The translations under genes were made by a program, and so were the position numbers. A model generated the notes under the pieces. That model saw nothing but the letters and a program-made list of their open reading frames with translations, had not been told where the DNA came from and did not search any database. Source: Gordonia sputi NBRC 100414 (GTDB taxonomy: Bacteria; Actinomycetota; Actinomycetes; Mycobacteriales; Mycobacteriaceae). Taken from it: a DNA stretch of 64,000 bases. Positions within the stretch are counted from its first letter, which is position 1. Each line of letters begins with the position of its first letter. The stretch covers positions 1 to 64,000 of the forward strand of contig NZ_BAFC01000083.1 of the NCBI RefSeq assembly GCF_000248055.1, read 5' to 3'. Below are positions 1 through 64,000 of the stretch, one piece after another.

Positions 1-1
1 C

Positions 2-157
2 CGTTCGTGGTGCGTAGCGACCCACTTCGACTTCGATTCGGCATTCGTGGGCTGCTCCCCAACCGCGTGTGACGATCTCATCACCAACGAGTCGTTAGAG
101 GTTTGGGAAGTTTCACCTACAGCGGACATTACTGTGAATGGAGATCGCCTGAATTGA
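2..157 (+). CDS. Possible C-terminal end of an uncharacterised protein (cut by window start)
   Basis: The second forward frame is open from the left edge to a TGA at 155-157 and would encode about 51 residues with a natural-looking acidic composition (for example DFDSAFVG and LEVWEVSP). The first 30 or so codons favour G or C in the third position; the last 20 do so less. There is no start codon inside the window, so this can only be the tail of a gene that begins upstream. I do not recognise the family. Positions 158-281 show no further coding signal. Confidence 0.35.
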   Translation, partial: RSWCVATHFDFDSAFVGCSPTACDDLITNESLEVWEVSPTADITVNGDRLN

Positions 158-281
158 AAGACCGCTCCGATGGACGCGTGTCGGTCTGGACCAGTGGAGA
201 GCTACTCTCTGTTTGCGACGATATGCTCCATCCACGGCGCTCGGACGCCCCACCGCCAGTCGTGAGTCCGGAGGTACCGCG

Positions 282-908
282 ATGATGTCAGACGACGAGA
301 CCTTCGAGGCCATTGCCGATGAACGACGCTCGCTCGCAAACACATTGGCAACACTGACACCGGCTCAGTGGGATCACACGTCGCTATGTGGCGAGTGGAC
401 CGTCCGCGACGTCGCAGCACATCTCGTGGCACCACTGGTGATTCCGATCTGGCGCTTTGGCGTGCTCATGCTTCGCGCCCGCGGCAATTTCGACGAGGCC
501 AACAAAATGATGACCGACATGGTGGTACGCCAGCACGGCACCGAGCTGGTCTCACTCCTCCGCGACCGCGCCGACAAGCGTTTCACGCCGCCTGGCCGGG
601 GTCCCGCTGCTCCCCTGACCGACATCGTCGTGCATGCGCTCGATATCTGTCGCCCCTTGGGGTTTGCACGCAGTTCGCCCGACGACCGTCGCGTCGTCGT
701 TCTCGATTACGTCACCGGTCTCCGCGGGCGCGACGCGTTTACGCATTCCGCTGCTGCGGTGCGGTGGGAGGCCACCGATATCGACTGGCGTCACGGCGAC
801 GGACCGACCGTGCGCGGGACGGCGGATACGTTGATGCTCGCTATCACGGGACGACGCAGCGTCATCGACGAGTTGTCCGGTGATGGCGTGAGTCTTCTGG
901 GCGCGTAG
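282..908 (+). CDS. DinB/maleylpyruvate-isomerase N-terminal domain protein (TIGR03083-like)
   Basis: The product of about 208 residues starts at ATG 282 (or the adjacent ATG 285), placed by a strong GGAGGT at 270-275. The N-terminal helix bundle has the usual actinobacterial features of this family: an ERRSLA helix, then TPAQWDHTSLCGEWTVRDVAAHL, whose last His is a typical metal-ligand position, and a later VHALDICRPLG with a second His. Relatives are metal-binding, often thought to be mycothiol-dependent enzymes, but the substrate of this clade is unknown. It stands alone upstream of a TetR gene read in the same direction; nothing links the two except proximity. The longer frame from 213 lacks a ribosome site and is not preferred. 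Confidence 0.75.
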   Translation: MMSDDETFEAIADERRSLANTLATLTPAQWDHTSLCGEWTVRDVAAHLVAPLVIPIWRFGVLMLRARGNFDEANKMMTDMVVRQHGTELVSLLRDRADKRFTPPGRGPAAPLTDIVVHALDICRPLGFARSSPDDRRVVVLDYVTGLRGRDAFTHSAAAVRWEATDIDWRHGDGPTVRGTADTLMLAITGRRSVIDELSGDGVSLLGA

Positions 909-1109
909 CCCTCTGATGGTGAATCATTCGACTATGCCGGTTCGCGCAAATAGGCCGTCACGTATTACGCTGTCTCGCAGGACTATTGAGCGTCCAGTGC
1001 GGTGCAGGCGGCGGCTTCGATGCATATACCCCACCGGCCATGTTCACAAGTTATCTGTAACGCTGCGAGGCCATCCAGCGTCGACCAGACATGCCGTGAT
1101 TTGCGGCGC

Positions 1110-1127
1110 CTACCGACCGGTAGGTAG
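1110..1127. promoter_or_regulatory. TetR-type operator palindrome
   Basis: CTACCGACCGGTAGGTAG is an 18-bp inverted repeat matching its reverse complement at 16 of 18 positions. It lies 58 bp before the start of the TetR gene at 1185. Palindromes of this size with an ACCGGT core are common TetR operators, so autorepression is the likely role. The 276-bp stretch from 909 to 1184 holds nothing else that I recognise. Confidence 0.65.
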
Positions 1128-1184
1128 CCTGAGTCGGCCCGCAAACCCCTTGCTCGCAGACCAGAATTGTTCACAGAGGAACCG

Positions 1185-1742
1185 ATGACCAACCAAACAG
1201 ACACCCGCGGCCAGATCATGGACGCGTTCACCGATCAACTTGCCGCCACCGGCTACCCGGGCATCTCCCTGGTCGAGGTCGCGCGCACAGTCGGAATCCG
1301 CAAACCCTCCATCTACCACCACTTTCCCGGAGGCAAGGAAGACCTGTACGCCGGAGTGGCCGAGCGCTACATCGAGGACACGAGCGCCCGAATGCGCGCC
1401 GCCCTCGACAACGACGGCCCCCTGACACACCGACTGATCGCGCTAGCGAAGGCAACCGCCGATGACGGTGGAACGGTCAGCTTCGAGCAACGCATCTACG
1501 ACACCCTCGGCCAGGTCAGCGAGACCACGAAGAACCGCATCTCCGAGCTCTACGTGAACGGCTTGCTCGAACCAGTTGTCGAGCTGTTTGCCGCCGCGGT
1601 CGCAGATGGCGAGGTCAAGGGAGATCCACAGTTCCTGATGAACGCCTTCCTGCACCTCACCCGCGCCAGCGACCTCGACTCCGGGCCAGACAACGCCGAG
1701 CGAATCGTCTCGCTCTTCCTCGACGGCGCGCGCCCGCGGTAA
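1185..1742 (+). CDS. TetR/AcrR family transcriptional regulator
   Basis: A protein of 185 residues. The N-terminal helix-turn-helix is typical of TetR: GQIMDAFTDQLAATGYPG, then LVEVARTVGIRKPSIYHHF, followed by the KEDLY motif that ends the DNA-binding domain. The C-terminal ligand domain (about residues 60-185) is not assignable to a known inducer. ATG 1185 is preferred over ATG 1167 because AGAGGA lies at 1175-1180. An operator-like palindrome sits 58 bp upstream, suggesting autoregulation. The downstream small membrane protein at 1808 is close enough to share the transcript and might be its target; the gene upstream, in the same direction, is a weaker candidate. Confidence 0.88.
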   Translation: MTNQTDTRGQIMDAFTDQLAATGYPGISLVEVARTVGIRKPSIYHHFPGGKEDLYAGVAERYIEDTSARMRAALDNDGPLTHRLIALAKATADDGGTVSFEQRIYDTLGQVSETTKNRISELYVNGLLEPVVELFAAAVADGEVKGDPQFLMNAFLHLTRASDLDSGPDNAERIVSLFLDGARPR

Positions 1743-1807
1743 CCCGACCGGCGGGTGTCGCCGGGACACGTGTCAGCCACAGGCAACGTCTATACAGTTG
1801 ACCCCAC

Positions 1808-2032
1808 ATGCCACACCACGACGCAGCAAGCACGGTGATGCTGATCATCAGCATCACCCTCGGCGTGGCCGCGTCCGGCTGCGCACTCGCCGCCGCCTAC
1901 GTCTACCTTCACGAAAACCCCAAGCGCGACAACATCGCTCGCGATCATCTTGCTCGACGCTGGCTCATCGCCACCGCCGTTCTCGGGTTCTCAGTTGTCC
2001 TCATGCGATTCGTTTGGCTGCTGGTGCGGTAG
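1808..2032 (+). CDS. Small two-helix membrane protein
   Basis: A 74-residue product with two predicted membrane helices: about residues 10-33 (VMLIISITLGVAASGCALAA and on) and about residues 51-72 (LIATAVLGFSVVLMRFVWLL). They are joined by a charged loop rich in Arg and Lys (ENPKRDNIARDHLARR). The loop charge suggests that it faces the cytoplasm, with both ends outside. I recognise no family. It follows the TetR gene by 65 bp on the same strand and could be its regulatory target. Small size and lack of homology evidence keep the call moderate. Confidence 0.55.
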   Translation: MPHHDAASTVMLIISITLGVAASGCALAAAYVYLHENPKRDNIARDHLARRWLIATAVLGFSVVLMRFVWLLVR

Positions 2033-2070
2033 TTCCACGAAACCGTTGGCGAAGCAACACGATCGATGCG

Positions 2071-2526
2071 TCAGCGAAGCGACCGGCTCATCTGTTGGAG
2101 GGCCCGCAACAGCGACGCCTGTTCGACGTCGCTGAGGCCTGAGAGCATCCGCTCCTCCACCGAACGCACTGCCGCAGAGGCCTTCTCGAGCTTGCGACGC
2201 CCACGGGGCGTGAGCCGTGCAGGAAGCACTCTACCCACGGGCGCGGCGTCGGGTCTGCTGACGAAGCCATCCCGTTCCAGTCCTTGCAGTAGGACATTCA
2301 TCGCTTGACGTGTGATGAACGTGCCGCGGGCCAGTTCGGAATTCGACAGACCGGGCCGCTGCGCAAGCAGTTCAAGGCACGAGTACTGGGTCACGCTTAG
2401 TCCGAGCGGTCGGAGAACGTCCTCCATCGCCGCGCGGAGCGCGCTAGCCACCTCCTTGAGGGCATACCCCACAGAGGTCTCCAGCTCGACGGTCTCCAGT
2501 TCGACGCCGCTTCCGTCTTGACTCAT
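2071..2526 (-). CDS. MarR family transcriptional regulator
   Basis: A winged-helix regulator of 151 residues. Helices VGYALKEVASALRAAMEDVL and GLSVTQYSCLELLAQ are followed by the recognition region LSNSELARGTFITRQAMNVL and a wing-like GFVSRPDAAPVGRVLPARLTPRGRR. The start is set at ATG 2526, since the open frame upstream to 2574 runs through the operator region. It is divergent from a glyoxalase-fold gene; the 62-bp gap contains two ATGTCA-N6-TGACAT palindromes, one touching this start codon. This layout indicates a self-regulated switch that also controls the neighbour. The ligand is unknown. Confidence 0.88.
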   Translation of the reverse strand: MSQDGSGVELETVELETSVGYALKEVASALRAAMEDVLRPLGLSVTQYSCLELLAQRPGLSNSELARGTFITRQAMNVLLQGLERDGFVSRPDAAPVGRVLPARLTPRGRRKLEKASAAVRSVEERMLSGLSDVEQASLLRALQQMSRSLR

Positions 2527-2542
2527 GTCAATATACTGACAT
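2525..2542. promoter_or_regulatory. MarR operator, copy 1
   Basis: ATGTCAATATACTGACAT is an 18-bp inverted repeat with 16 of 18 symmetric positions. It overlaps the start codon of the MarR gene, so a bound dimer would block that gene directly. Confidence 0.7.
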
Positions 2543-2552
2543 ACATTGACCC

Positions 2553-2570
2553 ATGTCAGTAAGTTGACAT
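2553..2570. promoter_or_regulatory. MarR operator, copy 2
   Basis: ATGTCAGTAAGTTGACAT has the same perfect 6-bp arms as copy 1, with a non-symmetric centre. The two sites are 28 bp apart centre to centre. This one lies 18 bp before the glyoxalase-fold gene and would occlude its promoter. Confidence 0.7.
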
Positions 2571-2588
2571 TCAAATTCGGAGGAAAAC

Positions 2589-2957
2589 ATGCCCGTCAGC
2601 GGCCCCGACTTCATCTCCCTGCAAACCCGCAACCTCGAAGCGTCCCAGGCGTTCTACGAGAGGTACCTTGGCTTGGTCCGCTCGCCGGCCGGGCCACCGC
2701 ACGCGGTCGTGTTCGACACCAAGCCGATCGCCTTCGCCCTGCGAGATCTGATTCCCGGCACCGACCTCGACGCCGTCACTCAACCCGGTATCGGCGCTGC
2801 AATCTGGCTTCACGCCACAGGTGTGCAGGAGATCCACGACGCCCTCGTCGCGGACGGATACAGCATCGTGTCAGAACCCATCGACGGCCCATTCGGACGG
2901 ACATTCGCATTCGCCGACCCCGACGGTTATCACATCACTCTTCACGATCGCGCCTGA
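2589..2957 (+). CDS. Glyoxalase/VOC-fold protein under MarR control
   Basis: A 122-residue protein with paired beta-alpha-beta-beta-beta modules of the vicinal-oxygen-chelate fold: DFISLQTRNLEASQAFYERY at the start and GRTFAFADPDGYHITLHD at the end. GGAGGA at 2579-2584 supports ATG 2589. The usual first metal ligand (His after the first strand) and the last (Glu) are replaced by Ser/Leu and His. It may therefore bind metal differently or act as a binding protein. The divergent MarR gene and twin operators suggest induction by a toxic electrophile, phenolic or antibiotic. Its end overlaps the end of the convergent DUF2235 gene by 16 bp. Confidence 0.82.
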   Translation: MPVSGPDFISLQTRNLEASQAFYERYLGLVRSPAGPPHAVVFDTKPIAFALRDLIPGTDLDAVTQPGIGAAIWLHATGVQEIHDALVADGYSIVSEPIDGPFGRTFAFADPDGYHITLHDRA

Positions 2958-4156
2958 ACCGCGCCCGCCTGGTGTTGCCTGCTCACCGATGCGAAAGTCA
3001 CTACGGCAACGACGAATTTGTCACGCTCGGCGGGCGACGCCCCTAGTGCGTCGAACCACGGCATCAAGTTCGGATTCGCGGCACGCCTGATGGCAGACCG
3101 TTCCACACTGACATCACATGCGGGCGCGTAGCCGAGTCCCGGCACAGCGACCGTCGGTGCGAAGTTACGCCACCCGCCGATGAAGAGCGGAACGTACGGT
3201 GCGACTTTGCGACGTATCGACTCCTGTACCGCGCTGAACACGTTGCTGATCCGGTACGCGAACGACAGAGAATTGTGCTCGGTCACGCTCTCGTCGTCGC
3301 GACATAGAGTGGTGCCCAACCTTTTCCAGTCAATGGCCACACCTGAGCGTCGTTCATCACGAGCCGTTGCCTCAGATGCCATCCACAGCAGCGATTTGTC
3401 GGAGTAGTAGCAGTTCTCGTACCCACCCCCGACGTCGCTGTGCACACCGTCGAACCAGACCTGGCTGATGTCGGCGTGCCGGCCTCCCCAGAGGCACGGC
3501 GCGAAGACTCGTCTACGCTCGGCGATCGCCAACGCTTGCCTGGCGGTCTTCACCATCGGCGAAAGCGTCACGTCGTGGAACTTGTACTTCGCGCGCGCGA
3601 TTCCCGGAACACCCAGAGCGCCAACAGTATCGAAGACCCCGAGGAATTCGATTCGGACTTGGCCACGCCCGTGCGTGTGCTTGTCGATGGCCGCAAGCGC
3701 GCGCTCGTGCGCCGGATCGGCGGGAGTGGTCTCTGTGGAACTCTTCGCGCGCGGTCTGTTGCGGTAGAGGTCCATCGCTGTGGGCAGTTGTCCCTCCGCA
3801 ACCCCCATCGGGGTGAGCAGTCCGACATGCGCGATCAAGCCGCACAGACTCCTGGCCGTGTATGCGCCGCGGCTGAATCCGAACACAAAGATGCGGTCGC
3901 CAGGTTCGTAGTTCAGCGCGAGGAATCGATAGCAGTCGACGATCGCGTCGTCGAGGCCCACACCGAATGCGCCGGCAACGATCCGTTCGATCCGACTACC
4001 AGTCGATCCGACGCCGCGCGCGTAGTGCACGATCTGGGTCTCGCCGTCGAAGCCGCTGGGCGCAATCGAACGCGCGATCTTCTCGACGTTCGAGACGTAT
4101 CGATCGTCGGAGTTCTTCCACGTCCCGTCACAGCACACCACGAGATTCTTGGTCAT
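2942..4156 (-). CDS. DUF2235 alpha/beta-hydrolase (Tle1-like phospholipase fold)
   Basis: A 404-residue protein opening with MTKNLVVCCDGTWKN and containing the nucleophile elbow GFSRGAYTARSL at about residues 99-110, both hallmarks of DUF2235. The later WFDGVHSDVGGGY matches the family's downstream acid-bearing region. In Proteobacteria the domain occurs in type VI effector phospholipases (Tle1), but it also occurs alone in many soil bacteria. Here there is no secretion gene, VgrG or immunity gene nearby and no signal peptide, so an effector role is not supported. ATG 4156 begins the conserved motif; the frame extends to 4216 without support. Confidence 0.83.
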   Translation of the reverse strand: MTKNLVVCCDGTWKNSDDRYVSNVEKIARSIAPSGFDGETQIVHYARGVGSTGSRIERIVAGAFGVGLDDAIVDCYRFLALNYEPGDRIFVFGFSRGAYTARSLCGLIAHVGLLTPMGVAEGQLPTAMDLYRNRPRAKSSTETTPADPAHERALAAIDKHTHGRGQVRIEFLGVFDTVGALGVPGIARAKYKFHDVTLSPMVKTARQALAIAERRRVFAPCLWGGRHADISQVWFDGVHSDVGGGYENCYYSDKSLLWMASEATARDERRSGVAIDWKRLGTTLCRDDESVTEHNSLSFAYRISNVFSAVQESIRRKVAPYVPLFIGGWRNFAPTVAVPGLGYAPACDVSVERSAIRRAANPNLMPWFDALGASPAERDKFVVAVVTFASVSRQHQAGAVQARS

Positions 4157-4366
4157 GCTGTCGACGCTAGGACCCCGCCTACGCACCCACACGCGTAGCG
4201 CGGTACGTGTTCGCATGCCGATCTGCCCACGGCGCGTCTGCGTAGTAGGGCCGAATCGACGCCGATGAGAAAGAAGCCGGAACCCGGATTCATCGAGGAC
4301 CGGATGTGTCCCCTATCCCCCATAGCGTCGTCGTTGTCAGATCAACCCGCCACACAGGAGCACCTG

Positions 4367-5899
4367 ATGACGACAGCACCGCTTGAGCCCGCCGACGACA
4401 ATGTCGTCGAACTCTCCCGTGTCACCACCCGACGTTCGCCTGAATCATCGCCTGACGCAACGCCTTCCGGCTCCACGCCAGGTATTGCGGGCAAGGCACG
4501 AACAATCGCGCTGATCTGCTTGCTCGCGGCGTCGTTCATGGAACTCATGGATGCAACCGTCGTCAACGTCGCACTTCGCACGATGCAGGTCGACCTCGGC
4601 GCGTCGGCGGTGAGTCTGCAGTGGATCGTCGCGGGCTATCCCCTCACCTACGCCGTGGGCCTGATCCTCGGTGCACGACTCGGCGACAACTTCGGCCGAC
4701 GCAAGCTCTTCGTCGCCGGTCTCGCTGCGTTCGGACTCGCTTCTCTGGCATGCGGACTGGCGACCGGGCCCACCGAGCTCGTGGTCTTCCGCCTCATCCA
4801 GGGAGTGGCCGCAGCGCTGATGGTGCCGCAAGTGCTCAGCAACATCCAGGTGCTGTATCCACCGGCCGAGCGCGGTAAGGCGATGGGCATGTTCACGTCG
4901 GTCATCGGTCTCGCGGCGGTCACCGGCCCCATCCTGGGAGCCGTGATCACCAACGGCGATTGGTTCGGCTTGTCGTGGCGACCGGTGTTCCTGATCAATG
5001 TGCCGCTGGCAGTGCTCGCTATCGCGGCGGCGATCGCCTTCATTCCCGAGTCACGCTCGGCGATCAAGACACCCATCACAGCCGGTACGGCGCTGCTCCT
5101 CGGCGGCTCGTTGGCGGCGATCATGCTTCCGATCACACTCGGACCTGAAAATGATTGGCCGGCTTGGGGATTCGTCGTGATGGTTGCTGGTGTTGCCGGG
5201 CTCTGGTTGTTCGGACTCCGACAGGTGCGTTCAGCTCGGCGTGGCGTCGAACCCATGGTCCCGCCGGCCTTGTTCGCCACTCGGTCATTTTCGGTCGGAC
5301 TCGCGGCATTCACGGCGTTGATGGTCCCCACCGGCGGATACTTCCTGGTCCAGTCGTTGCACGTTCAGCTAGCGCTTGGGTGGTCGGTACTTCACGCGGG
5401 TCTCATGTGGATTCCGTTCTCGCTCGCGGTGCCCGTCTCGGCTGGTCTCGCCGCGACGGTGCTCGTCGCACGATTCGGTAAGCGGGTTTTGCAGGTCGGA
5501 GGTGCGGTGTTCATCCTCGGCATGCTGCTGATGGGCTTCGCCGAGCAGTCGGCGCATCCCGCGCTGTGGTTTGCCGCGGCTCTGACCGTCGCGGGTCTCG
5601 GCTTCGGCGGGATCGTCGGCTCGGCCGGGCTGCTGGTACTCAACGACGTTCCGGTGCGCCTCGCAGGTGCGGCGTCGGGGGTCTTCAACACCGCCCAGGC
5701 ACTCGCGGTGGCGTTCGGCGCCGCGGTCGTCGGGACCGTGTACACGTCGGTCGGAGAATCCTCGGGTCTCGAGTCCGCCTACCGCGCGTCACTGATCGTC
5801 ATGATCGGGTTCATCGTGGTGGGCGCCCTGATCGCTCAGGCCTTGCGCATCTCGACCACGACGTCCGACGCAACTGACCTCGAACCGGTGGTCGCGTAA
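4367..5899 (+). CDS. MFS drug:H+ antiporter, DHA2 (14-helix) family
   Basis: A 510-residue inner-membrane transporter with a cytoplasmic tail of about 45 residues and then 14 hydrophobic segments. Motif A appears as GARLGDNFGRRKLF after helix 2, and a motif-C-like GLAAVTGPILGAVI in helix 5 marks it as an exporter. A conserved acidic helix 1 reads FMELMDATVVNVAL, typical of EmrB/QacA relatives. ATG 4367 is chosen because CAGGAG lies 6 bp upstream; the frame is open back to 4265 without a site. It is divergent from the DUF2235 gene across 210 bp. No adjacent regulator is seen, so the substrate range is unknown. A hairpin terminator follows. Confidence 0.9.
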   Translation: MTTAPLEPADDNVVELSRVTTRRSPESSPDATPSGSTPGIAGKARTIALICLLAASFMELMDATVVNVALRTMQVDLGASAVSLQWIVAGYPLTYAVGLILGARLGDNFGRRKLFVAGLAAFGLASLACGLATGPTELVVFRLIQGVAAALMVPQVLSNIQVLYPPAERGKAMGMFTSVIGLAAVTGPILGAVITNGDWFGLSWRPVFLINVPLAVLAIAAAIAFIPESRSAIKTPITAGTALLLGGSLAAIMLPITLGPENDWPAWGFVVMVAGVAGLWLFGLRQVRSARRGVEPMVPPALFATRSFSVGLAAFTALMVPTGGYFLVQSLHVQLALGWSVLHAGLMWIPFSLAVPVSAGLAATVLVARFGKRVLQVGGAVFILGMLLMGFAEQSAHPALWFAAALTVAGLGFGGIVGSAGLLVLNDVPVRLAGAASGVFNTAQALAVAFGAAVVGTVYTSVGESSGLESAYRASLIVMIGFIVVGALIAQALRISTTTSDATDLEPVVA

Positions 5900-5924
5900 C
5901 GTCTCGCCTGCTTTCACTGCCGGA

Positions 5925-5956
5925 CGACGGGGGCCTGCACCAGCAGGCTCCCGTCG
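5925..5956 (+). terminator. Hairpin terminator after the MFS gene
   Basis: The arms at 5925-5938 and 5943-5956 pair over 14 bp with one G-U, around the loop ACCA. They lie 26 bp after the MFS stop codon. There is no long T-run, as is usual in this group. Confidence 0.65.
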
Positions 5957-6074
5957 CTGCCGTTGGCACGTGGTTGCCAACCAACTCACGGCCGACGCAC
6001 CCAGGACCGATGAGTTCCGACGCGGCGCTGAGTCACAACCTTCGAGAACCGGCGTCGACACAGAGGGACACGAG

Positions 6075-6587
6075 ATGGCCACCGAGATGTTGTTCCTGCA
6101 CGGAGCGGGCGGATTTCACGACGATCAGCCGCTTGCCGTCGCGCTGGCAAGTGAACTCGACGCGCACGTCTCGATGCCGGAGCTACCCGACGAGGACATG
6201 TCCGTCTCGGCTTGGACGTCGGCGATACGCCCCCACGTCGACGGGCTGACTGCATCCGCTGTGCTTGTGGCCCATTCGTTCGGTGCGTCGATGTTGCTCG
6301 CTCTGTTGAGCACCATGGCGACACCTCCGCCGCGCGCGTTCCTGCTGGCGATGCCGAACTGGGGCGATCAAGGCTGGGCGGTCGCCGACTACGATGTCAC
6401 CGGCGCGGAACCGACAACCGCGCTCACCCTGCATCACTGCGAGGACGACGACGTCGTCCCCGTCAGCCATGTGGCGCTCAACCAGCGGCTCCTGCCGTCA
6501 GCAGAAGTTCGCCTCCACGAAGTAGGTGGACATCAATTCGACGGATGCGCCTCGCTCGTCGCCGCCGACATTCGTGCGCACAGTTGA
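6075..6587 (+). CDS. Small alpha/beta hydrolase (RBBP9/YdeN-like)
   Basis: A 170-residue serine hydrolase. LFLHGAGGFHDD forms the oxyanion region, VAHSFGAS the nucleophile elbow (Ser near residue 61), and HCEDDDVVPVSH with GGHQFDG supply the acid and histidine of the triad. The minimal size and absence of a cap match the RBBP9/DUF1749-type group of small soluble hydrolases, whose natural substrates are mostly unknown. ATG 6075 has AGAGGG 8 bp upstream. It converges on the PPOX-fold gene with 21 bp between the stops. Confidence 0.82.
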   Translation: MATEMLFLHGAGGFHDDQPLAVALASELDAHVSMPELPDEDMSVSAWTSAIRPHVDGLTASAVLVAHSFGASMLLALLSTMATPPPRAFLLAMPNWGDQGWAVADYDVTGAEPTTALTLHHCEDDDVVPVSHVALNQRLLPSAEVRLHEVGGHQFDGCASLVAADIRAHS

Positions 6588-6608
6588 CGTCCATCACCCG
6601 ACCACCGC

Positions 6609-7040
6609 TCAGCGCAGCTTGGCGCCGTACACCCGCGTAACAGCCAGCTTGAGCAAGACGCGACGGTCGCTCACCATCACCTCGCGGTACTCAGCCCAGT
6701 CCGGATGCTCCCCCGCACCGAGGCGGTAGTAGTCGACCAACGCGTCGACCTCCGGACCGTCAGGATCGCTCGACGGACCGATCAGCTCGGCGGTTCCCTC
6801 GGCCGTCGCCCACGTAAAGCCGTCGGCGCTGGTGTATTCGATGGCGGCCCGTGGATCTCGGCGAAGATTTTTGGTTTTCGCACGTCCGTCGGTCATGGAC
6901 ACGTAGATCGTGTCGGCCTCACGGTCGTACACCGAGGTGACCGGTGAGAGTTGAGGAAGTCCGTTCGCCTTGATCGTGGCGAGGATGGCGATCGACGTGT
7001 CGGCGATCAGGTCACGGGGGTCGTACTGCTCGTCAGTCAT
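6609..7040 (-). CDS. PPOX-class F420/FMN-dependent oxidoreductase
   Basis: A 143-residue split-barrel protein. The motif LATIKANGLPQLSPVTSVYD followed by GRAKTKNLRRDPRAAIEY is typical of the small pyridoxamine-5-phosphate-oxidase-like F420-binding proteins abundant in Mycobacteriales. The conserved K-x-K-N-L-R-R-D-P segment contacts the cofactor phosphate in this family. It probably reduces or detoxifies a small molecule; the substrate cannot be read from sequence. The start is ATG 7040; the frame is open a further 21 bp to 7061. It is divergent from the LysE exporter. Confidence 0.82.
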   Translation of the reverse strand: MTDEQYDPRDLIADTSIAILATIKANGLPQLSPVTSVYDREADTIYVSMTDGRAKTKNLRRDPRAAIEYTSADGFTWATAEGTAELIGPSSDPDGPEVDALVDYYRLGAGEHPDWAEYREVMVSDRRVLLKLAVTRVYGAKLR

Positions 7041-7108
7041 GGTTGTGGCAACCGTCACCAAGCCGGGGGCATTCCCGCGCGGCGTCCACGCACCACTACC
7101 CTCTGCTG

Positions 7109-7729
7109 GTGACTTTCTCGACCTGGGCGGCGCTGCTGACTGCGTGCGTGCTGATCAGCTTCACCCCGGGCGCCGGCGCGATCAACACGATGAGCAACGC
7201 CATGAATGTCGGATTCCGACGTGCGTTCTGGGGCGTGCTCGGCCAACAGGTCGCGCTGCTCATCCAATTGCTCATCGTCGCCGCGGGACTCGGCGTCGTC
7301 ATCTCCCGATCGCACACCGCGTTCGAGGTCATCCGCTACACCGGCGCGGCCTACCTCATCTACCTCGGAATCCGACAGTTCTTCCGACGCCCCGACATGT
7401 CCGACGAGGCAAACGAATCCGTCCAGAACGAATCGGCTGCGTCGATGTTCACCCGAGGACTCTGGGTCAACCTGCTGAACCCGAAGGCGATCGTCTTCTT
7501 ACTCGCGTTCATCCCAGGATTTGTGCGCCCGAACGATCCGCAGCTGATCCAGTACGTGGTCATCGGAGTGACGATGGTGGTCGTCGACATATCCGTGATG
7601 TGGTTCTTCTTCGCCCTGATAGCACGGGGATTCGCGCGTGTCACGAGGACCGAACAGGGCCAGCGTCGCCTCAACCGTGTGTTCGGAGTTCTGTTCGTCG
7701 CCGTAGGCGTCATGCTCGCGCTTGTGTGA
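7109..7729 (+). CDS. LysE/RhtB family amino-acid exporter
   Basis: A 206-residue membrane protein with about six hydrophobic segments. The N-terminal signature SFTPGAGAINTMSNAMNVGFRRAFWGVLGQ matches the RhtB/LysE pattern P-G-P-x9-G-x-R-x-G, with slight changes. The start is placed at GTG 7109, since upstream residues are unlike the family and 206 residues is its usual length. The family exports amino acids or their analogues; the substrate is not predictable here. It probably shares a divergent promoter region with the PPOX-fold gene. Confidence 0.85.
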   Translation: MTFSTWAALLTACVLISFTPGAGAINTMSNAMNVGFRRAFWGVLGQQVALLIQLLIVAAGLGVVISRSHTAFEVIRYTGAAYLIYLGIRQFFRRPDMSDEANESVQNESAASMFTRGLWVNLLNPKAIVFLLAFIPGFVRPNDPQLIQYVVIGVTMVVVDISVMWFFFALIARGFARVTRTEQGQRRLNRVFGVLFVAVGVMLALV

Positions 7730-7792
7730 CCATGTTCGAAGGCCAGAGGGATCGAAGGCCTCACGGTTACCAGCACCATTGGAGGAGTCACG

Positions 7793-8493
7793 ATGTCATC
7801 GCCCGAGCTCGACGACCGCGCACGCGTCGACAGCCTCCTCGACGCGCAGACCAAGGCTGAACGACTCTTCGACGAGGTGGAGCGGCGCGGCATGATCCGC
7901 GCAGGAATCGGCGAGCGCGCACTCTCCGACGACATCCGTGACCTGGCCGCCGGATGTTCGGCGTCACGCGTCACTGGCACAAACGAATCGTCCGCGCCGG
8001 CGAGAACACCCTGGAGACCTTCCGCGCCAACCCGCCGGACCGGATCATCGCCGACGACGACATCCTGTTCCTCGACTTCGGCCCGATCTTCGAAGAGTGG
8101 GAAGCCGATTTCGGCCGCACCTTCGTCCTGGGCGACGACGCGCTCAAACGACGCCTCGCCGACGACCTGCCCCGAATCTGGGATGCTGGCCGCGCCTACT
8201 TTCGTGCACACCCCGAGATCACCGGGGCCGAATTGTTCGACCGCGTCGTCGAACTCAGCGAGGAAGCCGGATGGCATTTCGGTGGCGAGATCGCCGGACA
8301 CCTCGTCGGCGAGTTCCCGCACGAGAAGATCTCCGGCGACGAGATCGAGAGTTATGTGGCACCAGGTTCGTCGGGTCCCATGCGTCGCCTGGATCCGTCG
8401 GGGCGTGTGTGCCATTGGATTCTCGAGGTGCATCTCGTCGAACCCGACCGTCGATTCGGTGGCTTCTACGAGGAACTCCTCGACCTTCCGTGA
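7793..8493 (+). pseudogene. M24 metallopeptidase-like protein (aminopeptidase P/creatinase fold), frameshifted
   Basis: Two frames together encode one protein of about 233 residues. The first 53 codons from ATG 7793 (GGAGGAG at 7781-7787) read SSPELDDRARVDSLLDAQTK to RDLAA. The rest continues in another frame from 7954 (MFGVTRHWHKRIVRAGENTL to FYEELLDLP). At 7952-7953 the DNA has GG where a codon such as GAG would restore the frame, so a single base appears to be missing. The second part carries M24-type elements: FLDFGPIFEEWEADFGRTF, AGHLVGEFPHEKI and WILEVHLV. It is either a recent pseudogene or a sequencing error. The first frame alone runs on to 8542 as nonsense. Confidence 0.8.
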
Positions 8494-9438
8494 GCAAGGA
8501 TTGTGTGTGCGGGGAATGAGACTACTTCCCCACTGCCGGTGACCTTTGCGCGCTGTATTCCCTGCAAGGGGTTTGCGGCGTATCCACCGCCTCTCGACGG
8601 TATTCACCATGTCCGGTGCCGTGTCGTGGCACCACGCGTATCGACGACCGCTTCTCCACCGCTGTCACGTCGAAGAGAGACTGGCCGGTCTCTCCGCTAC
8701 CGCTACTGGCGCGTGAACGTCACTCGGGCCTTGCGGGCTCGAATGTCGCCCTGATTCGTCGTGCGACGTCAGGGATTAGGACACTGTCGCGATGTCGTCG
8801 GGAAGAGGCTTTCGCTTGTGTGGTGGTAGCCACGCTGGACTTGAACCAGCAACCTGCCATTCTGCAAATGACCGCTCTGCCAATTGAGCTAGTGTCGCGT
8901 TGACTGAGGATGTGCTCTTCCGTGCGGTTCCAAGCCTTTTGGGCCCAGAATGCCGCACACCCTCGACCTTTCGGATGTCGGTCCTACTCGATCTCTCCTG
9001 TCTCGGCGAAGCTGCCACGCCCCGCCTCCACAGTCATGGAATACGCCCTCGACTGAACCATCTCGGACTGAAATTCCTTCCCTCGCCGCAACATTCGTCG
9101 CTACTGACCACACCTGGCAGGTGTCGGGTCACCGATCGGCTCTCCCGGCTCTCACCGTCAGATCGCTTCGACGTTGCCTCCACCCTGGGGTGAAGGTTCC
9201 GGCTCGGAGTGCATGGGGTACCGGAACTTCTCCCGGCGACGGATGTCACCCCGCCTTTCACCGGATCACTCCGGCTTATGCGCCATGCCGCATTCGTATG
9301 TCGATGTAGTTGTCAAACGTCCTGCACCACTTGGGTTGTCGTCGTCGAGCAGTGCGAGTAGCGACTCTAAGCGGTCCGGCTACGACGCACAACAGATTTT
9401 CTGCCGAGTCCGAGAACACCGACATTGAGCGGTACTCC
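8494..9438. other. 945-bp stretch without a protein gene; contains one tRNA-like element
   Basis: I find no credible coding frame between the broken peptidase and the coiled-coil gene. Short frames here lack ribosome sites and family features, and one is only the translation of the tRNA-like element at 8824-8898. Base composition looks less GC-rich than the flanks. No inverted terminal repeats, integrase or phage remnant is visible. Confidence 0.5.
8824..8898 (-). tRNA. tRNA-like gene, anticodon GCA (Cys), with a poorly paired acceptor stem
   Basis: On the minus strand the D arm (GCTC, loop AATTGGCA, GAGC), the anticodon arm (GTCAT, loop TTGCAGA, ATGGC; anticodon GCA at 8863-8865), a 5-base variable loop and the T arm (GCTGG, loop TTCAAGT, CCAGC) all pair well. 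The acceptor stem does not: GCGACAC against GTGGCTA gives only four pairs of seven. CCA occurs directly after it, twice. It may be a decayed tRNA-Cys, a tRNA remnant left by an integrated element, or a divergent tRNA. The normal tRNA-Cys gene is presumably elsewhere. Confidence 0.5.
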
Positions 9439-10347
9439 TCAGTCCCGATCGGCGTCGCCCGAAAGATCGTCGAGACGCAGATCATCGAGACGCTGCTGTG
9501 CGCGCGATCGCGCGTCGGATGCCGATTCCAGAGCGGTCGCGGCTTCGTCCCGCTGTGACCGCGCTGTCTCCGCCGCTCGCTGGGCGAAGCGCTGCTCCTG
9601 TTCGGCACGATCCAGTTCCGCGCGCATCCGCGCGACTCGGCCCGCGAGATCGGTAGCGGCGCGCTCGGCATCGTCGACGCTGCGCTGAGCGCTATCGAGT
9701 TCGACGGTCGCCGAGTCGACGTCTGCGGTGTGTCGATCGAGAAGCGCTCTGGCGGCGTCGATCTCCGCTGCGCGGTCGGCCGTCGAACCCTCTTCAGCGG
9801 TGGATGAGGGTTCGGGCACCTCTGCGGTCGCCTCGTCGGCGGGTCCCGGCGAATCGGCGAGGGCCACCAGCCCGGCCGGGCCGAAGCCGCTGTACTCCAT
9901 CGCGGTGACCAGCCGACCGCGACGCAGCAAGTCGGCCACCTGCTCGTCGCCGATCGCCGCACGCAGTGTCTGAACAGCCTCTCGTTCGACCGTCGTGCTC
10001 ATACCCGCGCCGATCTCGGTGGCGAACGACCGTAGGTGCTCGAGCGCAGTCTGCACCACATCGCGTCGTCGTGTTGACAGCTGCCGCAGGAGTTCGGCCG
10101 ACGAGCGACGCTGCGCCTCGCGGAGTTCGTCGGCAACGCTGAGCAGGGGGTCGAGATCCGTCGGCGAACGTCGAATCCACTGGTTGAGCAACCAGGCGAC
10201 CTGCGTCGGCTTGCGCGCACGCGCGATGTCGAGGGCGAACCCGGGAGCATCGGCCGCGCGTGCCGAACGTGTCAGTTCGCGCCTACGTGAGACGAATTCA
10301 TTTGGTGCGCAACCATACAACTCGTCCAGAGCGTCGTCGAGGTCCAC
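9439..10347 (-). CDS. Conserved coiled-coil protein of unknown function
   Basis: A 302-residue protein. The N-terminal half (1-170) is helical and includes ELTRSARAADAPGFALDIAR and KPTQVAWLLNQWIRR, a pattern found in uncharacterised actinobacterial proteins. A low-complexity linker rich in Pro, Glu, Ala and Thr (about 170-200) follows. The C-terminal part (200-290) is a long Ala/Arg/Glu/Gln coiled coil (VARMRAELDRAEQEQRFAQR). There is no signal peptide or membrane helix. It lies 10 bp downstream of the GNAT gene on the same strand and is probably cotranscribed. I do not recognise a biochemical function. Confidence 0.75.
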   Translation of the reverse strand: MDLDDALDELYGCAPNEFVSRRRELTRSARAADAPGFALDIARARKPTQVAWLLNQWIRRSPTDLDPLLSVADELREAQRRSSAELLRQLSTRRRDVVQTALEHLRSFATEIGAGMSTTVEREAVQTLRAAIGDEQVADLLRRGRLVTAMEYSGFGPAGLVALADSPGPADEATAEVPEPSSTAEEGSTADRAAEIDAARALLDRHTADVDSATVELDSAQRSVDDAERAATDLAGRVARMRAELDRAEQEQRFAQRAAETARSQRDEAATALESASDARSRAQQRLDDLRLDDLSGDADRD

Positions 10348-10357
10348 GCGCGAACCC

Positions 10358-11125
10358 TCAGATACCGAACTCGATGATCGCTCGCTCGCCGAACTTCCGA
10401 AAGCCCATGCGCTGCAACAGCGGCGACGATGTAGCGGTCTCGGCGTGCACGAGCCCGAGCGAGGCTCCCCGACGTCGCGCGTCGTGTAGTCGAGCGACGA
10501 TCAACGCGCGGTAGATGCCGCGACCCCGATGAGCGGGCAGGACGGCACCACCCCACATGCGAGCGACCTCACCCTCGATCGTGTAGCCGCCGGCGCCGGC
10601 CGCGTCGAGACCGTCGCGCGATGAGACGCCAGCCACGAAAAGGCCGGGCGGCGTGTCGTTCCGCGTGGCAGCGTCGTCGAGGATGGGTGGCGGAAAACCC
10701 CAGGCATCGAGGGAGATTCGGGCGAACTCGGCGATTCCGGCATCATCGTCGACGCGGCGCGCAACCACGTCGTCGGGCATCGGTATCCGGTCGACGATCT
10801 CGACCGCCGTCTTGAGCGCGACGATGTCGCGGACGGCGATCGTAGTGGCATCGCGTCGCTCGAGTTCGGCATCGTCGATACCCCCGAACAGTCCCGGCGC
10901 GCGTGTGAAGCGCACTCGTCGAGCGTCGAGTCGGCTCGCGTGGGCAGCAGCCTCATCGAGCACAACGATCGGATCGCGTTGTGCCCCGTGATAGTTCAGG
11001 AGGGTGGCGATTCCGTCGATCACATAGAACTCGTAACCGTCGATCTCGAGATGACGCGAGCCGACCGGATGCCAGGACGATGTCCACCGTATCGACTCAG
11101 CGCGTACGCGCTCCGGTGTCCACAT
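10358..11125 (-). CDS. GNAT family N-acetyltransferase
   Basis: A protein of 255 residues. The acetyl-CoA-binding motif A is near the C terminus: MWGGAVLPAHRGRGIYRALIVARL (R-x-x-G-x-G/A pattern), followed by GLVHAETATSSPLLQRMGF, the usual last strand-turn-helix. The N-terminal half is divergent, as in two-domain GNATs. The start is uncertain: ATG 11125 is given, but GTG 11164 in the same frame is possible. It is divergent from furA and heads an apparent two-gene unit with the coiled-coil gene. The substrate is unknown. Confidence 0.8.
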   Translation of the reverse strand: MWTPERVRAESIRWTSSWHPVGSRHLEIDGYEFYVIDGIATLLNYHGAQRDPIVVLDEAAAHASRLDARRVRFTRAPGLFGGIDDAELERRDATTIAVRDIVALKTAVEIVDRIPMPDDVVARRVDDDAGIAEFARISLDAWGFPPPILDDAATRNDTPPGLFVAGVSSRDGLDAAGAGGYTIEGEVARMWGGAVLPAHRGRGIYRALIVARLHDARRRGASLGLVHAETATSSPLLQRMGFRKFGERAIIEFGI

Positions 11126-11170
11126 CACCAGACCAGCGTGCCACAGCGGAGACGCGCCGATCACGCCGTC

Positions 11171-11222
11171 TCAGTTTGAGAGAAATCCTGAATCATTCCA
11201 GAATGCGTTGCATACTGTCGAG
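11171..11222 (+). promoter_or_regulatory. furA promoter and probable FurA-binding AT-rich region
   Basis: An AT-rich island interrupts GC-rich DNA. CATACT at 11211-11216 fits a -10 element and would start transcription at about 11222-11223, on or next to the GTG start codon, giving a leaderless furA mRNA as described for mycobacteria. The segment GAATCATTCCAGAAT at 11190-11204 resembles the AT-rich FurA site upstream of mycobacterial furA. Confidence 0.55.
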
Positions 11223-11666
11223 GTGTCCCCCACGCCGGAGTACGCAGACCAACTGCGTGCAGCCGAACTTCGAGTGACCCGTCCGCGGGTCGCGGTGCTG
11301 CAGGCCGTGAACACCCACGCGCACGCCGACACGGAGACCATTTTTCTCGCTACACGCACGATGTTGCCCGACGTCTCACGGCAGGCGGTGTACGACGTAC
11401 TCGGTGCGCTGACCGACGCCGGACTCGTCCGACGCATCCAGCCGTCCGGTCTCGTCGCCCGCTACGAGGCGCGGGTCGGCGACAACCATCACCACACCGT
11501 GTGCCGTTCATGTGGCGCGATCGGCGATGTCGATTGCGCTGCGGGAACAACGCCGTGCCTCACGGCATCCGACGACAACGGCTTTGTGCTCGACGAGGCC
11601 GAGGTCATCTATTGGGGCATATGCCCCGACTGCAACCCAACGTCCATACCGGGGTCACATTCGTGA
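11223..11666 (+). CDS. furA: Ferric-uptake-family regulator FurA
   Basis: A 147-residue Fur-family repressor. The winged helix contains the recognition segment SRQAVYDVLGALTDAGLVRRI. Metal-site residues lie in DNHHHTVCRSCGAIGDVDC, and a C-terminal pair is present in GICPDCN. The protein closely follows the mycobacterial FurA pattern, and katG lies 36 bp downstream. It is known to repress itself and katG and to lose binding on peroxide exposure. The start is GTG 11223, which matches the usual N terminus (SPTPEYADQL) and a leaderless transcript; ATG 11208 in the same frame is less likely. Confidence 0.93.
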   Translation: MSPTPEYADQLRAAELRVTRPRVAVLQAVNTHAHADTETIFLATRTMLPDVSRQAVYDVLGALTDAGLVRRIQPSGLVARYEARVGDNHHHTVCRSCGAIGDVDCAAGTTPCLTASDDNGFVLDEAEVIYWGICPDCNPTSIPGSHS

Positions 11667-11702
11667 TCACAGCCCGAATCACCACTTACCGGAAGGAAGA
11701 CA

Positions 11703-13934
11703 GTGTCTGAAGAGAAGTCAGCCCCCGAAGCTCCCCCCATCGGTGAGGCACAGACAGAGCCTGCCGAATCAGGTTGTCCGATGCACATCCGCCCACCGGT
11801 CGAAGGCGGCGGCAATCAGCAATGGTGGCCGGACAAGCTGAATCTGCGTGTGCTCGCCCACAATCCGCAGGTCATTCGTCCCCGCGAACCCGACTTCGAC
11901 TACGACGCCGCGCTCGCCGACCTCGACGTCGACGCACTCGTCGGTGACCTCAAAGACGTCATGAAGGACTCGAAGTCGTGGTGGCCCGCCGACTTCGGTC
12001 ACTACGGCCCCTTCTTCATCCGGATGTCTTGGCACGCAGCGGGCACCTACCGCGTCGAGGACGGCCGCGGCGGAGCCGGAACCGGAATGCAGCGTTTCGC
12101 CCCGCTGAACAGCTGGCCCGACAACGTGAGCCTGGACAAGGCACGACGACTGCTGTGGCCCGTGAAGAAGAAGTACGGCAAGGCTCTGTCGTGGGCCGAT
12201 CTCCTGGTCCTCGCGGGGAACGTCGCGCTCGAGGACATGGGCCTGCCGACCAAGGGCTTCGCCTTCGGGCGTCCTGACGAGTGGGAGGCCGACGAGGTCT
12301 ACTGGGGTGCCGAGTCGGTGTGGCTGGGCACCAACCTGCGCTACCAGGACGGTAAGCGCGAGCTCGAGGAGCCACTGGGTGCAACCACCATGGGTCTCAT
12401 CTACGTGAATCCCGAAGGCCCGGAAGGTGTCCCGGACTACCTCGCGGCCGCAGCCGATATTCGCGAGACGTTCGGCCGGATGGCCATGAACGATGTGGAG
12501 ACCGCAGCGCTGATCGTCGGCGGTCACACCTTCGGCAAGACGCACGGCAACGGCGACGCCGAGCTTCTCGGCCCCGAGCCCGAGGCCTCACCGCTCGAAC
12601 AGATGGGTCTTGGTTGGAAGAATCCCCAGGGCACCGGCGTTGGCAACGACACGGTCACCAGCGGCCTCGAAGTGACGTGGACTCACACACCGACCAAGTG
12701 GGACAACAGCTTCCTCGAGATCCTGTACGGCAATGAGTGGGAACTCTTCAAGAGTCCCGCGGGCGCCAATCAGTGGCGACCGAAGGACGGCGGCTGGGCC
12801 AATTCGGTGCCAATGGCCCAGGGCAACGGGAAGACCCACCCGTCGATGCTCACCACCGACCTGACGATGCGTTTCGACCCGATCTACGGGGAGATCACCC
12901 GCCGTTGGCTCGACCATCCCGAAGAACTCGCCGACGAGTTCGCGAAGGCGTGGTTCAAGCTCCTCCATCGCGACATGGGGCCTGCCATCCGCTACCGCGG
13001 TCCGCTCGTGCCGTCGGAAACCTACATCTGGCAGGACAACGTCCCCGCCGCCGAGGGCCCGCTGCTCTCCGATGCCGACGCCGACAGCCTGAAATCCGCG
13101 ATCCTCGAGACCGGCCTCACCGTGCCGCAGCTCGTGTCCACGGCATGGAAGGCGGCGTCGACGTTCCGCGGTAGCGACTACCGCGGCGGCGCGAACGGCG
13201 GACGGCTGCGCTTGCAGCCGCAGCTGGGTTGGGAGTCCAGTGAGCCCGACGAGCTCGCTCAGGTCATCAGCAAACTGGAGCTGGTCGCCGAGCAGTTCAA
13301 CGCCGAGCCCGGCACCAAGGTGTCGTTCGCGGATCTGGTTGTTCTCGGCGGAGCTGCCGCGATCGAGAAGGCCGCCAAGGACGCGGGCTTCTCGGTGACC
13401 GTGCCGTTCACGCCGGGGCGGACCGACGCGACCCAGGAACAGACCGACCAGGACTCGTTTGCCTACCTCGAACCCCGCTACGACGGGTTCCGCAACTACG
13501 AGGGCAAGGGCAACGAACTGCCTGCGGAGTACAACCTCGTCGACAAGGCCAACCTCCTGACCCTGTCACCGCCGGAGATGACGGTGCTCGTCGGTGGTCT
13601 GCGCGTACTCGGCGCCAACCACAAGGGCTCGTCGCTCGGAGTGCTGACGACCAAGCCCGGCACGCTGACCAACGACTTCTTCGTCAACATCACCGACATG
13701 GACGTCGAATGGTCGGCATCGCCTGCCGACGACGGCACCTACGTCGCAGTCGATCGTGAGTCGGGCGAACAGAAGTGGACGGGTTCTAGGGTCGATCTCG
13801 CCTTCGGCTCGAACTCCGATCTGCGTGCACTCGCCGAGGTCTACGCCGAGGACGACTCGAAGCAGAAGTTCGTCGACGACTTCGTCGCCGCGTGGGCCAA
13901 GGTGATGGAACTCGACCGCTACGACCTGCACTGA
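11703..13934 (+). CDS. katG: Catalase-peroxidase KatG
   Basis: A 743-residue bifunctional haem enzyme that removes H2O2 and activates isoniazid in mycobacteria. Distal-site residues are Arg107, Trp110 and His111 in [11 protein letters not shown]. The Met-Tyr-Trp adduct is Trp110, Tyr234 ([10 protein letters not shown]) and Met260 (GRMAMND). The proximal haem ligand is His275 ([10 protein letters not shown]). Ser320 in TVTSGLEV corresponds to Ser315 of M. tuberculosis and is wild type here. The C-terminal pseudo-peroxidase domain (about 440-743) is present. The start is GTG 11703, preceded by GGAAGGAAG at 11691-11699. It is cotranscribed with furA and ends at a strong terminator. Confidence 0.97.
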
Positions 13935-13949
13935 GTCGACTCATCACCA

Positions 13950-13988
13950 CCGATGCACCCCGCGGACATAATCCGCGGGGTGCATCGG
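13950..13988 (+). terminator. Strong hairpin terminator after katG
   Basis: A perfect 17-bp stem (13950-13966 with 13972-13988) encloses a 5-base loop CATAA and starts 16 bp after the katG stop. No U-run follows. The remainder of the gap to 14221 holds only the promoter region of the carboxylase gene. Confidence 0.8.
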
Positions 13989-14221
13989 TGTGTGTGGCAG
14001 ACCACGTAGTCTTACGCCATTGCCCGACACGTCGAGTAACTCCCCCGTACTCGCGCGTAGCGCAACGATTCGACACAATCGTCCGGGGCCGCAAGTTTTA
14101 CAGTCACGCGTGCGTCCGCATGGGCGTGACTCACACGCGGCCCTTAACCGCGGAGTTTCGTGCTTCGCACGGCGAGCGGGGGCGCTGCCGACAGCAGTTC
14201 CAGAAGAGAAGGGAGTCGGTG

Positions 14222-19777
<5,556 letters not shown>

Positions 19778-19815
19778 CACCGGCGCGCGATACATCGACA
19801 ACCGACCCGACGGCG

Positions 19816-19856
19816 CGGGGCCGGGATCAGAGAAACCTTCTCCGATCCCGGCCCCG
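19816..19856. terminator. Bidirectional hairpin terminator between convergent genes
   Basis: A 13-bp perfect outer stem (19816-19828 with 19844-19856) continues as a 5-bp inner stem after one mismatch, with an ACC apex. It sits between the carboxylase stop (19777) and the convergent FBP gene stop (19882) and can serve both. Confidence 0.8.
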
Positions 19857-19881
19857 TGGTCGTTGTCAGCGGGCTCGTGCG

Positions 19882-20430
19882 TCAGGCGATCTCGTCGGCT
19901 CCGGCACGTACGACGAAGCGTCGAACTCGGTCGCGTAGATTGTCGATCCTGTTGAGTCTCACCGCTTCCCGATCCTGACCGGCCATCGCCGAGGACGGCA
20001 GCCGGTGGACGTTGCGTGAACACTCGAAGTGCGAGCAAATCAGTGTGCCGATCGTGTCGCCGCGTCGACCGGCCTTGCCCACGCGCCGCGCAGTGAACAG
20101 CAAGACTTCGTTCGGGATCGAGACGTCTTCACACAGTGCACACAACACGCGTGTGCGTGGCGGCACCACGCCCGCCCGCAGGCGCAGGCCGACGAGACCG
20201 TCCGCGGTTTCGGTGTCAGACACATCGGAAGCGCCAGTCACATCGGAGACGTTGGCGAGATCGACGACCAGGTAGCCGATGGTCGGCGTCTTGGGGTCGC
20301 GCCAACCGAGGTATTCGAGCTGATCCCAGTCGAGCGTGTCGAACTCGGCGGGCAGATGGAGTTCCTTGCGTTCCCGTACCGAGGCATTGACGAGGGACGC
20401 GCGCAGTTGTTTTTCGGAGAGTTGTCGCAT
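19882..20430 (-). CDS. FBP-domain protein (EF-G-binding, FusB-like zinc finger)
   Basis: A 182-residue protein. The C-terminal treble-clef zinc finger is visible as Cys97-x2-Cys100 (VLCALCED) and Cys132-x4-Cys137 (ICSHFECSRNV), the pattern of the FBP_C domain found in staphylococcal FusB/FusC fusidic-acid resistance proteins and many actinobacterial homologues. FusB binds EF-G and frees it from stalled ribosomes; actinobacterial members are likely translation factors, and resistance is not established. The start is ATG 20430 (MRQLSEKQLRAS); the open frame to 20568 has no conserved features. It is monocistronic, ending at the shared terminator. Confidence 0.8.
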   Translation of the reverse strand: MRQLSEKQLRASLVNASVRERKELHLPAEFDTLDWDQLEYLGWRDPKTPTIGYLVVDLANVSDVTGASDVSDTETADGLVGLRLRAGVVPPRTRVLCALCEDVSIPNEVLLFTARRVGKAGRRGDTIGTLICSHFECSRNVHRLPSSAMAGQDREAVRLNRIDNLRDRVRRFVVRAGADEIA

Positions 20431-20848
20431 GGTGAATTCACCTGTTTCGTGAGTGGCGTGCCGTCCCTGGGCCCTTGAAGACACTGGAACCTTGGAGTCT
20501 GGAACCCCTGGAGACGGCACGAAGCAATGAGGACAGCCAGACCGGCGTACGAACGATCGCGCGCTCACCGAATACGGCGAGCGCGCACTCAGCGCAGACG
20601 GCTATCTGTTGTCGGCATGCACGCCGACAACCCCCTCACGCCGCACGAGGCGGACAGATGGTGCAGACACGTGCTCGAGTCTGCCGTCGACCTCGTGTCG
20701 CCGTCAACGTGATTAGCCAACCAACGGGTCATCGCTCGCCCGGCGCGAGCCCCTGGTTGTGGCTATGCTGGCGGTTTCCCGACGCGCCGAAGCGACCTCA
20801 CGGTGGCTCCGACCGCGACGCCGGGGCCACCCGCGGAAGGAGCGCACC
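20431..20848. other. 418-bp divergent intergenic region upstream of the URC operon
   Basis: No credible gene is seen. The region must hold promoters for the FBP gene (leftward) and URC1 (rightward). TATGCT at 20764-20769 is the only candidate -10 element I noticed for URC1, without a convincing -35. No regulator gene or clear palindromic operator is visible. Confidence 0.4.
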
Positions 20849-22128
<1,280 letters not shown>

Positions 22129-22132
<4 letters not shown>

Positions 22133-23358
22133 GGGCGACGGACACGGTCGTCGATCCCCTCGCGACCCTGCACAGCACCGACACCATCCGCGACCGGGCG
22201 ACAACACTTCTCGCCCGCGCACGCGAGGGCCAATCGCACTGGTTCACCGTCGACGACGATGCCATCGGAACGACGGTCAGCCTGGTGGCGGACGTCACAC
22301 GGGCACGCTACCCCGACCTCGACGTCCCGTTCCACAGCCGATGGCGCCACTTCGAGGCCGCGGGAGTCGACAGGGTCGCCGGGCTGGCGCAGCGGATGAG
22401 TACGTTCACTGTGGCTGAACGGATCAGCACGCGTATCGACCTCGCCGTCGTGAGTGTGTTGCTCGACGCGGGCGCAGGCCCGCAGTGGCACTTCGACGAG
22501 CCTGTCACCGACATACGCCTCACCCGCTCAGAGGGACTCGGCGTCGCCAGTTTCCACGCGTTCACCGATGGTCTGTTCTCCAGCACCGACGAGGATCCAC
22601 TGCGCGTCGACGCAGCAGGTCTGCGAGCACTGACCGCTGACCAACTCGCGCAGGCATTCCAGGTGACTGCCGACAATCCGCTTGTCGGCGTCGAGGGCAG
22701 GCTCGGGCTGCTCCACGAACTCGCCGACGTGCTGGAGGCGACGCCGGGTGTCTTCGGGCAGGACGGCCGCCCCGGCGGACTGGGGAATGTACTGATCGGT
22801 GGCACCGATGGTGTTCGCGCAGCTGACATCCTCGAACTACTGCTCACCTACTTCGCGCCGATCTGGCCCTCTGCCAATCGGATCGACGATCGGCCACTCG
22901 GAGACTGCTGGCGGCACAGCGATGTCGGTGGCGACGGCGTCACCACCGGATGGATGCCATTCCACAAGCTGTCGCAGTGGCTGACGTACTCGTTGCTCGA
23001 ACCCTTCGGCGACGAGGGAATCCCCGTCACCGGACTGGAGTACCTGACCGCGCTGCCCGAATACCGCAACGGCGGCCTGCTTCTCGACACCGGAGTCCTC
23101 GATCCCATTCCAGCCGACTGGTCGACACGCGAATGGCAGGTCGACGACGAGTTCATCGTCGAGTGGCGCGCGCTTACCGTGGCGCTGCTCGACGAATTGG
23201 CGCCACTGGTCTGCATCGAACTCGGACTCGACGCTGCCGCCACTCCCCTCGCGTGCATCCTCGAAGGCGGCACATGGGCTGCGGGTCGTGAGGCCGCCGC
23301 GCAACGGAGACAAGGACTTCCACCCCTGACCATCATCAGCGACGGCACGGTCTTCTGA
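22129..23358 (+). CDS. URC4/DUF1688 protein of uracil catabolism
   Basis: A 409-residue protein with the DUF1688 pattern: [26 protein letters not shown] at the start, [22 protein letters not shown], then [29 protein letters not shown], and a C-terminal [21 protein letters not shown]1688 is the URC4 family, required with URC1 for growth on uracil in L. kluyveri; its exact reaction is not settled. It is cytoplasmic, with no signal or membrane helices. It overlaps URC1 by 4 bp and precedes upp by 26 bp, a clear three-gene operon. Confidence 0.87.
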
Positions 23359-23384
23359 CCGTCCGAAGAACGAGAAGAGCACAC

Positions 23385-24017
23385 ATGGGCGGCACGGTTC
23401 ACGTCATAGATCACCCGCTGGTCGAACACAAACTGACGTTGATGCGTCAGAAAGAGACCTCTACCAACGACTTCCGACGCCTCCTCGACGAGATCTCGAC
23501 TCTGATGGCCTACGACGTCCTCGCCGACATCCCGATGCACGAGATCAAGGTCGAGACACCGATGGAGGTGACGACGGGACGAGTGATCGACGGCAAGAAG
23601 CTCGTCTTCGCGTCGATCCTGCGCGCCGGGACGTCGATCGCGGACGGCATGTTGAGCGTGGTGCCGGGCGCACGCATCGGTCACATCGGGCTGTATCGAG
23701 ATCCGAAGACGCACATCGCTGTCGAGTACTACTTCAAGATGCCCAAGGAACTCGCCGAACGCGACGTCGTCATCGTCGATCCGCTCCTAGCGACAGGCCA
23801 CTCGGCGGTCGCGGCGGTCGACCGGCTGAAGGAATATCAGCCGCGCTCGATCCGATTCGTCTGCCTCCTCAGCTGTCCTGAAGGACTCGCCGCGCTCCAC
23901 GACACACACCCCGACGTCCCCGTCTACACGGCCGCGGTGGACCGCGAACTCAACGACGACGGGTACATCCTTCCCGGCCTCGGCGACGCAGGCGACCGGA
24001 TCTTCGGAACGCAGTAG
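23385..24017 (+). CDS. upp: Uracil phosphoribosyltransferase
   Basis: A 210-residue enzyme that converts uracil and PRPP to UMP. The PRPP loop is [20 protein letters not shown], with [30 protein letters not shown] before it and the uracil-binding [19 protein letters not shown] at the C terminus. The length is normal. In this operon it most likely acts as the first step of the URC route (the role of URC6/FUR1 in yeast) as well as in salvage. A hairpin follows 15 bp after the stop. Confidence 0.93.
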
Positions 24018-24032
24018 GCACACCCACCCGCT

Positions 24033-24060
24033 GCAGGGTGCCCGCCGGGCGGCGCCCTGC
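24033..24060 (+). terminator. Stem-loop after upp
   Basis: The arms GCAGGGTGCC (24033-24042) and GGCGCCCTGC (24051-24060) pair over 10 bp, with one T-G wobble, around an 8-base loop. It lies 15 bp after the upp stop and 19 bp before the transporter gene, so it may end the URC transcript or attenuate read-through into that gene. Confidence 0.55.
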
Positions 24061-24078
24061 GTTGGGGACAATAGCCAC

Positions 24079-25047
24079 ATGCAGGCTTCCGCGATAGGTG
24101 CGTCGCTCGAACGCCATCAGGTCGCCGTGTACCTGTGCGCGTTCGCTCTCGGTGGCCTCGTCGGGGCGGCGGTGCCGGAGATCGGTAGTGCCGCAGAGTA
24201 TCTGGTGACACCGGCGCTGGCAGCACTGTTGTTCTTGACCTTCCTGCAGGTCCCCGTATCCGGGTTGGCGACGGTGTGGCGCGACTGGCGTTTTCTGAGT
24301 GCGGTGCTCATCGTCAACTTCGTGGCTGTGCCCGCGCTGGTGGCGCTGTTGACCCTGGTGATGCCGGAGTCCGATCCCGTTCGCCTCGGGATGTTGATCG
24401 TCTTGCTCTGTCCGTGCGTCGACTACGTGATCGTGTTCAGCGGACTCGCCGGGGCCCGCAGCGACCGACTGCTCGCAGCGACCCCACTGTTGCTGATCGC
24501 CCAATTCCTTTTGCTGCCGGCCTATCTCGCGCTCCTCGGGGGCGGCGCCTCCCTCGGCACAATCGACCCGGCGCCGTTTGTGTCGGCGTTCGTCTTCCTG
24601 ATCGTCATCCCGCTGGTGTGCGCCTGGGGAGTTCAGTTGTGGACACGCAACAGTGCACAGCGCGAATCGCTGGTCCGTCGACTCGACGTCGCCATGGTGC
24701 CGATGATGGCGTTGGTTCTGGCGCTGGTGGCTGCGTCGCAGGTGGCGCGCCTCGGATCAGATCTCTCGACGGTGGCCGGCGCGCTGTGGATCTACGTCGT
24801 GTTCCTGGTGCTGATGGCGTTGATCGGGTGGGCGGTGGGCCGACTCCTCGGTCTCGACACCGGATCGACGCGTGCCGTCTCCTTCTCCGGGGCGACACGA
24901 AACTCGTTGGTGGTCTTGCCCCTTGCCCTGTCGCTGGACGAAGGAGCCGACCTCGCGGCAACCGCGGTGGTGGCCCAGACGGCCGTCGAACTGGTCGGGA
25001 TGGTGGTGTTCGTGCAGCTCATCCCTCGGATGATTCGCGACCGCTGA
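24079..25047 (+). CDS. BASS/ACR3-superfamily transporter downstream of the URC genes
   Basis: A 322-residue membrane protein with about ten hydrophobic segments. Helix 4 carries VLLCPCVDYVIVFSGLAGARSDRL, like the Cys-containing helix of ACR3-type arsenite transporters (PCTDW- or PCTAM-type motifs), and FSGATRNSLVVLPLALSLD matches the second conserved core helix of bile-acid/sodium symporters. Annotation pipelines often name such proteins arsenic resistance proteins. No arsR or arsC is nearby; instead it follows upp by 61 bp on the same strand. A role in moving a pyrimidine, a pathway acid such as 3-hydroxypropionate, or urea-related solute is inference only. Confidence 0.75.
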   Translation: MQASAIGASLERHQVAVYLCAFALGGLVGAAVPEIGSAAEYLVTPALAALLFLTFLQVPVSGLATVWRDWRFLSAVLIVNFVAVPALVALLTLVMPESDPVRLGMLIVLLCPCVDYVIVFSGLAGARSDRLLAATPLLLIAQFLLLPAYLALLGGGASLGTIDPAPFVSAFVFLIVIPLVCAWGVQLWTRNSAQRESLVRRLDVAMVPMMALVLALVAASQVARLGSDLSTVAGALWIYVVFLVLMALIGWAVGRLLGLDTGSTRAVSFSGATRNSLVVLPLALSLDEGADLAATAVVAQTAVELVGMVVFVQLIPRMIRDR

Positions 25048-25058
25048 CCAGACCCCCG

Positions 25059-25793
25059 CTATTTGTGCGGCACGTCGGCGGACAGCCCGCCGTCCATGAC
25101 GAATTCAGCGCCGGTCGCATACGACGACTCGTCACTGGCGAGGAAGACCACGAAGGTCGACACCTCGCTGGAGTCGGCCGCACGGCCGAGAGGCACCTTG
25201 ACCATGTCCTCGGGCAGACCCTCCGTCATCGGAGTCCTGATGAGACCGGGGTGGATCGAGTTGACCCGCACGTTGTGCGGCGCGAGTTCGAGAGCGGCCG
25301 ACTTCGCCAGGCCGCGCACACCCCACTTCGACGCGACGTATCCATGTGCCCACGGACTTCCACGCAGACCTTCCACGGACGACACGTTGATGATCGATCC
25401 GCCGCCGGCAGCGATCATCGGATCGGCCACCGACTGGATTCCGAGGAACGTTCCCGTCAGGTTGACGTCGATGATCTGCTTCCACTTGTCGAGGCGGAAC
25501 TTCTGAACCGTCGACCCGTTCACGATGCCCGCGTTGTTCACCAGAACGTTGACTTTGCCGAAGTCGTCGATCGCGGCTGCCACTGCGGCCTGCCAATCCT
25601 CCGGAGACGTGACGTCGAGGTGCACGTAGCGCGCGGAGTCTCCGATCGCAGCGGCGAGCGCTTTGCCCTCGTCGTCGAGAATGTCGCCGATCACGACCTT
25701 TCCACCCTCGGCGACGAGTGCCCTCGCATGCTCTGCACCCATCCCGCGGGCACCACCGGTAATGATCGCAACCTTGCCGTCCACACGTCCCAT
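25059..25793 (-). CDS. Short-chain dehydrogenase/reductase (3-alpha/20-beta-hydroxysteroid dehydrogenase type)
   Basis: A classical SDR of 244 residues: the NAD(P)-binding TGGARGMGAEHAR at 12-24, VLVNNAG near 83-89, and the catalytic Ser-Tyr-Lys in INVSSVEG and GYVASKWGVRG. Asp at the end of strand 2 (VIGDILDDEG) favours NAD(H). The overall pattern resembles actinobacterial 3-alpha/20-beta-hydroxysteroid dehydrogenases (FabG3-like). A KstR-like palindrome lies 33 bp before its start and would place it in the sterol-catabolism regulon. It converges with the BASS transporter. Confidence 0.88.
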   Translation of the reverse strand: MGRVDGKVAIITGGARGMGAEHARALVAEGGKVVIGDILDDEGKALAAAIGDSARYVHLDVTSPEDWQAAVAAAIDDFGKVNVLVNNAGIVNGSTVQKFRLDKWKQIIDVNLTGTFLGIQSVADPMIAAGGGSIINVSSVEGLRGSPWAHGYVASKWGVRGLAKSAALELAPHNVRVNSIHPGLIRTPMTEGLPEDMVKVPLGRAADSSEVSTFVVFLASDESSYATGAEFVMDGGLSADVPHK

Positions 25794-25825
25794 GGCGACA
25801 CACGGTACCTGGTCGGAGTCTAAAT

Positions 25826-25839
25826 GAGAACACGTTCTA
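25826..25839. promoter_or_regulatory. KstR-like operator
   Basis: Read on the minus strand, TAGAACGTGTTCTC fits the published KstR pattern TNNAACNNGTTNNA at all defined positions except the last. It lies 33 bp upstream of the SDR gene and 108 bp upstream of the divergent DapB-like gene. Confidence 0.5.
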
Positions 25840-25946
25840 CCTATCTTCGTCGTTCCGTGCTCTACTGATATGGACACGAGTCCGGACAGATGTTCACTCG
25901 TGTCCACCCCTGACAGCTGTTCACCGCAGCAAGGAGGCTTCGACAC

Positions 25947-27053
25947 ATGACGATCAGCGTGGCCCTCGTCGGCACCGGGAACGCGGGGAGGCTCGCATTG
26001 ACCCAACTCATCGACGACTACCGTTTCGAACTCGTCGGTGTCTGCGTGAACAATCCCGACAAGGTCGGCGTCGACGCGGGAATCCTGGCCGGAAGTGACA
26101 GCGCCACGGGCGTCCTCGCCGTCGACGATCTCGGCGCGATCGTCGAACGCTCACCTGATGTCATCGTCTACTGCGCCATGGGTGACACGCGCCCGATCGA
26201 CGCGTTCAACGACATCCTCATGATCGTGTCCGCGGGTATCGACGTCGTCGGTTCGGCACCGGGCGGACTGCAGTATCCCTGGGGCGTCATGCCCGACAAG
26301 GCGATCGCCAAGCTCGAGAAGACCGCGCACGACAACAACGCGAGCGTATTCATCACCGGCGTCGACCCCGGATTCGCCAACGACCTCATCCCGTTCGTCT
26401 TCGCAGGAACCTGTCAGCGGATCGAGCAGATCCGATGCATGGAGATCGCCGACTACGCGACCTACGACGGCGCCGAGGTGATGTTCGACGTGATGGGCTT
26501 CGGCAAACCACTCGACGAGACGCCCATGCTCTTCCTCCCCGGAATCCTCGGACTCGCGTGGGGCACGACGATGCGGCTCCTCGCCGCCGGGCTCGGCATC
26601 ACCATCGACAACGTCATCGAGCATCACGAAAGCGAGCCCGCGCCAGAGGAATTCGAGATCGCAGCGGGGGTCGTCGAGAAGGGCACCCGGGCAGCGGTGC
26701 GTTTCGAGATCATCGGCATGTCCGGCGAGCGCGAAGCCGTCGTGATCGAACACGTCACGCGACTGCGCGACGATCTCCGACCCGACTGGGCGCGGCCTTC
26801 GCAACCAGGTGGATGCTATCGGGTCGAGATCGTCGGCGAACCGTCGTACCGCGTCGACATCATGCCGACGAGCGCGAAGGGCGATCACAACCACGCCGCC
26901 ATCGTGGCCGCGTTGGGACGCATCGTGAACGCGATCCCGGCCGTCCACGACGCACCCGCAGGTATCCGCACAACCCTTGATCTCCCGCTGGTGACCGGCA
27001 ACGGTGTGTTCGTCGGTGCAGGCGCCCCGACCGGGGAGGTTGGCCTCCGGTAA
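25947..27053 (+). CDS. DapB-like NAD(P)-dependent dehydrogenase (dihydrodipicolinate-reductase fold)
   Basis: A 368-residue protein with an N-terminal Rossmann motif VALVGTGNAGRLAL and a second-strand acidic or neutral region FELVGVCVNNPDKVGVDAG. The later DVIVYCAMGDTRPIDAF and GVDPGFANDLIPF occur in the actinobacterial family variously named dihydrodipicolinate reductase or 2,4-diaminopentanoate-dehydrogenase-like. It is much longer than true DapB (about 245-270), so a lysine role is unlikely. AAGGAGG at 25930-25936 supports ATG 25947. It lies 10 bp before the crotonase and is probably cotranscribed. The substrate is unknown; the setting suggests steroid or fatty-acyl catabolism. Confidence 0.78.
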   Translation: MTISVALVGTGNAGRLALTQLIDDYRFELVGVCVNNPDKVGVDAGILAGSDSATGVLAVDDLGAIVERSPDVIVYCAMGDTRPIDAFNDILMIVSAGIDVVGSAPGGLQYPWGVMPDKAIAKLEKTAHDNNASVFITGVDPGFANDLIPFVFAGTCQRIEQIRCMEIADYATYDGAEVMFDVMGFGKPLDETPMLFLPGILGLAWGTTMRLLAAGLGITIDNVIEHHESEPAPEEFEIAAGVVEKGTRAAVRFEIIGMSGEREAVVIEHVTRLRDDLRPDWARPSQPGGCYRVEIVGEPSYRVDIMPTSAKGDHNHAAIVAALGRIVNAIPAVHDAPAGIRTTLDLPLVTGNGVFVGAGAPTGEVGLR

Positions 27054-27063
27054 GTTGACCCCC

Positions 27064-27906
27064 ATGAGCGAGCAGACCGTCAGTGACCGTGAATGGAAGG
27101 CCTTCGAGGTCGATGTGGCCGACCAGGTCGCCGAAGTGCGCCTCACCGGTCCCGGCAAGGGCAATGCGATGGGACCCGACTTCTGGCGTGAACTTCCCGA
27201 CATCATCGAAGCGCTCGACGCCGACGACGAGGTTCGCGCGATCATCGTCACCGGGTCGGGAAAGAATTTCTCCTACGGACTCGACCTTCCCGCGATGTCC
27301 GGAGCACTCGGCCCCGCATTGGCCGACAATGCAAAAGCCAAGCCCCGCACCGACTTCCATAACACAATCATCGACATGCAGCGTGCGATCAACGCCGTTG
27401 CCGACTCTCGTACTCCCGTCATCGCGTCCGTCAGCGGTTGGTGCATCGGCGGCGGAGTCGACCTGATCACCGCAGCCGACATCCGCTATGCGAGTGCCGA
27501 TGCCAAGTTCAGCGTCCGCGAGGTGCGAGTCGGCATGGTCGCCGACATGGGTAGCCTCGCCCGGCTCCCCGCGATCATCGGCGACGGTCACCTGCGCGAG
27601 CTGGCTCTCACCGGCAAGGACATCGACGCGCAGCGGGCCGCCACGATCGGTCTCATCAACGAGGTCACAGAGACCCCCGAGGAGTCCCTCGCTCTCGCAC
27701 GCACGACGGCCAAGCAGATCGCCGCCAATCCTCCGCTCGTCGTCAAGGGCGTCAAAGCCGTTCTCGATCACACCCGTTCAGCCGCAGTCGCCGACAACCT
27801 CCGGTACGTGGCCGTCTGGAACGCGGCGTTCCTGCCGAGCAACGACCTCACCGAGGCGATCACGGCGGTCTTCGAGAAGCGCGACCCGAAGTTCACCGGC
27901 TCCTGA
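27064..27906 (+). CDS. Enoyl-CoA hydratase/isomerase (dienoyl-CoA isomerase-like crotonase)
   Basis: A 280-residue crotonase-fold protein. The oxyanion-hole segments are GSGKNFSYGLDLPAM (about residues 64-78) and GWCIGGGVDLITAADIRYAS (about 127-146). The catalytic region reads FSVREVRVGMVADMGSLARLP; the Glu plus Asp arrangement (REVRVG and ADMG) resembles delta3,5-delta2,4-dienoyl-CoA isomerases rather than simple hydratases. ATG 27064 is used; the upstream frame lies inside the preceding gene. It is probably coexpressed with the DapB-like gene. It converges on the Ddn-like gene with 15 bp between them. Confidence 0.85.
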   Translation: MSEQTVSDREWKAFEVDVADQVAEVRLTGPGKGNAMGPDFWRELPDIIEALDADDEVRAIIVTGSGKNFSYGLDLPAMSGALGPALADNAKAKPRTDFHNTIIDMQRAINAVADSRTPVIASVSGWCIGGGVDLITAADIRYASADAKFSVREVRVGMVADMGSLARLPAIIGDGHLRELALTGKDIDAQRAATIGLINEVTETPEESLALARTTAKQIAANPPLVVKGVKAVLDHTRSAAVADNLRYVAVWNAAFLPSNDLTEAITAVFEKRDPKFTGS

Positions 27907-27921
27907 CGTCACGCCACACCA

Positions 27922-28416
27922 TCACTGATCCGTGGTCCGGTCTTCTCGTTTGTCTGTGACGAGCGAGAAGACCGGAATCTTCCTGTCCGTGCGCTTTTCG
28001 TAGAGGTCGAAGTTCGGCCACGTCGCACGCAGTGTCTGCCAGGCCTGGGCGCGCTCGTCGCCGTCGAGTTCGCGCACCGACGCCACCGATGTCATCCCCT
28101 CGTGACGCACCTTGACCGTGTCCGTGGCGCGCAGGTTGTAGACCCACTGCGGCATATCGGGTCCACCGAAATACGAACCCGCAATCAACCAGCCGGTATC
28201 GGTGGGTGCCGCGAGCAGCGCCGTGGCACGCTCGACACCGCTGCGGCGTCCGCGCACAATCACCGTGATGTGCGGTAGGCCGGCGATATCGAGTAGGCCA
28301 TAGCGCTGACGCGTCACGGCCGCAATCACCTTGTCGCATTTCACAATCTGTGGAAGATACCTCGGCATCCAGGGGATGGAACCGATCTTGATCGCCAGCG
28401 GAGTCAACAGGCCCAT
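27922..28416 (-). CDS. Deazaflavin (F420)-dependent nitroreductase family protein (Ddn-like, DUF385)
   Basis: A 164-residue protein with HITVIVRGRRSGVERATALL, then GWLIAGSYFGGPDMPQWVYNLRATDTVKVRHEG, the standard Ddn/FDOR-A pattern: a G-R-x-S-G loop near the cofactor phosphate and a P-x-W-x-x-N-L segment. Members reduce quinones or nitro drugs with F420H2; Ddn of M. tuberculosis activates pretomanid. The region just before VIVRGRRSG is poorly conserved between members. It is monocistronic, and its stop is 15 bp from the convergent crotonase stop. Confidence 0.85.
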   Translation of the reverse strand: MGLLTPLAIKIGSIPWMPRYLPQIVKCDKVIAAVTRQRYGLLDIAGLPHITVIVRGRRSGVERATALLAAPTDTGWLIAGSYFGGPDMPQWVYNLRATDTVKVRHEGMTSVASVRELDGDERAQAWQTLRATWPNFDLYEKRTDRKIPVFSLVTDKREDRTTDQ

Positions 28417-28520
28417 ATGGCCAGTGTTCCATGTGGGCGGTTCATCGCCTCACGCCCTGTCAAGATCGATGTACACAGCTGTGGAAGCGGATCTGACCGT
28501 CTCGCCCGATCGGGACCACG

Positions 28521-29051
28521 ATGACACGCATGAACCACGACAACATTTCTGGCCCGATCTCCGACGATCCCTTCGGCGCACCCGAAAGCGGACCAATACC
28601 CGACAACGGACCGACCCCCGACAGCGAACCGATTCCCGACATCAAGACCGCGAAGCTGCCATTCGACAGCACCGAGGAGTTGCGCCAACGCTGGCGCGCC
28701 CTCATGGGACCGCTCGGTTTCAGCGAACCTTGCCTCTGGATCGGGTTCATCGACAATGATCGCCTGGTCCCCGGGGCACTGCCGCGCATGACACTGCCGA
28801 CCGTGCCCGACGCGCATCTCATCGACACATTGGTGACCCAGCTCCGCACGGTGACCGACGACGACGGGCATCTGTCGCTCGCTTTCCTGCTCACCCGCCC
28901 CGGTTCGGACGGGATCACCGCACGCGATCTCGGCTGGTGCCGGCTCCTCGCGAGTGCTGCACAACGCTTCGGCGTGCCCATCCTTCCGATCCACCGCGCC
29001 AACGACGTCGCCCTCGAGACCATCCCGATCCCCATCGAACGCGCCGCATGA
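28521..29051 (+). CDS. Conserved hypothetical protein with an acidic Pro-rich N terminus
   Basis: A 176-residue protein. The first 45 residues are a disordered acidic tract with short repeats of the type PIPDNGPTPDSEPIPD. The remaining part is a compact alpha/beta domain (ELRQRWRALMGPLGFSEPCLWIGFID, then LAFLLTRPGSDGITARDLGW). I do not recognise the family; similar small domains are common next to kinases and helicases in this order. There is no signal peptide. The start is ATG 28521 or the in-frame ATG 28530. It lies 27 bp before the BadF-type kinase on the same strand, probably one operon. Confidence 0.7.
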   Translation: MTRMNHDNISGPISDDPFGAPESGPIPDNGPTPDSEPIPDIKTAKLPFDSTEELRQRWRALMGPLGFSEPCLWIGFIDNDRLVPGALPRMTLPTVPDAHLIDTLVTQLRTVTDDDGHLSLAFLLTRPGSDGITARDLGWCRLLASAAQRFGVPILPIHRANDVALETIPIPIERAA

Positions 29052-29078
29052 GCGGGTAGTTTCGGACCGGGAGGTGCC

Positions 29079-30014
29079 ATGACAACCGGACCGGGAAAGC
29101 GTCGCGTCAGCATTGATGGCGGACAGAGCGGCGCACGCGTCCGTATCGCCGTCGACGGTACGACGACCGACCACGACGACGGTCCGATCTTCACGTCGCG
29201 ACCGGTCGTCGAGCAGGTCGCCGAGATCGCACGCCGTGCGCTCGCCGGCGCGCCGGTTCGCGCGACGACCCTCACCGCAGGTGTGTCCGGGCTGACCCCC
29301 GATCAGTCACGTCCCGAGGGATTGCTGGCACTGACGGCCGATCTCGGCGTCGACTCGGTGTTCCTGGTTCATGATTCGGTGTCGGCGTATCTCGGCGCCA
29401 ACGGGTTCGACCACGGAGTCGTCACGGCGGTCGGAACCGGAGTGGTGACGCTGGGTGTCGGTGAGCTCGGTACGGCGAGGATCGACGGGTGGGGTCATCT
29501 TCTCGGTGACGCGGGCAGCGCCTACTGGATCGGCCGCGCCGGACTCGACGCGGCGCTGCGTTCGTTCGACGGACGCAGCGGCACTACCTCGCTGGAACGT
29601 GCGGCCGTCGACGAGTTCGGTCCGCTCCCCGAGTTGTACATGCGCATGCAGGCCGCGCCAGACCACGTCGCGTCGATCGCGGGGTTCGCCCGCATCGTCG
29701 GCCGGGAAGCCGACAGCGGCGACGGCATCGCGGTGGACATTCTCCGCAACGCAGCCGCAGAGCTGGCAACGTCGGTGATAGCGGCTCTGCGTCGTACCGG
29801 ATGGCACGATGGCGATGCCGCCCGCGTGAGCTGGATGGGGGCGGTACTCACCCGCAACGACATGCTTCGCACGCACCTCAGCAACGAGATCAGCACGCGC
29901 GCACGGGGAGCCGTAGTCCAAGCGCCTCTGGGCACGTCCCTCGACGGCGTCGAAAGAGTCGCCGATACTCCGCCGGGGCACCCACTCGACATCGAGATCT
30001 ACCGAGCAGGCTGA
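29079..30014 (+). CDS. BadF/BadG-type ATPase, N-acetylglucosamine-kinase-like
   Basis: A 311-residue ASKHA-fold kinase. The first phosphate loop is RVSIDGGQSGARVRI. The second, VTAVGTGVVTLGVGE, is followed by the sugar/metal region GWGHLLGDAGSAYWIGRAGLDAAL, a hallmark of bacterial N-acetylglucosamine kinases of the BadF/BadG family. It probably phosphorylates an amino sugar, perhaps recycled from the cell wall. No transporter or sugar deaminase is adjacent to confirm this. A strong terminator begins right after the stop codon. Confidence 0.83.
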   Translation: MTTGPGKRRVSIDGGQSGARVRIAVDGTTTDHDDGPIFTSRPVVEQVAEIARRALAGAPVRATTLTAGVSGLTPDQSRPEGLLALTADLGVDSVFLVHDSVSAYLGANGFDHGVVTAVGTGVVTLGVGELGTARIDGWGHLLGDAGSAYWIGRAGLDAALRSFDGRSGTTSLERAAVDEFGPLPELYMRMQAAPDHVASIAGFARIVGREADSGDGIAVDILRNAAAELATSVIAALRRTGWHDGDAARVSWMGAVLTRNDMLRTHLSNEISTRARGAVVQAPLGTSLDGVERVADTPPGHPLDIEIYRAG

Positions 30015-30052
30015 CAAGGCGGGCCGCGACGTTTCCGTCGCGGCCCGCCTTG
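30015..30052. terminator. Bidirectional hairpin terminator
   Basis: A perfect 17-bp stem (30015-30031 with 30036-30052) with a TTTC tetraloop, starting directly after the kinase stop. It serves this gene and the convergent gene ending at 30074. Confidence 0.85.
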
Positions 30053-30073
30053 CTGGTGGTCATCTACAGTTCG

Positions 30074-31453
30074 TCACCGATCCGGGGTGAAGGTGGGTTC
30101 GGAGGCTGCGAGGTCGACAGTGCCACTGAGGTAGTCGCTGTCGGTGTAGCTTCCCGGACCGGATGACGTCGACATGTACGTGGCAGGCCACTCGACCCTG
30201 CCGTACACCTGCACACTGGTGGGAGCGTCATAATCCGGACTGAGCTTCAGTTCGTTGATGTCGCTCGGCTTGGTCCAGCGAACGCTTCCCGGTACGACCG
30301 ACTGGTACAGCGACTGCGAACATCCCGGCTTGTCCTTCGACGCGATCGCCTGCGTCGAACCCGCGCAGTTCGTGAAGTACGTGTCGAGGGCTGTCGCCAC
30401 CGCCTTGGTGCCCTGGTCGCTCAATTCGGGCCTGAGCATGGCCAATGACGAGTAGCTCGGCCCCAGCGGGAAGTCGGTCGAACCTACGGCCTTCACCGAG
30501 AAGTTCGGGTTGGCAGAACCCCACTCGACCGGTCCGGGGAACACGTAGACCTTGGTGTCCTTGCTGACGTCGATACCGAACGCGGTCAGTTGGGGCACGC
30601 GCGGGGCGTCGACGTCGATCGGGATCGTCCCGTGATCGACCATCCACTTGCCATCAGATTTCGTGAGGTCGAAGTCGATGTCGGCGTTGCGATCTCCGAA
30701 TTTGTACGTGGCTTTCACGCTGGCCAACTTCGACGACGTTCTCGATGGTTCCCGCACGTTGATGTCCGAGATCTTTGCGGACGCCTGTTGCTTCTTGAGC
30801 GCCTCGTCGGTGAGGAGTTTCTCCGACGGCGGTGTTCTGACAACGCTCAACGCCTTCTTGGCGTCGCCGTTCGACAGACCGTCGAGATAGGTCTGGACTG
30901 CGGCCTTGGGCGAACCGCCAGGCCCCGAGTCACCCGTGAAGACGACGATCAGCGTCGCCACGAGGGCGATGATCACGACGAGGACGCCACCACCGATACC
31001 CAGGAGCAGAAGCAGTCGCTTGTTCTTCTGCTTCGATTGTTGCGGCGGCACTCCCCCGCCACCCATCGCTGGTTGCGCACCCCACGCAGCGCCCGGTTGC
31101 TGCCCATAGCCCTGCGGTTGGCCGTACTGGGCTTGACCGGCTTGGGCTTGACCGGCTTGGGGCTGGCCGAAGTTCGTGTCGTGCATCTGGTTCGGCTGCT
31201 GACCGAAGTTCACCGTCGGGTCGGTGGCCGTTCCGGTCGGCGCCGCTTGCCATTGCTCGTACCCGGGCTGTCCGTAGGGCGTCGACTGCCCGTACGCCGG
31301 TTGCTCGGGGCTCTGCTGCTGTCCGTATGGCGTGTACCCGCCAGCAGACTTGCCGTCGCTCGAGGCCGCTTCACCCCCGCCGGAAGGACCCTGCGGTGCC
31401 GCGCCCTGCGGCGTCGAATCACCCGGCTGAAACGGATCGTGCGGATAACTCAC
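30074..31453 (-). CDS. Membrane-anchored protein with a Gln/Gly/Pro-rich cytoplasmic tail
   Basis: A 459-residue protein. Residues 1-135 are low complexity, rich in Gln, Gly, Pro and Tyr, with short repeats such as QAGQAQAGQAQ. A basic stop (KQKNKR) then precedes one membrane helix (LLLLLGIGGGVLVVIIALVA and on, about 146-170). The outside part begins with DSGPGGSPKAAVQTYLDGLSNGDAKKAL, similar to DUF4878/lumazine-binding-like NTF2-fold domains of actinobacterial lipoproteins and anchored proteins, and ends in an unassigned domain of about 150 residues. It is likely an envelope protein of unknown role. A large antisense frame across it (30590-31729) is a shadow. Confidence 0.75.
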   Translation of the reverse strand: MSYPHDPFQPGDSTPQGAAPQGPSGGGEAASSDGKSAGGYTPYGQQQSPEQPAYGQSTPYGQPGYEQWQAAPTGTATDPTVNFGQQPNQMHDTNFGQPQAGQAQAGQAQYGQPQGYGQQPGAAWGAQPAMGGGGVPPQQSKQKNKRLLLLLGIGGGVLVVIIALVATLIVVFTGDSGPGGSPKAAVQTYLDGLSNGDAKKALSVVRTPPSEKLLTDEALKKQQASAKISDINVREPSRTSSKLASVKATYKFGDRNADIDFDLTKSDGKWMVDHGTIPIDVDAPRVPQLTAFGIDVSKDTKVYVFPGPVEWGSANPNFSVKAVGSTDFPLGPSYSSLAMLRPELSDQGTKAVATALDTYFTNCAGSTQAIASKDKPGCSQSLYQSVVPGSVRWTKPSDINELKLSPDYDAPTSVQVYGRVEWPATYMSTSSGPGSYTDSDYLSGTVDLAASEPTFTPDR

Positions 31454-31592
31454 GGCGGCATCTCCCCTTGTCGTCGCCGACGCGGGCAGCTTCAGTGGCT
31501 CGTTGCACTCGCTGTCGGAATCGTCGGAATCGGACCAACCTTAAACGAGCTACAACGATCTGACGCAGTCGGGTCGGACAGGCGAATGATGG

Positions 31593-33569
31593 TCAGTCGG
31601 TGCCGCCCGCGGTCGCCACAGAGGCGGTCAGTGTTCCCGTCAGCAAGCGCGCGAAATCGGCCGGATCGTCGAGCTCCCCGCCCTCGGCGATCAACGCCAT
31701 CCCATAGATCAACTTGGCCGTTGGGGTGAGCCGAGAATGGTCGGCGTCGGCCTTGAAGGCCGCGTTGAGCCCGGTGACCAGCGGATGATCGGCGTTGAGT
31801 TCGAGCGCACGCTTGGTTTTCGGCAGTTCCTGACCCGACGCACGATAGAGGCGTTCGAGTTGTGGCGACATCGAATACGTGTCGCCGACGAGACACGCGG
31901 CCGACTCGGTGAGGCGGTGCGAGAGGCGGGCTTCGCTGATGTCGGCGTCGAGCGCCTCGCCGAGCCAGGACAGCAGTTCCTCGAACTCGGCAGTGCGCGC
32001 ATCCGTCGACTCGTCGGAAGTGCTCGTGTCACCGTCGAGTTCGTCGAGATCGACCTCTCCCTTGGCGATTGAGCGGAACGGCTTCCCATCGAATTCGACA
32101 CCGCTCGAGACCCACATCTCGTCGACGGGGTCGTGCAGGAAGAGCACCTCGATACCCTTGGCCCGGAAAGCTTCCATATGCGGCGAGTTCTCGATCTGCT
32201 GACGGGATTCGCCGGTCAGGTAGTAGATCGACTTCTGTGCGTCGGACATCCGACCGACGTAATCAGCCAGCGAGGTCAATTCGTCTGCGGCGCGGCTTGT
32301 TTCGAATGCCGATGCCTTGAGCAGCGCATCACGGTTGTCGGCGTCGTTGACGAGACCTTCCTTGAAGACGCGACCGAAGTTGTCCCAGAACGTCCGGTAG
32401 TCGTCGGGACGGGCGGCGCGCATCTCATCGACGGTCGAGATCACCTTCTTCGTGAGTCGACGACGAATGGCTCTGATCTGTCGGTCCTGCTGGAGGATCT
32501 CGCGGGACACGTTGAGCGAGAGGTCCGCCGCGTCGACCACGCCTTGCACGAAGCGGAGATACTCGGGCATCAGCTCGTCGCAGTCGTCCATGATGAACAC
32601 GCGTTTGACGTAGAGCTGCACGCCGCCGGTGCGTTCACGCATGAACAGGTCGAACGGTGCTTGCGACGGGATGAACAGCAGCGCTTGATATTCGAACGTT
32701 CCCTCGGCCTTGAGGGTGATGATTTCGAGCGGATCGTCCCACGCGTGCGCGACGTGGCGGTAGAACTCCTTGTACTCCTCGTCGGACACCTCGTCGCGCG
32801 AACGCGACCACAGCGCCTTCATCGAGTTGATGGTCTCGGTTTCGGTGCTGGTCGTGGTGACCGGTTCGTCGCCCTCGTTCTCGGCCGGAGTGGTCGTCGT
32901 CTTCTCGACGTCCATCCGGATCGGCCACGCGATGAAGTCGGAGTAACGCTTGACGAGTGCGCGGAGTTTCGTCTGGTCGGTGTAGTCGTAGAGGTGGTTC
33001 TCGGCGTCGGCAGGCTTGAGCGTCAGCGTCACCGACGTACCCTGCGGCGCGTCGTCGACATCAGTGATGGTGTAGGTGCCGTCACCCGTTGATTCCCAAC
33101 GGGTTCCGGTCTGCTCGCCTGCCTTGCGGGTGACGAGAGTGACCTTGTCGGCGACCATGAACGTCGAATAGAAGCCAATGCCGAACTGTCCGATCAGCTC
33201 TTCGGTCGCCGCGGAATCCGACGCCTGCGCGAGCTTGGCACGCAATTCGGCGGTGCCGGAGCGCGCAAGCGTTCCGATCAGTTCTACGACCTCGTCGCGT
33301 GACATTCCGATGCCGTTGTCGCGGATGGTGAGGGTGCGCTCGGCGCTGTCATCAGCGCTCGGCTCGAGCGTGATGTGCAGATCGGAGGCGTCGACGTCGA
33401 GGTCCTTGTCGACGAGCGATTCGAGTCTGAGCTTGTCGAGCGCGTCGGACGCGTTCGAAATCAGCTCCCGAAGAAAGCTGTCCTTGTCCGAGTACACGGA
33501 GTGAACCATCAGGTTCAAAAGCTGACGGGTCTCTGCCTGGAATTCGCGGGTTTCCGACTGTGTGCTCAT
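31593..33569 (-). CDS. htpG: Chaperone HtpG (bacterial Hsp90)
   Basis: A 658-residue chaperone with all three Hsp90 domains. The N-terminal GHKL ATPase has ELISNASDALDKLR, TIRDNGIGMSRDEV and QFGIGFYSTFMVADKV. The middle domain has YVKRVFIMDDCDELMPEYLRFV and VDAADLSLNVSREILQQ. A dimerisation domain follows. The length is slightly above E. coli HtpG because of a charged insert (TTTTPAENEGDEPVTTTSTE). ATG 33569 is used, with a GGAGG 6 bp upstream on that strand; the frame to 33761 is not conserved. It is a cytosolic client-folding chaperone. It is divergent from the PIG-L gene. Confidence 0.96.
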   Translation of the reverse strand: MSTQSETREFQAETRQLLNLMVHSVYSDKDSFLRELISNASDALDKLRLESLVDKDLDVDASDLHITLEPSADDSAERTLTIRDNGIGMSRDEVVELIGTLARSGTAELRAKLAQASDSAATEELIGQFGIGFYSTFMVADKVTLVTRKAGEQTGTRWESTGDGTYTITDVDDAPQGTSVTLTLKPADAENHLYDYTDQTKLRALVKRYSDFIAWPIRMDVEKTTTTPAENEGDEPVTTTSTETETINSMKALWSRSRDEVSDEEYKEFYRHVAHAWDDPLEIITLKAEGTFEYQALLFIPSQAPFDLFMRERTGGVQLYVKRVFIMDDCDELMPEYLRFVQGVVDAADLSLNVSREILQQDRQIRAIRRRLTKKVISTVDEMRAARPDDYRTFWDNFGRVFKEGLVNDADNRDALLKASAFETSRAADELTSLADYVGRMSDAQKSIYYLTGESRQQIENSPHMEAFRAKGIEVLFLHDPVDEMWVSSGVEFDGKPFRSIAKGEVDLDELDGDTSTSDESTDARTAEFEELLSWLGEALDADISEARLSHRLTESAACLVGDTYSMSPQLERLYRASGQELPKTKRALELNADHPLVTGLNAAFKADADHSRLTPTAKLIYGMALIAEGGELDDPADFARLLTGTLTASVATAGGTD

Positions 33570-33781
33570 CAAGTGCCTCCGGATCAGTACGACTGTGCGC
33601 ATTGTCTGCCGATTCGATGCCATCGCGACCACACGGGTGCGACGTGCGCGACATGAGAATTTTACCGACGCTGCGCGCAGTACCCTGAGGAGGGTCGGAG
33701 GGCGGCGAACCTCACCGCGCTCGGACACAATCGACCCAGCACCACACGACCGCAGCACCACCGAGCCTTGGAAAGCGAAGG

Positions 33782-34534
33782 ATGTCGACGCCGCGCATCA
33801 TGCTCGTTCACGCACACCCCGACGACGAGTCGCTGTGGACCGGCGGCCTGATCGCCCGCGCTATCGCCGCAGGTGGCGAGGTCTCGGTGGTGATGTGCAC
33901 GTGGATGTCGGGCACTCCACGACATCGCGAGCTGCTCGACACACTCGGCGAACTCGGTGTACACGACGAGCCGATACTGCTCGACTACGCCGACCTGAAG
34001 GTGCCGGAGTCCGCGCCGGGACATCAACGGTTGACGGATGCGTCGTTCGACAGCGAGGTCGCCGAGCTGGCCCGCCACATCCGACGTCGACGACCCGACG
34101 TCCTCGTCACCTACGACCCGTATGGGATCTACGGGCACCCCGATCACATCAGGGCACACAGGATCACCTGTGCTGCCGCTGATGCCGCGGCCACCCCAAC
34201 CCTGTACCGCGATGACCTGCCGGCGTGGCAGGTGCGCTCGCTGTACTTCGCGACGATCGCCGACTGGATGGTCGCCGAGCTGGCCGACACACTGTTCCCT
34301 CGACTACAGCCCGGCGACTTTCTCGGTACGCCCGCGCACACGCTCGGACTTCAGCTCGACGTATCCGAATGGATCGAGCACAAAGTTCGCGCGATCGAGT
34401 CGCATAAGACAGAACTGGCACGACGATCCACCGTCTCCGCGCTGATGAGTCTGCCGCGCGCACAACGTGATCTGGCCCTTGGCACCGAATGCTTCCTCCG
34501 CCGCGACCTTACCGCCGACGGCTGCGACCTCTGA
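33782..34534 (+). CDS. PIG-L/LmbE family deacetylase (MshB/Mca-like)
   Basis: A 250-residue zinc deacetylase. Zinc ligands lie in VHAHPDDESLW (His, Asp) and in YGIYGHPDHIRAHRI (His). The Asp of the AHPDDE motif is the expected general base. Relatives in this order deacetylate GlcNAc-inositol (MshB) or cleave mycothiol conjugates (Mca), but typical MshB/Mca are about 290-300 residues. This shorter copy may act on another GlcNAc-containing substrate. Its stop lies 1 bp from the stop of recD on the other strand, and no terminator is visible there. Confidence 0.83.
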   Translation: MSTPRIMLVHAHPDDESLWTGGLIARAIAAGGEVSVVMCTWMSGTPRHRELLDTLGELGVHDEPILLDYADLKVPESAPGHQRLTDASFDSEVAELARHIRRRRPDVLVTYDPYGIYGHPDHIRAHRITCAAADAAATPTLYRDDLPAWQVRSLYFATIADWMVAELADTLFPRLQPGDFLGTPAHTLGLQLDVSEWIEHKVRAIESHKTELARRSTVSALMSLPRAQRDLALGTECFLRRDLTADGCDL

Positions 34535-34535
34535 G

Positions 34536-36389
34536 TCAGGCCAGTTCCCGGACCGCCGACCGCAACCCGCTCGCCCGATGGACACGGCGAGTGACGGCCT
34601 CGGCCAACACTTCTCGCGTTCCGACGATTCGCACACGAGTACGTGCACGCGTGATCGCGGTGTAGAGAAGCTCGCGGGTCAGCAGCTCCGATCCCGAGGG
34701 CGGCAGCACGATGGTGACACCTCCGAACTGACTTCCCTGGCTGCGGTGAATCGTCATCGCGTATGCCGGCGCGACGTCGGGCAGCTGCACCGGTGCGATC
34801 AGCCGCTCCTGCGCGCCACGGCGGAATGCGACTTCGAGGCGATCGGAATCGGTCTCGCCACCGGCACGAACCACCACTCCACAGTCGCCGTTGAACGTCC
34901 CGGTCTGCCGGTCGTTCGACGTCACCAGCAGCGGCTCACCCAAAGACCACACCATCGTGTCGAGCTCGATCCGCGGAAGGCCCGGCGACTCCGACAGCCA
35001 GTCGGCAACGCGTCGCTGCCAGCCACGCACGCCCCAGAGTCCCTCACGATGCGCGCACAGGATCCGGTGCGAGTCGAGCGCCGCCAATGCGGCGTCGACG
35101 TCACCGGTGTGTGCCGCGCGGTGCAGTGCCGTGCCCCAGGCGACGATGTCGTCGTGAACAGCGTCGAGCTTGTCTGGCGCGACGAGTTGTACGTCGTCGA
35201 TGTCGGCCGAGGTGACGAGGTCGACGACAGCATCTGCGTCGCCACGATTGACCGCATCGGCCACGCGCGAGATCTGTCCGCCGAATCGAAAACCCCGACG
35301 CAGCGTGACCACTCCGTCTCTCAGACGCGCTGATTCGTCGGCATTCATCTCGATCGAGGGATCACCTGCCGTCGTCGCGGACGCCTGACCCGATGGTGGG
35401 CCGGGAGCGCGCTCGACGAGGTCGGCGAGGACCGCACCCGCCTCCACCGAGGCCAGCTGATGGGGATCGCCGACGAGAATCAGTCGCGCATCCGAGCGCA
35501 CGGCGTCGAGTAGTCGGCTCATCGCGGTCATCGACAGCATCGATGTCTCGTCGACCACGATCACGTCGTGTGGCAGCTTGTTGGCCAGCCCGTACCGCGG
35601 CGTCGAGCCCGGCCGCCAGCCGAGAAGGCTGTGCACGGTCACCGCCCGCACCGAGGTGGGCAGCGTCCCGTCGAGGTCGACCGACGCCTGCAACTGGGCT
35701 GCCGCGCGACCAGTTGGTGCGCACATCCCGATGCGGAGGTCGCCCCCCGCGAGACTGTCGAGAACCGCCAGAATCCGAGCGACGGTGTACGTCTTTCCCG
35801 TTCCCGGGCCACCGGCGAGGATCGACGTCCAGTGCGAGGCGGCAACCTCGGCGGCGAGGCGCTGCCGCGGCTCTGCGGTGCTGTCGGCGAACACCTGCGC
35901 AACCTGCGCCCGCACCGCCTCGACATCGACGTCAGGTGCACTGGTCGCACGGTTGGCGAGCGTCTGGCGGATCGATTGCTCCTGGCGGAAGTACTTCTGC
36001 AGGTAGACCAACGGGCCGTCGTCGGAGTCCATCAACACCACGGGCTGCAGCGTCGACCCGCGGGCACCGACGACCAGCGGACAACCGCGCAGTTCGGCGA
36101 GCATCTCGGCGGCACTCGGAAGCGCGAGTGATTGCGCGCCCGGGAGTTCGTCGACGGTGGTGAGCGCGAAACATGTCGACCCGAGGCGCACCGAACGAAC
36201 GGCGAGTGCGATGGCGACCTGAGCCGCGACCGCGACCGGCTCGCCACACATGCGGACCATGCGCGACGTGATGTGCAGATCGGATGCAGCGAAAAGGCCT
36301 GCGGCGTTTGCATCGGCGAGGATGCCGTCGGCGTCACGAACCCGCCGCGCATCGTCGATGGTCAGCACACCGGGATTGTCGGTGCTCAC
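34536..36389 (-). CDS. recD: Exodeoxyribonuclease V alpha subunit RecD
   Basis: A 617-residue superfamily-1B 5'-3' helicase subunit. Walker A is GGPGTGKT at 193-200, followed by RILAVLDSLAGGDLRIGMCAPTGRAA. Motif II is VIVDETSMLSM, motif III LILVGDPHQLASVEAGAVL, and the C-terminal AMTIHRSQGSQF with ELLYTAITRARTRVRIVG covers motifs V and VI. It works with RecB and RecC in end resection at double-strand breaks. The start is GTG 36389, overlapping the recB stop by 4 bp (GTGA), so translation is coupled; the frame to 36476 lies inside recB. Confidence 0.95.
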   Translation of the reverse strand: MSTDNPGVLTIDDARRVRDADGILADANAAGLFAASDLHITSRMVRMCGEPVAVAAQVAIALAVRSVRLGSTCFALTTVDELPGAQSLALPSAAEMLAELRGCPLVVGARGSTLQPVVLMDSDDGPLVYLQKYFRQEQSIRQTLANRATSAPDVDVEAVRAQVAQVFADSTAEPRQRLAAEVAASHWTSILAGGPGTGKTYTVARILAVLDSLAGGDLRIGMCAPTGRAAAQLQASVDLDGTLPTSVRAVTVHSLLGWRPGSTPRYGLANKLPHDVIVVDETSMLSMTAMSRLLDAVRSDARLILVGDPHQLASVEAGAVLADLVERAPGPPSGQASATTAGDPSIEMNADESARLRDGVVTLRRGFRFGGQISRVADAVNRGDADAVVDLVTSADIDDVQLVAPDKLDAVHDDIVAWGTALHRAAHTGDVDAALAALDSHRILCAHREGLWGVRGWQRRVADWLSESPGLPRIELDTMVWSLGEPLLVTSNDRQTGTFNGDCGVVVRAGGETDSDRLEVAFRRGAQERLIAPVQLPDVAPAYAMTIHRSQGSQFGGVTIVLPPSGSELLTRELLYTAITRARTRVRIVGTREVLAEAVTRRVHRASGLRSAVRELA

Positions 36390-39300
36390 CGGTCGTCGCC
36401 TCCTTCGATGCCCGCGAGTAGATCCGACAACTCGGTGACCAACGCGGTGGGGATGTCCCATTCGTAGACCCCGCAACCCGGTGGGGTGTCGGCGCCCACC
36501 ATCCCGCGCACGAAGTGGTACTGCACCGGACCGAGGTGCTCGGCAGGCGTGTAGCCGGGCAGTCGCCAGCGAAGATAGCGGTGCAGCGCAACGGAATACA
36601 GCAGTGCCTGCAGCGGATAGTGTGCGCCGATCATCTCTGCGGCCATTGCATCGGCGGTGAAGTCTTCAGCGCTCAGCTCGCCCGGACGCAACCGGTTGGT
36701 CTTGTAGTCGACGACGACGTATCGGCCGTCGGACGTGCGTAGCACCGAGTCGATACTTCCGGTGAGATAGCCGCGCAATGCGCGCGGCGGCATCTCGGCG
36801 AGCGACTCGGCGTAGGCACGTAGCGGATCCGCTTCGGGGAGATGGTGATTCATCAGGGCGGCGACGTCGGACAGGACCGCCGCGGCAGGCGTCGACGCCG
36901 CGTTACCGAGCGGGAACTCGAAGTCCAACTCTGCCAGCCGATCTCGCGGCCTGACCGACCACAGGGTGCCTCCGAGCGACGCCAGTGGGGTTGTCAGTAC
37001 GGCACGTAACGCGGCGGCGAGATCATCGACGTCGACGTCGAGTGCGTGCCTGGTCGCGGACGTAGCACACAGTTCGCGGACATGGTCGTCGATATCGGGT
37101 GCTGCGGTGTCGACGTATTCGAGCACCTCGTGGACCAGTGTTCCGAAGGCCGCTCCGAATGGCATGCCGTTCATCAGCGACGGTGTTCCTTCGGGAAGCG
37201 CCGAGGCCTGTCCGGCTGCCGGATCCGTTGCCGCATAAGGATCGCCGGAGTCGAGAGTGTCGGCGGGATCGGCAGGCTCGTCGGTGATCAACTCGCCGTC
37301 GGCAGCGGAGCCGACCTCGGGTTCGCTGCCGGTTGTCAGGGTCGGATGTCGGTGCGCGGCACCGGCGATCAGGGCCGAGTACGAGGTGCGACGCCACTGC
37401 TGGTCGATCGTGCGAGTGAACCGCGCGACGTCGAGTTCGGGGCGGCTTTCGTCGTCATCTGGCGGTGTCCACACCGGTGCCGGCGAGTCGTCGGCGTGCT
37501 CGACACTGATCGACACCGGCGGATCGGCCGCGAGCGCACGCAGCGTCGACACGCACGTGTGGTCGTCCGGCACGTTCACCGAGGTCGGCACGGTCTCGGC
37601 GTCGGTGCCGCGTCGCGTCTCGCCTGCGTGTTCTCGGCGTCCGAACAACAATCGGTGCAGTGGACCCTTCGACGTGTTGAACGACGGTGCCCAGTGCATG
37701 ACGACCTGTGACGAGGCGCGCGTCAATGCGACGTAGAGCAGGCGGAGGTCCTCGCCCGCTTCCTCCTCGTTACGACGCGCGATCCGCTCACCCCAGCCGC
37801 GAGTCCCCTCGCCACCGACGTCGAGGTGACGGCGACCGGCATCGTCGTGGTAGCGAAAGGTTTTCGGCTTCGAGACCCGCGCGGCGTCCCAACCGAACGG
37901 CACGTACACGATCGGGAACTCCAGTCCCTTGCTCGCGTGCACAGTCATGATCTGCACGACATGGGTGTCGCGGTCGAGACGTCTGGTCTGATCTTCGTGG
38001 CGCCGCCACTGGGATTCATCGGCGATGCGATCCGCAAGCCACTCCACGACACCTGCCAGCCCGCACTCGTTCTCGACGACGTGCTTGTTCACCAGCGACG
38101 CCACCTGCAGCAGATCGGTCAGTGCACGTTCGCCGTCCTCGATTCCGAGCACTCGGCCGGCGACGTTCTCGGCTGCGAGGAGACGCTGAGACAGGGCCGC
38201 GAACCCACCGTCGGCGAAGACTCGACCCAGTTCGGCGAACATCGATGACAGCTCCGCGAGGCGGGTATCGGAAGCCTCTGCGAGTTCGCTTGCGTCCCAA
38301 CCGATCAGGGGCGTCAACGCGGCAAGTCGGACGCGGTCGGCGCGCGCCGGTTGCTCGATCGCACGGATCACCCACAACCAGTGCAGCGCACCGATCGTAC
38401 GGAAGACGCTGGTCCCGGTGCCGACGACTGAGGCGATGCCGAGTTCCGACAGCGCTCGCTGCAGCGGCTCGATGGTGCCGTTCGTGCGAACGAGAATCGC
38501 GATGTCGCCCGGGGTGACAGCGCGTGGTCCGTCGCCGGTGTCGAGCCGGGTGTCGGAGGCGAGGAGCCGGGCGATGTCGTTCGCGACGTCGGCCGTGATC
38601 GCGGACCGGACGTCGGCAACCGAAGGGAATCCACTCTTCCCGCGGATGGTGAAATCGCTTCGCGACAGGGCGCGCATGCGCAGAGCCGGTGCACCGGAGA
38701 TCCGACTCCCCGACCGCGCGGCCCGAACGGGGTGCACCGTGATCGATCGATCACCGAGGCTCGCGCCGCCGTAGATCCGATCCAGCGCGGTCACGAGGTC
38801 GGCATCGGAACGGTGATTCGTGTCGAGCGCACGGAGCGAATCGGCGACGTCGACGGCCGTCAGGTAGCTGCGGACCTCCGCACCACGGAACGCGTAGATC
38901 GACTGTTTCGGATCGCCGACGAGAACCAGTTGTCGATGCCCGTGAAAGCAGCGCCGCAGGATCTCCCACTGGAACGGGTCGGTGTCCTGGAATTCGTCGA
39001 CGAGGATCAATTCGAACGAGGCCCGGATGCGCTTGCACGCCGCCTCACCGAACTCCGGGTCGGTGACGACCCGGTACAGGATCATCTGGAGGTCGTCGTA
39101 GGTCCGCAGTCGCGCGAGGCGCTTGCGACGTTCGACGCGGCTGCGCACGCGCTCGCAGAATCGCACGCGCTGGGTTGCGGCCGACGGTGTGGCGTCTGCG
39201 GTGTCGTCGGGTTGCGGCGCCAGCGGCACCCCCGCGCTCCGGACGGCCTCGCGCGCGATCGCCATCGCCTCGCCGACAGAAAACGGGGGGCGGTCGGCAT

Positions 39301-39892
39301 CACCCGCATACGACGACAGGTACAGATCGAGCGCGGTCTGTTCGACGATGTCGTCGGTGTCTTCGACGACGTCGTAGATCAGTTCGCGTTCGCCGAGGAA
39401 ACCCAGGGCTTCGAGCATCCGATTGCAGAACGTGTGTGTCGTCGCGATCGTCGAGGCGTCGAAATCGGAGAGCGCCTGCATGAGACGTCCACGGCGCGCG
39501 CCGATCTCGTCGGGACTCCCGGTCAGCACCGCACGCAGCACCGGGTCGTCGTCGCCGTCGCGATCGGTGTGCACGCGGGCCGGATCGAGCGCGACGACGA
39601 GGTCGGCGAGGCGTGCGCGCATACGCTCGCGCAGTTCGGCACTCGCCGAGCGGCTGAACGTGACCAACAGCAGCTTGTCGATCGGCAGGCCGTCGGCGAT
39701 CTGTCGAGCAGCGACGCCGACAATCGCATACGTCTTACCTGTCCCAGCGCTGGCCTCGAGGACCGTTGTGCCGCCGGGCAACGGTGCTGCAACGTCGAAA
39801 GGCTGTGGTACAGAGCCCTCCAAAGACTGTGGCGCAGGGGCGGTTTCGGACCCCGGTGTCCCCGTGTCGGGGATGGTGTGCGCTTCGGTCAT
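36386..39892 (-). CDS. recB: Exodeoxyribonuclease V beta subunit RecB
   Basis: A 1168-residue UvrD-like 3'-5' helicase fused to a nuclease. Walker A is LEASAGTGKTYAIVG near residues 45-59. The helicase motifs LILVDEFQDTDPFQWEIL, VLVGDPKQSIYAFRGAEV and VQIMTVHASKGLEFPIVYVPF are all present. The C-terminal nuclease keeps its active-site pattern: GTLVHEVLEYVD and VVVDYKTNRLR (Asp and Lys of the D-Y-K motif). The start is ATG 39892, overlapping the recC stop by 4 bp. The open frame up to 40381 lies in recC and is rejected. Confidence 0.95.
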   Translation of the reverse strand: MTEAHTIPDTGTPGSETAPAPQSLEGSVPQPFDVAAPLPGGTTVLEASAGTGKTYAIVGVAARQIADGLPIDKLLLVTFSRSASAELRERMRARLADLVVALDPARVHTDRDGDDDPVLRAVLTGSPDEIGARRGRLMQALSDFDASTIATTHTFCNRMLEALGFLGERELIYDVVEDTDDIVEQTALDLYLSSYAGDADRPPFSVGEAMAIAREAVRSAGVPLAPQPDDTADATPSAATQRVRFCERVRSRVERRKRLARLRTYDDLQMILYRVVTDPEFGEAACKRIRASFELILVDEFQDTDPFQWEILRRCFHGHRQLVLVGDPKQSIYAFRGAEVRSYLTAVDVADSLRALDTNHRSDADLVTALDRIYGGASLGDRSITVHPVRAARSGSRISGAPALRMRALSRSDFTIRGKSGFPSVADVRSAITADVANDIARLLASDTRLDTGDGPRAVTPGDIAILVRTNGTIEPLQRALSELGIASVVGTGTSVFRTIGALHWLWVIRAIEQPARADRVRLAALTPLIGWDASELAEASDTRLAELSSMFAELGRVFADGGFAALSQRLLAAENVAGRVLGIEDGERALTDLLQVASLVNKHVVENECGLAGVVEWLADRIADESQWRRHEDQTRRLDRDTHVVQIMTVHASKGLEFPIVYVPFGWDAARVSKPKTFRYHDDAGRRHLDVGGEGTRGWGERIARRNEEEAGEDLRLLYVALTRASSQVVMHWAPSFNTSKGPLHRLLFGRREHAGETRRGTDAETVPTSVNVPDDHTCVSTLRALAADPPVSISVEHADDSPAPVWTPPDDDESRPELDVARFTRTIDQQWRRTSYSALIAGAAHRHPTLTTGSEPEVGSAADGELITDEPADPADTLDSGDPYAATDPAAGQASALPEGTPSLMNGMPFGAAFGTLVHEVLEYVDTAAPDIDDHVRELCATSATRHALDVDVDDLAAALRAVLTTPLASLGGTLWSVRPRDRLAELDFEFPLGNAASTPAAAVLSDVAALMNHHLPEADPLRAYAESLAEMPPRALRGYLTGSIDSVLRTSDGRYVVVDYKTNRLRPGELSAEDFTADAMAAEMIGAHYPLQALLYSVALHRYLRWRLPGYTPAEHLGPVQYHFVRGMVGADTPPGCGVYEWDIPTALVTELSDLLAGIEGGDDR

Positions 39893-42800
39893 GACATCGT
39901 CTCGTGGTCGAGGAGTGGGTTCCAGAGGGCGCGGGCGAGCCTGGTGAACAGCGGCGCCTCGGCCTCTCCGGGCAGGATCAGCCCGGCCCACCGGGGGTCG
40001 TCGGAGGTCGACATCCGCAGGATCTCGTCGAATGCGACCGACGACGTCACGTCGGCCCCGAACACGAAGCGCAGGTAGGTGTCGGTGCCCGCGCCGAACA
40101 TCCCGTCGAAGCTGCGTCGCGCGGTTTCCACCGCCGCGTCCGAACGGACGCCTGCGCGCACCTTGGTGGCGTACTCCTCCGCGGGTTCGAGCGGCAGCGG
40201 AATCGGCGAGCGCAACCCGAGGTCGCGGAGACGCACCAGATCGTTGAGCACGGCGCGTGCGTCGTCGGGAGCAGTGAGCATGGACTGGGCAACCGCTCCC
40301 GCGCCGCCGCGGCCGACGACGAGCGCCGACGGCGGTGACGCGTCGGCGGCCGACGCCGCGAGGAGCAGCAATCCCAGCCACGCGGTCAATCGCTGCTTGG
40401 CCCGCACACGGGAGTACGTCGCGGTGACGATCGTCGTTCCGAACGGCGAGTTCTCGACGATGTCGGCGATGCTGCCGTGGACGCGACGACCGTCGGGCAA
40501 GGTGACGACGACGTCGCGGGTGACCGGCGGCTGCGTGCGTACCGAGGCGACCGCGTCGTACACACGTGACACCGTTTCGGAGATCTCGACCAACTCACGG
40601 CGCCCGAATTCGTATGGAGGCAGGTTGCCACGTCGCAGCTCTGCTGCCTGACAGGTGACGAGATCGTCGCCCGCGAGCATCTGTCGTAGGAATCGGTCGC
40701 CGACGCCCCACCTGTCGAGAGCATCGAGTTCTACGTCGAGTTCGTCGGTGTGTGCCCGATCGTCGTCTGGCATTCGTGCCCCGAGTCGCTGACGCACGAA
40801 GCCCTCGATCGGATTCGCGAGGAACGCGACGAGGTCGCGCAACTCGATGTCGGTGGGTTCGAGATCGCCGACCTCGGCGTCGGACAATCGCGCGGACGGC
40901 ACCGCGTCAGAGTCGAGAGCCTGTGCGCCCGCGAGCAACTCGGCGTCGAAGCTGAATGGTGTCGGAATCGAACCGATCGCGCCGGGGGTGAAATTCAACC
41001 GATCGAATCCGTGCAGGGTGTGGGTGATGACGACGTCGGAGGGGTCGTCGAGTCCTCGCAGGGTGGCGACACTCTCGGCGAGTTCGCTGACGACCACCGC
41101 GGGCGGGATGCGGCTTCCGTTCACCGGGTCGGCTCCGTTGTAGAACACGAGTAGCGAGTCCCCGGCGGCGCCGATCGCATCGAGGAACAGCTGCCTGTCT
41201 TCGTCGCGCGGATTCCGTTCCCCGACAAGCGGATCACGGCCGAGGACATCGTCGCCATCGGTGCGCTGTGCGCGTGGGAAAGTGTCGGCGTCGACTCCGA
41301 GGAGCACGATCACACGGTGTGGCACCGAACGCATCGGCACCATGGTGCAGACGGTCAGTTCGCCGGTCCGGAAGTTGGCGCGCGTCGGTCTCCCCGCCAC
41401 CACCCCGGCCATCAGGTCACGGATGTCGGCGAGCAGCAGATGCTGCGAATCGGACTCATCGGCGTCAAGAGCGTCCGTTATCACCCGGACCGCCTGTGCC
41501 CGTTGCCATTCCTCGCCAGGATCGGACAGCGTGAGCTGGTCGACGACGTCGATCAGCGTCTGTTGCCACGCTGCACGGGAGGAACGACCGCCCATGCGGT
41601 CGAAGAGGTCTGCGAGCCGGTCGACGAATTCCGTGAACCTGCCGGCCAAGTCGATCTCGGTACTCTCCACACCCGCCAGCGGGAGCGCGGCGCCCAACCA
41701 TTCGCCGTCGGCCTCCTCGGCGACTGCTCCGAGAGCGATGCGATCGACTCCGCTCGCGAAGGTCCCCTGACGGAAGCCGGACAGTCCGAATCGAGCGCGT
41801 TCATTCTCTCCGAGACCCCAGCGAATGTTGCTGTGCGCCAACCACTCCCGAATCATGTCGAGATCGTCGTCGTCCATCGCGAACCGGGACCGAACCGGCG
41901 AACGGCTCAACAGGTCGACCACATCTCCTGCCGCTGCTCGACTCGCGGCGAGTTCGACGATCGACGCCACCACGTCGAGGACCGGGTTCACCTGACGGGG
42001 GCCGCGGTCGGCCAGGCGCACTCGGAGGTTGAACGCCGGGTGGTCGAGGCCGGATTGACCGAAGGCACCACGGATGAGCGGCGCGAACGACTCGACGTCG
42101 GGACACATGATCAGGACGTCGCGCGGTTCGAGCGTCGCATCGTCGGCGAACAGGTGCAGCAGTCTGTCGCGCATGACCTCGACCTGCCGCTCGGCGCCGT
42201 GGCACGCGTGTATCTCGAGCGACGAGTCGGCCGCCGCCGTGGTCGGGTGCACCGTGTCGTCGCGCAGGTCGGCCTGCAGGCGCGGAAGCAGACGGCTCGA
42301 GTTGACGCCCGCCCCGGCTCGAGACTCGTGATAGATGTCGCTGTCGACGATAGGGGCGATGCGTTGCTGGAGTTCCTGGACATCGCGCGACAGCCCGGCG
42401 AGCAGCGGATGATCGATCGCGGGGATCGGCCGGTCGGCGCGACGCACCTGATCGACGGTCTCGGCGCCCGTCTGTGTCTTGGCGCGCGCCACCGATGCCC
42501 ACAGCGCAGGCGACGGGTGCGGCAGAAACAGGTGCACATCGCGATGGCGTGCGAGTGCAGACAGTATCTGTCGGAATGATTCGGTCACTTGAGTCGCACC
42601 GAAGACACTGACGCGTTCGGGGAGGTCGACGGCATCGGGGTCGGCGCGGACGCGTGCGCACACGTCGTCGAGCAGAAGCGCGGGATGGTCGACGCCGACC
42701 CGTGCGTGTACCGCCCGCCAGAATCGGGCCTGCCACTTCATGTCCGATGCGAGTGCCGCCCCGGATCCGTCGGTGTCGTGGCCGTTGGCCCATTCGACAA

Positions 42801-43305
42801 GCATCGCGGGGCGCTGGCGTCCGTACCGATCGAAGAGGTCGGCGAGATGGCGAGCGGTGGCGACGCGTCGGCCGATCCGAAGATCACTGTCGCCTGCCGT
42901 CGCGGAGCGACCCGAACCGATATGTCGCGCAATGATGTCGAGTGCCGGATCGTCGATGTTCTCGTCGAGAACGGCGAGGACCTGCCACACCATTCGTGCT
43001 GGTTCCCAGGGGTCGTGACGACCGTACGGTCCTGCGTGCGAACGCGGCGTTGTACGGACGGCATCCACGACGGCTTCGCTCAGTGCCGCAGGTGACGAGA
43101 AGTCGATGTTCGCGGCGATCCCGTCGGTTCCGCCGGCGCCTGCACCCAATGTGGTCGCGAGGTGTTGGGTCAGCCATCGTTCGACGCCGCGCGCAGGCAC
43201 TGAGATGACCTCGGTTGCCATCGGATCGGCAAGCGGAACCCGCAGTACGTCGGCGAGTGCGTCGGCGAGGGTATCGCTGCGCTCTGCGCGGTGAAGGGTC
43301 AACAC
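39889..43305 (-). CDS. recC: Exodeoxyribonuclease V gamma subunit RecC
   Basis: A 1138-residue inactivated-helicase subunit that scans for Chi-like sites in RecBCD. Recognisable parts are the N-terminal VISVPARGVERWLTQHLATTLG, RVSVFGATQVTESFRQILSALARHRDVHLFLPHPSP, then LTVCTMVPMRSVPHRVIVLLGVDADTFPR and a C-terminal domain with FVRQRLGARM. It is first in the recC-recB-recD operon. The start is GTG 43305 (MLTLHRAERSDTLADALA). A thioesterase gene lies 18 bp upstream on the same strand and may share the transcript. Mycobacteria also use AdnAB; the presence of RecBCD here says nothing about that system. Confidence 0.94.
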   Translation of the reverse strand: MLTLHRAERSDTLADALADVLRVPLADPMATEVISVPARGVERWLTQHLATTLGAGAGGTDGIAANIDFSSPAALSEAVVDAVRTTPRSHAGPYGRHDPWEPARMVWQVLAVLDENIDDPALDIIARHIGSGRSATAGDSDLRIGRRVATARHLADLFDRYGRQRPAMLVEWANGHDTDGSGAALASDMKWQARFWRAVHARVGVDHPALLLDDVCARVRADPDAVDLPERVSVFGATQVTESFRQILSALARHRDVHLFLPHPSPALWASVARAKTQTGAETVDQVRRADRPIPAIDHPLLAGLSRDVQELQQRIAPIVDSDIYHESRAGAGVNSSRLLPRLQADLRDDTVHPTTAAADSSLEIHACHGAERQVEVMRDRLLHLFADDATLEPRDVLIMCPDVESFAPLIRGAFGQSGLDHPAFNLRVRLADRGPRQVNPVLDVVASIVELAASRAAAGDVVDLLSRSPVRSRFAMDDDDLDMIREWLAHSNIRWGLGENERARFGLSGFRQGTFASGVDRIALGAVAEEADGEWLGAALPLAGVESTEIDLAGRFTEFVDRLADLFDRMGGRSSRAAWQQTLIDVVDQLTLSDPGEEWQRAQAVRVITDALDADESDSQHLLLADIRDLMAGVVAGRPTRANFRTGELTVCTMVPMRSVPHRVIVLLGVDADTFPRAQRTDGDDVLGRDPLVGERNPRDEDRQLFLDAIGAAGDSLLVFYNGADPVNGSRIPPAVVVSELAESVATLRGLDDPSDVVITHTLHGFDRLNFTPGAIGSIPTPFSFDAELLAGAQALDSDAVPSARLSDAEVGDLEPTDIELRDLVAFLANPIEGFVRQRLGARMPDDDRAHTDELDVELDALDRWGVGDRFLRQMLAGDDLVTCQAAELRRGNLPPYEFGRRELVEISETVSRVYDAVASVRTQPPVTRDVVVTLPDGRRVHGSIADIVENSPFGTTIVTATYSRVRAKQRLTAWLGLLLLAASAADASPPSALVVGRGGAGAVAQSMLTAPDDARAVLNDLVRLRDLGLRSPIPLPLEPAEEYATKVRAGVRSDAAVETARRSFDGMFGAGTDTYLRFVFGADVTSSVAFDEILRMSTSDDPRWAGLILPGEAEAPLFTRLARALWNPLLDHETMS

Positions 43306-43323
43306 GGGTGATTCCGACCGCGG

Positions 43324-43755
43324 TCAGTTCGTGTGCATCGGCTGCGGCTCGATGCGATGCGATTCGAGAATGGCGCGGGCATCGTCGGAGAGGGGTCGCG
43401 GGCGAGAAGTACTCGGGTCGATGGCGACGAGCGTGGTCTCGGCAACGGCGCACACGAGACCGGACGGATCGGTCAGGACGGCGGACATCGTGTACGACGT
43501 CCGCCCGATTCGCGAGACGCCGGTGGTAATGGTGACCGGGTCGAACGAGTACTCGAGCACTGCGCGGAACTCGATGATCTGACGCGCGACCAGTATCGGT
43601 AGCACTACCGATACCCCCTCGAACCACTCCGCGAACGTGCGCACACGACTTTCTTCGAGCAGTCGAGCGAACTGCACGTTGTTGACATGTTTGTTGACAT
43701 CCATGTCGCCCCAGCGCAACTGTAGGGAGACCGTGGTCGCACCCGACGGCGACAC
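43324..43755 (-). CDS. Acyl-CoA thioesterase, 4HBT hotdog fold
   Basis: A 143-residue hotdog-fold enzyme. The active-site motif is RWGDMDVNKHVNNVQFARLLEESR, where the Asp and the His-Val-Asn segment match 4-hydroxybenzoyl-CoA thioesterase and YbgC relatives, which hydrolyse short or aromatic acyl-CoA. The start is GTG 43755. It lies 18 bp before recC on the same strand, so the pair may be cotranscribed, although no functional link is known. The substrate chain length cannot be inferred. Confidence 0.83.
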   Translation of the reverse strand: MSPSGATTVSLQLRWGDMDVNKHVNNVQFARLLEESRVRTFAEWFEGVSVVLPILVARQIIEFRAVLEYSFDPVTITTGVSRIGRTSYTMSAVLTDPSGLVCAVAETTLVAIDPSTSRPRPLSDDARAILESHRIEPQPMHTN

Positions 43756-43885
43756 CGTGCCGGGGCTGGCGTCGGCGGCTGTTTCGCTACCGGGCCCGCC
43801 ACCGACGATCGGAATAGTGGTATCTGCACGCTCCGCAGCCTATCCGGCGGAACCGACATCGGCGGCGGGGAGTCTTCGACAGGCG

Positions 43886-43925
43886 CCGCGTCGGAGACGC
43901 CCCTGGCACACCGCGTCGGAGACGC
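43886..43925. repeat. Two copies of a 15-bp repeat containing a GCGTC-GGA-GACGC palindrome
   Basis: CCGCGTCGGAGACGC occurs at 43886-43900 and again at 43911-43925. Each holds a perfect 5-bp inverted repeat around GGA, and the repeats are 25 bp apart. They lie in the 290-bp divergent region between the thioesterase and the GNAT gene, 121-160 bp before the latter, and look like paired operator sites. Confidence 0.45.
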
Positions 43926-44045
43926 GCACGACACACCGCGATGATCTGACCCGGCTCGGGCTGAGACTACGTAGACTCCCTGACCGGGGAGAGACTTGCA
44001 GGGGGCCACGAACCACCCGGCACGCTCGGTTTTCTTGGGGGATGT

Positions 44046-44663
44046 GTGAACGTTGAGACTCGCCGTCTACGGCTGCGACCGGTCGACTCGACCGACGTCG
44101 ATGCACTCGTGTTTCTCGACTCCGATCCCGAGGTCATGCGATTTGTCTCGGACGGGCGCCCGACGCCGCGTGCCGAGATCTCCGACTGGGTCATTCCCCG
44201 CGCCCGAGCGGAACTGAGCACCGGTCGGGGTGGGATGTGGATCGCCATCGACCAGCGCTATCAGGCATTTCTCGGCTGGGTGCTCCTGCGGGCGCCGCGT
44301 CACAGTCAGCGCTCGGAGATGGAGCTGAGCTATCGGCTGCGCCGCGACACGTGGGGCCGTGGCCTCGCCACCGAGGCTGCCCGCGCCGTCGTCGGACTCG
44401 CATTCGACGAACTGCACACCGAGCGTGTCTTCGCGAGCACCACTCTGCGCAATTCCTCGTCGCGACGTGTGATGGAAAAGCTCGGTATGCGGGTGTCGGG
44501 CGTTCGCGCGGGCGGCGACCACCTCGGCAGGCGGTACGAGCATGCTCACGGGAATCGCGACAACCTCGGAGAACTCGAGTACGAGCTGCTCAGACACCAT
44601 TGGGAAGCGCTGGTCATGGGCGCCGACGCACGTCGACACCAGGTGATGAACCTTCCGGCGTGA
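44046..44663 (+). CDS. RimJ/RimL-type GNAT acetyltransferase
   Basis: A 205-residue protein that opens with the RimJ/RimL signature TRRLRLRPVDSTDVDALVFL. It contains ELSYRLRRDTWGRGLATEAARAVVGLAF, the acetyl-CoA loop (Arg-x-x-x-Trp-Gly-Arg-Gly-Leu-Ala), and ends motif B with STTLRNSSSRRVMEKLGM. Family members acetylate N-terminal amines of ribosomal proteins or small metabolites; the target here is unknown. The start is GTG 44046. It is monocistronic on the plus strand, divergent from the thioesterase-recCBD unit. Confidence 0.83.
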   Translation: MNVETRRLRLRPVDSTDVDALVFLDSDPEVMRFVSDGRPTPRAEISDWVIPRARAELSTGRGGMWIAIDQRYQAFLGWVLLRAPRHSQRSEMELSYRLRRDTWGRGLATEAARAVVGLAFDELHTERVFASTTLRNSSSRRVMEKLGMRVSGVRAGGDHLGRRYEHAHGNRDNLGELEYELLRHHWEALVMGADARRHQVMNLPA

Positions 44664-44839
44664 CGTCGGGGTGACGTGCCACATCAGACATACGTGACGC
44701 CGTCCGCAACACGGCCGCGCGAGCAGTTCGGCGTCAACCCAAGGCTCACCGCGACCTACGACTGATCATTGACTACCGTTGAGATGTACGCGCGCCCTGC
44801 GCGTCGTTCCTGCAATGCGCGAAGGAGATGTTCTCGATC

Positions 44840-46300
44840 ATGAGCAGCCCCGCTCCGACAGCCCCCGCTCGTCCCCGTGTCGTCATCATCGGCTCGGGAT
44901 TCGGCGGATTGTTCGCCGCGCAGCGACTCCGCAAGGCCGACGTCGACGTCACGTTGGTTGCCAAGACCACGCACCATCTGTTCCAGCCCATGCTCTATCA
45001 GGTTGCGACCGGAATCGTCGCCGAGGGTGAAATCGCTCCGGCAACCCGCGTCGTACTGCGGAAGCAGAACAACACCGCCGTCATCATGGGTGACGTCTTC
45101 GAGATCGATCTGAAGAACAAGGTCGTCAAGTCACGTCTGCTCGAAAGAGTGACCGAGACACCCTTCGACAAACTGATCATCGCGGCAGGCGCCGACCAGT
45201 CGTACTTCGGCAACGACCAGTTCGCCGAGTTCGCCCCCGGCATGAAGACGATCGACGACGCGCTCGAACTGCGAGGTCGGATTCTCGGTGCATTCGAGCA
45301 GGCAGAACTGTCCGACGATCCGGCCGAGCGCGACAAGTTGCTCACGTTCGTCGTCGTGGGAGCCGGACCGACGGGTGTCGAACTCGCAGGGCAGATCGCC
45401 GAGATGAGCGACAAGACCCTCAAGGGCGCATTCCGCAACATCGATCCCACCCAGGCGAGGGTGATCCTGCTCGACGCCGCGCCCGCCGTCCTTCCGCCGA
45501 TGGGTCCGAAGCTCGGATCCAAGGCCGCCAAGCGCCTCGAGAAGCTCGGCGTCGAGATCCAGCTCAACGCAATGGTCGTCGACGTCGACTACGACGGTCT
45601 CGTGGTGAAGGAGAAGGACGGCACGACCCGTCGAATCGAGTCGCAGTGCAAGGTGTGGTCGGCCGGTGTTCAGGCCAGCCCACTCGGCAAGCAACTCGCA
45701 GAGCAGTCGGGCGTCGAACTCGATCGCGCGGGCCGCGTCAAGGTGCTCGCCGACCTGTCGATCCCCGGCTACCCCGACGTCTTCGTCGTCGGCGACATGA
45801 TGTCCGTCGAGGGTGTGCCGGGCATGGCGCAGGGCGCGATCCAGGGTGGTCGGTACGCGGCCGACTGCATCAAGAACGAGCTCAAGGGTCAGACCCCGCA
45901 ACAGCGCAAGCCGTTCTCGTACCACGACAAGGGTTCGATGGCGACGGTCTCGCGCTTCTCCGCGGTGATGTCGGTTCCGATTCCGGGTACCGACAAGCGG
46001 TTCGAGACCGAAGGCTACTTCGCATGGGTCGGCTGGTTGGCGCTGCACCTGGTCTATCTGGTCGGCTTCCGTAACCGCCTCAACACGCTGATCAATTGGT
46101 TCTTCGCGTTCAGCACCCGCGGTCGCACACAGCTCGCGGTGACCGAGCAGCAGGTCTACGCCCGCACCGCCATCGGGCATCTCTCCGAACTCGAGAACAA
46201 GCCCATCTACGAGGTGGAGGGCGAATCGGTCGGTGCCGACGCGAAGAAATCGGAGGCCGACGCCGAGGTCGCGAAGAAAACCGATACCAAGGCGAGCTGA
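44840..46300 (+). CDS. ndh: Type II NADH:quinone oxidoreductase Ndh
   Basis: A 486-residue flavoprotein that passes electrons from NADH to menaquinone without pumping protons. The FAD-binding GSGFGGLFAAQRL is at the N terminus and the NADH-binding VVGAGPTGVELAGQIAEM in the middle. HHLFQPMLYQVATGIVAEGEIAPATR and KVWSAGVQASPLGKQLAEQSG are conserved with mycobacterial Ndh. A C-terminal segment (YFAWVGWLALHLVYLVGF) anchors it to the membrane. ATG 44840 is preferred although GAAGGAG lies 12 bp away; ATG 44828 is too near that site. It is the homologue of M. tuberculosis Rv1854c and, as there, adjoins ureD, converging with 25 bp between stops. Confidence 0.95.
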   Translation: MSSPAPTAPARPRVVIIGSGFGGLFAAQRLRKADVDVTLVAKTTHHLFQPMLYQVATGIVAEGEIAPATRVVLRKQNNTAVIMGDVFEIDLKNKVVKSRLLERVTETPFDKLIIAAGADQSYFGNDQFAEFAPGMKTIDDALELRGRILGAFEQAELSDDPAERDKLLTFVVVGAGPTGVELAGQIAEMSDKTLKGAFRNIDPTQARVILLDAAPAVLPPMGPKLGSKAAKRLEKLGVEIQLNAMVVDVDYDGLVVKEKDGTTRRIESQCKVWSAGVQASPLGKQLAEQSGVELDRAGRVKVLADLSIPGYPDVFVVGDMMSVEGVPGMAQGAIQGGRYAADCIKNELKGQTPQQRKPFSYHDKGSMATVSRFSAVMSVPIPGTDKRFETEGYFAWVGWLALHLVYLVGFRNRLNTLINWFFAFSTRGRTQLAVTEQQVYARTAIGHLSELENKPIYEVEGESVGADAKKSEADAEVAKKTDTKAS

Positions 46301-46325
46301 CCGCCGGCTCGACTTCTGGTTCAGG

Positions 46326-47033
46326 TCACGGCGCCATCGTCGCGAGTTCCATCTCGTCGACGAGGCGCCGTGTCTGTGCGACATTCTCTCCGAGTGCGGT
46401 AGCGAGCGACCCGCCCGATGCCAGGCTCAGGCGGGCGGCGAAAGCCTCTCCGTCGACCTGATCATCGCGCGTATCCGGGTAACGGAAGACGCTGCTGGCC
46501 GCGCGAAGGCCGGTCCGATGGGCGCTGGAGCCGACACCTAGCGCGACCCGGTGTCGCAGCGCGGGGGCGTCACCGACATCGACGTGCAGTCCGCCCTCCC
46601 AGCGCCCGGCGGCGTCCTTGTCGCCGAATTCCGCAGAACGTCCGATCTGCACGTCTTCGGCGAGGGTGAGGATCGCGTCGTCGGCCATTCCGACCACGAT
46701 CTCCGACCGATGATCAGCACCGGCCGCGACGACGGTCGGCTCTGGATGCAGGTGCAACCGGGCACCTGGCCCGAGTTCGATGTGCCACGACATCGTCGAA
46801 TCGACACGCCGCGTCGACGGCAGCGCGATGGTCGCGGCAACACTGCCGAGGTCGAGGTGGGCGCCCGCTTCGACGATGACGCGCACCTCGATGTCGTCAC
46901 CGCCGAGCGGAGTTGCCGCCGTTCCGATGAGATGCGCTGCCTGCGAACCCGTTTGGCGCACAGCCAGTCCACCGGATGCCCGGTGTCGGAAGCGCCGACC
47001 GGGCTCGACGACGATCTCGACTCTGGTACGCAT
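46326..47033 (-). CDS. ureD: Urease accessory protein UreD
   Basis: A 235-residue UreD/UreH protein. Conserved parts are AHLIGTAATPLGGDDIEVRVIVEAGAHLDLGSVAATIALPS and LHLHPEPTVVAAGADHRSE. UreD forms the activation complex with UreF and UreG that carries nickel to apo-urease. It is the last gene of the operon. Its ATG at 47033 shares its first base with the end of the ureG stop codon. It is shorter than enteric UreD (about 270), as is usual in mycobacteria. Confidence 0.92.
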   Translation of the reverse strand: MRTRVEIVVEPGRRFRHRASGGLAVRQTGSQAAHLIGTAATPLGGDDIEVRVIVEAGAHLDLGSVAATIALPSTRRVDSTMSWHIELGPGARLHLHPEPTVVAAGADHRSEIVVGMADDAILTLAEDVQIGRSAEFGDKDAAGRWEGGLHVDVGDAPALRHRVALGVGSSAHRTGLRAASSVFRYPDTRDDQVDGEAFAARLSLASGGSLATALGENVAQTRRLVDEMELATMAP

Positions 47034-47719
47034 TACCCCGTCGCCACGGGGGCCGCGAGTTGCGTGCGAACCCACGCCAACACATCGGTGGCCGCCGGGT
47101 CGTCGGTCAACGAGATCATCGCGGTCGGTCGGTCGTCGCGAACCTTGGCGGCGTCGCGACGCATGACGTCGAGATCGGCATTGACCCGCTCGGCGAGGTC
47201 GGTCTTATTGATCACCAACAGATCCGAGAAAGTGACGCCCGGTCCGCCCTTGCGGGGCACCTTGTCGCCACCGGCGACGTCGATCACGAAGATCTGCACG
47301 TCGATCAGGCCGGTCGAGAAGGTTGCGGTGAGGTTGTCGCCACCGGATTCGACCAGAATCAGATCGAGCGGTGGATTCGCTGCGACCAGGTCGTCGATCG
47401 CGTCGAGATTCGCCGTGATGTCGTCGCGGATCGCGGTGTGCGGACAACCACCCGTCTGCACAGCGGTGATGCGCTCGTCGGGCAGAACGGCGTTGCGCCG
47501 CAAGAAGTCTGCGTCCTCGGTGGTGTAGATGTCGTTGGTCAGGACCGCGACGGAGAGTTCCTCACGAAGCTGACGGCACAGCGCGGCAACCAGAGCCGTC
47601 TTGCCCGAGCCGACCGGCCCGCCGACGCCGATCCGCAACGCCTCGCCCGGCTCGCGGTGGCGTCGCGGACGATCGTGATCGTGGCTGTGCGGCTCTCCGT
47701 CGATGAGATGCGGTGGCAT
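47033..47719 (-). CDS. ureG: Urease accessory GTPase UreG
   Basis: A 228-residue SIMIBI GTPase. Its His-rich N terminus ([21 protein letters not shown]) probably stores nickel. The P-loop is [14 protein letters not shown], the nickel-binding motif [14 protein letters not shown] (Cys-Pro-His), and the GTP specificity motif [14 protein letters not shown] hydrolysis drives nickel insertion into UreC. It lies 69 bp after ureF, the loosest join of the accessory block, and overlaps ureD by 1 bp. Confidence 0.96.
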
Positions 47720-47788
47720 GGTGATCCTTTCGGTGACTGTGGACAGTGCGGGTTGGACTACGTGAGTTGAGCGAATCGAAAGACAACG

Positions 47789-48457
47789 TCAGGACATGAA
47801 GAGTGGCATCGGTTGTCGCTCATGGCGTTCGGCGAACACGTCGAGAACCGGATCGGACAGATCGGCGAGACCCACCGCCGCCGACGCCGCGACACGTTCA
47901 CACTCGGGACCGAGGTCGGCGATCATGAGCGCCACGTCGGCGGGGTCGAGTGCGAGGAGTCGCTGGCCCGCGGTCGCCGAACCGCTCATCGTCGTGTACA
48001 CGAGCACAAGGGCGGTGTGAAATCCCGACAAGGCGCTTGCCGCACCCACCGCGCCACTGATGACCGGCAGATGCGTCGTCGGCGTGTGCGAGGACCAATC
48101 CCGTTCCGGCCACATGCGTTTGGCCAATCGGAGCATTCCTCGGCCCTGAGCAATCGACGCTTTGCGAGCGGCCGCCGACGGCGTGCGTGCGTCCGTTTCC
48201 TGCAGCGCACGCTCGACGTCGAGGCCGCCGTCGGCGACCGCCGCCGCGATGGACGCAGCAACCAGACCGCTCGTGGTGACACGGCGATGGAGGAAGGACG
48301 CGAGATCGCTGACCCCACGGATGAAACCGTCGGCGATGGCCTGTTCGACACCCCCCGAGTGCACGTGCCCGCCGACGGGTAGCCGAGAATCGGCCAGCGA
48401 CAACATCATTGCCAGCGGCGCGCCCGCGTAGCGCGATGGTTGGTCAGGTGGGGTCAT
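47789..48457 (-). CDS. ureF: Urease accessory protein UreF
   Basis: A 222-residue all-helical protein. LSLADSRLPVGGHVHSGGVEQAIADGFI is the UreF N-terminal signature, and HLPVISGAVGAASALSGFHTALVLVYTTMSGSATAGQRLL the conserved helix pair near the UreG contact. It regulates UreG GTPase activity in the maturation complex. ATG 48457 is used; the long upstream frame to 48835 lies in ureC. It follows ureC by 38 bp. Confidence 0.92.
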   Translation of the reverse strand: MTPPDQPSRYAGAPLAMMLSLADSRLPVGGHVHSGGVEQAIADGFIRGVSDLASFLHRRVTTSGLVAASIAAAVADGGLDVERALQETDARTPSAAARKASIAQGRGMLRLAKRMWPERDWSSHTPTTHLPVISGAVGAASALSGFHTALVLVYTTMSGSATAGQRLLALDPADVALMIADLGPECERVAASAAVGLADLSDPVLDVFAERHERQPMPLFMS

Positions 48458-48495
48458 GGTGTGGTTTTCGAGATCGGAGCGGGAGCATGAACAAC

Positions 48496-50214
48496 TCAGA
48501 ACAGGAAATAGCGTTGTGCCATGGGCAGTTCGGTGACGGGCGGCGCATCCCACACCTCGCCGTCGACGGTGACGGTGAACGTGTCCGGATCGACGGTGAT
48601 CTCCGGCCGCGCGTCGTTGTTGGTCATGTCGGCTTTTCCGATTCCGCGCGTGTCGGTGACCGGAACGAGTTTGCGTCGCACACCGATTCGCTCGGCGAGG
48701 TCGGGATCGCAGCCCGGTGCGACGAAACTGATCGACGTCGCGGCAGCCAACGGTGCGCTCGCCCCGAACATCGGACGCGGTAGTACCGGCTGCGGTGTGG
48801 GGATGGACGCGTTCGCGTCGCCCATCTGTGCCCACGCGATCGCGCCACCCTTGATGACGAGATCCGGTCGGACACCGAAGAATGCGGGATCCCAGAGCAC
48901 GAGGTCGGCGAGCTTACCCGTCTCCACCGACCCGATCTCGGAATCGAATCCGTGCGCGACGGCCGGGCAGATCGTGTACTTGGCGATGTAGCGCTGCGCG
49001 CGATTGTTGTCGGCTGCGCCGTCGCCCGGCAGTGATCCGCGTTTGCGTTTCATCACATGCGCGGTCTGCCAGGTACGCAACACCACCTCACCGATGCGAC
49101 CCATCGCCTGCGAATCCGAACCGATCATCGAGATCGCCCCGAGGTCGTGGAGCAGGTCCTCCGCGGCGATCGTCGACGGTCGGATACGACTCTCGGCGAA
49201 CGCGAGATCCTCGGGCACCGTCGGATTGAGGTGGTGGCAGACCATCAACATGTCGAGGTGCTCGTCGAGTGTGTTGACGGTGTGCGGGCGCGTCGGATTC
49301 GTCGAACTCGGAAGCACATTCGGAACCGATGCGACAGTGATGATGTCGGGTGCGTGCCCGCCTCCGGCGCCTTCGGTGTGATACGCGTGAATGCTGCGTC
49401 CGGCGATCGCACCGAGCGTCGACTCGACGAAGCCCGCCTCGTTGAGGGTGTCCGAGTGCAGGGCGACCTGCACCCCGGTCTCGTCGGCGACGCGCAGGCA
49501 CGCGTCGATCGCGGCGGGGGTACTCCCCCAGTCCTCGTGCAGTTTGAAGCCCGACGCACCCGCCCGGATCTGTTCGTGCATCGCCTCGGCACTCACGGTG
49601 TTGCCCTTGCCGAGCAGCGCGATGTTCATCGGCCAGCCGTCGGTGGCGGCGAGCATCGACGCGAGGTGCCACGAACCGGGCGACACCGTGGTCGCCTTAC
49701 TCCCCTCCGCCGGACCGGTGCCGCCGCCGATCAGCGTGGTGATGCCGTTGCCGAGCGCCTCGTCCATGATCTGCGGGCAGATGAAGTGGACGTGGCAGTC
49801 GATGGCGCCCGCGGTGAGGATCTTGCCGTTGCCCGCGATGATCTCGGTGGAGGCGCCGATAACCAGATCGGGATGGACACCGTCCATGGTGTCGGGGTTA
49901 CCCGCCTTGCCCAGCGCGACGATCCGGCCGTCGCGAATACCGACGTCCGCCTTGATGATTCCCCAGTGATCGAGGACGACCACACCGGTGATGACGGTGT
50001 CGGGAGCGCCGTCGGCGCGCGTGGCGCGACTCTGTCCCATCGACTCACGAATCACCTTGCCACCGCCGAAAACCGCTTCGTCGCCCGCGAGACCCGGTCC
50101 GCCGGAACGATCGTCGGTCACCTCGATGAGCAAGTCGGTGTCGGCGAGGCGAATTCGATCGCCGGTCGTCGGACCGAACAGCTGTGCGTAACGGTCGCGT
50201 CCCAGAATTGCCAT
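48496..50214 (-). CDS. ureC: Urease alpha (catalytic) subunit UreC
   Basis: A 572-residue nickel amidohydrolase that splits urea to ammonia and carbamate. The nickel ligands include His-x-His in [13 protein letters not shown], the carbamylated Lys in [15 protein letters not shown], and His residues in [13 protein letters not shown] and [16 protein letters not shown]. The flap catalytic His is in [16 protein letters not shown]. All active-site elements appear intact. The start is ATG 50214, 1 bp after the ureB stop codon. The upstream frame to 50262 lies in ureB. Confidence 0.98.
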
Positions 50215-50215
50215 G

Positions 50216-50545
50216 TCAGTCAACCTTTCCAGGCGCGTCCAGCGAAATCCCGTACACCTCACGGGTTCCGCCGAGCGGTACGAGTGTCACGGTCATCTCG
50301 ATGCCGGGTTCGAATCGCACCGCGGTGCCGGCGGCGATGTCGAGTCGACGGCCACGCGCGGCGGCTCTGTCGAAATCGAGCGCCGAATTGGCTTGGGGGA
50401 AGTGCACGTGACTCCCGACCTGGACGGGTCGATCACCCGAGTTCACGACGGTCAACGTCACGGGGTCGGCTCCTGCGTTGAGCTCGATGGTTCCCGGTGC
50501 GGCGATCACCTCGCCGGGGATCACCGCGGGATTGTTGTCGGACAT
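50216..50545 (-). CDS. ureB: Urease beta subunit UreB
   Basis: A 109-residue protein with [20 protein letters not shown] and [30 protein letters not shown], the conserved core of Ure[18 protein letters not shown] ends it. The length is normal for a separate beta subunit. The reading frame stays open upstream to 50812, through the 178-bp ureA-ureB gap and into ureA, so an N-terminal extension is formally possible. ATG 50545 is the position expected from the family. It abuts ureC. Confidence 0.95.
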
Positions 50546-50637
50546 GGCACCTCTCGTTCTGGCAGCCGCGCGGGTGTCGCCGACACGCCGAGACACGGCA
50601 TCACGAACTCGGAAAACGTTGTCGTCGTGCGCTTCTG

Positions 50638-50679
50638 CGATGCTCTGCGCTGGGGCATCGATGCTCTGCGCTGGGGCAT
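50638..50679. repeat. 21-bp tandem repeat in the ureA-ureB spacer
   Basis: CGATGCTCTGCGCTGGGGCAT occurs twice in tandem (50638-50658 and 50659-50679), followed by a two-base partial third copy. The unit is a multiple of three, so the open UreB frame is not broken. It sits within an unusual 178-bp gap between two normally adjacent urease genes. Confidence 0.8.
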
Positions 50680-50723
50680 CGCCGTGCTCGTCAGCGTCGC
50701 GGGCGCGCGGTGGTTCATCAGGA

Positions 50724-51026
50724 TCACCCGATCGGATGATGCACGGTGACGAGCTTCGTCCCGTCCGGGAACGTCGCCTCCACCTGAACGTCGTGCAGCA
50801 TCTCGGGCACACCGTCCATCACGTCGTCGCGAGCGAGTACCTCACGCCCAGATGCCATGAGTTCGGCGACGCTGCGTCCGTCCCGCGCACCCTCGAGCAC
50901 GTGATCGGTGATCAACGCGACGGCCTCGGGATGATTCAGCTTCACGCCCCTGCCCTGCCTGCGCCGGGCCAGTTCCGCGGCGTAGGAGATGAGCAACCGT
51001 TCTTGTTCATGTGGCGACAGCCGCAC
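50724..51026 (-). CDS. ureA: Urease gamma subunit UreA
   Basis: A 100-residue protein with [48 protein letters not shown] and [20 protein letters not shown], the complete UreA pattern. It is the first structural gene of the ureABCFGD operon. The start is GTG 51026. It lies 96 bp after the DUF6986 gene on the same strand, so the thioesterase, DUF6986 and urease genes may form one transcript. Ammonia from urea could supply nitrogen or acid resistance. Confidence 0.96.
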
Positions 51027-51122
51027 CTGAACCCCTCTTCACAACGATCCGGGGTCGACACACCCCACTGCTGGTGTGGTCATACTGCCACGCGCGCTGC
51101 GCGGCGGCGCGTCGAAGCGCCG

Positions 51123-52370
51123 TCACTCGTCGACGAGTGCACCGCCGGTGGCGCGCAACTGCGCGAGGCGGGTCACGGTGCACTGCGGAGCGATCGCGGT
51201 GACCTCGTCTTCGGTGAACGCACCTGCCGCCAACCCTCGGCCGACGACCAGCGCCAACGACATCGCGGTGGCCGGCTCGTCGACGACGTCGCCGCCTCGT
51301 CGCTCGAAATAGCTCTGCAGTCGGGTCACCGCGGTCGGCATCGCCGACCGGTAGAACCCGGTGACCGCGGCCCATCGGGTGATCAGATGCCCCGGATGCA
51401 TATCCCATCCCTGGTAGTAGCCGCGCTCGAGCGAGCGCAGCACCAGCGAGTGGTGACGCCGCAACGCGGCCGCGACCTGGGCGTCGTCGCCGGTCGGCAT
51501 GACCTGCGTCGAGCCGTCACTGAGCCAGACGCCGGTCTGCGCCGCCGCGGCCTGCATGACGTTCTTGGCGTGATCGGCGACCGGGTGCGCAAGCGACTGC
51601 TGAGCCGAGACGATTCCGCATGCTGCGCTGTAGTCGTAGGTGCCGTAGTGCAGGCCACTCAGCCGCGGGGCACCCCGATGCACCGCTTCGGCAACCGTTG
51701 CGCTCCCGTCCGGGCCAAGGATCGCCTGCGGGATCTCGATTTGCAGTTCGTATCGCAACGAGCCGACGGGCACGCCGTGGACGCGCTCGAACTCGGCGCA
51801 CAGCAGATTCACGGCGTCGACCTGCCGCACGTCGCGCAGCTTCGGCACCGTGAACACGAAACCGTCGGGGATACCGCCCGCGGCGTCGAGGACCAGTTCG
51901 AGCGTGCGCAGACCGCGGCTGCGCTCGACCGCTCCGAGTCCCTTGGCCCGCACACCCGCGGATCGAGGTGCGTGGGGTCGTTGGCGAGTCCAGGCGGCGA
52001 GGGTCTCGCCTGCCCGGCGGGCGTCGGCATCCTCGGTGGCGTCAGGACGCCATCCGTAACCGTCTTCGAGATCGATCCGCAGATCCTCGATCGGGTTGGT
52101 TCGTAACCGCTCGAGCGCGATTCCGACCACGTCGTCGTCCGCGAGTTCGCCGAGGACACCCGACGCAGCGTCGGCGATCCGGAGCGCCTCGTCACCCCAC
52201 GATTGCGGCGTCTGTTCGTCGACGTCTGCCGCGCTCACGTAGACGGTGTGCACCGGCTGCGGATCAGTCCGATCGCCGGGGTAGTGCGCCGCGAGATCGT
52301 CGTCGACCGGCGCGAGCAGCTCTTCGACCGAGCGCCGAACGTCGGCGCCCAACGTGTGCCGCGAGGTCAC
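51123..52370 (-). CDS. DUF6986 protein, aldolase/citrate-lyase-like TIM barrel
   Basis: A 415-residue protein related to the HpcH/HpaI and citrate-lyase beta superfamily. LRIDLEDGYGWRPDATEDADAR contains an acidic metal-binding pattern, and later YELQIEIPQAILGPDG and LSGLHYGTYDYSAACGI supply the conserved Glu and Asp seen in CoA-lyase barrels. A C-terminal helical part resembles that of malate synthase-like lyases. The reaction is unknown; the setting next to urease hints at nitrogen or ureide catabolism, as inference. The start is GTG 52370, overlapping the thioesterase stop (GTGA). In M. tuberculosis no gene lies between Rv1847 and ureA, so this is an insertion relative to that genome. Confidence 0.78.
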   Translation of the reverse strand: MTSRHTLGADVRRSVEELLAPVDDDLAAHYPGDRTDPQPVHTVYVSAADVDEQTPQSWGDEALRIADAASGVLGELADDDVVGIALERLRTNPIEDLRIDLEDGYGWRPDATEDADARRAGETLAAWTRQRPHAPRSAGVRAKGLGAVERSRGLRTLELVLDAAGGIPDGFVFTVPKLRDVRQVDAVNLLCAEFERVHGVPVGSLRYELQIEIPQAILGPDGSATVAEAVHRGAPRLSGLHYGTYDYSAACGIVSAQQSLAHPVADHAKNVMQAAAAQTGVWLSDGSTQVMPTGDDAQVAAALRRHHSLVLRSLERGYYQGWDMHPGHLITRWAAVTGFYRSAMPTAVTRLQSYFERRGGDVVDEPATAMSLALVVGRGLAAGAFTEDEVTAIAPQCTVTRLAQLRATGGALVDE

Positions 52371-52798
52371 GCGCCCGCAGGCATGTCGATGTTCTGGAGA
52401 CGCACCTGCGACGTGGCAAGCAGGCGACCTGCGTCGTCGGACATCTCGACACGCCATAGCTGCTGCCGGCGTCCGCGGTGAATGGGCGACGACTTTGCGG
52501 TGACGACGCCACTGCTGACCGAACGGAGGAAGTCGGTGTTGTTGTTGACGCCGACCGCGGTCTGACCCGGCCCCTGCTTGGACAGCCACACGAAGCCACT
52601 GGTGCTGGCAACGCTTTCGGCGATCGCGCAGTAGATACCGCCGTGCACGATGCCGAACGGCTGGTGATGTCGCGAATCGATCTCCAAGGTCGCGGTGACC
52701 GCGCCGTCGTCGTCGATGTCGGTGATCTGCAGGCCGAGCAGGGCGTCGAGACCCTTGCCCGCGAACTTCGAAAAATTGTCCGTGTCGTCAACAGTCAT
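52367..52798 (-). CDS. PaaI-type hotdog thioesterase (Rv1847 homologue)
   Basis: A 143-residue hotdog-fold protein. The active-site motif is DSRHHQPFGIVHGGIYCAIAES, where HGG-x-x-x-x-x-x-E is the PaaI pattern; GVNNNTDFLRSV is the expected strand of the second half. It probably hydrolyses an aromatic or short acyl-CoA. The start is ATG 52798. In position it matches M. tuberculosis Rv1847, which likewise lies between blaI and ureA. It is translationally coupled to the DUF6986 gene. A strong hairpin and an iron box lie just upstream (see the sRNA entry). Confidence 0.87.
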   Translation of the reverse strand: MTVDDTDNFSKFAGKGLDALLGLQITDIDDDGAVTATLEIDSRHHQPFGIVHGGIYCAIAESVASTSGFVWLSKQGPGQTAVGVNNNTDFLRSVSSGVVTAKSSPIHRGRRQQLWRVEMSDDAGRLLATSQVRLQNIDMPAGA

Positions 52799-52864
52799 GC
52801 GAACAAGAGTGTCACGACTCACGTGGCCGAGCATCGCTGGCCCTGTGGACATCCCCGGGAACCA

Positions 52865-52900
52865 GTAAGCCCCACATCCCGTTGGGGATGTGGGGCTTAC
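52865..52900 (-). terminator. Terminator hairpin of the MrsI-like sRNA
   Basis: The 16-bp arms at 52865-52880 and 52885-52900 pair perfectly around a 4-base loop. In a gap between divergent genes it cannot terminate either flanking mRNA, which supports a separate short transcript. Confidence 0.7.
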
Positions 52901-52956
52901 CGCGACGTGGACCGGGGGTCTCTGCAGCCCTCAGGACTCTCGCGCGGTCCGACGTT
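52865..52956 (-). ncRNA. mrsI: Probable iron-regulated small RNA, MrsI-like
   Basis: On the minus strand a TTGACA -35 (52987-52992) is spaced 18 bp from a TACGTT -10 (52963-52968), giving a start near 52956. A perfect 16-bp hairpin with a CAAC loop (52865-52900) would end the RNA after about 92 bases. A DtxR/IdeR-type iron box overlaps the -10 and spacer. MrsI (ncRv11846) of M. tuberculosis is an IdeR-controlled sRNA of the iron-sparing response placed between the same two neighbours, blaI (Rv1846c) and Rv1847. Position, orientation, regulator site and size all agree, though I could not align sequences. There is no open frame inside. Confidence 0.7.
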
Positions 52957-52962
52957 GTGATT

Positions 52963-52981
52963 AACGTAGGCTAGCCTTACC
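52963..52981. promoter_or_regulatory. Iron box (IdeR/DtxR-type) at the sRNA promoter
   Basis: The site holds the perfect 10-bp palindrome AGGCTAGCCT (52968-52977) with matching flanks. By hand alignment about 13 of 19 positions agree with the consensus TTAGGTTAGGCTAACCTAA. It overlaps the sRNA -10 element, as expected for repression when iron is plentiful. Confidence 0.6.
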
Positions 52982-53050
52982 AACATTGTCAAGGCACCCC
53001 GCGGGACAAGTTGGCCCCGGCGTCGAGCAAGTAGAGGAAACGGCAGTAAA

Positions 53051-53449
53051 ATGCGAAAGATGAACGGATTGGGCGATCTGGAGCGTGCGGTGATGGACTC
53101 CCTTTGGGAGAGTCCCACGCCTCAGACGGTTCGCCAGGTCCACGCGGATCTATCCCGCGACCGCTCGCTGGCCTACACCACGGTGATGACCGTGCTGCAG
53201 CGTCTGGCGAAGAAGAACCTGGTCACGCAGATCCGCGAGGACAGAGCCCACAAGTACGTTCCCACCCATCCACGCGAAGACCTCGTGGCGTCGTTGATGG
53301 TCGATGCGCTCAGCGAAGCGCACGCCCCCGGCTCTCGGCACGCGGCCCTCGTCAGCTTTGTCGGTCGAGTAGGCGCCGACGAAGCCGCCGCGCTGCGTCG
53401 TGCGCTCGATGAGCTCGAAGCAGCCCGCGGTACTCAAGAGACCAGCTAG
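53051..53449 (+). CDS. blaI: BlaI/MecI/CopY family repressor (Rv1846c homologue)
   Basis: A 132-residue winged-helix repressor: LGDLERAVMDSLWESPTPQTVRQVHADL, then LAYTTVMTVLQRLAKKNLVTQIREDRAHKYVPTHPRED, the BlaI DNA-binding domain with wing. A short C-terminal helix pair dimerises. In M. tuberculosis BlaI represses blaC and other genes and is cleaved or released on beta-lactam exposure through its M56 partner, which here follows 100 bp downstream. The start is ATG 53051 or the in-frame ATG 53060; AGAGGA lies at 53033-53038. The gap to the M56 gene is strikingly AT-rich and could hold a BlaI site. Confidence 0.92.
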   Translation: MRKMNGLGDLERAVMDSLWESPTPQTVRQVHADLSRDRSLAYTTVMTVLQRLAKKNLVTQIREDRAHKYVPTHPREDLVASLMVDALSEAHAPGSRHAALVSFVGRVGADEAAALRRALDELEAARGTQETS

Positions 53450-53548
53450 ATTCGCTTTAGTACCGTTGATTCACTCGCTTTCGTTCTATGTATTTACTTG
53501 CACGACTGATTCACCCTGCTATACAGCCCACCGCTAGGACAGCACTCG

Positions 53549-54499
53549 ATGACCGCACTGCTCTTCGGCATCATGACGCTGGTTTTCGTCGGCCCTGCCC
53601 CTGAGGCGTTGTCGCGAGCCCAGTGGCCGATTCGTGCACCCCGGGCGGCCATGACGCTGTGGCAGGCCATCGCACTCGCTGCCGTGCTGTCTGCGTTCAG
53701 TTGCGGTCTGGCAATCGCGGCGAATCTGCTCTCCCCCGGCCCCGACGGCGCGCCGACGACCCATCCGCTGCGGGAGATCGAACGGGTCGGACTTCCTCTG
53801 TGGATCGCCTATGTGGGCGTCTTCGCGCTCACGCTGCTCATCGGCGCCCGCCTGATCTTCACGGTCGTTCGCGTCGGCGTACGCACCCGTGCTCGACGGG
53901 CGACGCATCGCCAACTCATCGACATCCTCGACCGATGCGACCGCTCCGATCAGTCGCATCCGCTGTTCGGTCGCGATATCCGCATGATCGACGTCGAGCA
54001 GCCACTCGCCTACTGCCTGCCCGGCATTCGGCAGCGCGTCGTGCTGAGCGAGGGCGTCGTGGCCAGGCTCTCGCGGGACGAACTCATCGCCGTCATCGCA
54101 CACGAGCGTGCACACCTGCGCGCACGCCACGACCTCGTCCTCGAAGCGTTCATCGCGCTCCATGAAGCGTTTCCCCGCTTCGTACGTAGTTCCTCCGCGC
54201 TCGGTTCGGTCGAGCTTCTCGTCGAGGCCCTCGCCGACGACCAGGCGGTTCGAGCAACCGCACCGACGACACTCGGGCGCGCGCTTGTTGCATGCGCCGA
54301 CGCCGTCGCACCACGCGGCGCGATGGCCGTCGGCGGGCCGACAACGCTGACCCGCGTCCATCGCCTCCGGCACGACCGCGCGCCGATCTGGCTGGTCACG
54401 GTGGCGTATTCGGGCGCGACCGCGATCCTGGTGGTGCCGACGCTGGCCGTCGCAATCCCCTGGCTGACCGAACTGAGCAGGCTCGTCGCGGCTCACTGA
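53549..54499 (+). CDS. M56 family membrane metallopeptidase (BlaR1-like without sensor domain)
   Basis: A 316-residue membrane protein with helices near residues 1-15, 35-59, 84-108 and 281-306. The cytoplasmic zinc protease carries HERAH (in ELIAVIAHERAHLRARHDL) with a likely third ligand Glu in LVEALADDQAVRA. Staphylococcal BlaR1 has an extracellular penicillin-binding sensor; that domain is absent, as in M. tuberculosis Rv1845c. It presumably works with the adjacent BlaI repressor, but how it senses beta-lactam or wall stress is not evident. The start is ATG 53549. Confidence 0.9.
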   Translation: MTALLFGIMTLVFVGPAPEALSRAQWPIRAPRAAMTLWQAIALAAVLSAFSCGLAIAANLLSPGPDGAPTTHPLREIERVGLPLWIAYVGVFALTLLIGARLIFTVVRVGVRTRARRATHRQLIDILDRCDRSDQSHPLFGRDIRMIDVEQPLAYCLPGIRQRVVLSEGVVARLSRDELIAVIAHERAHLRARHDLVLEAFIALHEAFPRFVRSSSALGSVELLVEALADDQAVRATAPTTLGRALVACADAVAPRGAMAVGGPTTLTRVHRLRHDRAPIWLVTVAYSGATAILVVPTLAVAIPWLTELSRLVAAH

Positions 54500-54603
54500 T
54501 GCTCTCGTGCGCCGGGTCGGCGTGCGACACCGTCGACCGGTGTGGTTGCGACACTTCGGACACCACAGAACACAGGACGCCGCCTAGGCAATAGGCTGGT
54601 GAC

Positions 54604-56064
54604 ATGACCAACTCCGCCACACCGTCCGCGTCGTCGAAGGCCCAGATCGGAGTCACCGGCCTGGCAGTCATGGGCTCCAACATCGCCCGCAATTTCGCCC
54701 ACCACGGCTACACCGTTGCACTCCACAATCGCTCCATCGCCAAGACCGATGCTCTCCTTGATGAGCACGGCAGCGAGGGCAACTTCATCCGCACCGAGAC
54801 GATGCAGGAGTTCGTCGACGCGTTGGAGAAGCCACGTCGCGTGTTGATCATGGTCAAGGCGGGCGACCCCACCGATGCGGTCATCTCTGAGCTGGCCGAC
54901 GTGATGGAGAAGGGCGACATCATCATTGATGGCGGCAACTCCCTCTACACCGACACGATCCGTCGCGAGGCCGCGATGGCCGAGCGCGGCCTGAACTTCA
55001 TCGGCGCGGGCATCTCCGGCGGCGAGGAAGGCGCACTCAACGGTCCGTCGATCATGCCCGGCGGCCCCGCGGTGTCGTACGAATCGGTCGGTCCGATGCT
55101 CGAGAAGATCTCCGCACACGTCGACGGCGAACCCTGTTGCACCCACATCGGCCCCGACGGCAGCGGCCACTTCGTGAAGATGGTCCACAACGGCATCGAG
55201 TACGCCGACATGCAGCTCATCGGCGAGGCGTACGACCTGATGCGTCGCGGCCTCGGCATGGAACCCGCCGAGATCGCCGACGTCTTCGCCGAGTGGAACA
55301 AGGGCGAACTCGAGAGCTACCTGGTCGAGATCACCGCGCAGGTGCTGGCCCAGGTCGACGCCGAGACCGGAAAACCACTCGTCGACGTCATCGTCGACCA
55401 GGCGGGCCAGAAGGGCACCGGCCGGTGGACAGTGAAGGCCGCACTCGATCTCGGCATCCCTGTGACCGGGATCGCGGAGGCGGTGTTCGCCCGAGCGCTG
55501 TCGAGTGCTGCCGACCAGCGGTCCGCGGCAACGTCGCTGGCGTCGGGAACGCTCGCAGAGGCTCCGAAAGACAAAGAGCAGTTCGTCGAGGACATCCGCC
55601 GCGCGCTCTACGCCTCCAAGATGGTCGCCTACGCCCAGGGATTCGACGAGATCAGCGCGGGCAGCCAGGAGTACAACTGGAACGTCGACCGCGGCTCGCT
55701 CGCCACGATCTGGCGAGGCGGCTGCATCATCCGCGCGAAGTTCCTCAACCGTATTCGCGACGCGTACGCCGACAACGCCGACCTGCCGAGCCTGCTGCTC
55801 GCGCCCTACTTCACCGACGCCGTGGAGTCGTCCCTCGACAGTTGGCGACGAGTGGTGTCGGCGGCGACGCTGATGGGAGTGCCCGTACCGGCGTTCGCCT
55901 CATCGATCTCCTACTACGACGGATTGCGCAGCGACCGGCTGCCTGCCGCCCTGACGCAGGGCCTGCGCGACTACTTCGGCGCGCACACCTACAAGCGCGT
56001 CGACAAGCCCGGAACCTTCCACACGCTCTGGGGCCAGGATCGCACCGAGGTGAAGACCGACTGA
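54604..56064 (+). CDS. gnd: 6-phosphogluconate dehydrogenase (decarboxylating)
   Basis: A 486-residue enzyme converting 6-phosphogluconate to ribulose 5-phosphate with NADP+. The Rossmann motif is IGVTGLAVMGSNIARNFAHHGYTVALHNRS, where the Arg of HNRS selects NADP. FIGAGISGGEEGALNGPSIMPGG and GPDGSGHFVKMVHNGIEYADMQLI form the substrate site (Lys and Asn). The C-terminal helical domain ends with GLRDYFGAHTYKRVDKPGTFHTLWGQDRTE. The length and layout match Gnd1 (Rv1844c), the same neighbour as in M. tuberculosis. It is cytosolic, part of the oxidative pentose phosphate pathway. Confidence 0.97.
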   Translation: MTNSATPSASSKAQIGVTGLAVMGSNIARNFAHHGYTVALHNRSIAKTDALLDEHGSEGNFIRTETMQEFVDALEKPRRVLIMVKAGDPTDAVISELADVMEKGDIIIDGGNSLYTDTIRREAAMAERGLNFIGAGISGGEEGALNGPSIMPGGPAVSYESVGPMLEKISAHVDGEPCCTHIGPDGSGHFVKMVHNGIEYADMQLIGEAYDLMRRGLGMEPAEIADVFAEWNKGELESYLVEITAQVLAQVDAETGKPLVDVIVDQAGQKGTGRWTVKAALDLGIPVTGIAEAVFARALSSAADQRSAATSLASGTLAEAPKDKEQFVEDIRRALYASKMVAYAQGFDEISAGSQEYNWNVDRGSLATIWRGGCIIRAKFLNRIRDAYADNADLPSLLLAPYFTDAVESSLDSWRRVVSAATLMGVPVPAFASSISYYDGLRSDRLPAALTQGLRDYFGAHTYKRVDKPGTFHTLWGQDRTEVKTD

Positions 56065-56132
56065 ACGTCGAGGGTGAAGACAGTCTGAACGCAGCGGGCG
56101 GAGAGCGACTCGACCCGGAGGATCTGTCGCGG

Positions 56133-56765
56133 GTGCTTATCCTCTCTCCGCACCTCGACGATGCGGTGTATTCGGCTGGTGCGGCGCTGTCGGCGATGGA
56201 CGACGTCATCGTCGTGACGATGTTGGCCGGTCGGCCGGATCCGCCTCAGCACACGGAGTGGGATCGCTCGACCGGCTTCGCGTCGTCGACCGAAGCACTC
56301 GACGTCCGCCGAGCAGAGGACGAGAAGGCCGTCGCGACGATAGGTGGTCGCGCGGTGCACCTCGACTTCCTCGACCAGCAGTACGGTGGCGCCGACCTCG
56401 GGGCGCTGAGCGGCGCGGTATCCGAACTGGTGGAAACCCACCGACCGCAGATCGTCATCGGGCCGCTCGGTGTCAGGCATGCCGACCACCTGCTCGTACG
56501 CAACGCGGTTCTGGCGGCTCGGGTGCCGGTCCCCCTGTGGATGTACGCGGACCTGCCGTACTGCAACTACAGCCGCAGCGACGAGATGGCCAGCCGCGAC
56601 GTGTTGCGTTGGCGCGGATGCGTGCTCGACGATGTGCAACCGGCTGCTGGTTCGATGGATCTCAAACGCGCGGCCGTCGAGTGCTACCCCACCCAGAACA
56701 CGCAGTTCGACATGAACAAAATCGTTGCGCCCGAACGTTTTTGGGCCGTCTCGCGTGATCTCTGA
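56133..56765 (+). CDS. PIG-L/LmbE family deacetylase
   Basis: A protein of about 210 residues. LILSPHLDDAVYSAGAAL is the zinc motif (SPHLDD in place of AHPDDE, as in the glycosyl-associated subgroup), and GPLGVRHADHLLVRNAVL carries the third zinc ligand His. Members with SPHxDD often modify sugars or act beside glycosyltransferases, and a family-2 glycosyltransferase lies downstream across the repeat region. The start is unsure: GTG 56133 with GGAGG at 56117-56121 is given, but the frame is open from inside gnd. It is only 68 bp after gnd and may be cotranscribed. Confidence 0.8.
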   Translation: MLILSPHLDDAVYSAGAALSAMDDVIVVTMLAGRPDPPQHTEWDRSTGFASSTEALDVRRAEDEKAVATIGGRAVHLDFLDQQYGGADLGALSGAVSELVETHRPQIVIGPLGVRHADHLLVRNAVLAARVPVPLWMYADLPYCNYSRSDEMASRDVLRWRGCVLDDVQPAAGSMDLKRAAVECYPTQNTQFDMNKIVAPERFWAVSRDL

Positions 56766-56853
56766 CGGCTACCGGGTGCGCAGCACCCGCGCCTGATCTC
56801 ACGCGGCGACATGCGGACGGCGCGGGCCCCCGACTGGTCGCCGGAGTCGTAAG

Positions 56854-56979
56854 GATTTCGCGAGATACTGAACCTGGCACGCCGGTGCCGCAGCGGTGCG
56901 TACACAACTGTGACGTCAGCGGGACGCCGAGACAATTATTGTCGCGGCCTCGCGCTGACGACCGGATTGTGTACGAACC
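56854..56979. repeat. Palindromic intergenic repeat, copy 1
   Basis: An 85-bp element (56895-56979) is bounded by the inverted ends GGTGCGTACACAA and TTGTGTACGAACC. A second arm pair (CGTCAGCG at 56914-56921 and CGCTGACG at 56953-56960) lies inside, with the central palindrome GACAATTATTGTC at 56931-56943. Upstream sequence shared with copy 2 begins at GATTTCGCGAGAT (56854-56866). Positions 56886-56975 match copy 2 at 87 of 90 bases by my count. Confidence 0.85.
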
Positions 56980-57111
56980 GCGGCACCCTCAGCCGCGCAA
57001 AAGTCCGTAGTGCGGAATCGCGCGCCCGACCAGACACGTACGCCGCGCGAGCAGCGGCGACACGCCGCATCGCCGGCGCCGGACATTTGCTCAGTGACCG
57101 CGGTCGGAGGC

Positions 57112-57239
57112 GATTTCGCGAGATGCCGGGACCGACGCACGTCCATGCCGCAGGGGTGCGTACACAACTGTGACGTCAGCGGGACGCCGAGACAATTATT
57201 GTCGCGGCGCCGCGCTGACGACCGGATTGTGTACGCACC
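57112..57239. repeat. Palindromic intergenic repeat, copy 2
   Basis: The second copy lies 260 bp downstream of copy 1 in the same orientation. Its ends GGTGCGTACACAA (57155-57167) and TTGTGTACGCACC (57227-57239) form a perfect 13-bp terminal inverted repeat. The element resembles a MITE or another structured intergenic repeat; it encodes no protein. The 511-bp gap 56766-57276 contains no other feature. Confidence 0.85.
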
Positions 57240-57276
57240 TCGGCCGCGCTCCCACGAGCGCGTGCGTTCACGGAGG

Positions 57277-58320
57277 TCAGCGCCTGCTCAGCACCCGCGC
57301 GTATGCCGACGGCGAGGCCGCCATGCCGACCGCGAACGCCGCGGAGCGTAGCTGACCGGTGGCGACCAGCGGTACGACGTCGCCGAGCGATGACCGCCGA
57401 CGCGACTCCGCGATCAGGGACCGCACGACGTCGGGGTCACCGGTGCCGGCCTGCGCAGCGCGCATGGCCATGTGTGCGGCAGGTATGAGCACCTCCCGGT
57501 AGCGAAACGCGCGGGCGAGCGAGCGGTTCCGACTCGATCCCCACCGACTCGATCCCCAGAACGCGTCGCGCTCGCGAAGTTCCGGGGCAAGCCGGGCTAC
57601 CTCGTCGCCCATCGTGAAGACATCGGCGGTGTGCGTGCAGGTGACCTGCGACGTCGACTCGGGATGCTGTCGATACCAGAGCAGCGGCTCGTCGACGAGC
57701 GCGACGCGGTCGGCCCGCAGCGCGATGCGCAGCGTTGCAGCCATGTCCTCATACGCTCTGCGCTCATCCCAGGGTGCATCGCCGAGCACCGCGCGGCGGA
57801 ACAATCGTGCCGGCGGATACGCCTTCACCCTGCCCCGCATGAGCATTCGGGCGAATTCGTGGCCGTCGACAAATCGCCGCCGCATTCGACGTTCGGCAAC
57901 GCCGAGAGCAGCCCCAGCAGGATCGACGAACATCGTTCGGCAGGAAGCGAAGTCGGCATGTTCTCGGACCAGCGCGTCGAGCATGCGCGCGGTGAATGTG
58001 GGGTCGGCGAGGTCGTCGCTGTCGAAGAACCAGATCACGTCGCCGGTTGCTGCACGCACGCCGGCGTTGCGCGCATAGCCCGCGCCACGGTTGCGGTCGA
58101 GTTCGACAACGCGGTGGTCGACACCAGCCGACGTGAGGATGTACGTCGCCACCGCGATCGACCCGTCGTCGCCACGGTCGTCGACCAGGACGACTTCGTC
58201 GACTGGCCTGACTTGCCGCAGGATCGCGCGCAGAGACGGCTCGATGTACCGCGCACTCCGATACACGGGTATGACTACGGACAGGCGCGTCTGATCGGGC
58301 GTCGGCGCCACCTTGCCCAC
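57277..58320 (-). CDS. Family 2 glycosyltransferase (GT-A fold)
   Basis: A 347-residue inverting glycosyltransferase: LSVVIPVYRSARYIEPSLRAIL, VDEVVLVDDRGDDGS, then GAGYARNAGVRAATGDVIWFFDSDD with the metal-binding Asp-Ser-Asp-Asp, and YEDMAATLRIALRADRVAL for the acceptor base region. There is no signal or membrane helix. It probably adds a sugar to a wall polysaccharide, glycolipid or small molecule. A 15-bp tandem duplication (57529-57558) gives the repeat WGSSRWGSSR. The start is GTG 58320. A candidate iron box overlaps its promoter, suggesting iron control. Confidence 0.85.
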   Translation of the reverse strand: MGKVAPTPDQTRLSVVIPVYRSARYIEPSLRAILRQVRPVDEVVLVDDRGDDGSIAVATYILTSAGVDHRVVELDRNRGAGYARNAGVRAATGDVIWFFDSDDLADPTFTARMLDALVREHADFASCRTMFVDPAGAALGVAERRMRRRFVDGHEFARMLMRGRVKAYPPARLFRRAVLGDAPWDERRAYEDMAATLRIALRADRVALVDEPLLWYRQHPESTSQVTCTHTADVFTMGDEVARLAPELRERDAFWGSSRWGSSRNRSLARAFRYREVLIPAAHMAMRAAQAGTGDPDVVRSLIAESRRRSSLGDVVPLVATGQLRSAAFAVGMAASPSAYARVLSRR

Positions 58321-58359
58321 GTCACTCCTCGCCCTCAGTCACTTCACAGCGGTTTGCCA

Positions 58360-59908
<1,549 letters not shown>

Positions 59909-59931
59909 GCCCTCGCCACCGACGCCGCACC

Positions 59932-60058
59932 TAGAATGGTCTGCGTTGCCCACGGAGTGCACCGACTCCGTGGCGCTGTCCCCAGCCACTCGGTGCGTCA
60001 TGGAGGGATCGCCTGTGCCACAGGCACCGGACGCTCTACCTCGACACGAAGGTGACAC
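59932..60058 (+). promoter_or_regulatory. Promoter and structured 5' leader of the CNNM/CorC operon
   Basis: TAGAAT at 59932-59937 is a good -10 element and would give a leader of about 115 bases. It contains a 9-bp hairpin (59950-59958 with 59965-59973) and a 6-bp one (GCCTGT at 60011 with ACAGGC at 60020), then the ribosome site GAAGG. A cation-responsive leader is possible, but no known riboswitch consensus is recognised. Confidence 0.4.
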
Positions 60059-61465
60059 GTGCAGGCGCTGATCATCGTCGCCAGCCTGATCGGCTTCATA
60101 GCGCTGACACTTGGTACCGCGATCTTCGTCGCAGCCGAGTTCTCCCTCACGGCGCTCGAACGGTCAGCTGTCGAATCCGAGGTCGCCACGCGCGGCGACC
60201 GTCGTTCACGCATTGTGCAACGCGCGCACAAGACGCTGTCGTTCCAGCTCTCGGGCGCACAGCTCGGTATCACGATCACGACGCTGATCACCGGCTATAT
60301 CGCCGAGCCGGTGCTGGCACAGATCCTCGGTCCCGTATTCCGCGCGATGGGCGTGAGCGAATCGGTCGCGTCGGTCCTCTCACTCGTTTTCGCGCTGCTC
60401 ATCGCGACGTCGCTGTCGATGGTGCTCGGCGAGCTGGTCCCCAAGAACATCGCCATCGCACGTCCGATGGCGGTGGCACGCGCCACCGCAGCCCCTCTCG
60501 CCTACTTTTCGCTGGCGTTCCGCTGGGTCATCCGGGGTCTCAACGGCGCCGCGAACTGGATCGTCCGTCGGATGGGTATCGAGCCCGCCGAGGAACTGCG
60601 GTCGGCGCGGTCACCGTCGGAGTTCGGTTCGCTCGTACGCAACTCGGCCAAACAGGGGTCGATCGACCCGGAGACCGCGATGCTCGTCGATCGGTCACTC
60701 AAGTTCGGTGAACTCACCGCAGAGGATCTGATGACGCCGCGCGTCACGGTCGAATACCTCGACCGCGACGATACGATTCGCGACCTCGTCATGGCGACGT
60801 CGCGGACCGGACATTCACGCTTCCCGATCGTCAACGACGGCGATCTCGACGACATGATCGGCGTCGTCCACATCAAGCAGGCGTTCACCGTCGCCCCGGA
60901 AGAACAACTCTCGACGTCCCTCTCGTCGATAGCGCGCTCGGTACCCACCGTCCCGACGACTCTCGACGGCGACGCGCTGATGGAGCAGATCCGTGCCGAC
61001 GGCATGGAGGTCTGCGTCGTGATCGACGAGTACGGCGGCACTGCCGGCATCGTGACGACCGAGGACCTCATCGAAGAGATTCTCGGCGACGTCACCGACG
61101 AGCACGACGACGAGCGCGCCGACGTCCAGGTCGACGCCAACGGATACCTGCTCTCGGGACTGCTCCGCACCGACGAGGTCGCAGACGCCACCGGCTACCG
61201 CGCTCCCGATGGCCCGTATGACACGCTCGGCGGGCTTGTGATGAACGAACTCGGTCGCATCCCGGCAGCAGGCGATTCCGTCGACCTCCCGATGGTCGTG
61301 TCTCTGCGCGACGACGACGAAGACGAATCCGACGAGGAGTTCGACACCACCCCGTGGAATGCGACCGTCGTCGCGATGGACGGTCGACGCGTCGACGTCG
61401 TGCGACTGACACCCATCACATCCGACGACGCATCGAGCGACAGCCCGGGAGCTCACGATGAATGA
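60059..61465 (+). CDS. CNNM/CorC (HlyC-type) membrane protein, first of pair
   Basis: A 468-residue protein. The DUF21/CNNM membrane domain (about 1-175) includes AEFSLTALERSAVESEVATRGDRRS and QLGITITTLITGYIAEPVLA. A CBS pair (about 205-335, VLRRDDTIRDL-like EYLDRDDTIRDLVMATSRTGHSRFPI and VCVVIDEYGGTAGIVTTEDLIEEILGDVTDE) and a C-terminal CorC/HlyC domain (to about 440) follow. CNNM proteins export or gate Mg2+ and Co2+; older names such as hemolysin are misleading. It is the homologue of Rv1842c. The start is GTG 60059. It overlaps the next gene by 8 bp. Confidence 0.9.
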   Translation: MQALIIVASLIGFIALTLGTAIFVAAEFSLTALERSAVESEVATRGDRRSRIVQRAHKTLSFQLSGAQLGITITTLITGYIAEPVLAQILGPVFRAMGVSESVASVLSLVFALLIATSLSMVLGELVPKNIAIARPMAVARATAAPLAYFSLAFRWVIRGLNGAANWIVRRMGIEPAEELRSARSPSEFGSLVRNSAKQGSIDPETAMLVDRSLKFGELTAEDLMTPRVTVEYLDRDDTIRDLVMATSRTGHSRFPIVNDGDLDDMIGVVHIKQAFTVAPEEQLSTSLSSIARSVPTVPTTLDGDALMEQIRADGMEVCVVIDEYGGTAGIVTTEDLIEEILGDVTDEHDDERADVQVDANGYLLSGLLRTDEVADATGYRAPDGPYDTLGGLVMNELGRIPAAGDSVDLPMVVSLRDDDEDESDEEFDTTPWNATVVAMDGRRVDVVRLTPITSDDASSDSPGAHDE

Positions 61466-62534
61466 CGCATGGGCAATCGTTCTCACCGTGGTGTTGCTCG
61501 CGGGCAACGCATTTTTCGTCGGCGCTGAATTCTCCCTCATCTCGGCACGACGCGACCGACTGGAAGCGCTCGCCGAGAGCGGAAAATCGCGGGCACGCAC
61601 CGTGATCCGCGCAAGCGAGCATCTCTCGCTCATGCTCGCGGGCGCGCAGTTGGGCATCACGATCTGTTCGATCCTGCTCGGTCGCGTCGGCGAACCGGCC
61701 GTCGCACACATCCTCGAGCTACCACTCGAGGTCGCACATGTCCCCGAGTCGCTGCTGCACCCCATCTCGTTCGCCGTGGCGCTCGGACTCGTTGCGGTGC
61801 TGCACATCCTGCTCGGCGAGATGGTGCCCAAGAACATCGCGCTCGCCGGTCCGGAACGCGCAGCCATGCTGCTCGTCCCTGTTCACCTCGGCTTCATCAA
61901 GATCGTCCGCCCGCTCATCGCGTTCTACAACTGGCTGGCGAACATCACGCTTCGCGCATTGCGCGTCGAGCCGAAGGACGAGCTCGATTCGACGGTCTCG
62001 CCCGTCGAACTCGCGCAGATGCTCGGCGAGTCCCGTGAGGAAGGCCTGATCGACGCGGAGGAACACGAGCGTCTGACCCGCGCACTGCGGTCGGTCGCCC
62101 GCACGGTGTCGGAGGTGATGATCCCGCTCGATCGGATGCGCAGCGTCGACGTCGAGGTCGATCCGGTGACCGGTGGCGTCGGCCCCACCCTCGGGTCGGT
62201 CGAGCGAGCCGTCAGCGACACCGGTTTCTCCCGGTTCCCGGTGCGCGGCCTCGACGGCACCTTCACCGGCTACCTCCACCTGAAGGACGTGCTCGACGAC
62301 ATCCTCGACGGCAACGTCGGCCAGGAGACGATCATCGGCGTCGACAAGATCCGTCCACTTCCGGTGATCGGCATCGACACCCCACTCGACGACGCGACGC
62401 GCGCCCTGCGCCGCACCAGCTCGCACCTCGGCGCGGTGGTCGACGACTCGGGACGCACCGTCGGCATCGTGGCGCTCGCCGACCTCGTGGAGGAGTTCGT
62501 CGGCACCGTCCGCGACGAGACGCACCGGGTGTGA
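61458..62534 (+). CDS. CNNM/CorC-type membrane protein, second of pair
   Basis: A 358-residue paralogue of the upstream gene: a DUF21/CNNM domain with AEFSLISARRDRLEALAESGKSRARTVI and QLGITICSILLGRVGEPAVA, then a CBS pair (VSEVMIPLDRMRSVDVEVD and GAVVDDSGRTVGIVALADLVEEFVGTV). It lacks the C-terminal CorC/HlyC domain of its partner, so the two may form a heteromer with one regulatory tail. It matches Rv1841c in order and partnership. ATG 61458 overlaps the preceding stop, and the end overlaps the next gene by 4 bp. Confidence 0.9.
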   Translation: MNDAWAIVLTVVLLAGNAFFVGAEFSLISARRDRLEALAESGKSRARTVIRASEHLSLMLAGAQLGITICSILLGRVGEPAVAHILELPLEVAHVPESLLHPISFAVALGLVAVLHILLGEMVPKNIALAGPERAAMLLVPVHLGFIKIVRPLIAFYNWLANITLRALRVEPKDELDSTVSPVELAQMLGESREEGLIDAEEHERLTRALRSVARTVSEVMIPLDRMRSVDVEVDPVTGGVGPTLGSVERAVSDTGFSRFPVRGLDGTFTGYLHLKDVLDDILDGNVGQETIIGVDKIRPLPVIGIDTPLDDATRALRRTSSHLGAVVDDSGRTVGIVALADLVEEFVGTVRDETHRV

Positions 62535-63508
62535 CCATGGCGCACGCGACTCCCAGCCCTGTCGAGCTCTCGAACCCTGTCCTCTCCCCCGACGTCTTAT
62601 CCCCCGACGTCTTATCCCCTGCCGTCTTATCTCCCGACGTCTGGCAGGCGCGTCGCGCCGATCACGAGGCGCGCGTCGAAGAACTCGTCGGGCCCTACCT
62701 GCGGTCGAGGGCGCAGGGCGAAAAGCACCCCGTCCTCGACTTCTTGTTCACCTACTACTCGGCACGCCCCTCCCACATACGACGCTGGCACCCCGGCTAC
62801 GGCGTCGTGCTGGCGGCACCGGGAACCACGGGCGACCGCGGCCAAGCGCGCGTCCTCGAAGAGCTGTCGACCCTTCGCGGCTACACCCGGACTCCCGGCG
62901 GGGGCGTGACGGTCGACCCGGCGTTCCTGACCGAACGGCGTGGTGCGCTGCTCGCCACCTGTGCACTGCTCGACGCCACCGCCTCCCGCCCCGCCCGCCT
63001 GGGATGCTTCGGTCTGCACGAGTGGGCGATGGTCTACCGCACCGACGCTCCCCGACATTCCGTCCCGCTGCGGCTCGGACCCGCGGCGACCGACGCCGTC
63101 GTCGAATCGATGCCGTTGCGGTGCACGCACTTCGACGCTTTCCGCTTCTTCACCGACGCGGCTCGTCCACGAAACGAGTCGACGTTGTCGCGGCAGACAC
63201 AGATCGAGCACGAACAACCCGGCTGTCTGCACGCGACCATGGACCTGTACCGCGCATGCATCAACCTCGCGCCGCTGATTCCCGCGGAGCTGACACTCGC
63301 CGCGTTCGAGCTCGCACTCACCGCCCGCGAGCTCGACATGCGAGCGAGTCCCTACGACCTGCGAGACCTCGGCTACGCGCCGGTCGAGATCGAGACGCCC
63401 GCGGGGCGGGCCGAGTACGTCCGCGAGCAGTCGGCCATCGCCGATCGTGGCGCCGAGCTGCGGGGCACGCTGCGTTCTCACCTCGGCGTGCTGCTCGACG
63501 CCTGCTGA
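62531..63508 (+). CDS. Conserved actinobacterial protein with pentapeptide-repeat tail, often labelled 3-methyladenine glycosylase
   Basis: A 325-residue protein. Residues 16-37 are repeats of LSPDV encoded by a 15-bp DNA tandem repeat. The conserved body has HPVLDFLFTYYSARPSHIRRWHPGYG, RLGCFGLHEWAMVYR, RCTHFDAFRFFTDAARPRN and ELDMRASPYDLRDLGYAPVEIETPAGRAEYV, rich in His, Arg and Tyr as in an enzyme. I recall homologues annotated as 3-methyladenine DNA glycosylase, but I see no HhH or AlkA-type motif to support that name. GTG 62531 overlaps the CNNM stop; ATG 62537 is the alternative. Confidence 0.7.
   Translation: MTMAHATPSPVELSNPVLSPDVLSPDVLSPAVLSPDVWQARRADHEARVEELVGPYLRSRAQGEKHPVLDFLFTYYSARPSHIRRWHPGYGVVLAAPGTTGDRGQARVLEELSTLRGYTRTPGGGVTVDPAFLTERRGALLATCALLDATASRPARLGCFGLHEWAMVYRTDAPRHSVPLRLGPAATDAVVESMPLRCTHFDAFRFFTDAARPRNESTLSRQTQIEHEQPGCLHATMDLYRACINLAPLIPAELTLAAFELALTARELDMRASPYDLRDLGYAPVEIETPAGRAEYVREQSAIADRGAELRGTLRSHLGVLLDAC
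62586..62645. repeat. 15-bp coding tandem repeat
   Basis: The unit GACGTCTTATCCCCC is present about four times with small changes (best copies at 62591-62605, 62606-62620 and 62621-62635). It encodes LSPDV/LSPAV in the N-terminal tail of the 62531 gene. Confidence 0.75.
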
Positions 63509-63517
63509 CGACGCGAT

Positions 63518-63532
63518 TTACCTCGCGGGTAA
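63518..63532. promoter_or_regulatory. Short palindrome upstream of glcB
   Basis: TTACCTCGCGGGTAA has perfect 5-bp arms (TTACC and GGTAA) around TCGCG. It lies 118 bp before the malate synthase start, in the 141-bp gap. It resembles TetR or GntR operator half-sites, but no regulator is identified. Confidence 0.35.
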
Positions 63533-63649
63533 CATGGAGCGCGTTCACGATCGCCCCTGTTGTCCCGATGAGGGCTGATGACGTGCGCGGATTCGACACC
63601 GAAGCCGCAACGCCACCGGCTTCCGGGCCACCGGAGAAGGAAGGCTCTT

Positions 63650-64000
63650 ATGTCGGACCAGACCCCTGCCGTTGACTCCACCGCCCGCACGAATGTGGAG
63701 GGCCTTCAGGTCGCCACCGTCCTCTACGACTTCATCAACAACGAGGCGCTTCCGGGCTCGGGTGTCGACAAGGACACCTTCTGGAAGGGCGCCGCTGCCG
63801 TCATCAACGACCTCGCACCCCGCAACCGTGAACTGCTCGCGGTGCGTGACGACCTGCAGAGCAAGATCGACGCGTGGCACCGCGACCACAAGGGCGTCGA
63901 CTTCTCCGACCCCGCGGTGTTCGGCGAGTACAAGCAGTTCCTCACCGAGGTCGGCTACCTCGCCGAGGTGCCCGCCGACTTCCAGATCGGCACCACAAAC
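63650..64000 (+). CDS. glcB: Malate synthase G, N-terminal part (cut by window end)
   Basis: The first 117 residues of malate synthase G are present: LQVATVLYDFINNEALPGSGVDKDTFWKGAAAVINDLAPRNRELLAVRDDLQSKIDAWHRDHKG, then FLTEVGYLAEVPADFQIGTTN. The enzyme condenses glyoxylate with acetyl-CoA in the glyoxylate shunt and is about 720-740 residues in full, so the active site lies beyond the window. GGAGAAGGAAGG at 63632-63643 supports ATG 63650. It is the homologue of Rv1837c, which also follows the guaB1-CNNM block. Confidence 0.93.
   Translation, partial: MSDQTPAVDSTARTNVEGLQVATVLYDFINNEALPGSGVDKDTFWKGAAAVINDLAPRNRELLAVRDDLQSKIDAWHRDHKGVDFSDPAVFGEYKQFLTEVGYLAEVPADFQIGTTN

Follow-up and report, generated by a model that had tools for sequence, protein, structure and literature searches.

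What does the gap between a blaI-type repressor gene and a divergently oriented thioesterase gene encode in Gordonia sputi, and what could this element regulate? The initial annotation of the window (i.e., the whole stretch of 64,000 nts that was analysed) placed there an iron-responsive small RNA resembling MrsI (ncRv11846) of Mycobacterium tuberculosis, and proposed that this RNA extends outside Mycobacterium and spares iron. The source study on MrsI is reportedly that of Gerrick et al. 2018 (PNAS).

The anatomy of the locus agrees closely with the initial description (Table 1). On the minus strand, the -35 and -10 hexamers are separated by an 18-bp spacer, and the predicted transcript measures about 94 nts, where about 92 had been estimated. 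The 16-bp terminator hairpin corresponds to 16 Watson-Crick pairs inside a slightly longer stem, in which positions 52902-52885 pair with 52880-52863 around the loop 52884-52881, with one G-U pair. The predicted fold of the small RNA reaches -57.2 kcal/mol (z = -6.67, 0/200 shuffles as stable), much of this stability being due to the terminator hairpin. The covariance model described below scores positions 52863-52953 at 101.5 bits, this sequence having been among those used to build it. A generic scan called no promoter at the locus, the -10 hexamer agreeing with TATAAT at only 3 of 6 positions, and no U-tailed terminator either, since the stem is not followed by a U-run. According to the accessible text of a review, U-less terminators are usual among M. 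tuberculosis sRNAs (PMC11188477). On the downstream side, the open reading frame of the thioesterase was listed with a start at 52852; judging from the sequence, the ATG at 52798, about 65 nts from the terminator-like hairpin, is the likelier start.

Table 1. Features of the small-RNA locus in the window
Feature	Position	Strand	Basis
BlaI-family repressor, divergent	53051..53449	+	Open reading frame; relatives
-35 hexamer TTGACA	52987..52992	-	Read from sequence; TTGAC in most aligned Gordonia relatives (by eye)
-10 hexamer TACGTT	52963..52968	-	Read from sequence; TACATT in most Gordonia relatives
IdeR/DtxR-like box over the promoter, in two 19-bp registers that overlap	52961..52984		Consensus match
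MrsI-family small RNA, about 94 nts	52863..52956	-	Covariance model match (52863-52953) and fold; 5′ end predicted from promoter
Seed stem-loop GGACCG...GUCCUGAGGGCUGCAGAGAC...CGGUCC	52909..52950	-	Covariation across 46 sequences
7-nt apical loop AGGGCUG, proposed seed	52925..52931	-	20/20 model-picked loci; complementary to acn leader hairpin loops
18-bp terminator-like hairpin, no U-run	52863..52902	-	Sequence; 15/15 pairs with two-sided changes in relatives
Rv1847-like hotdog thioesterase, downstream, co-directional with the small RNA	52367..52798	-	Open reading frame; family assigned by eye and from the initial annotation

The overlapping IdeR/DtxR box was likewise recovered. Measured against a 19-bp consensus, the two registers of this predicted site (52961-52979 and 52966-52984) each match at 14/19 positions, which is the best score in the window and is reached only at the small-RNA promoter. 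One 13/19 site was observed at 58361, between glycosyltransferase-like and guanosine/IMP dehydrogenase-like genes (named by eye). Across the family, a match of at least 13/19 to the same consensus lies upstream of the small-RNA core in 59/59 loci, versus 7 of 1180 segments obtained by simple letter shuffles.

These 59 loci come from a survey of the same GTDB family, in which relatives of BlaI were found in 327/401 genomes. The small-RNA core, GTCCTG[A/T]GGGCTGCAG, was present in 59 of the 70 loci examined around blaI and absent at that place in the remaining 11. A covariance model (R1) built from 36 sequences finds the small RNA in 311/401 genomes of the family and 24/31 genera (E <= 0.01 with strict filters, a few weak matches being possibly due to chance), and in 218 of the 248 Mycobacterium genomes at E <= 0.001. 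An order-wide sample of 249 genomes, own family included, gave 57 R1 matches, 36 of them within the family; the 21 others are weak (at most 38.1 bits, E >= 3e-4) and are presumed to be chance hairpin matches. The exact core pattern occurs in at least 116 named stretches from Mycobacterium, Mycolicibacterium, Mycobacteroides, Mycolicibacillus, Gordonia, Williamsia, Nocardia, Rhodococcus and one actinomycete MAG. The proposed extension outside Mycobacterium was right and even understated, the core being also present in Williamsia, Nocardia and Rhodococcus. Some copies are divergent: the one in G025, a low-score match of a second model (R2), keeps the loop and the IdeR-like box, and that of G036 is weak under R1 but shows the core and the box when the locus is read. 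In G669 (locus L466), a Mycobacterium with a reduced genome of 3.3 Mb, the loop is kept while the stem, box and terminator look decayed by eye.

Conservation of the seed and hairpin in relatives was also borne out. In an alignment of 46 diverse sequences (A2), 96.4% of the cells are paired and two-sided changes are seen in 21/28 pairs, with 151 two-sided cells versus 37.5 in shuffles (0/500 shuffles as high). The terminator stem turns over freely among relatives, every one of its 15 pairs showing two-sided changes. Changes in the seed stem are rare but paired: CUG/CAG becomes CCG/CGG in L443, L455 and L456, and CAG/CUG in L460, and GUUU/AAAC is seen in L459. Within the loop, GGGCUG is invariant in the 46 rows and a U replaces the A in one of them (L038); many rows of A2 were found with patterns containing the loop, so that part of this constancy follows from how the rows were selected. 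The fair test is provided by the loci chosen by model match alone, all 20 of which carry AGGGCUG.

In Gordonia the transcript is a prediction from sequence, which would leave room for a locus consisting of just an IdeR-controlled promoter and a palindromic terminator between two genes, devoid of any regulatory RNA. Such a reading is highly improbable given that the core and loop are conserved family-wide with stem covariation and that published work, in the portions available, reports an expressed counterpart in M. tuberculosis. The element is supported as a Gordonia representative of the MrsI family, since mycobacterial loci show the same core and loop, a stem that covaries with it, an IdeR-like box and the same neighbouring genes. 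The mycobacterial loci compared were named Mycobacterium loci other than H37Rv, and identity with the published RNA is judged by genomic position and by the features that reviews describe. As far as searches show, an MrsI-family RNA is new for Gordonia.

The neighbours are those assigned to MrsI, blaI and the Rv1847-like gene flanking the small RNA. Among the matches listed, 86 named loci have more than 700 nts on both sides, of which 55 show both blaI and the thioesterase, 30 the thioesterase only, 1 blaI only and 0 neither; over the at least 116 stretches listed, the corresponding counts are 63, 44, 5 and 4. The thioesterase lies downstream in 85 of the 86 flanked loci listed, therefore the steady neighbour is the thioesterase and not blaI. 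The same order on the same strand, which includes the 30 loci devoid of nearby blaI, would be expected if the small RNA served chiefly as a 5′ leader or an attenuator for the thioesterase gene rather than as a free trans-acting RNA, all the more as read-through of a hairpin without a U-run is plausible. However, the conserved parts are the apical loop and the seed stem, the seed is matched by the acn loops described below, and, according to the accessible text of a review, MrsI is trans-encoded, measures 100 nts and has a predicted terminator (PMC11188477). A role mainly as a leader is thus distinctly unlikely.

For a trans-acting RNA, the leader of the aconitase gene acn is, from its sequence, a strong candidate pairing site. 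Its hairpins display CAGCCC, the complement of the small-RNA loop AGGGCUG. In the genome studied here, a first hairpin (CCCGGC-GCAGCCC-GTCGGG) is followed about 100 nts downstream by a second one (GCCGAC-GCAGCCC-GTCGGC), just before GAGGAG. Both form in the predicted fold of this leader and of L345, and one only in the minimum-energy fold of L370. A simple rule (stem of 4 or more, loop of up to 9 containing CAGCCC or CGGCCC) was applied to 127 acn leaders. Such hairpins are present in 89/98 leaders from MrsI-positive genomes, 7/26 from MrsI-negative genomes and 3/3 unlabelled leaders (G817, G819 and G820), and in 343/6350 shuffled leaders; the rows are related and the counts therefore not independent. 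Gordonia provides 44 of the 98 MrsI-positive leaders, and without this genus the hairpin is found in 46/54. Nine MrsI-positive leaders are devoid of it under this rule, and it does occur in G031, where no small RNA was found. The loop CGGCCC, which is compatible through G-U pairing, accounts for 4 of the 89 leaders, and seven MrsI-negative mycobacteria display CGGACCC instead. The computed energy of the loop duplex is -10.3 kcal/mol for CAGCCC, -9.6 for CGGCCC and -5.8 for CGGACCC.

Within Gordonia, 38/47 leaders carry at least two such hairpins when the rule is lenient; a strict rule leaves 40 leaders with one or more and 21 with two or more. Strict CAGCCC hairpins number 61 in 12,220 nts of Gordonia acn leaders versus 7 in 413,118 nts of other Gordonia loci, and the 64-kb window, read on its two strands, holds a single one. 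Covariation in the near acn stem, across 49 sequences, reaches 21 cells versus 7.5 in shuffles (0/500 as high), while pairs altered in both partners number 3, no more than in shuffles (338/500). The underlying alignment (A3) holds 49 of the 80 acn hairpins, with one loop spacing and all chosen by the hairpin rule, hence the percentage paired is biased.

Near-invariant loops are also what would be expected of a protein site, for instance if apo-aconitase, in the manner of an iron regulatory protein, bound the acn hairpins and these matched the MrsI loop by coincidence. That the hairpins are scarce in the MrsI-negative leaders, though all those genomes have aconitase, argues against this possibility, as do the complementarity over 6 nts to a known seed loop and the existence of a G-U-compatible variant. 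Binding of a protein in place of the RNA is accordingly considered rather unlikely, and pairing of the small RNA with the acn loops is retained as the preferred reading.

The counts that link the small RNA to the acn hairpin rest on the following scoring choices. Re-searching with R2 covered 22 of the 26 MrsI-negative genomes (exceptions: G713, G676, G701 and G674). G017 and G034 were scored negative despite weak R1 matches, the R2 matches in G017 showing no core, and G025 was scored positive from reading its locus, L467. The comparison leaves out G014 and G035, second acn copies and the mycobacterial G667, G620 and G187. Four MrsI-negative leaders were still counted as hairpin-bearing with a CAGCCC match inside the coding start, by eye (G701 and G669), or a CGGCCC match far upstream (G060 and G013). 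On a tree of 43 aconitase proteins, MrsI presence needs 7 changes, at least 5 of which are forced by supported branches; this tree departs from genus lines (the Gordonia and Mycobacterium rows are split) and is therefore used only as a hint of repeated loss. We lean slightly towards a broader view, in which MrsI would have co-evolved with the acn leader throughout the family as a single loop-loop switch. Its matched parts, the sRNA loop and one acn hairpin (two in tandem in most Gordonia), would be retained or lost together, and aconitase rather than bacterioferritin would be the ancestral target. Lineages apparently without the small RNA offer natural controls.

Separately, two full aconitase genes were observed in 10 of 13 Mycobacterium genomes with no MrsI match (G312, G157, G246, G285, G663, G676, G713, G187, G667 and G620), and the same search gave one aconitase gene over the cut-off in 15 MrsI-positive Mycobacterium genomes. 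In G022 and G048 (genus 22, guessed from likeness to be Nocardia), the small RNA lies about 7-11 kb from acn on the same contig.

Taken together, it is very likely that the locus encodes a Gordonia MrsI-family RNA, controlled by IdeR, which lowers aconitase through loop-loop pairing with the acn leader. The sequences themselves show the anatomy of the locus, its distribution in the family, a covarying stem around a constant loop, the complementary acn hairpins and a partial joint loss of the two; that the RNA is transcribed, answers to IdeR, physically pairs with and represses its target, and which other targets it has, is inferred. With ample iron, IdeR-Fe would occupy the box over the promoter and keep it off. 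When iron is low, the RNA of about 94 nts would be made, ending at its strong hairpin, and its constant loop, held out on the stem, would pair with the CAGCCC loops of the acn mRNA. The nearer of these hairpins lies just upstream of the Shine-Dalgarno sequence, and most Gordonia have two. Pairing may then lower aconitase synthesis by blocked ribosome entry or by mRNA decay, and less aconitase would spare iron for essential proteins. The match between the loops hence suggests how bacteria of this family may save iron, and the acn leader offers a candidate pairing site testable in laboratory relatives.

Reviews, in the text available, give bfrA, hypF and fprA as MrsI targets, and bfrA is the main, validated one in mycobacteria. 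The bfr leaders of the genome studied here (L241) and of another Gordonia (L251) contain no CAGCCC seed complement, and two other Gordonia of the bfr panel gave no bfr match; bfr as a Gordonia target is thus unsupported, the complement being absent from the two leaders examined. CAGCCCT was found in 6 of the 30 bfr loci shown (genera g29, g10 and g19), one of which, L247, is unaligned to its start, and the bfr leader of a Mycobacterium (L234) has 11 nts of complementarity to MrsI. A site in the bfrA leader is a property of the target and not a defining feature of the MrsI RNA. The initial view of an iron-sparing regulator is hence upheld in part by comparative inference: the IdeR-like box and the conserved complementary site in acn favour it, while the bfrA site is missing from the two Gordonia leaders. 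A scan for seed complements near gene starts showed no enrichment over the reversed pattern (11 versus 10 in G000, 35 versus 41 in four Gordonia genomes). Seed matches in mycofactocin-type radical SAM, WhiB-like and Rieske-type oxygenase genes (named by eye) were not shared by the four Gordonia genomes, and the radical SAM gene was rejected as a target, its motif occurring only at scattered places in 30 relatives.

Regarding annotation, no Rfam 15 family matches the small-RNA locus at the gathering threshold, and the covariance model could be used for this purpose. Elsewhere in the window, the Rfam family 5_ureB_sRNA matches 49761-50052 (+) at 42.3 bits (cut-off 40), antisense to a urease alpha-subunit gene (by eye); this match probably scores conserved coding sequence rather than RNA.

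In the literature, as far as the available texts go, MrsI is treated as a mycobacterial RNA, while the present survey finds it in most genera of the whole family with a near-constant loop. Searches of the accessible literature, to which most subscription papers do not belong, turned up neither a description of MrsI beyond Mycobacterium nor one of the acn loop site. Aconitase as an MrsI target is already in print, its mRNA being named as such, for MrsI among other iron-sparing RNAs, in the accessible text of one paper (PMC9410917); the paired-loop site in the acn leader is, as far as found, unreported. The Gordonia element resembles MrsI, as portrayed in the portions of reviews available, by its position in the blaI-Rv1847 gap, the IdeR box at its promoter, its length of about 100 nts, its terminal hairpin and its 7-nt apical loop, which in MrsI holds a seed of 6-8 nts (PMC11188477, PMC12101431). 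It differs from the mycobacterial loci read in its IdeR box variant and terminator stem sequence, and from MrsI in that its own bfr leader has no seed complement and most Gordonia acn leaders carry two loop hairpins. Like RyhB, PrrF, FsrA and IsrR, it would be an iron-responsive RNA of the kind thought to repress iron-using enzymes including aconitase; the same paper finds that these RNAs and MrsI have neither synteny nor sequence in common, and states that M. tuberculosis has no Hfq (PMC9410917). Unlike in RyhB, PrrF, FsrA and IsrR, the seed here is a structured loop. Similarly to the IRP/IRE control exerted by aconitase, an mRNA hairpin loop would be tied to iron, with the difference that the proposed partner here is an RNA loop and not apo-aconitase.
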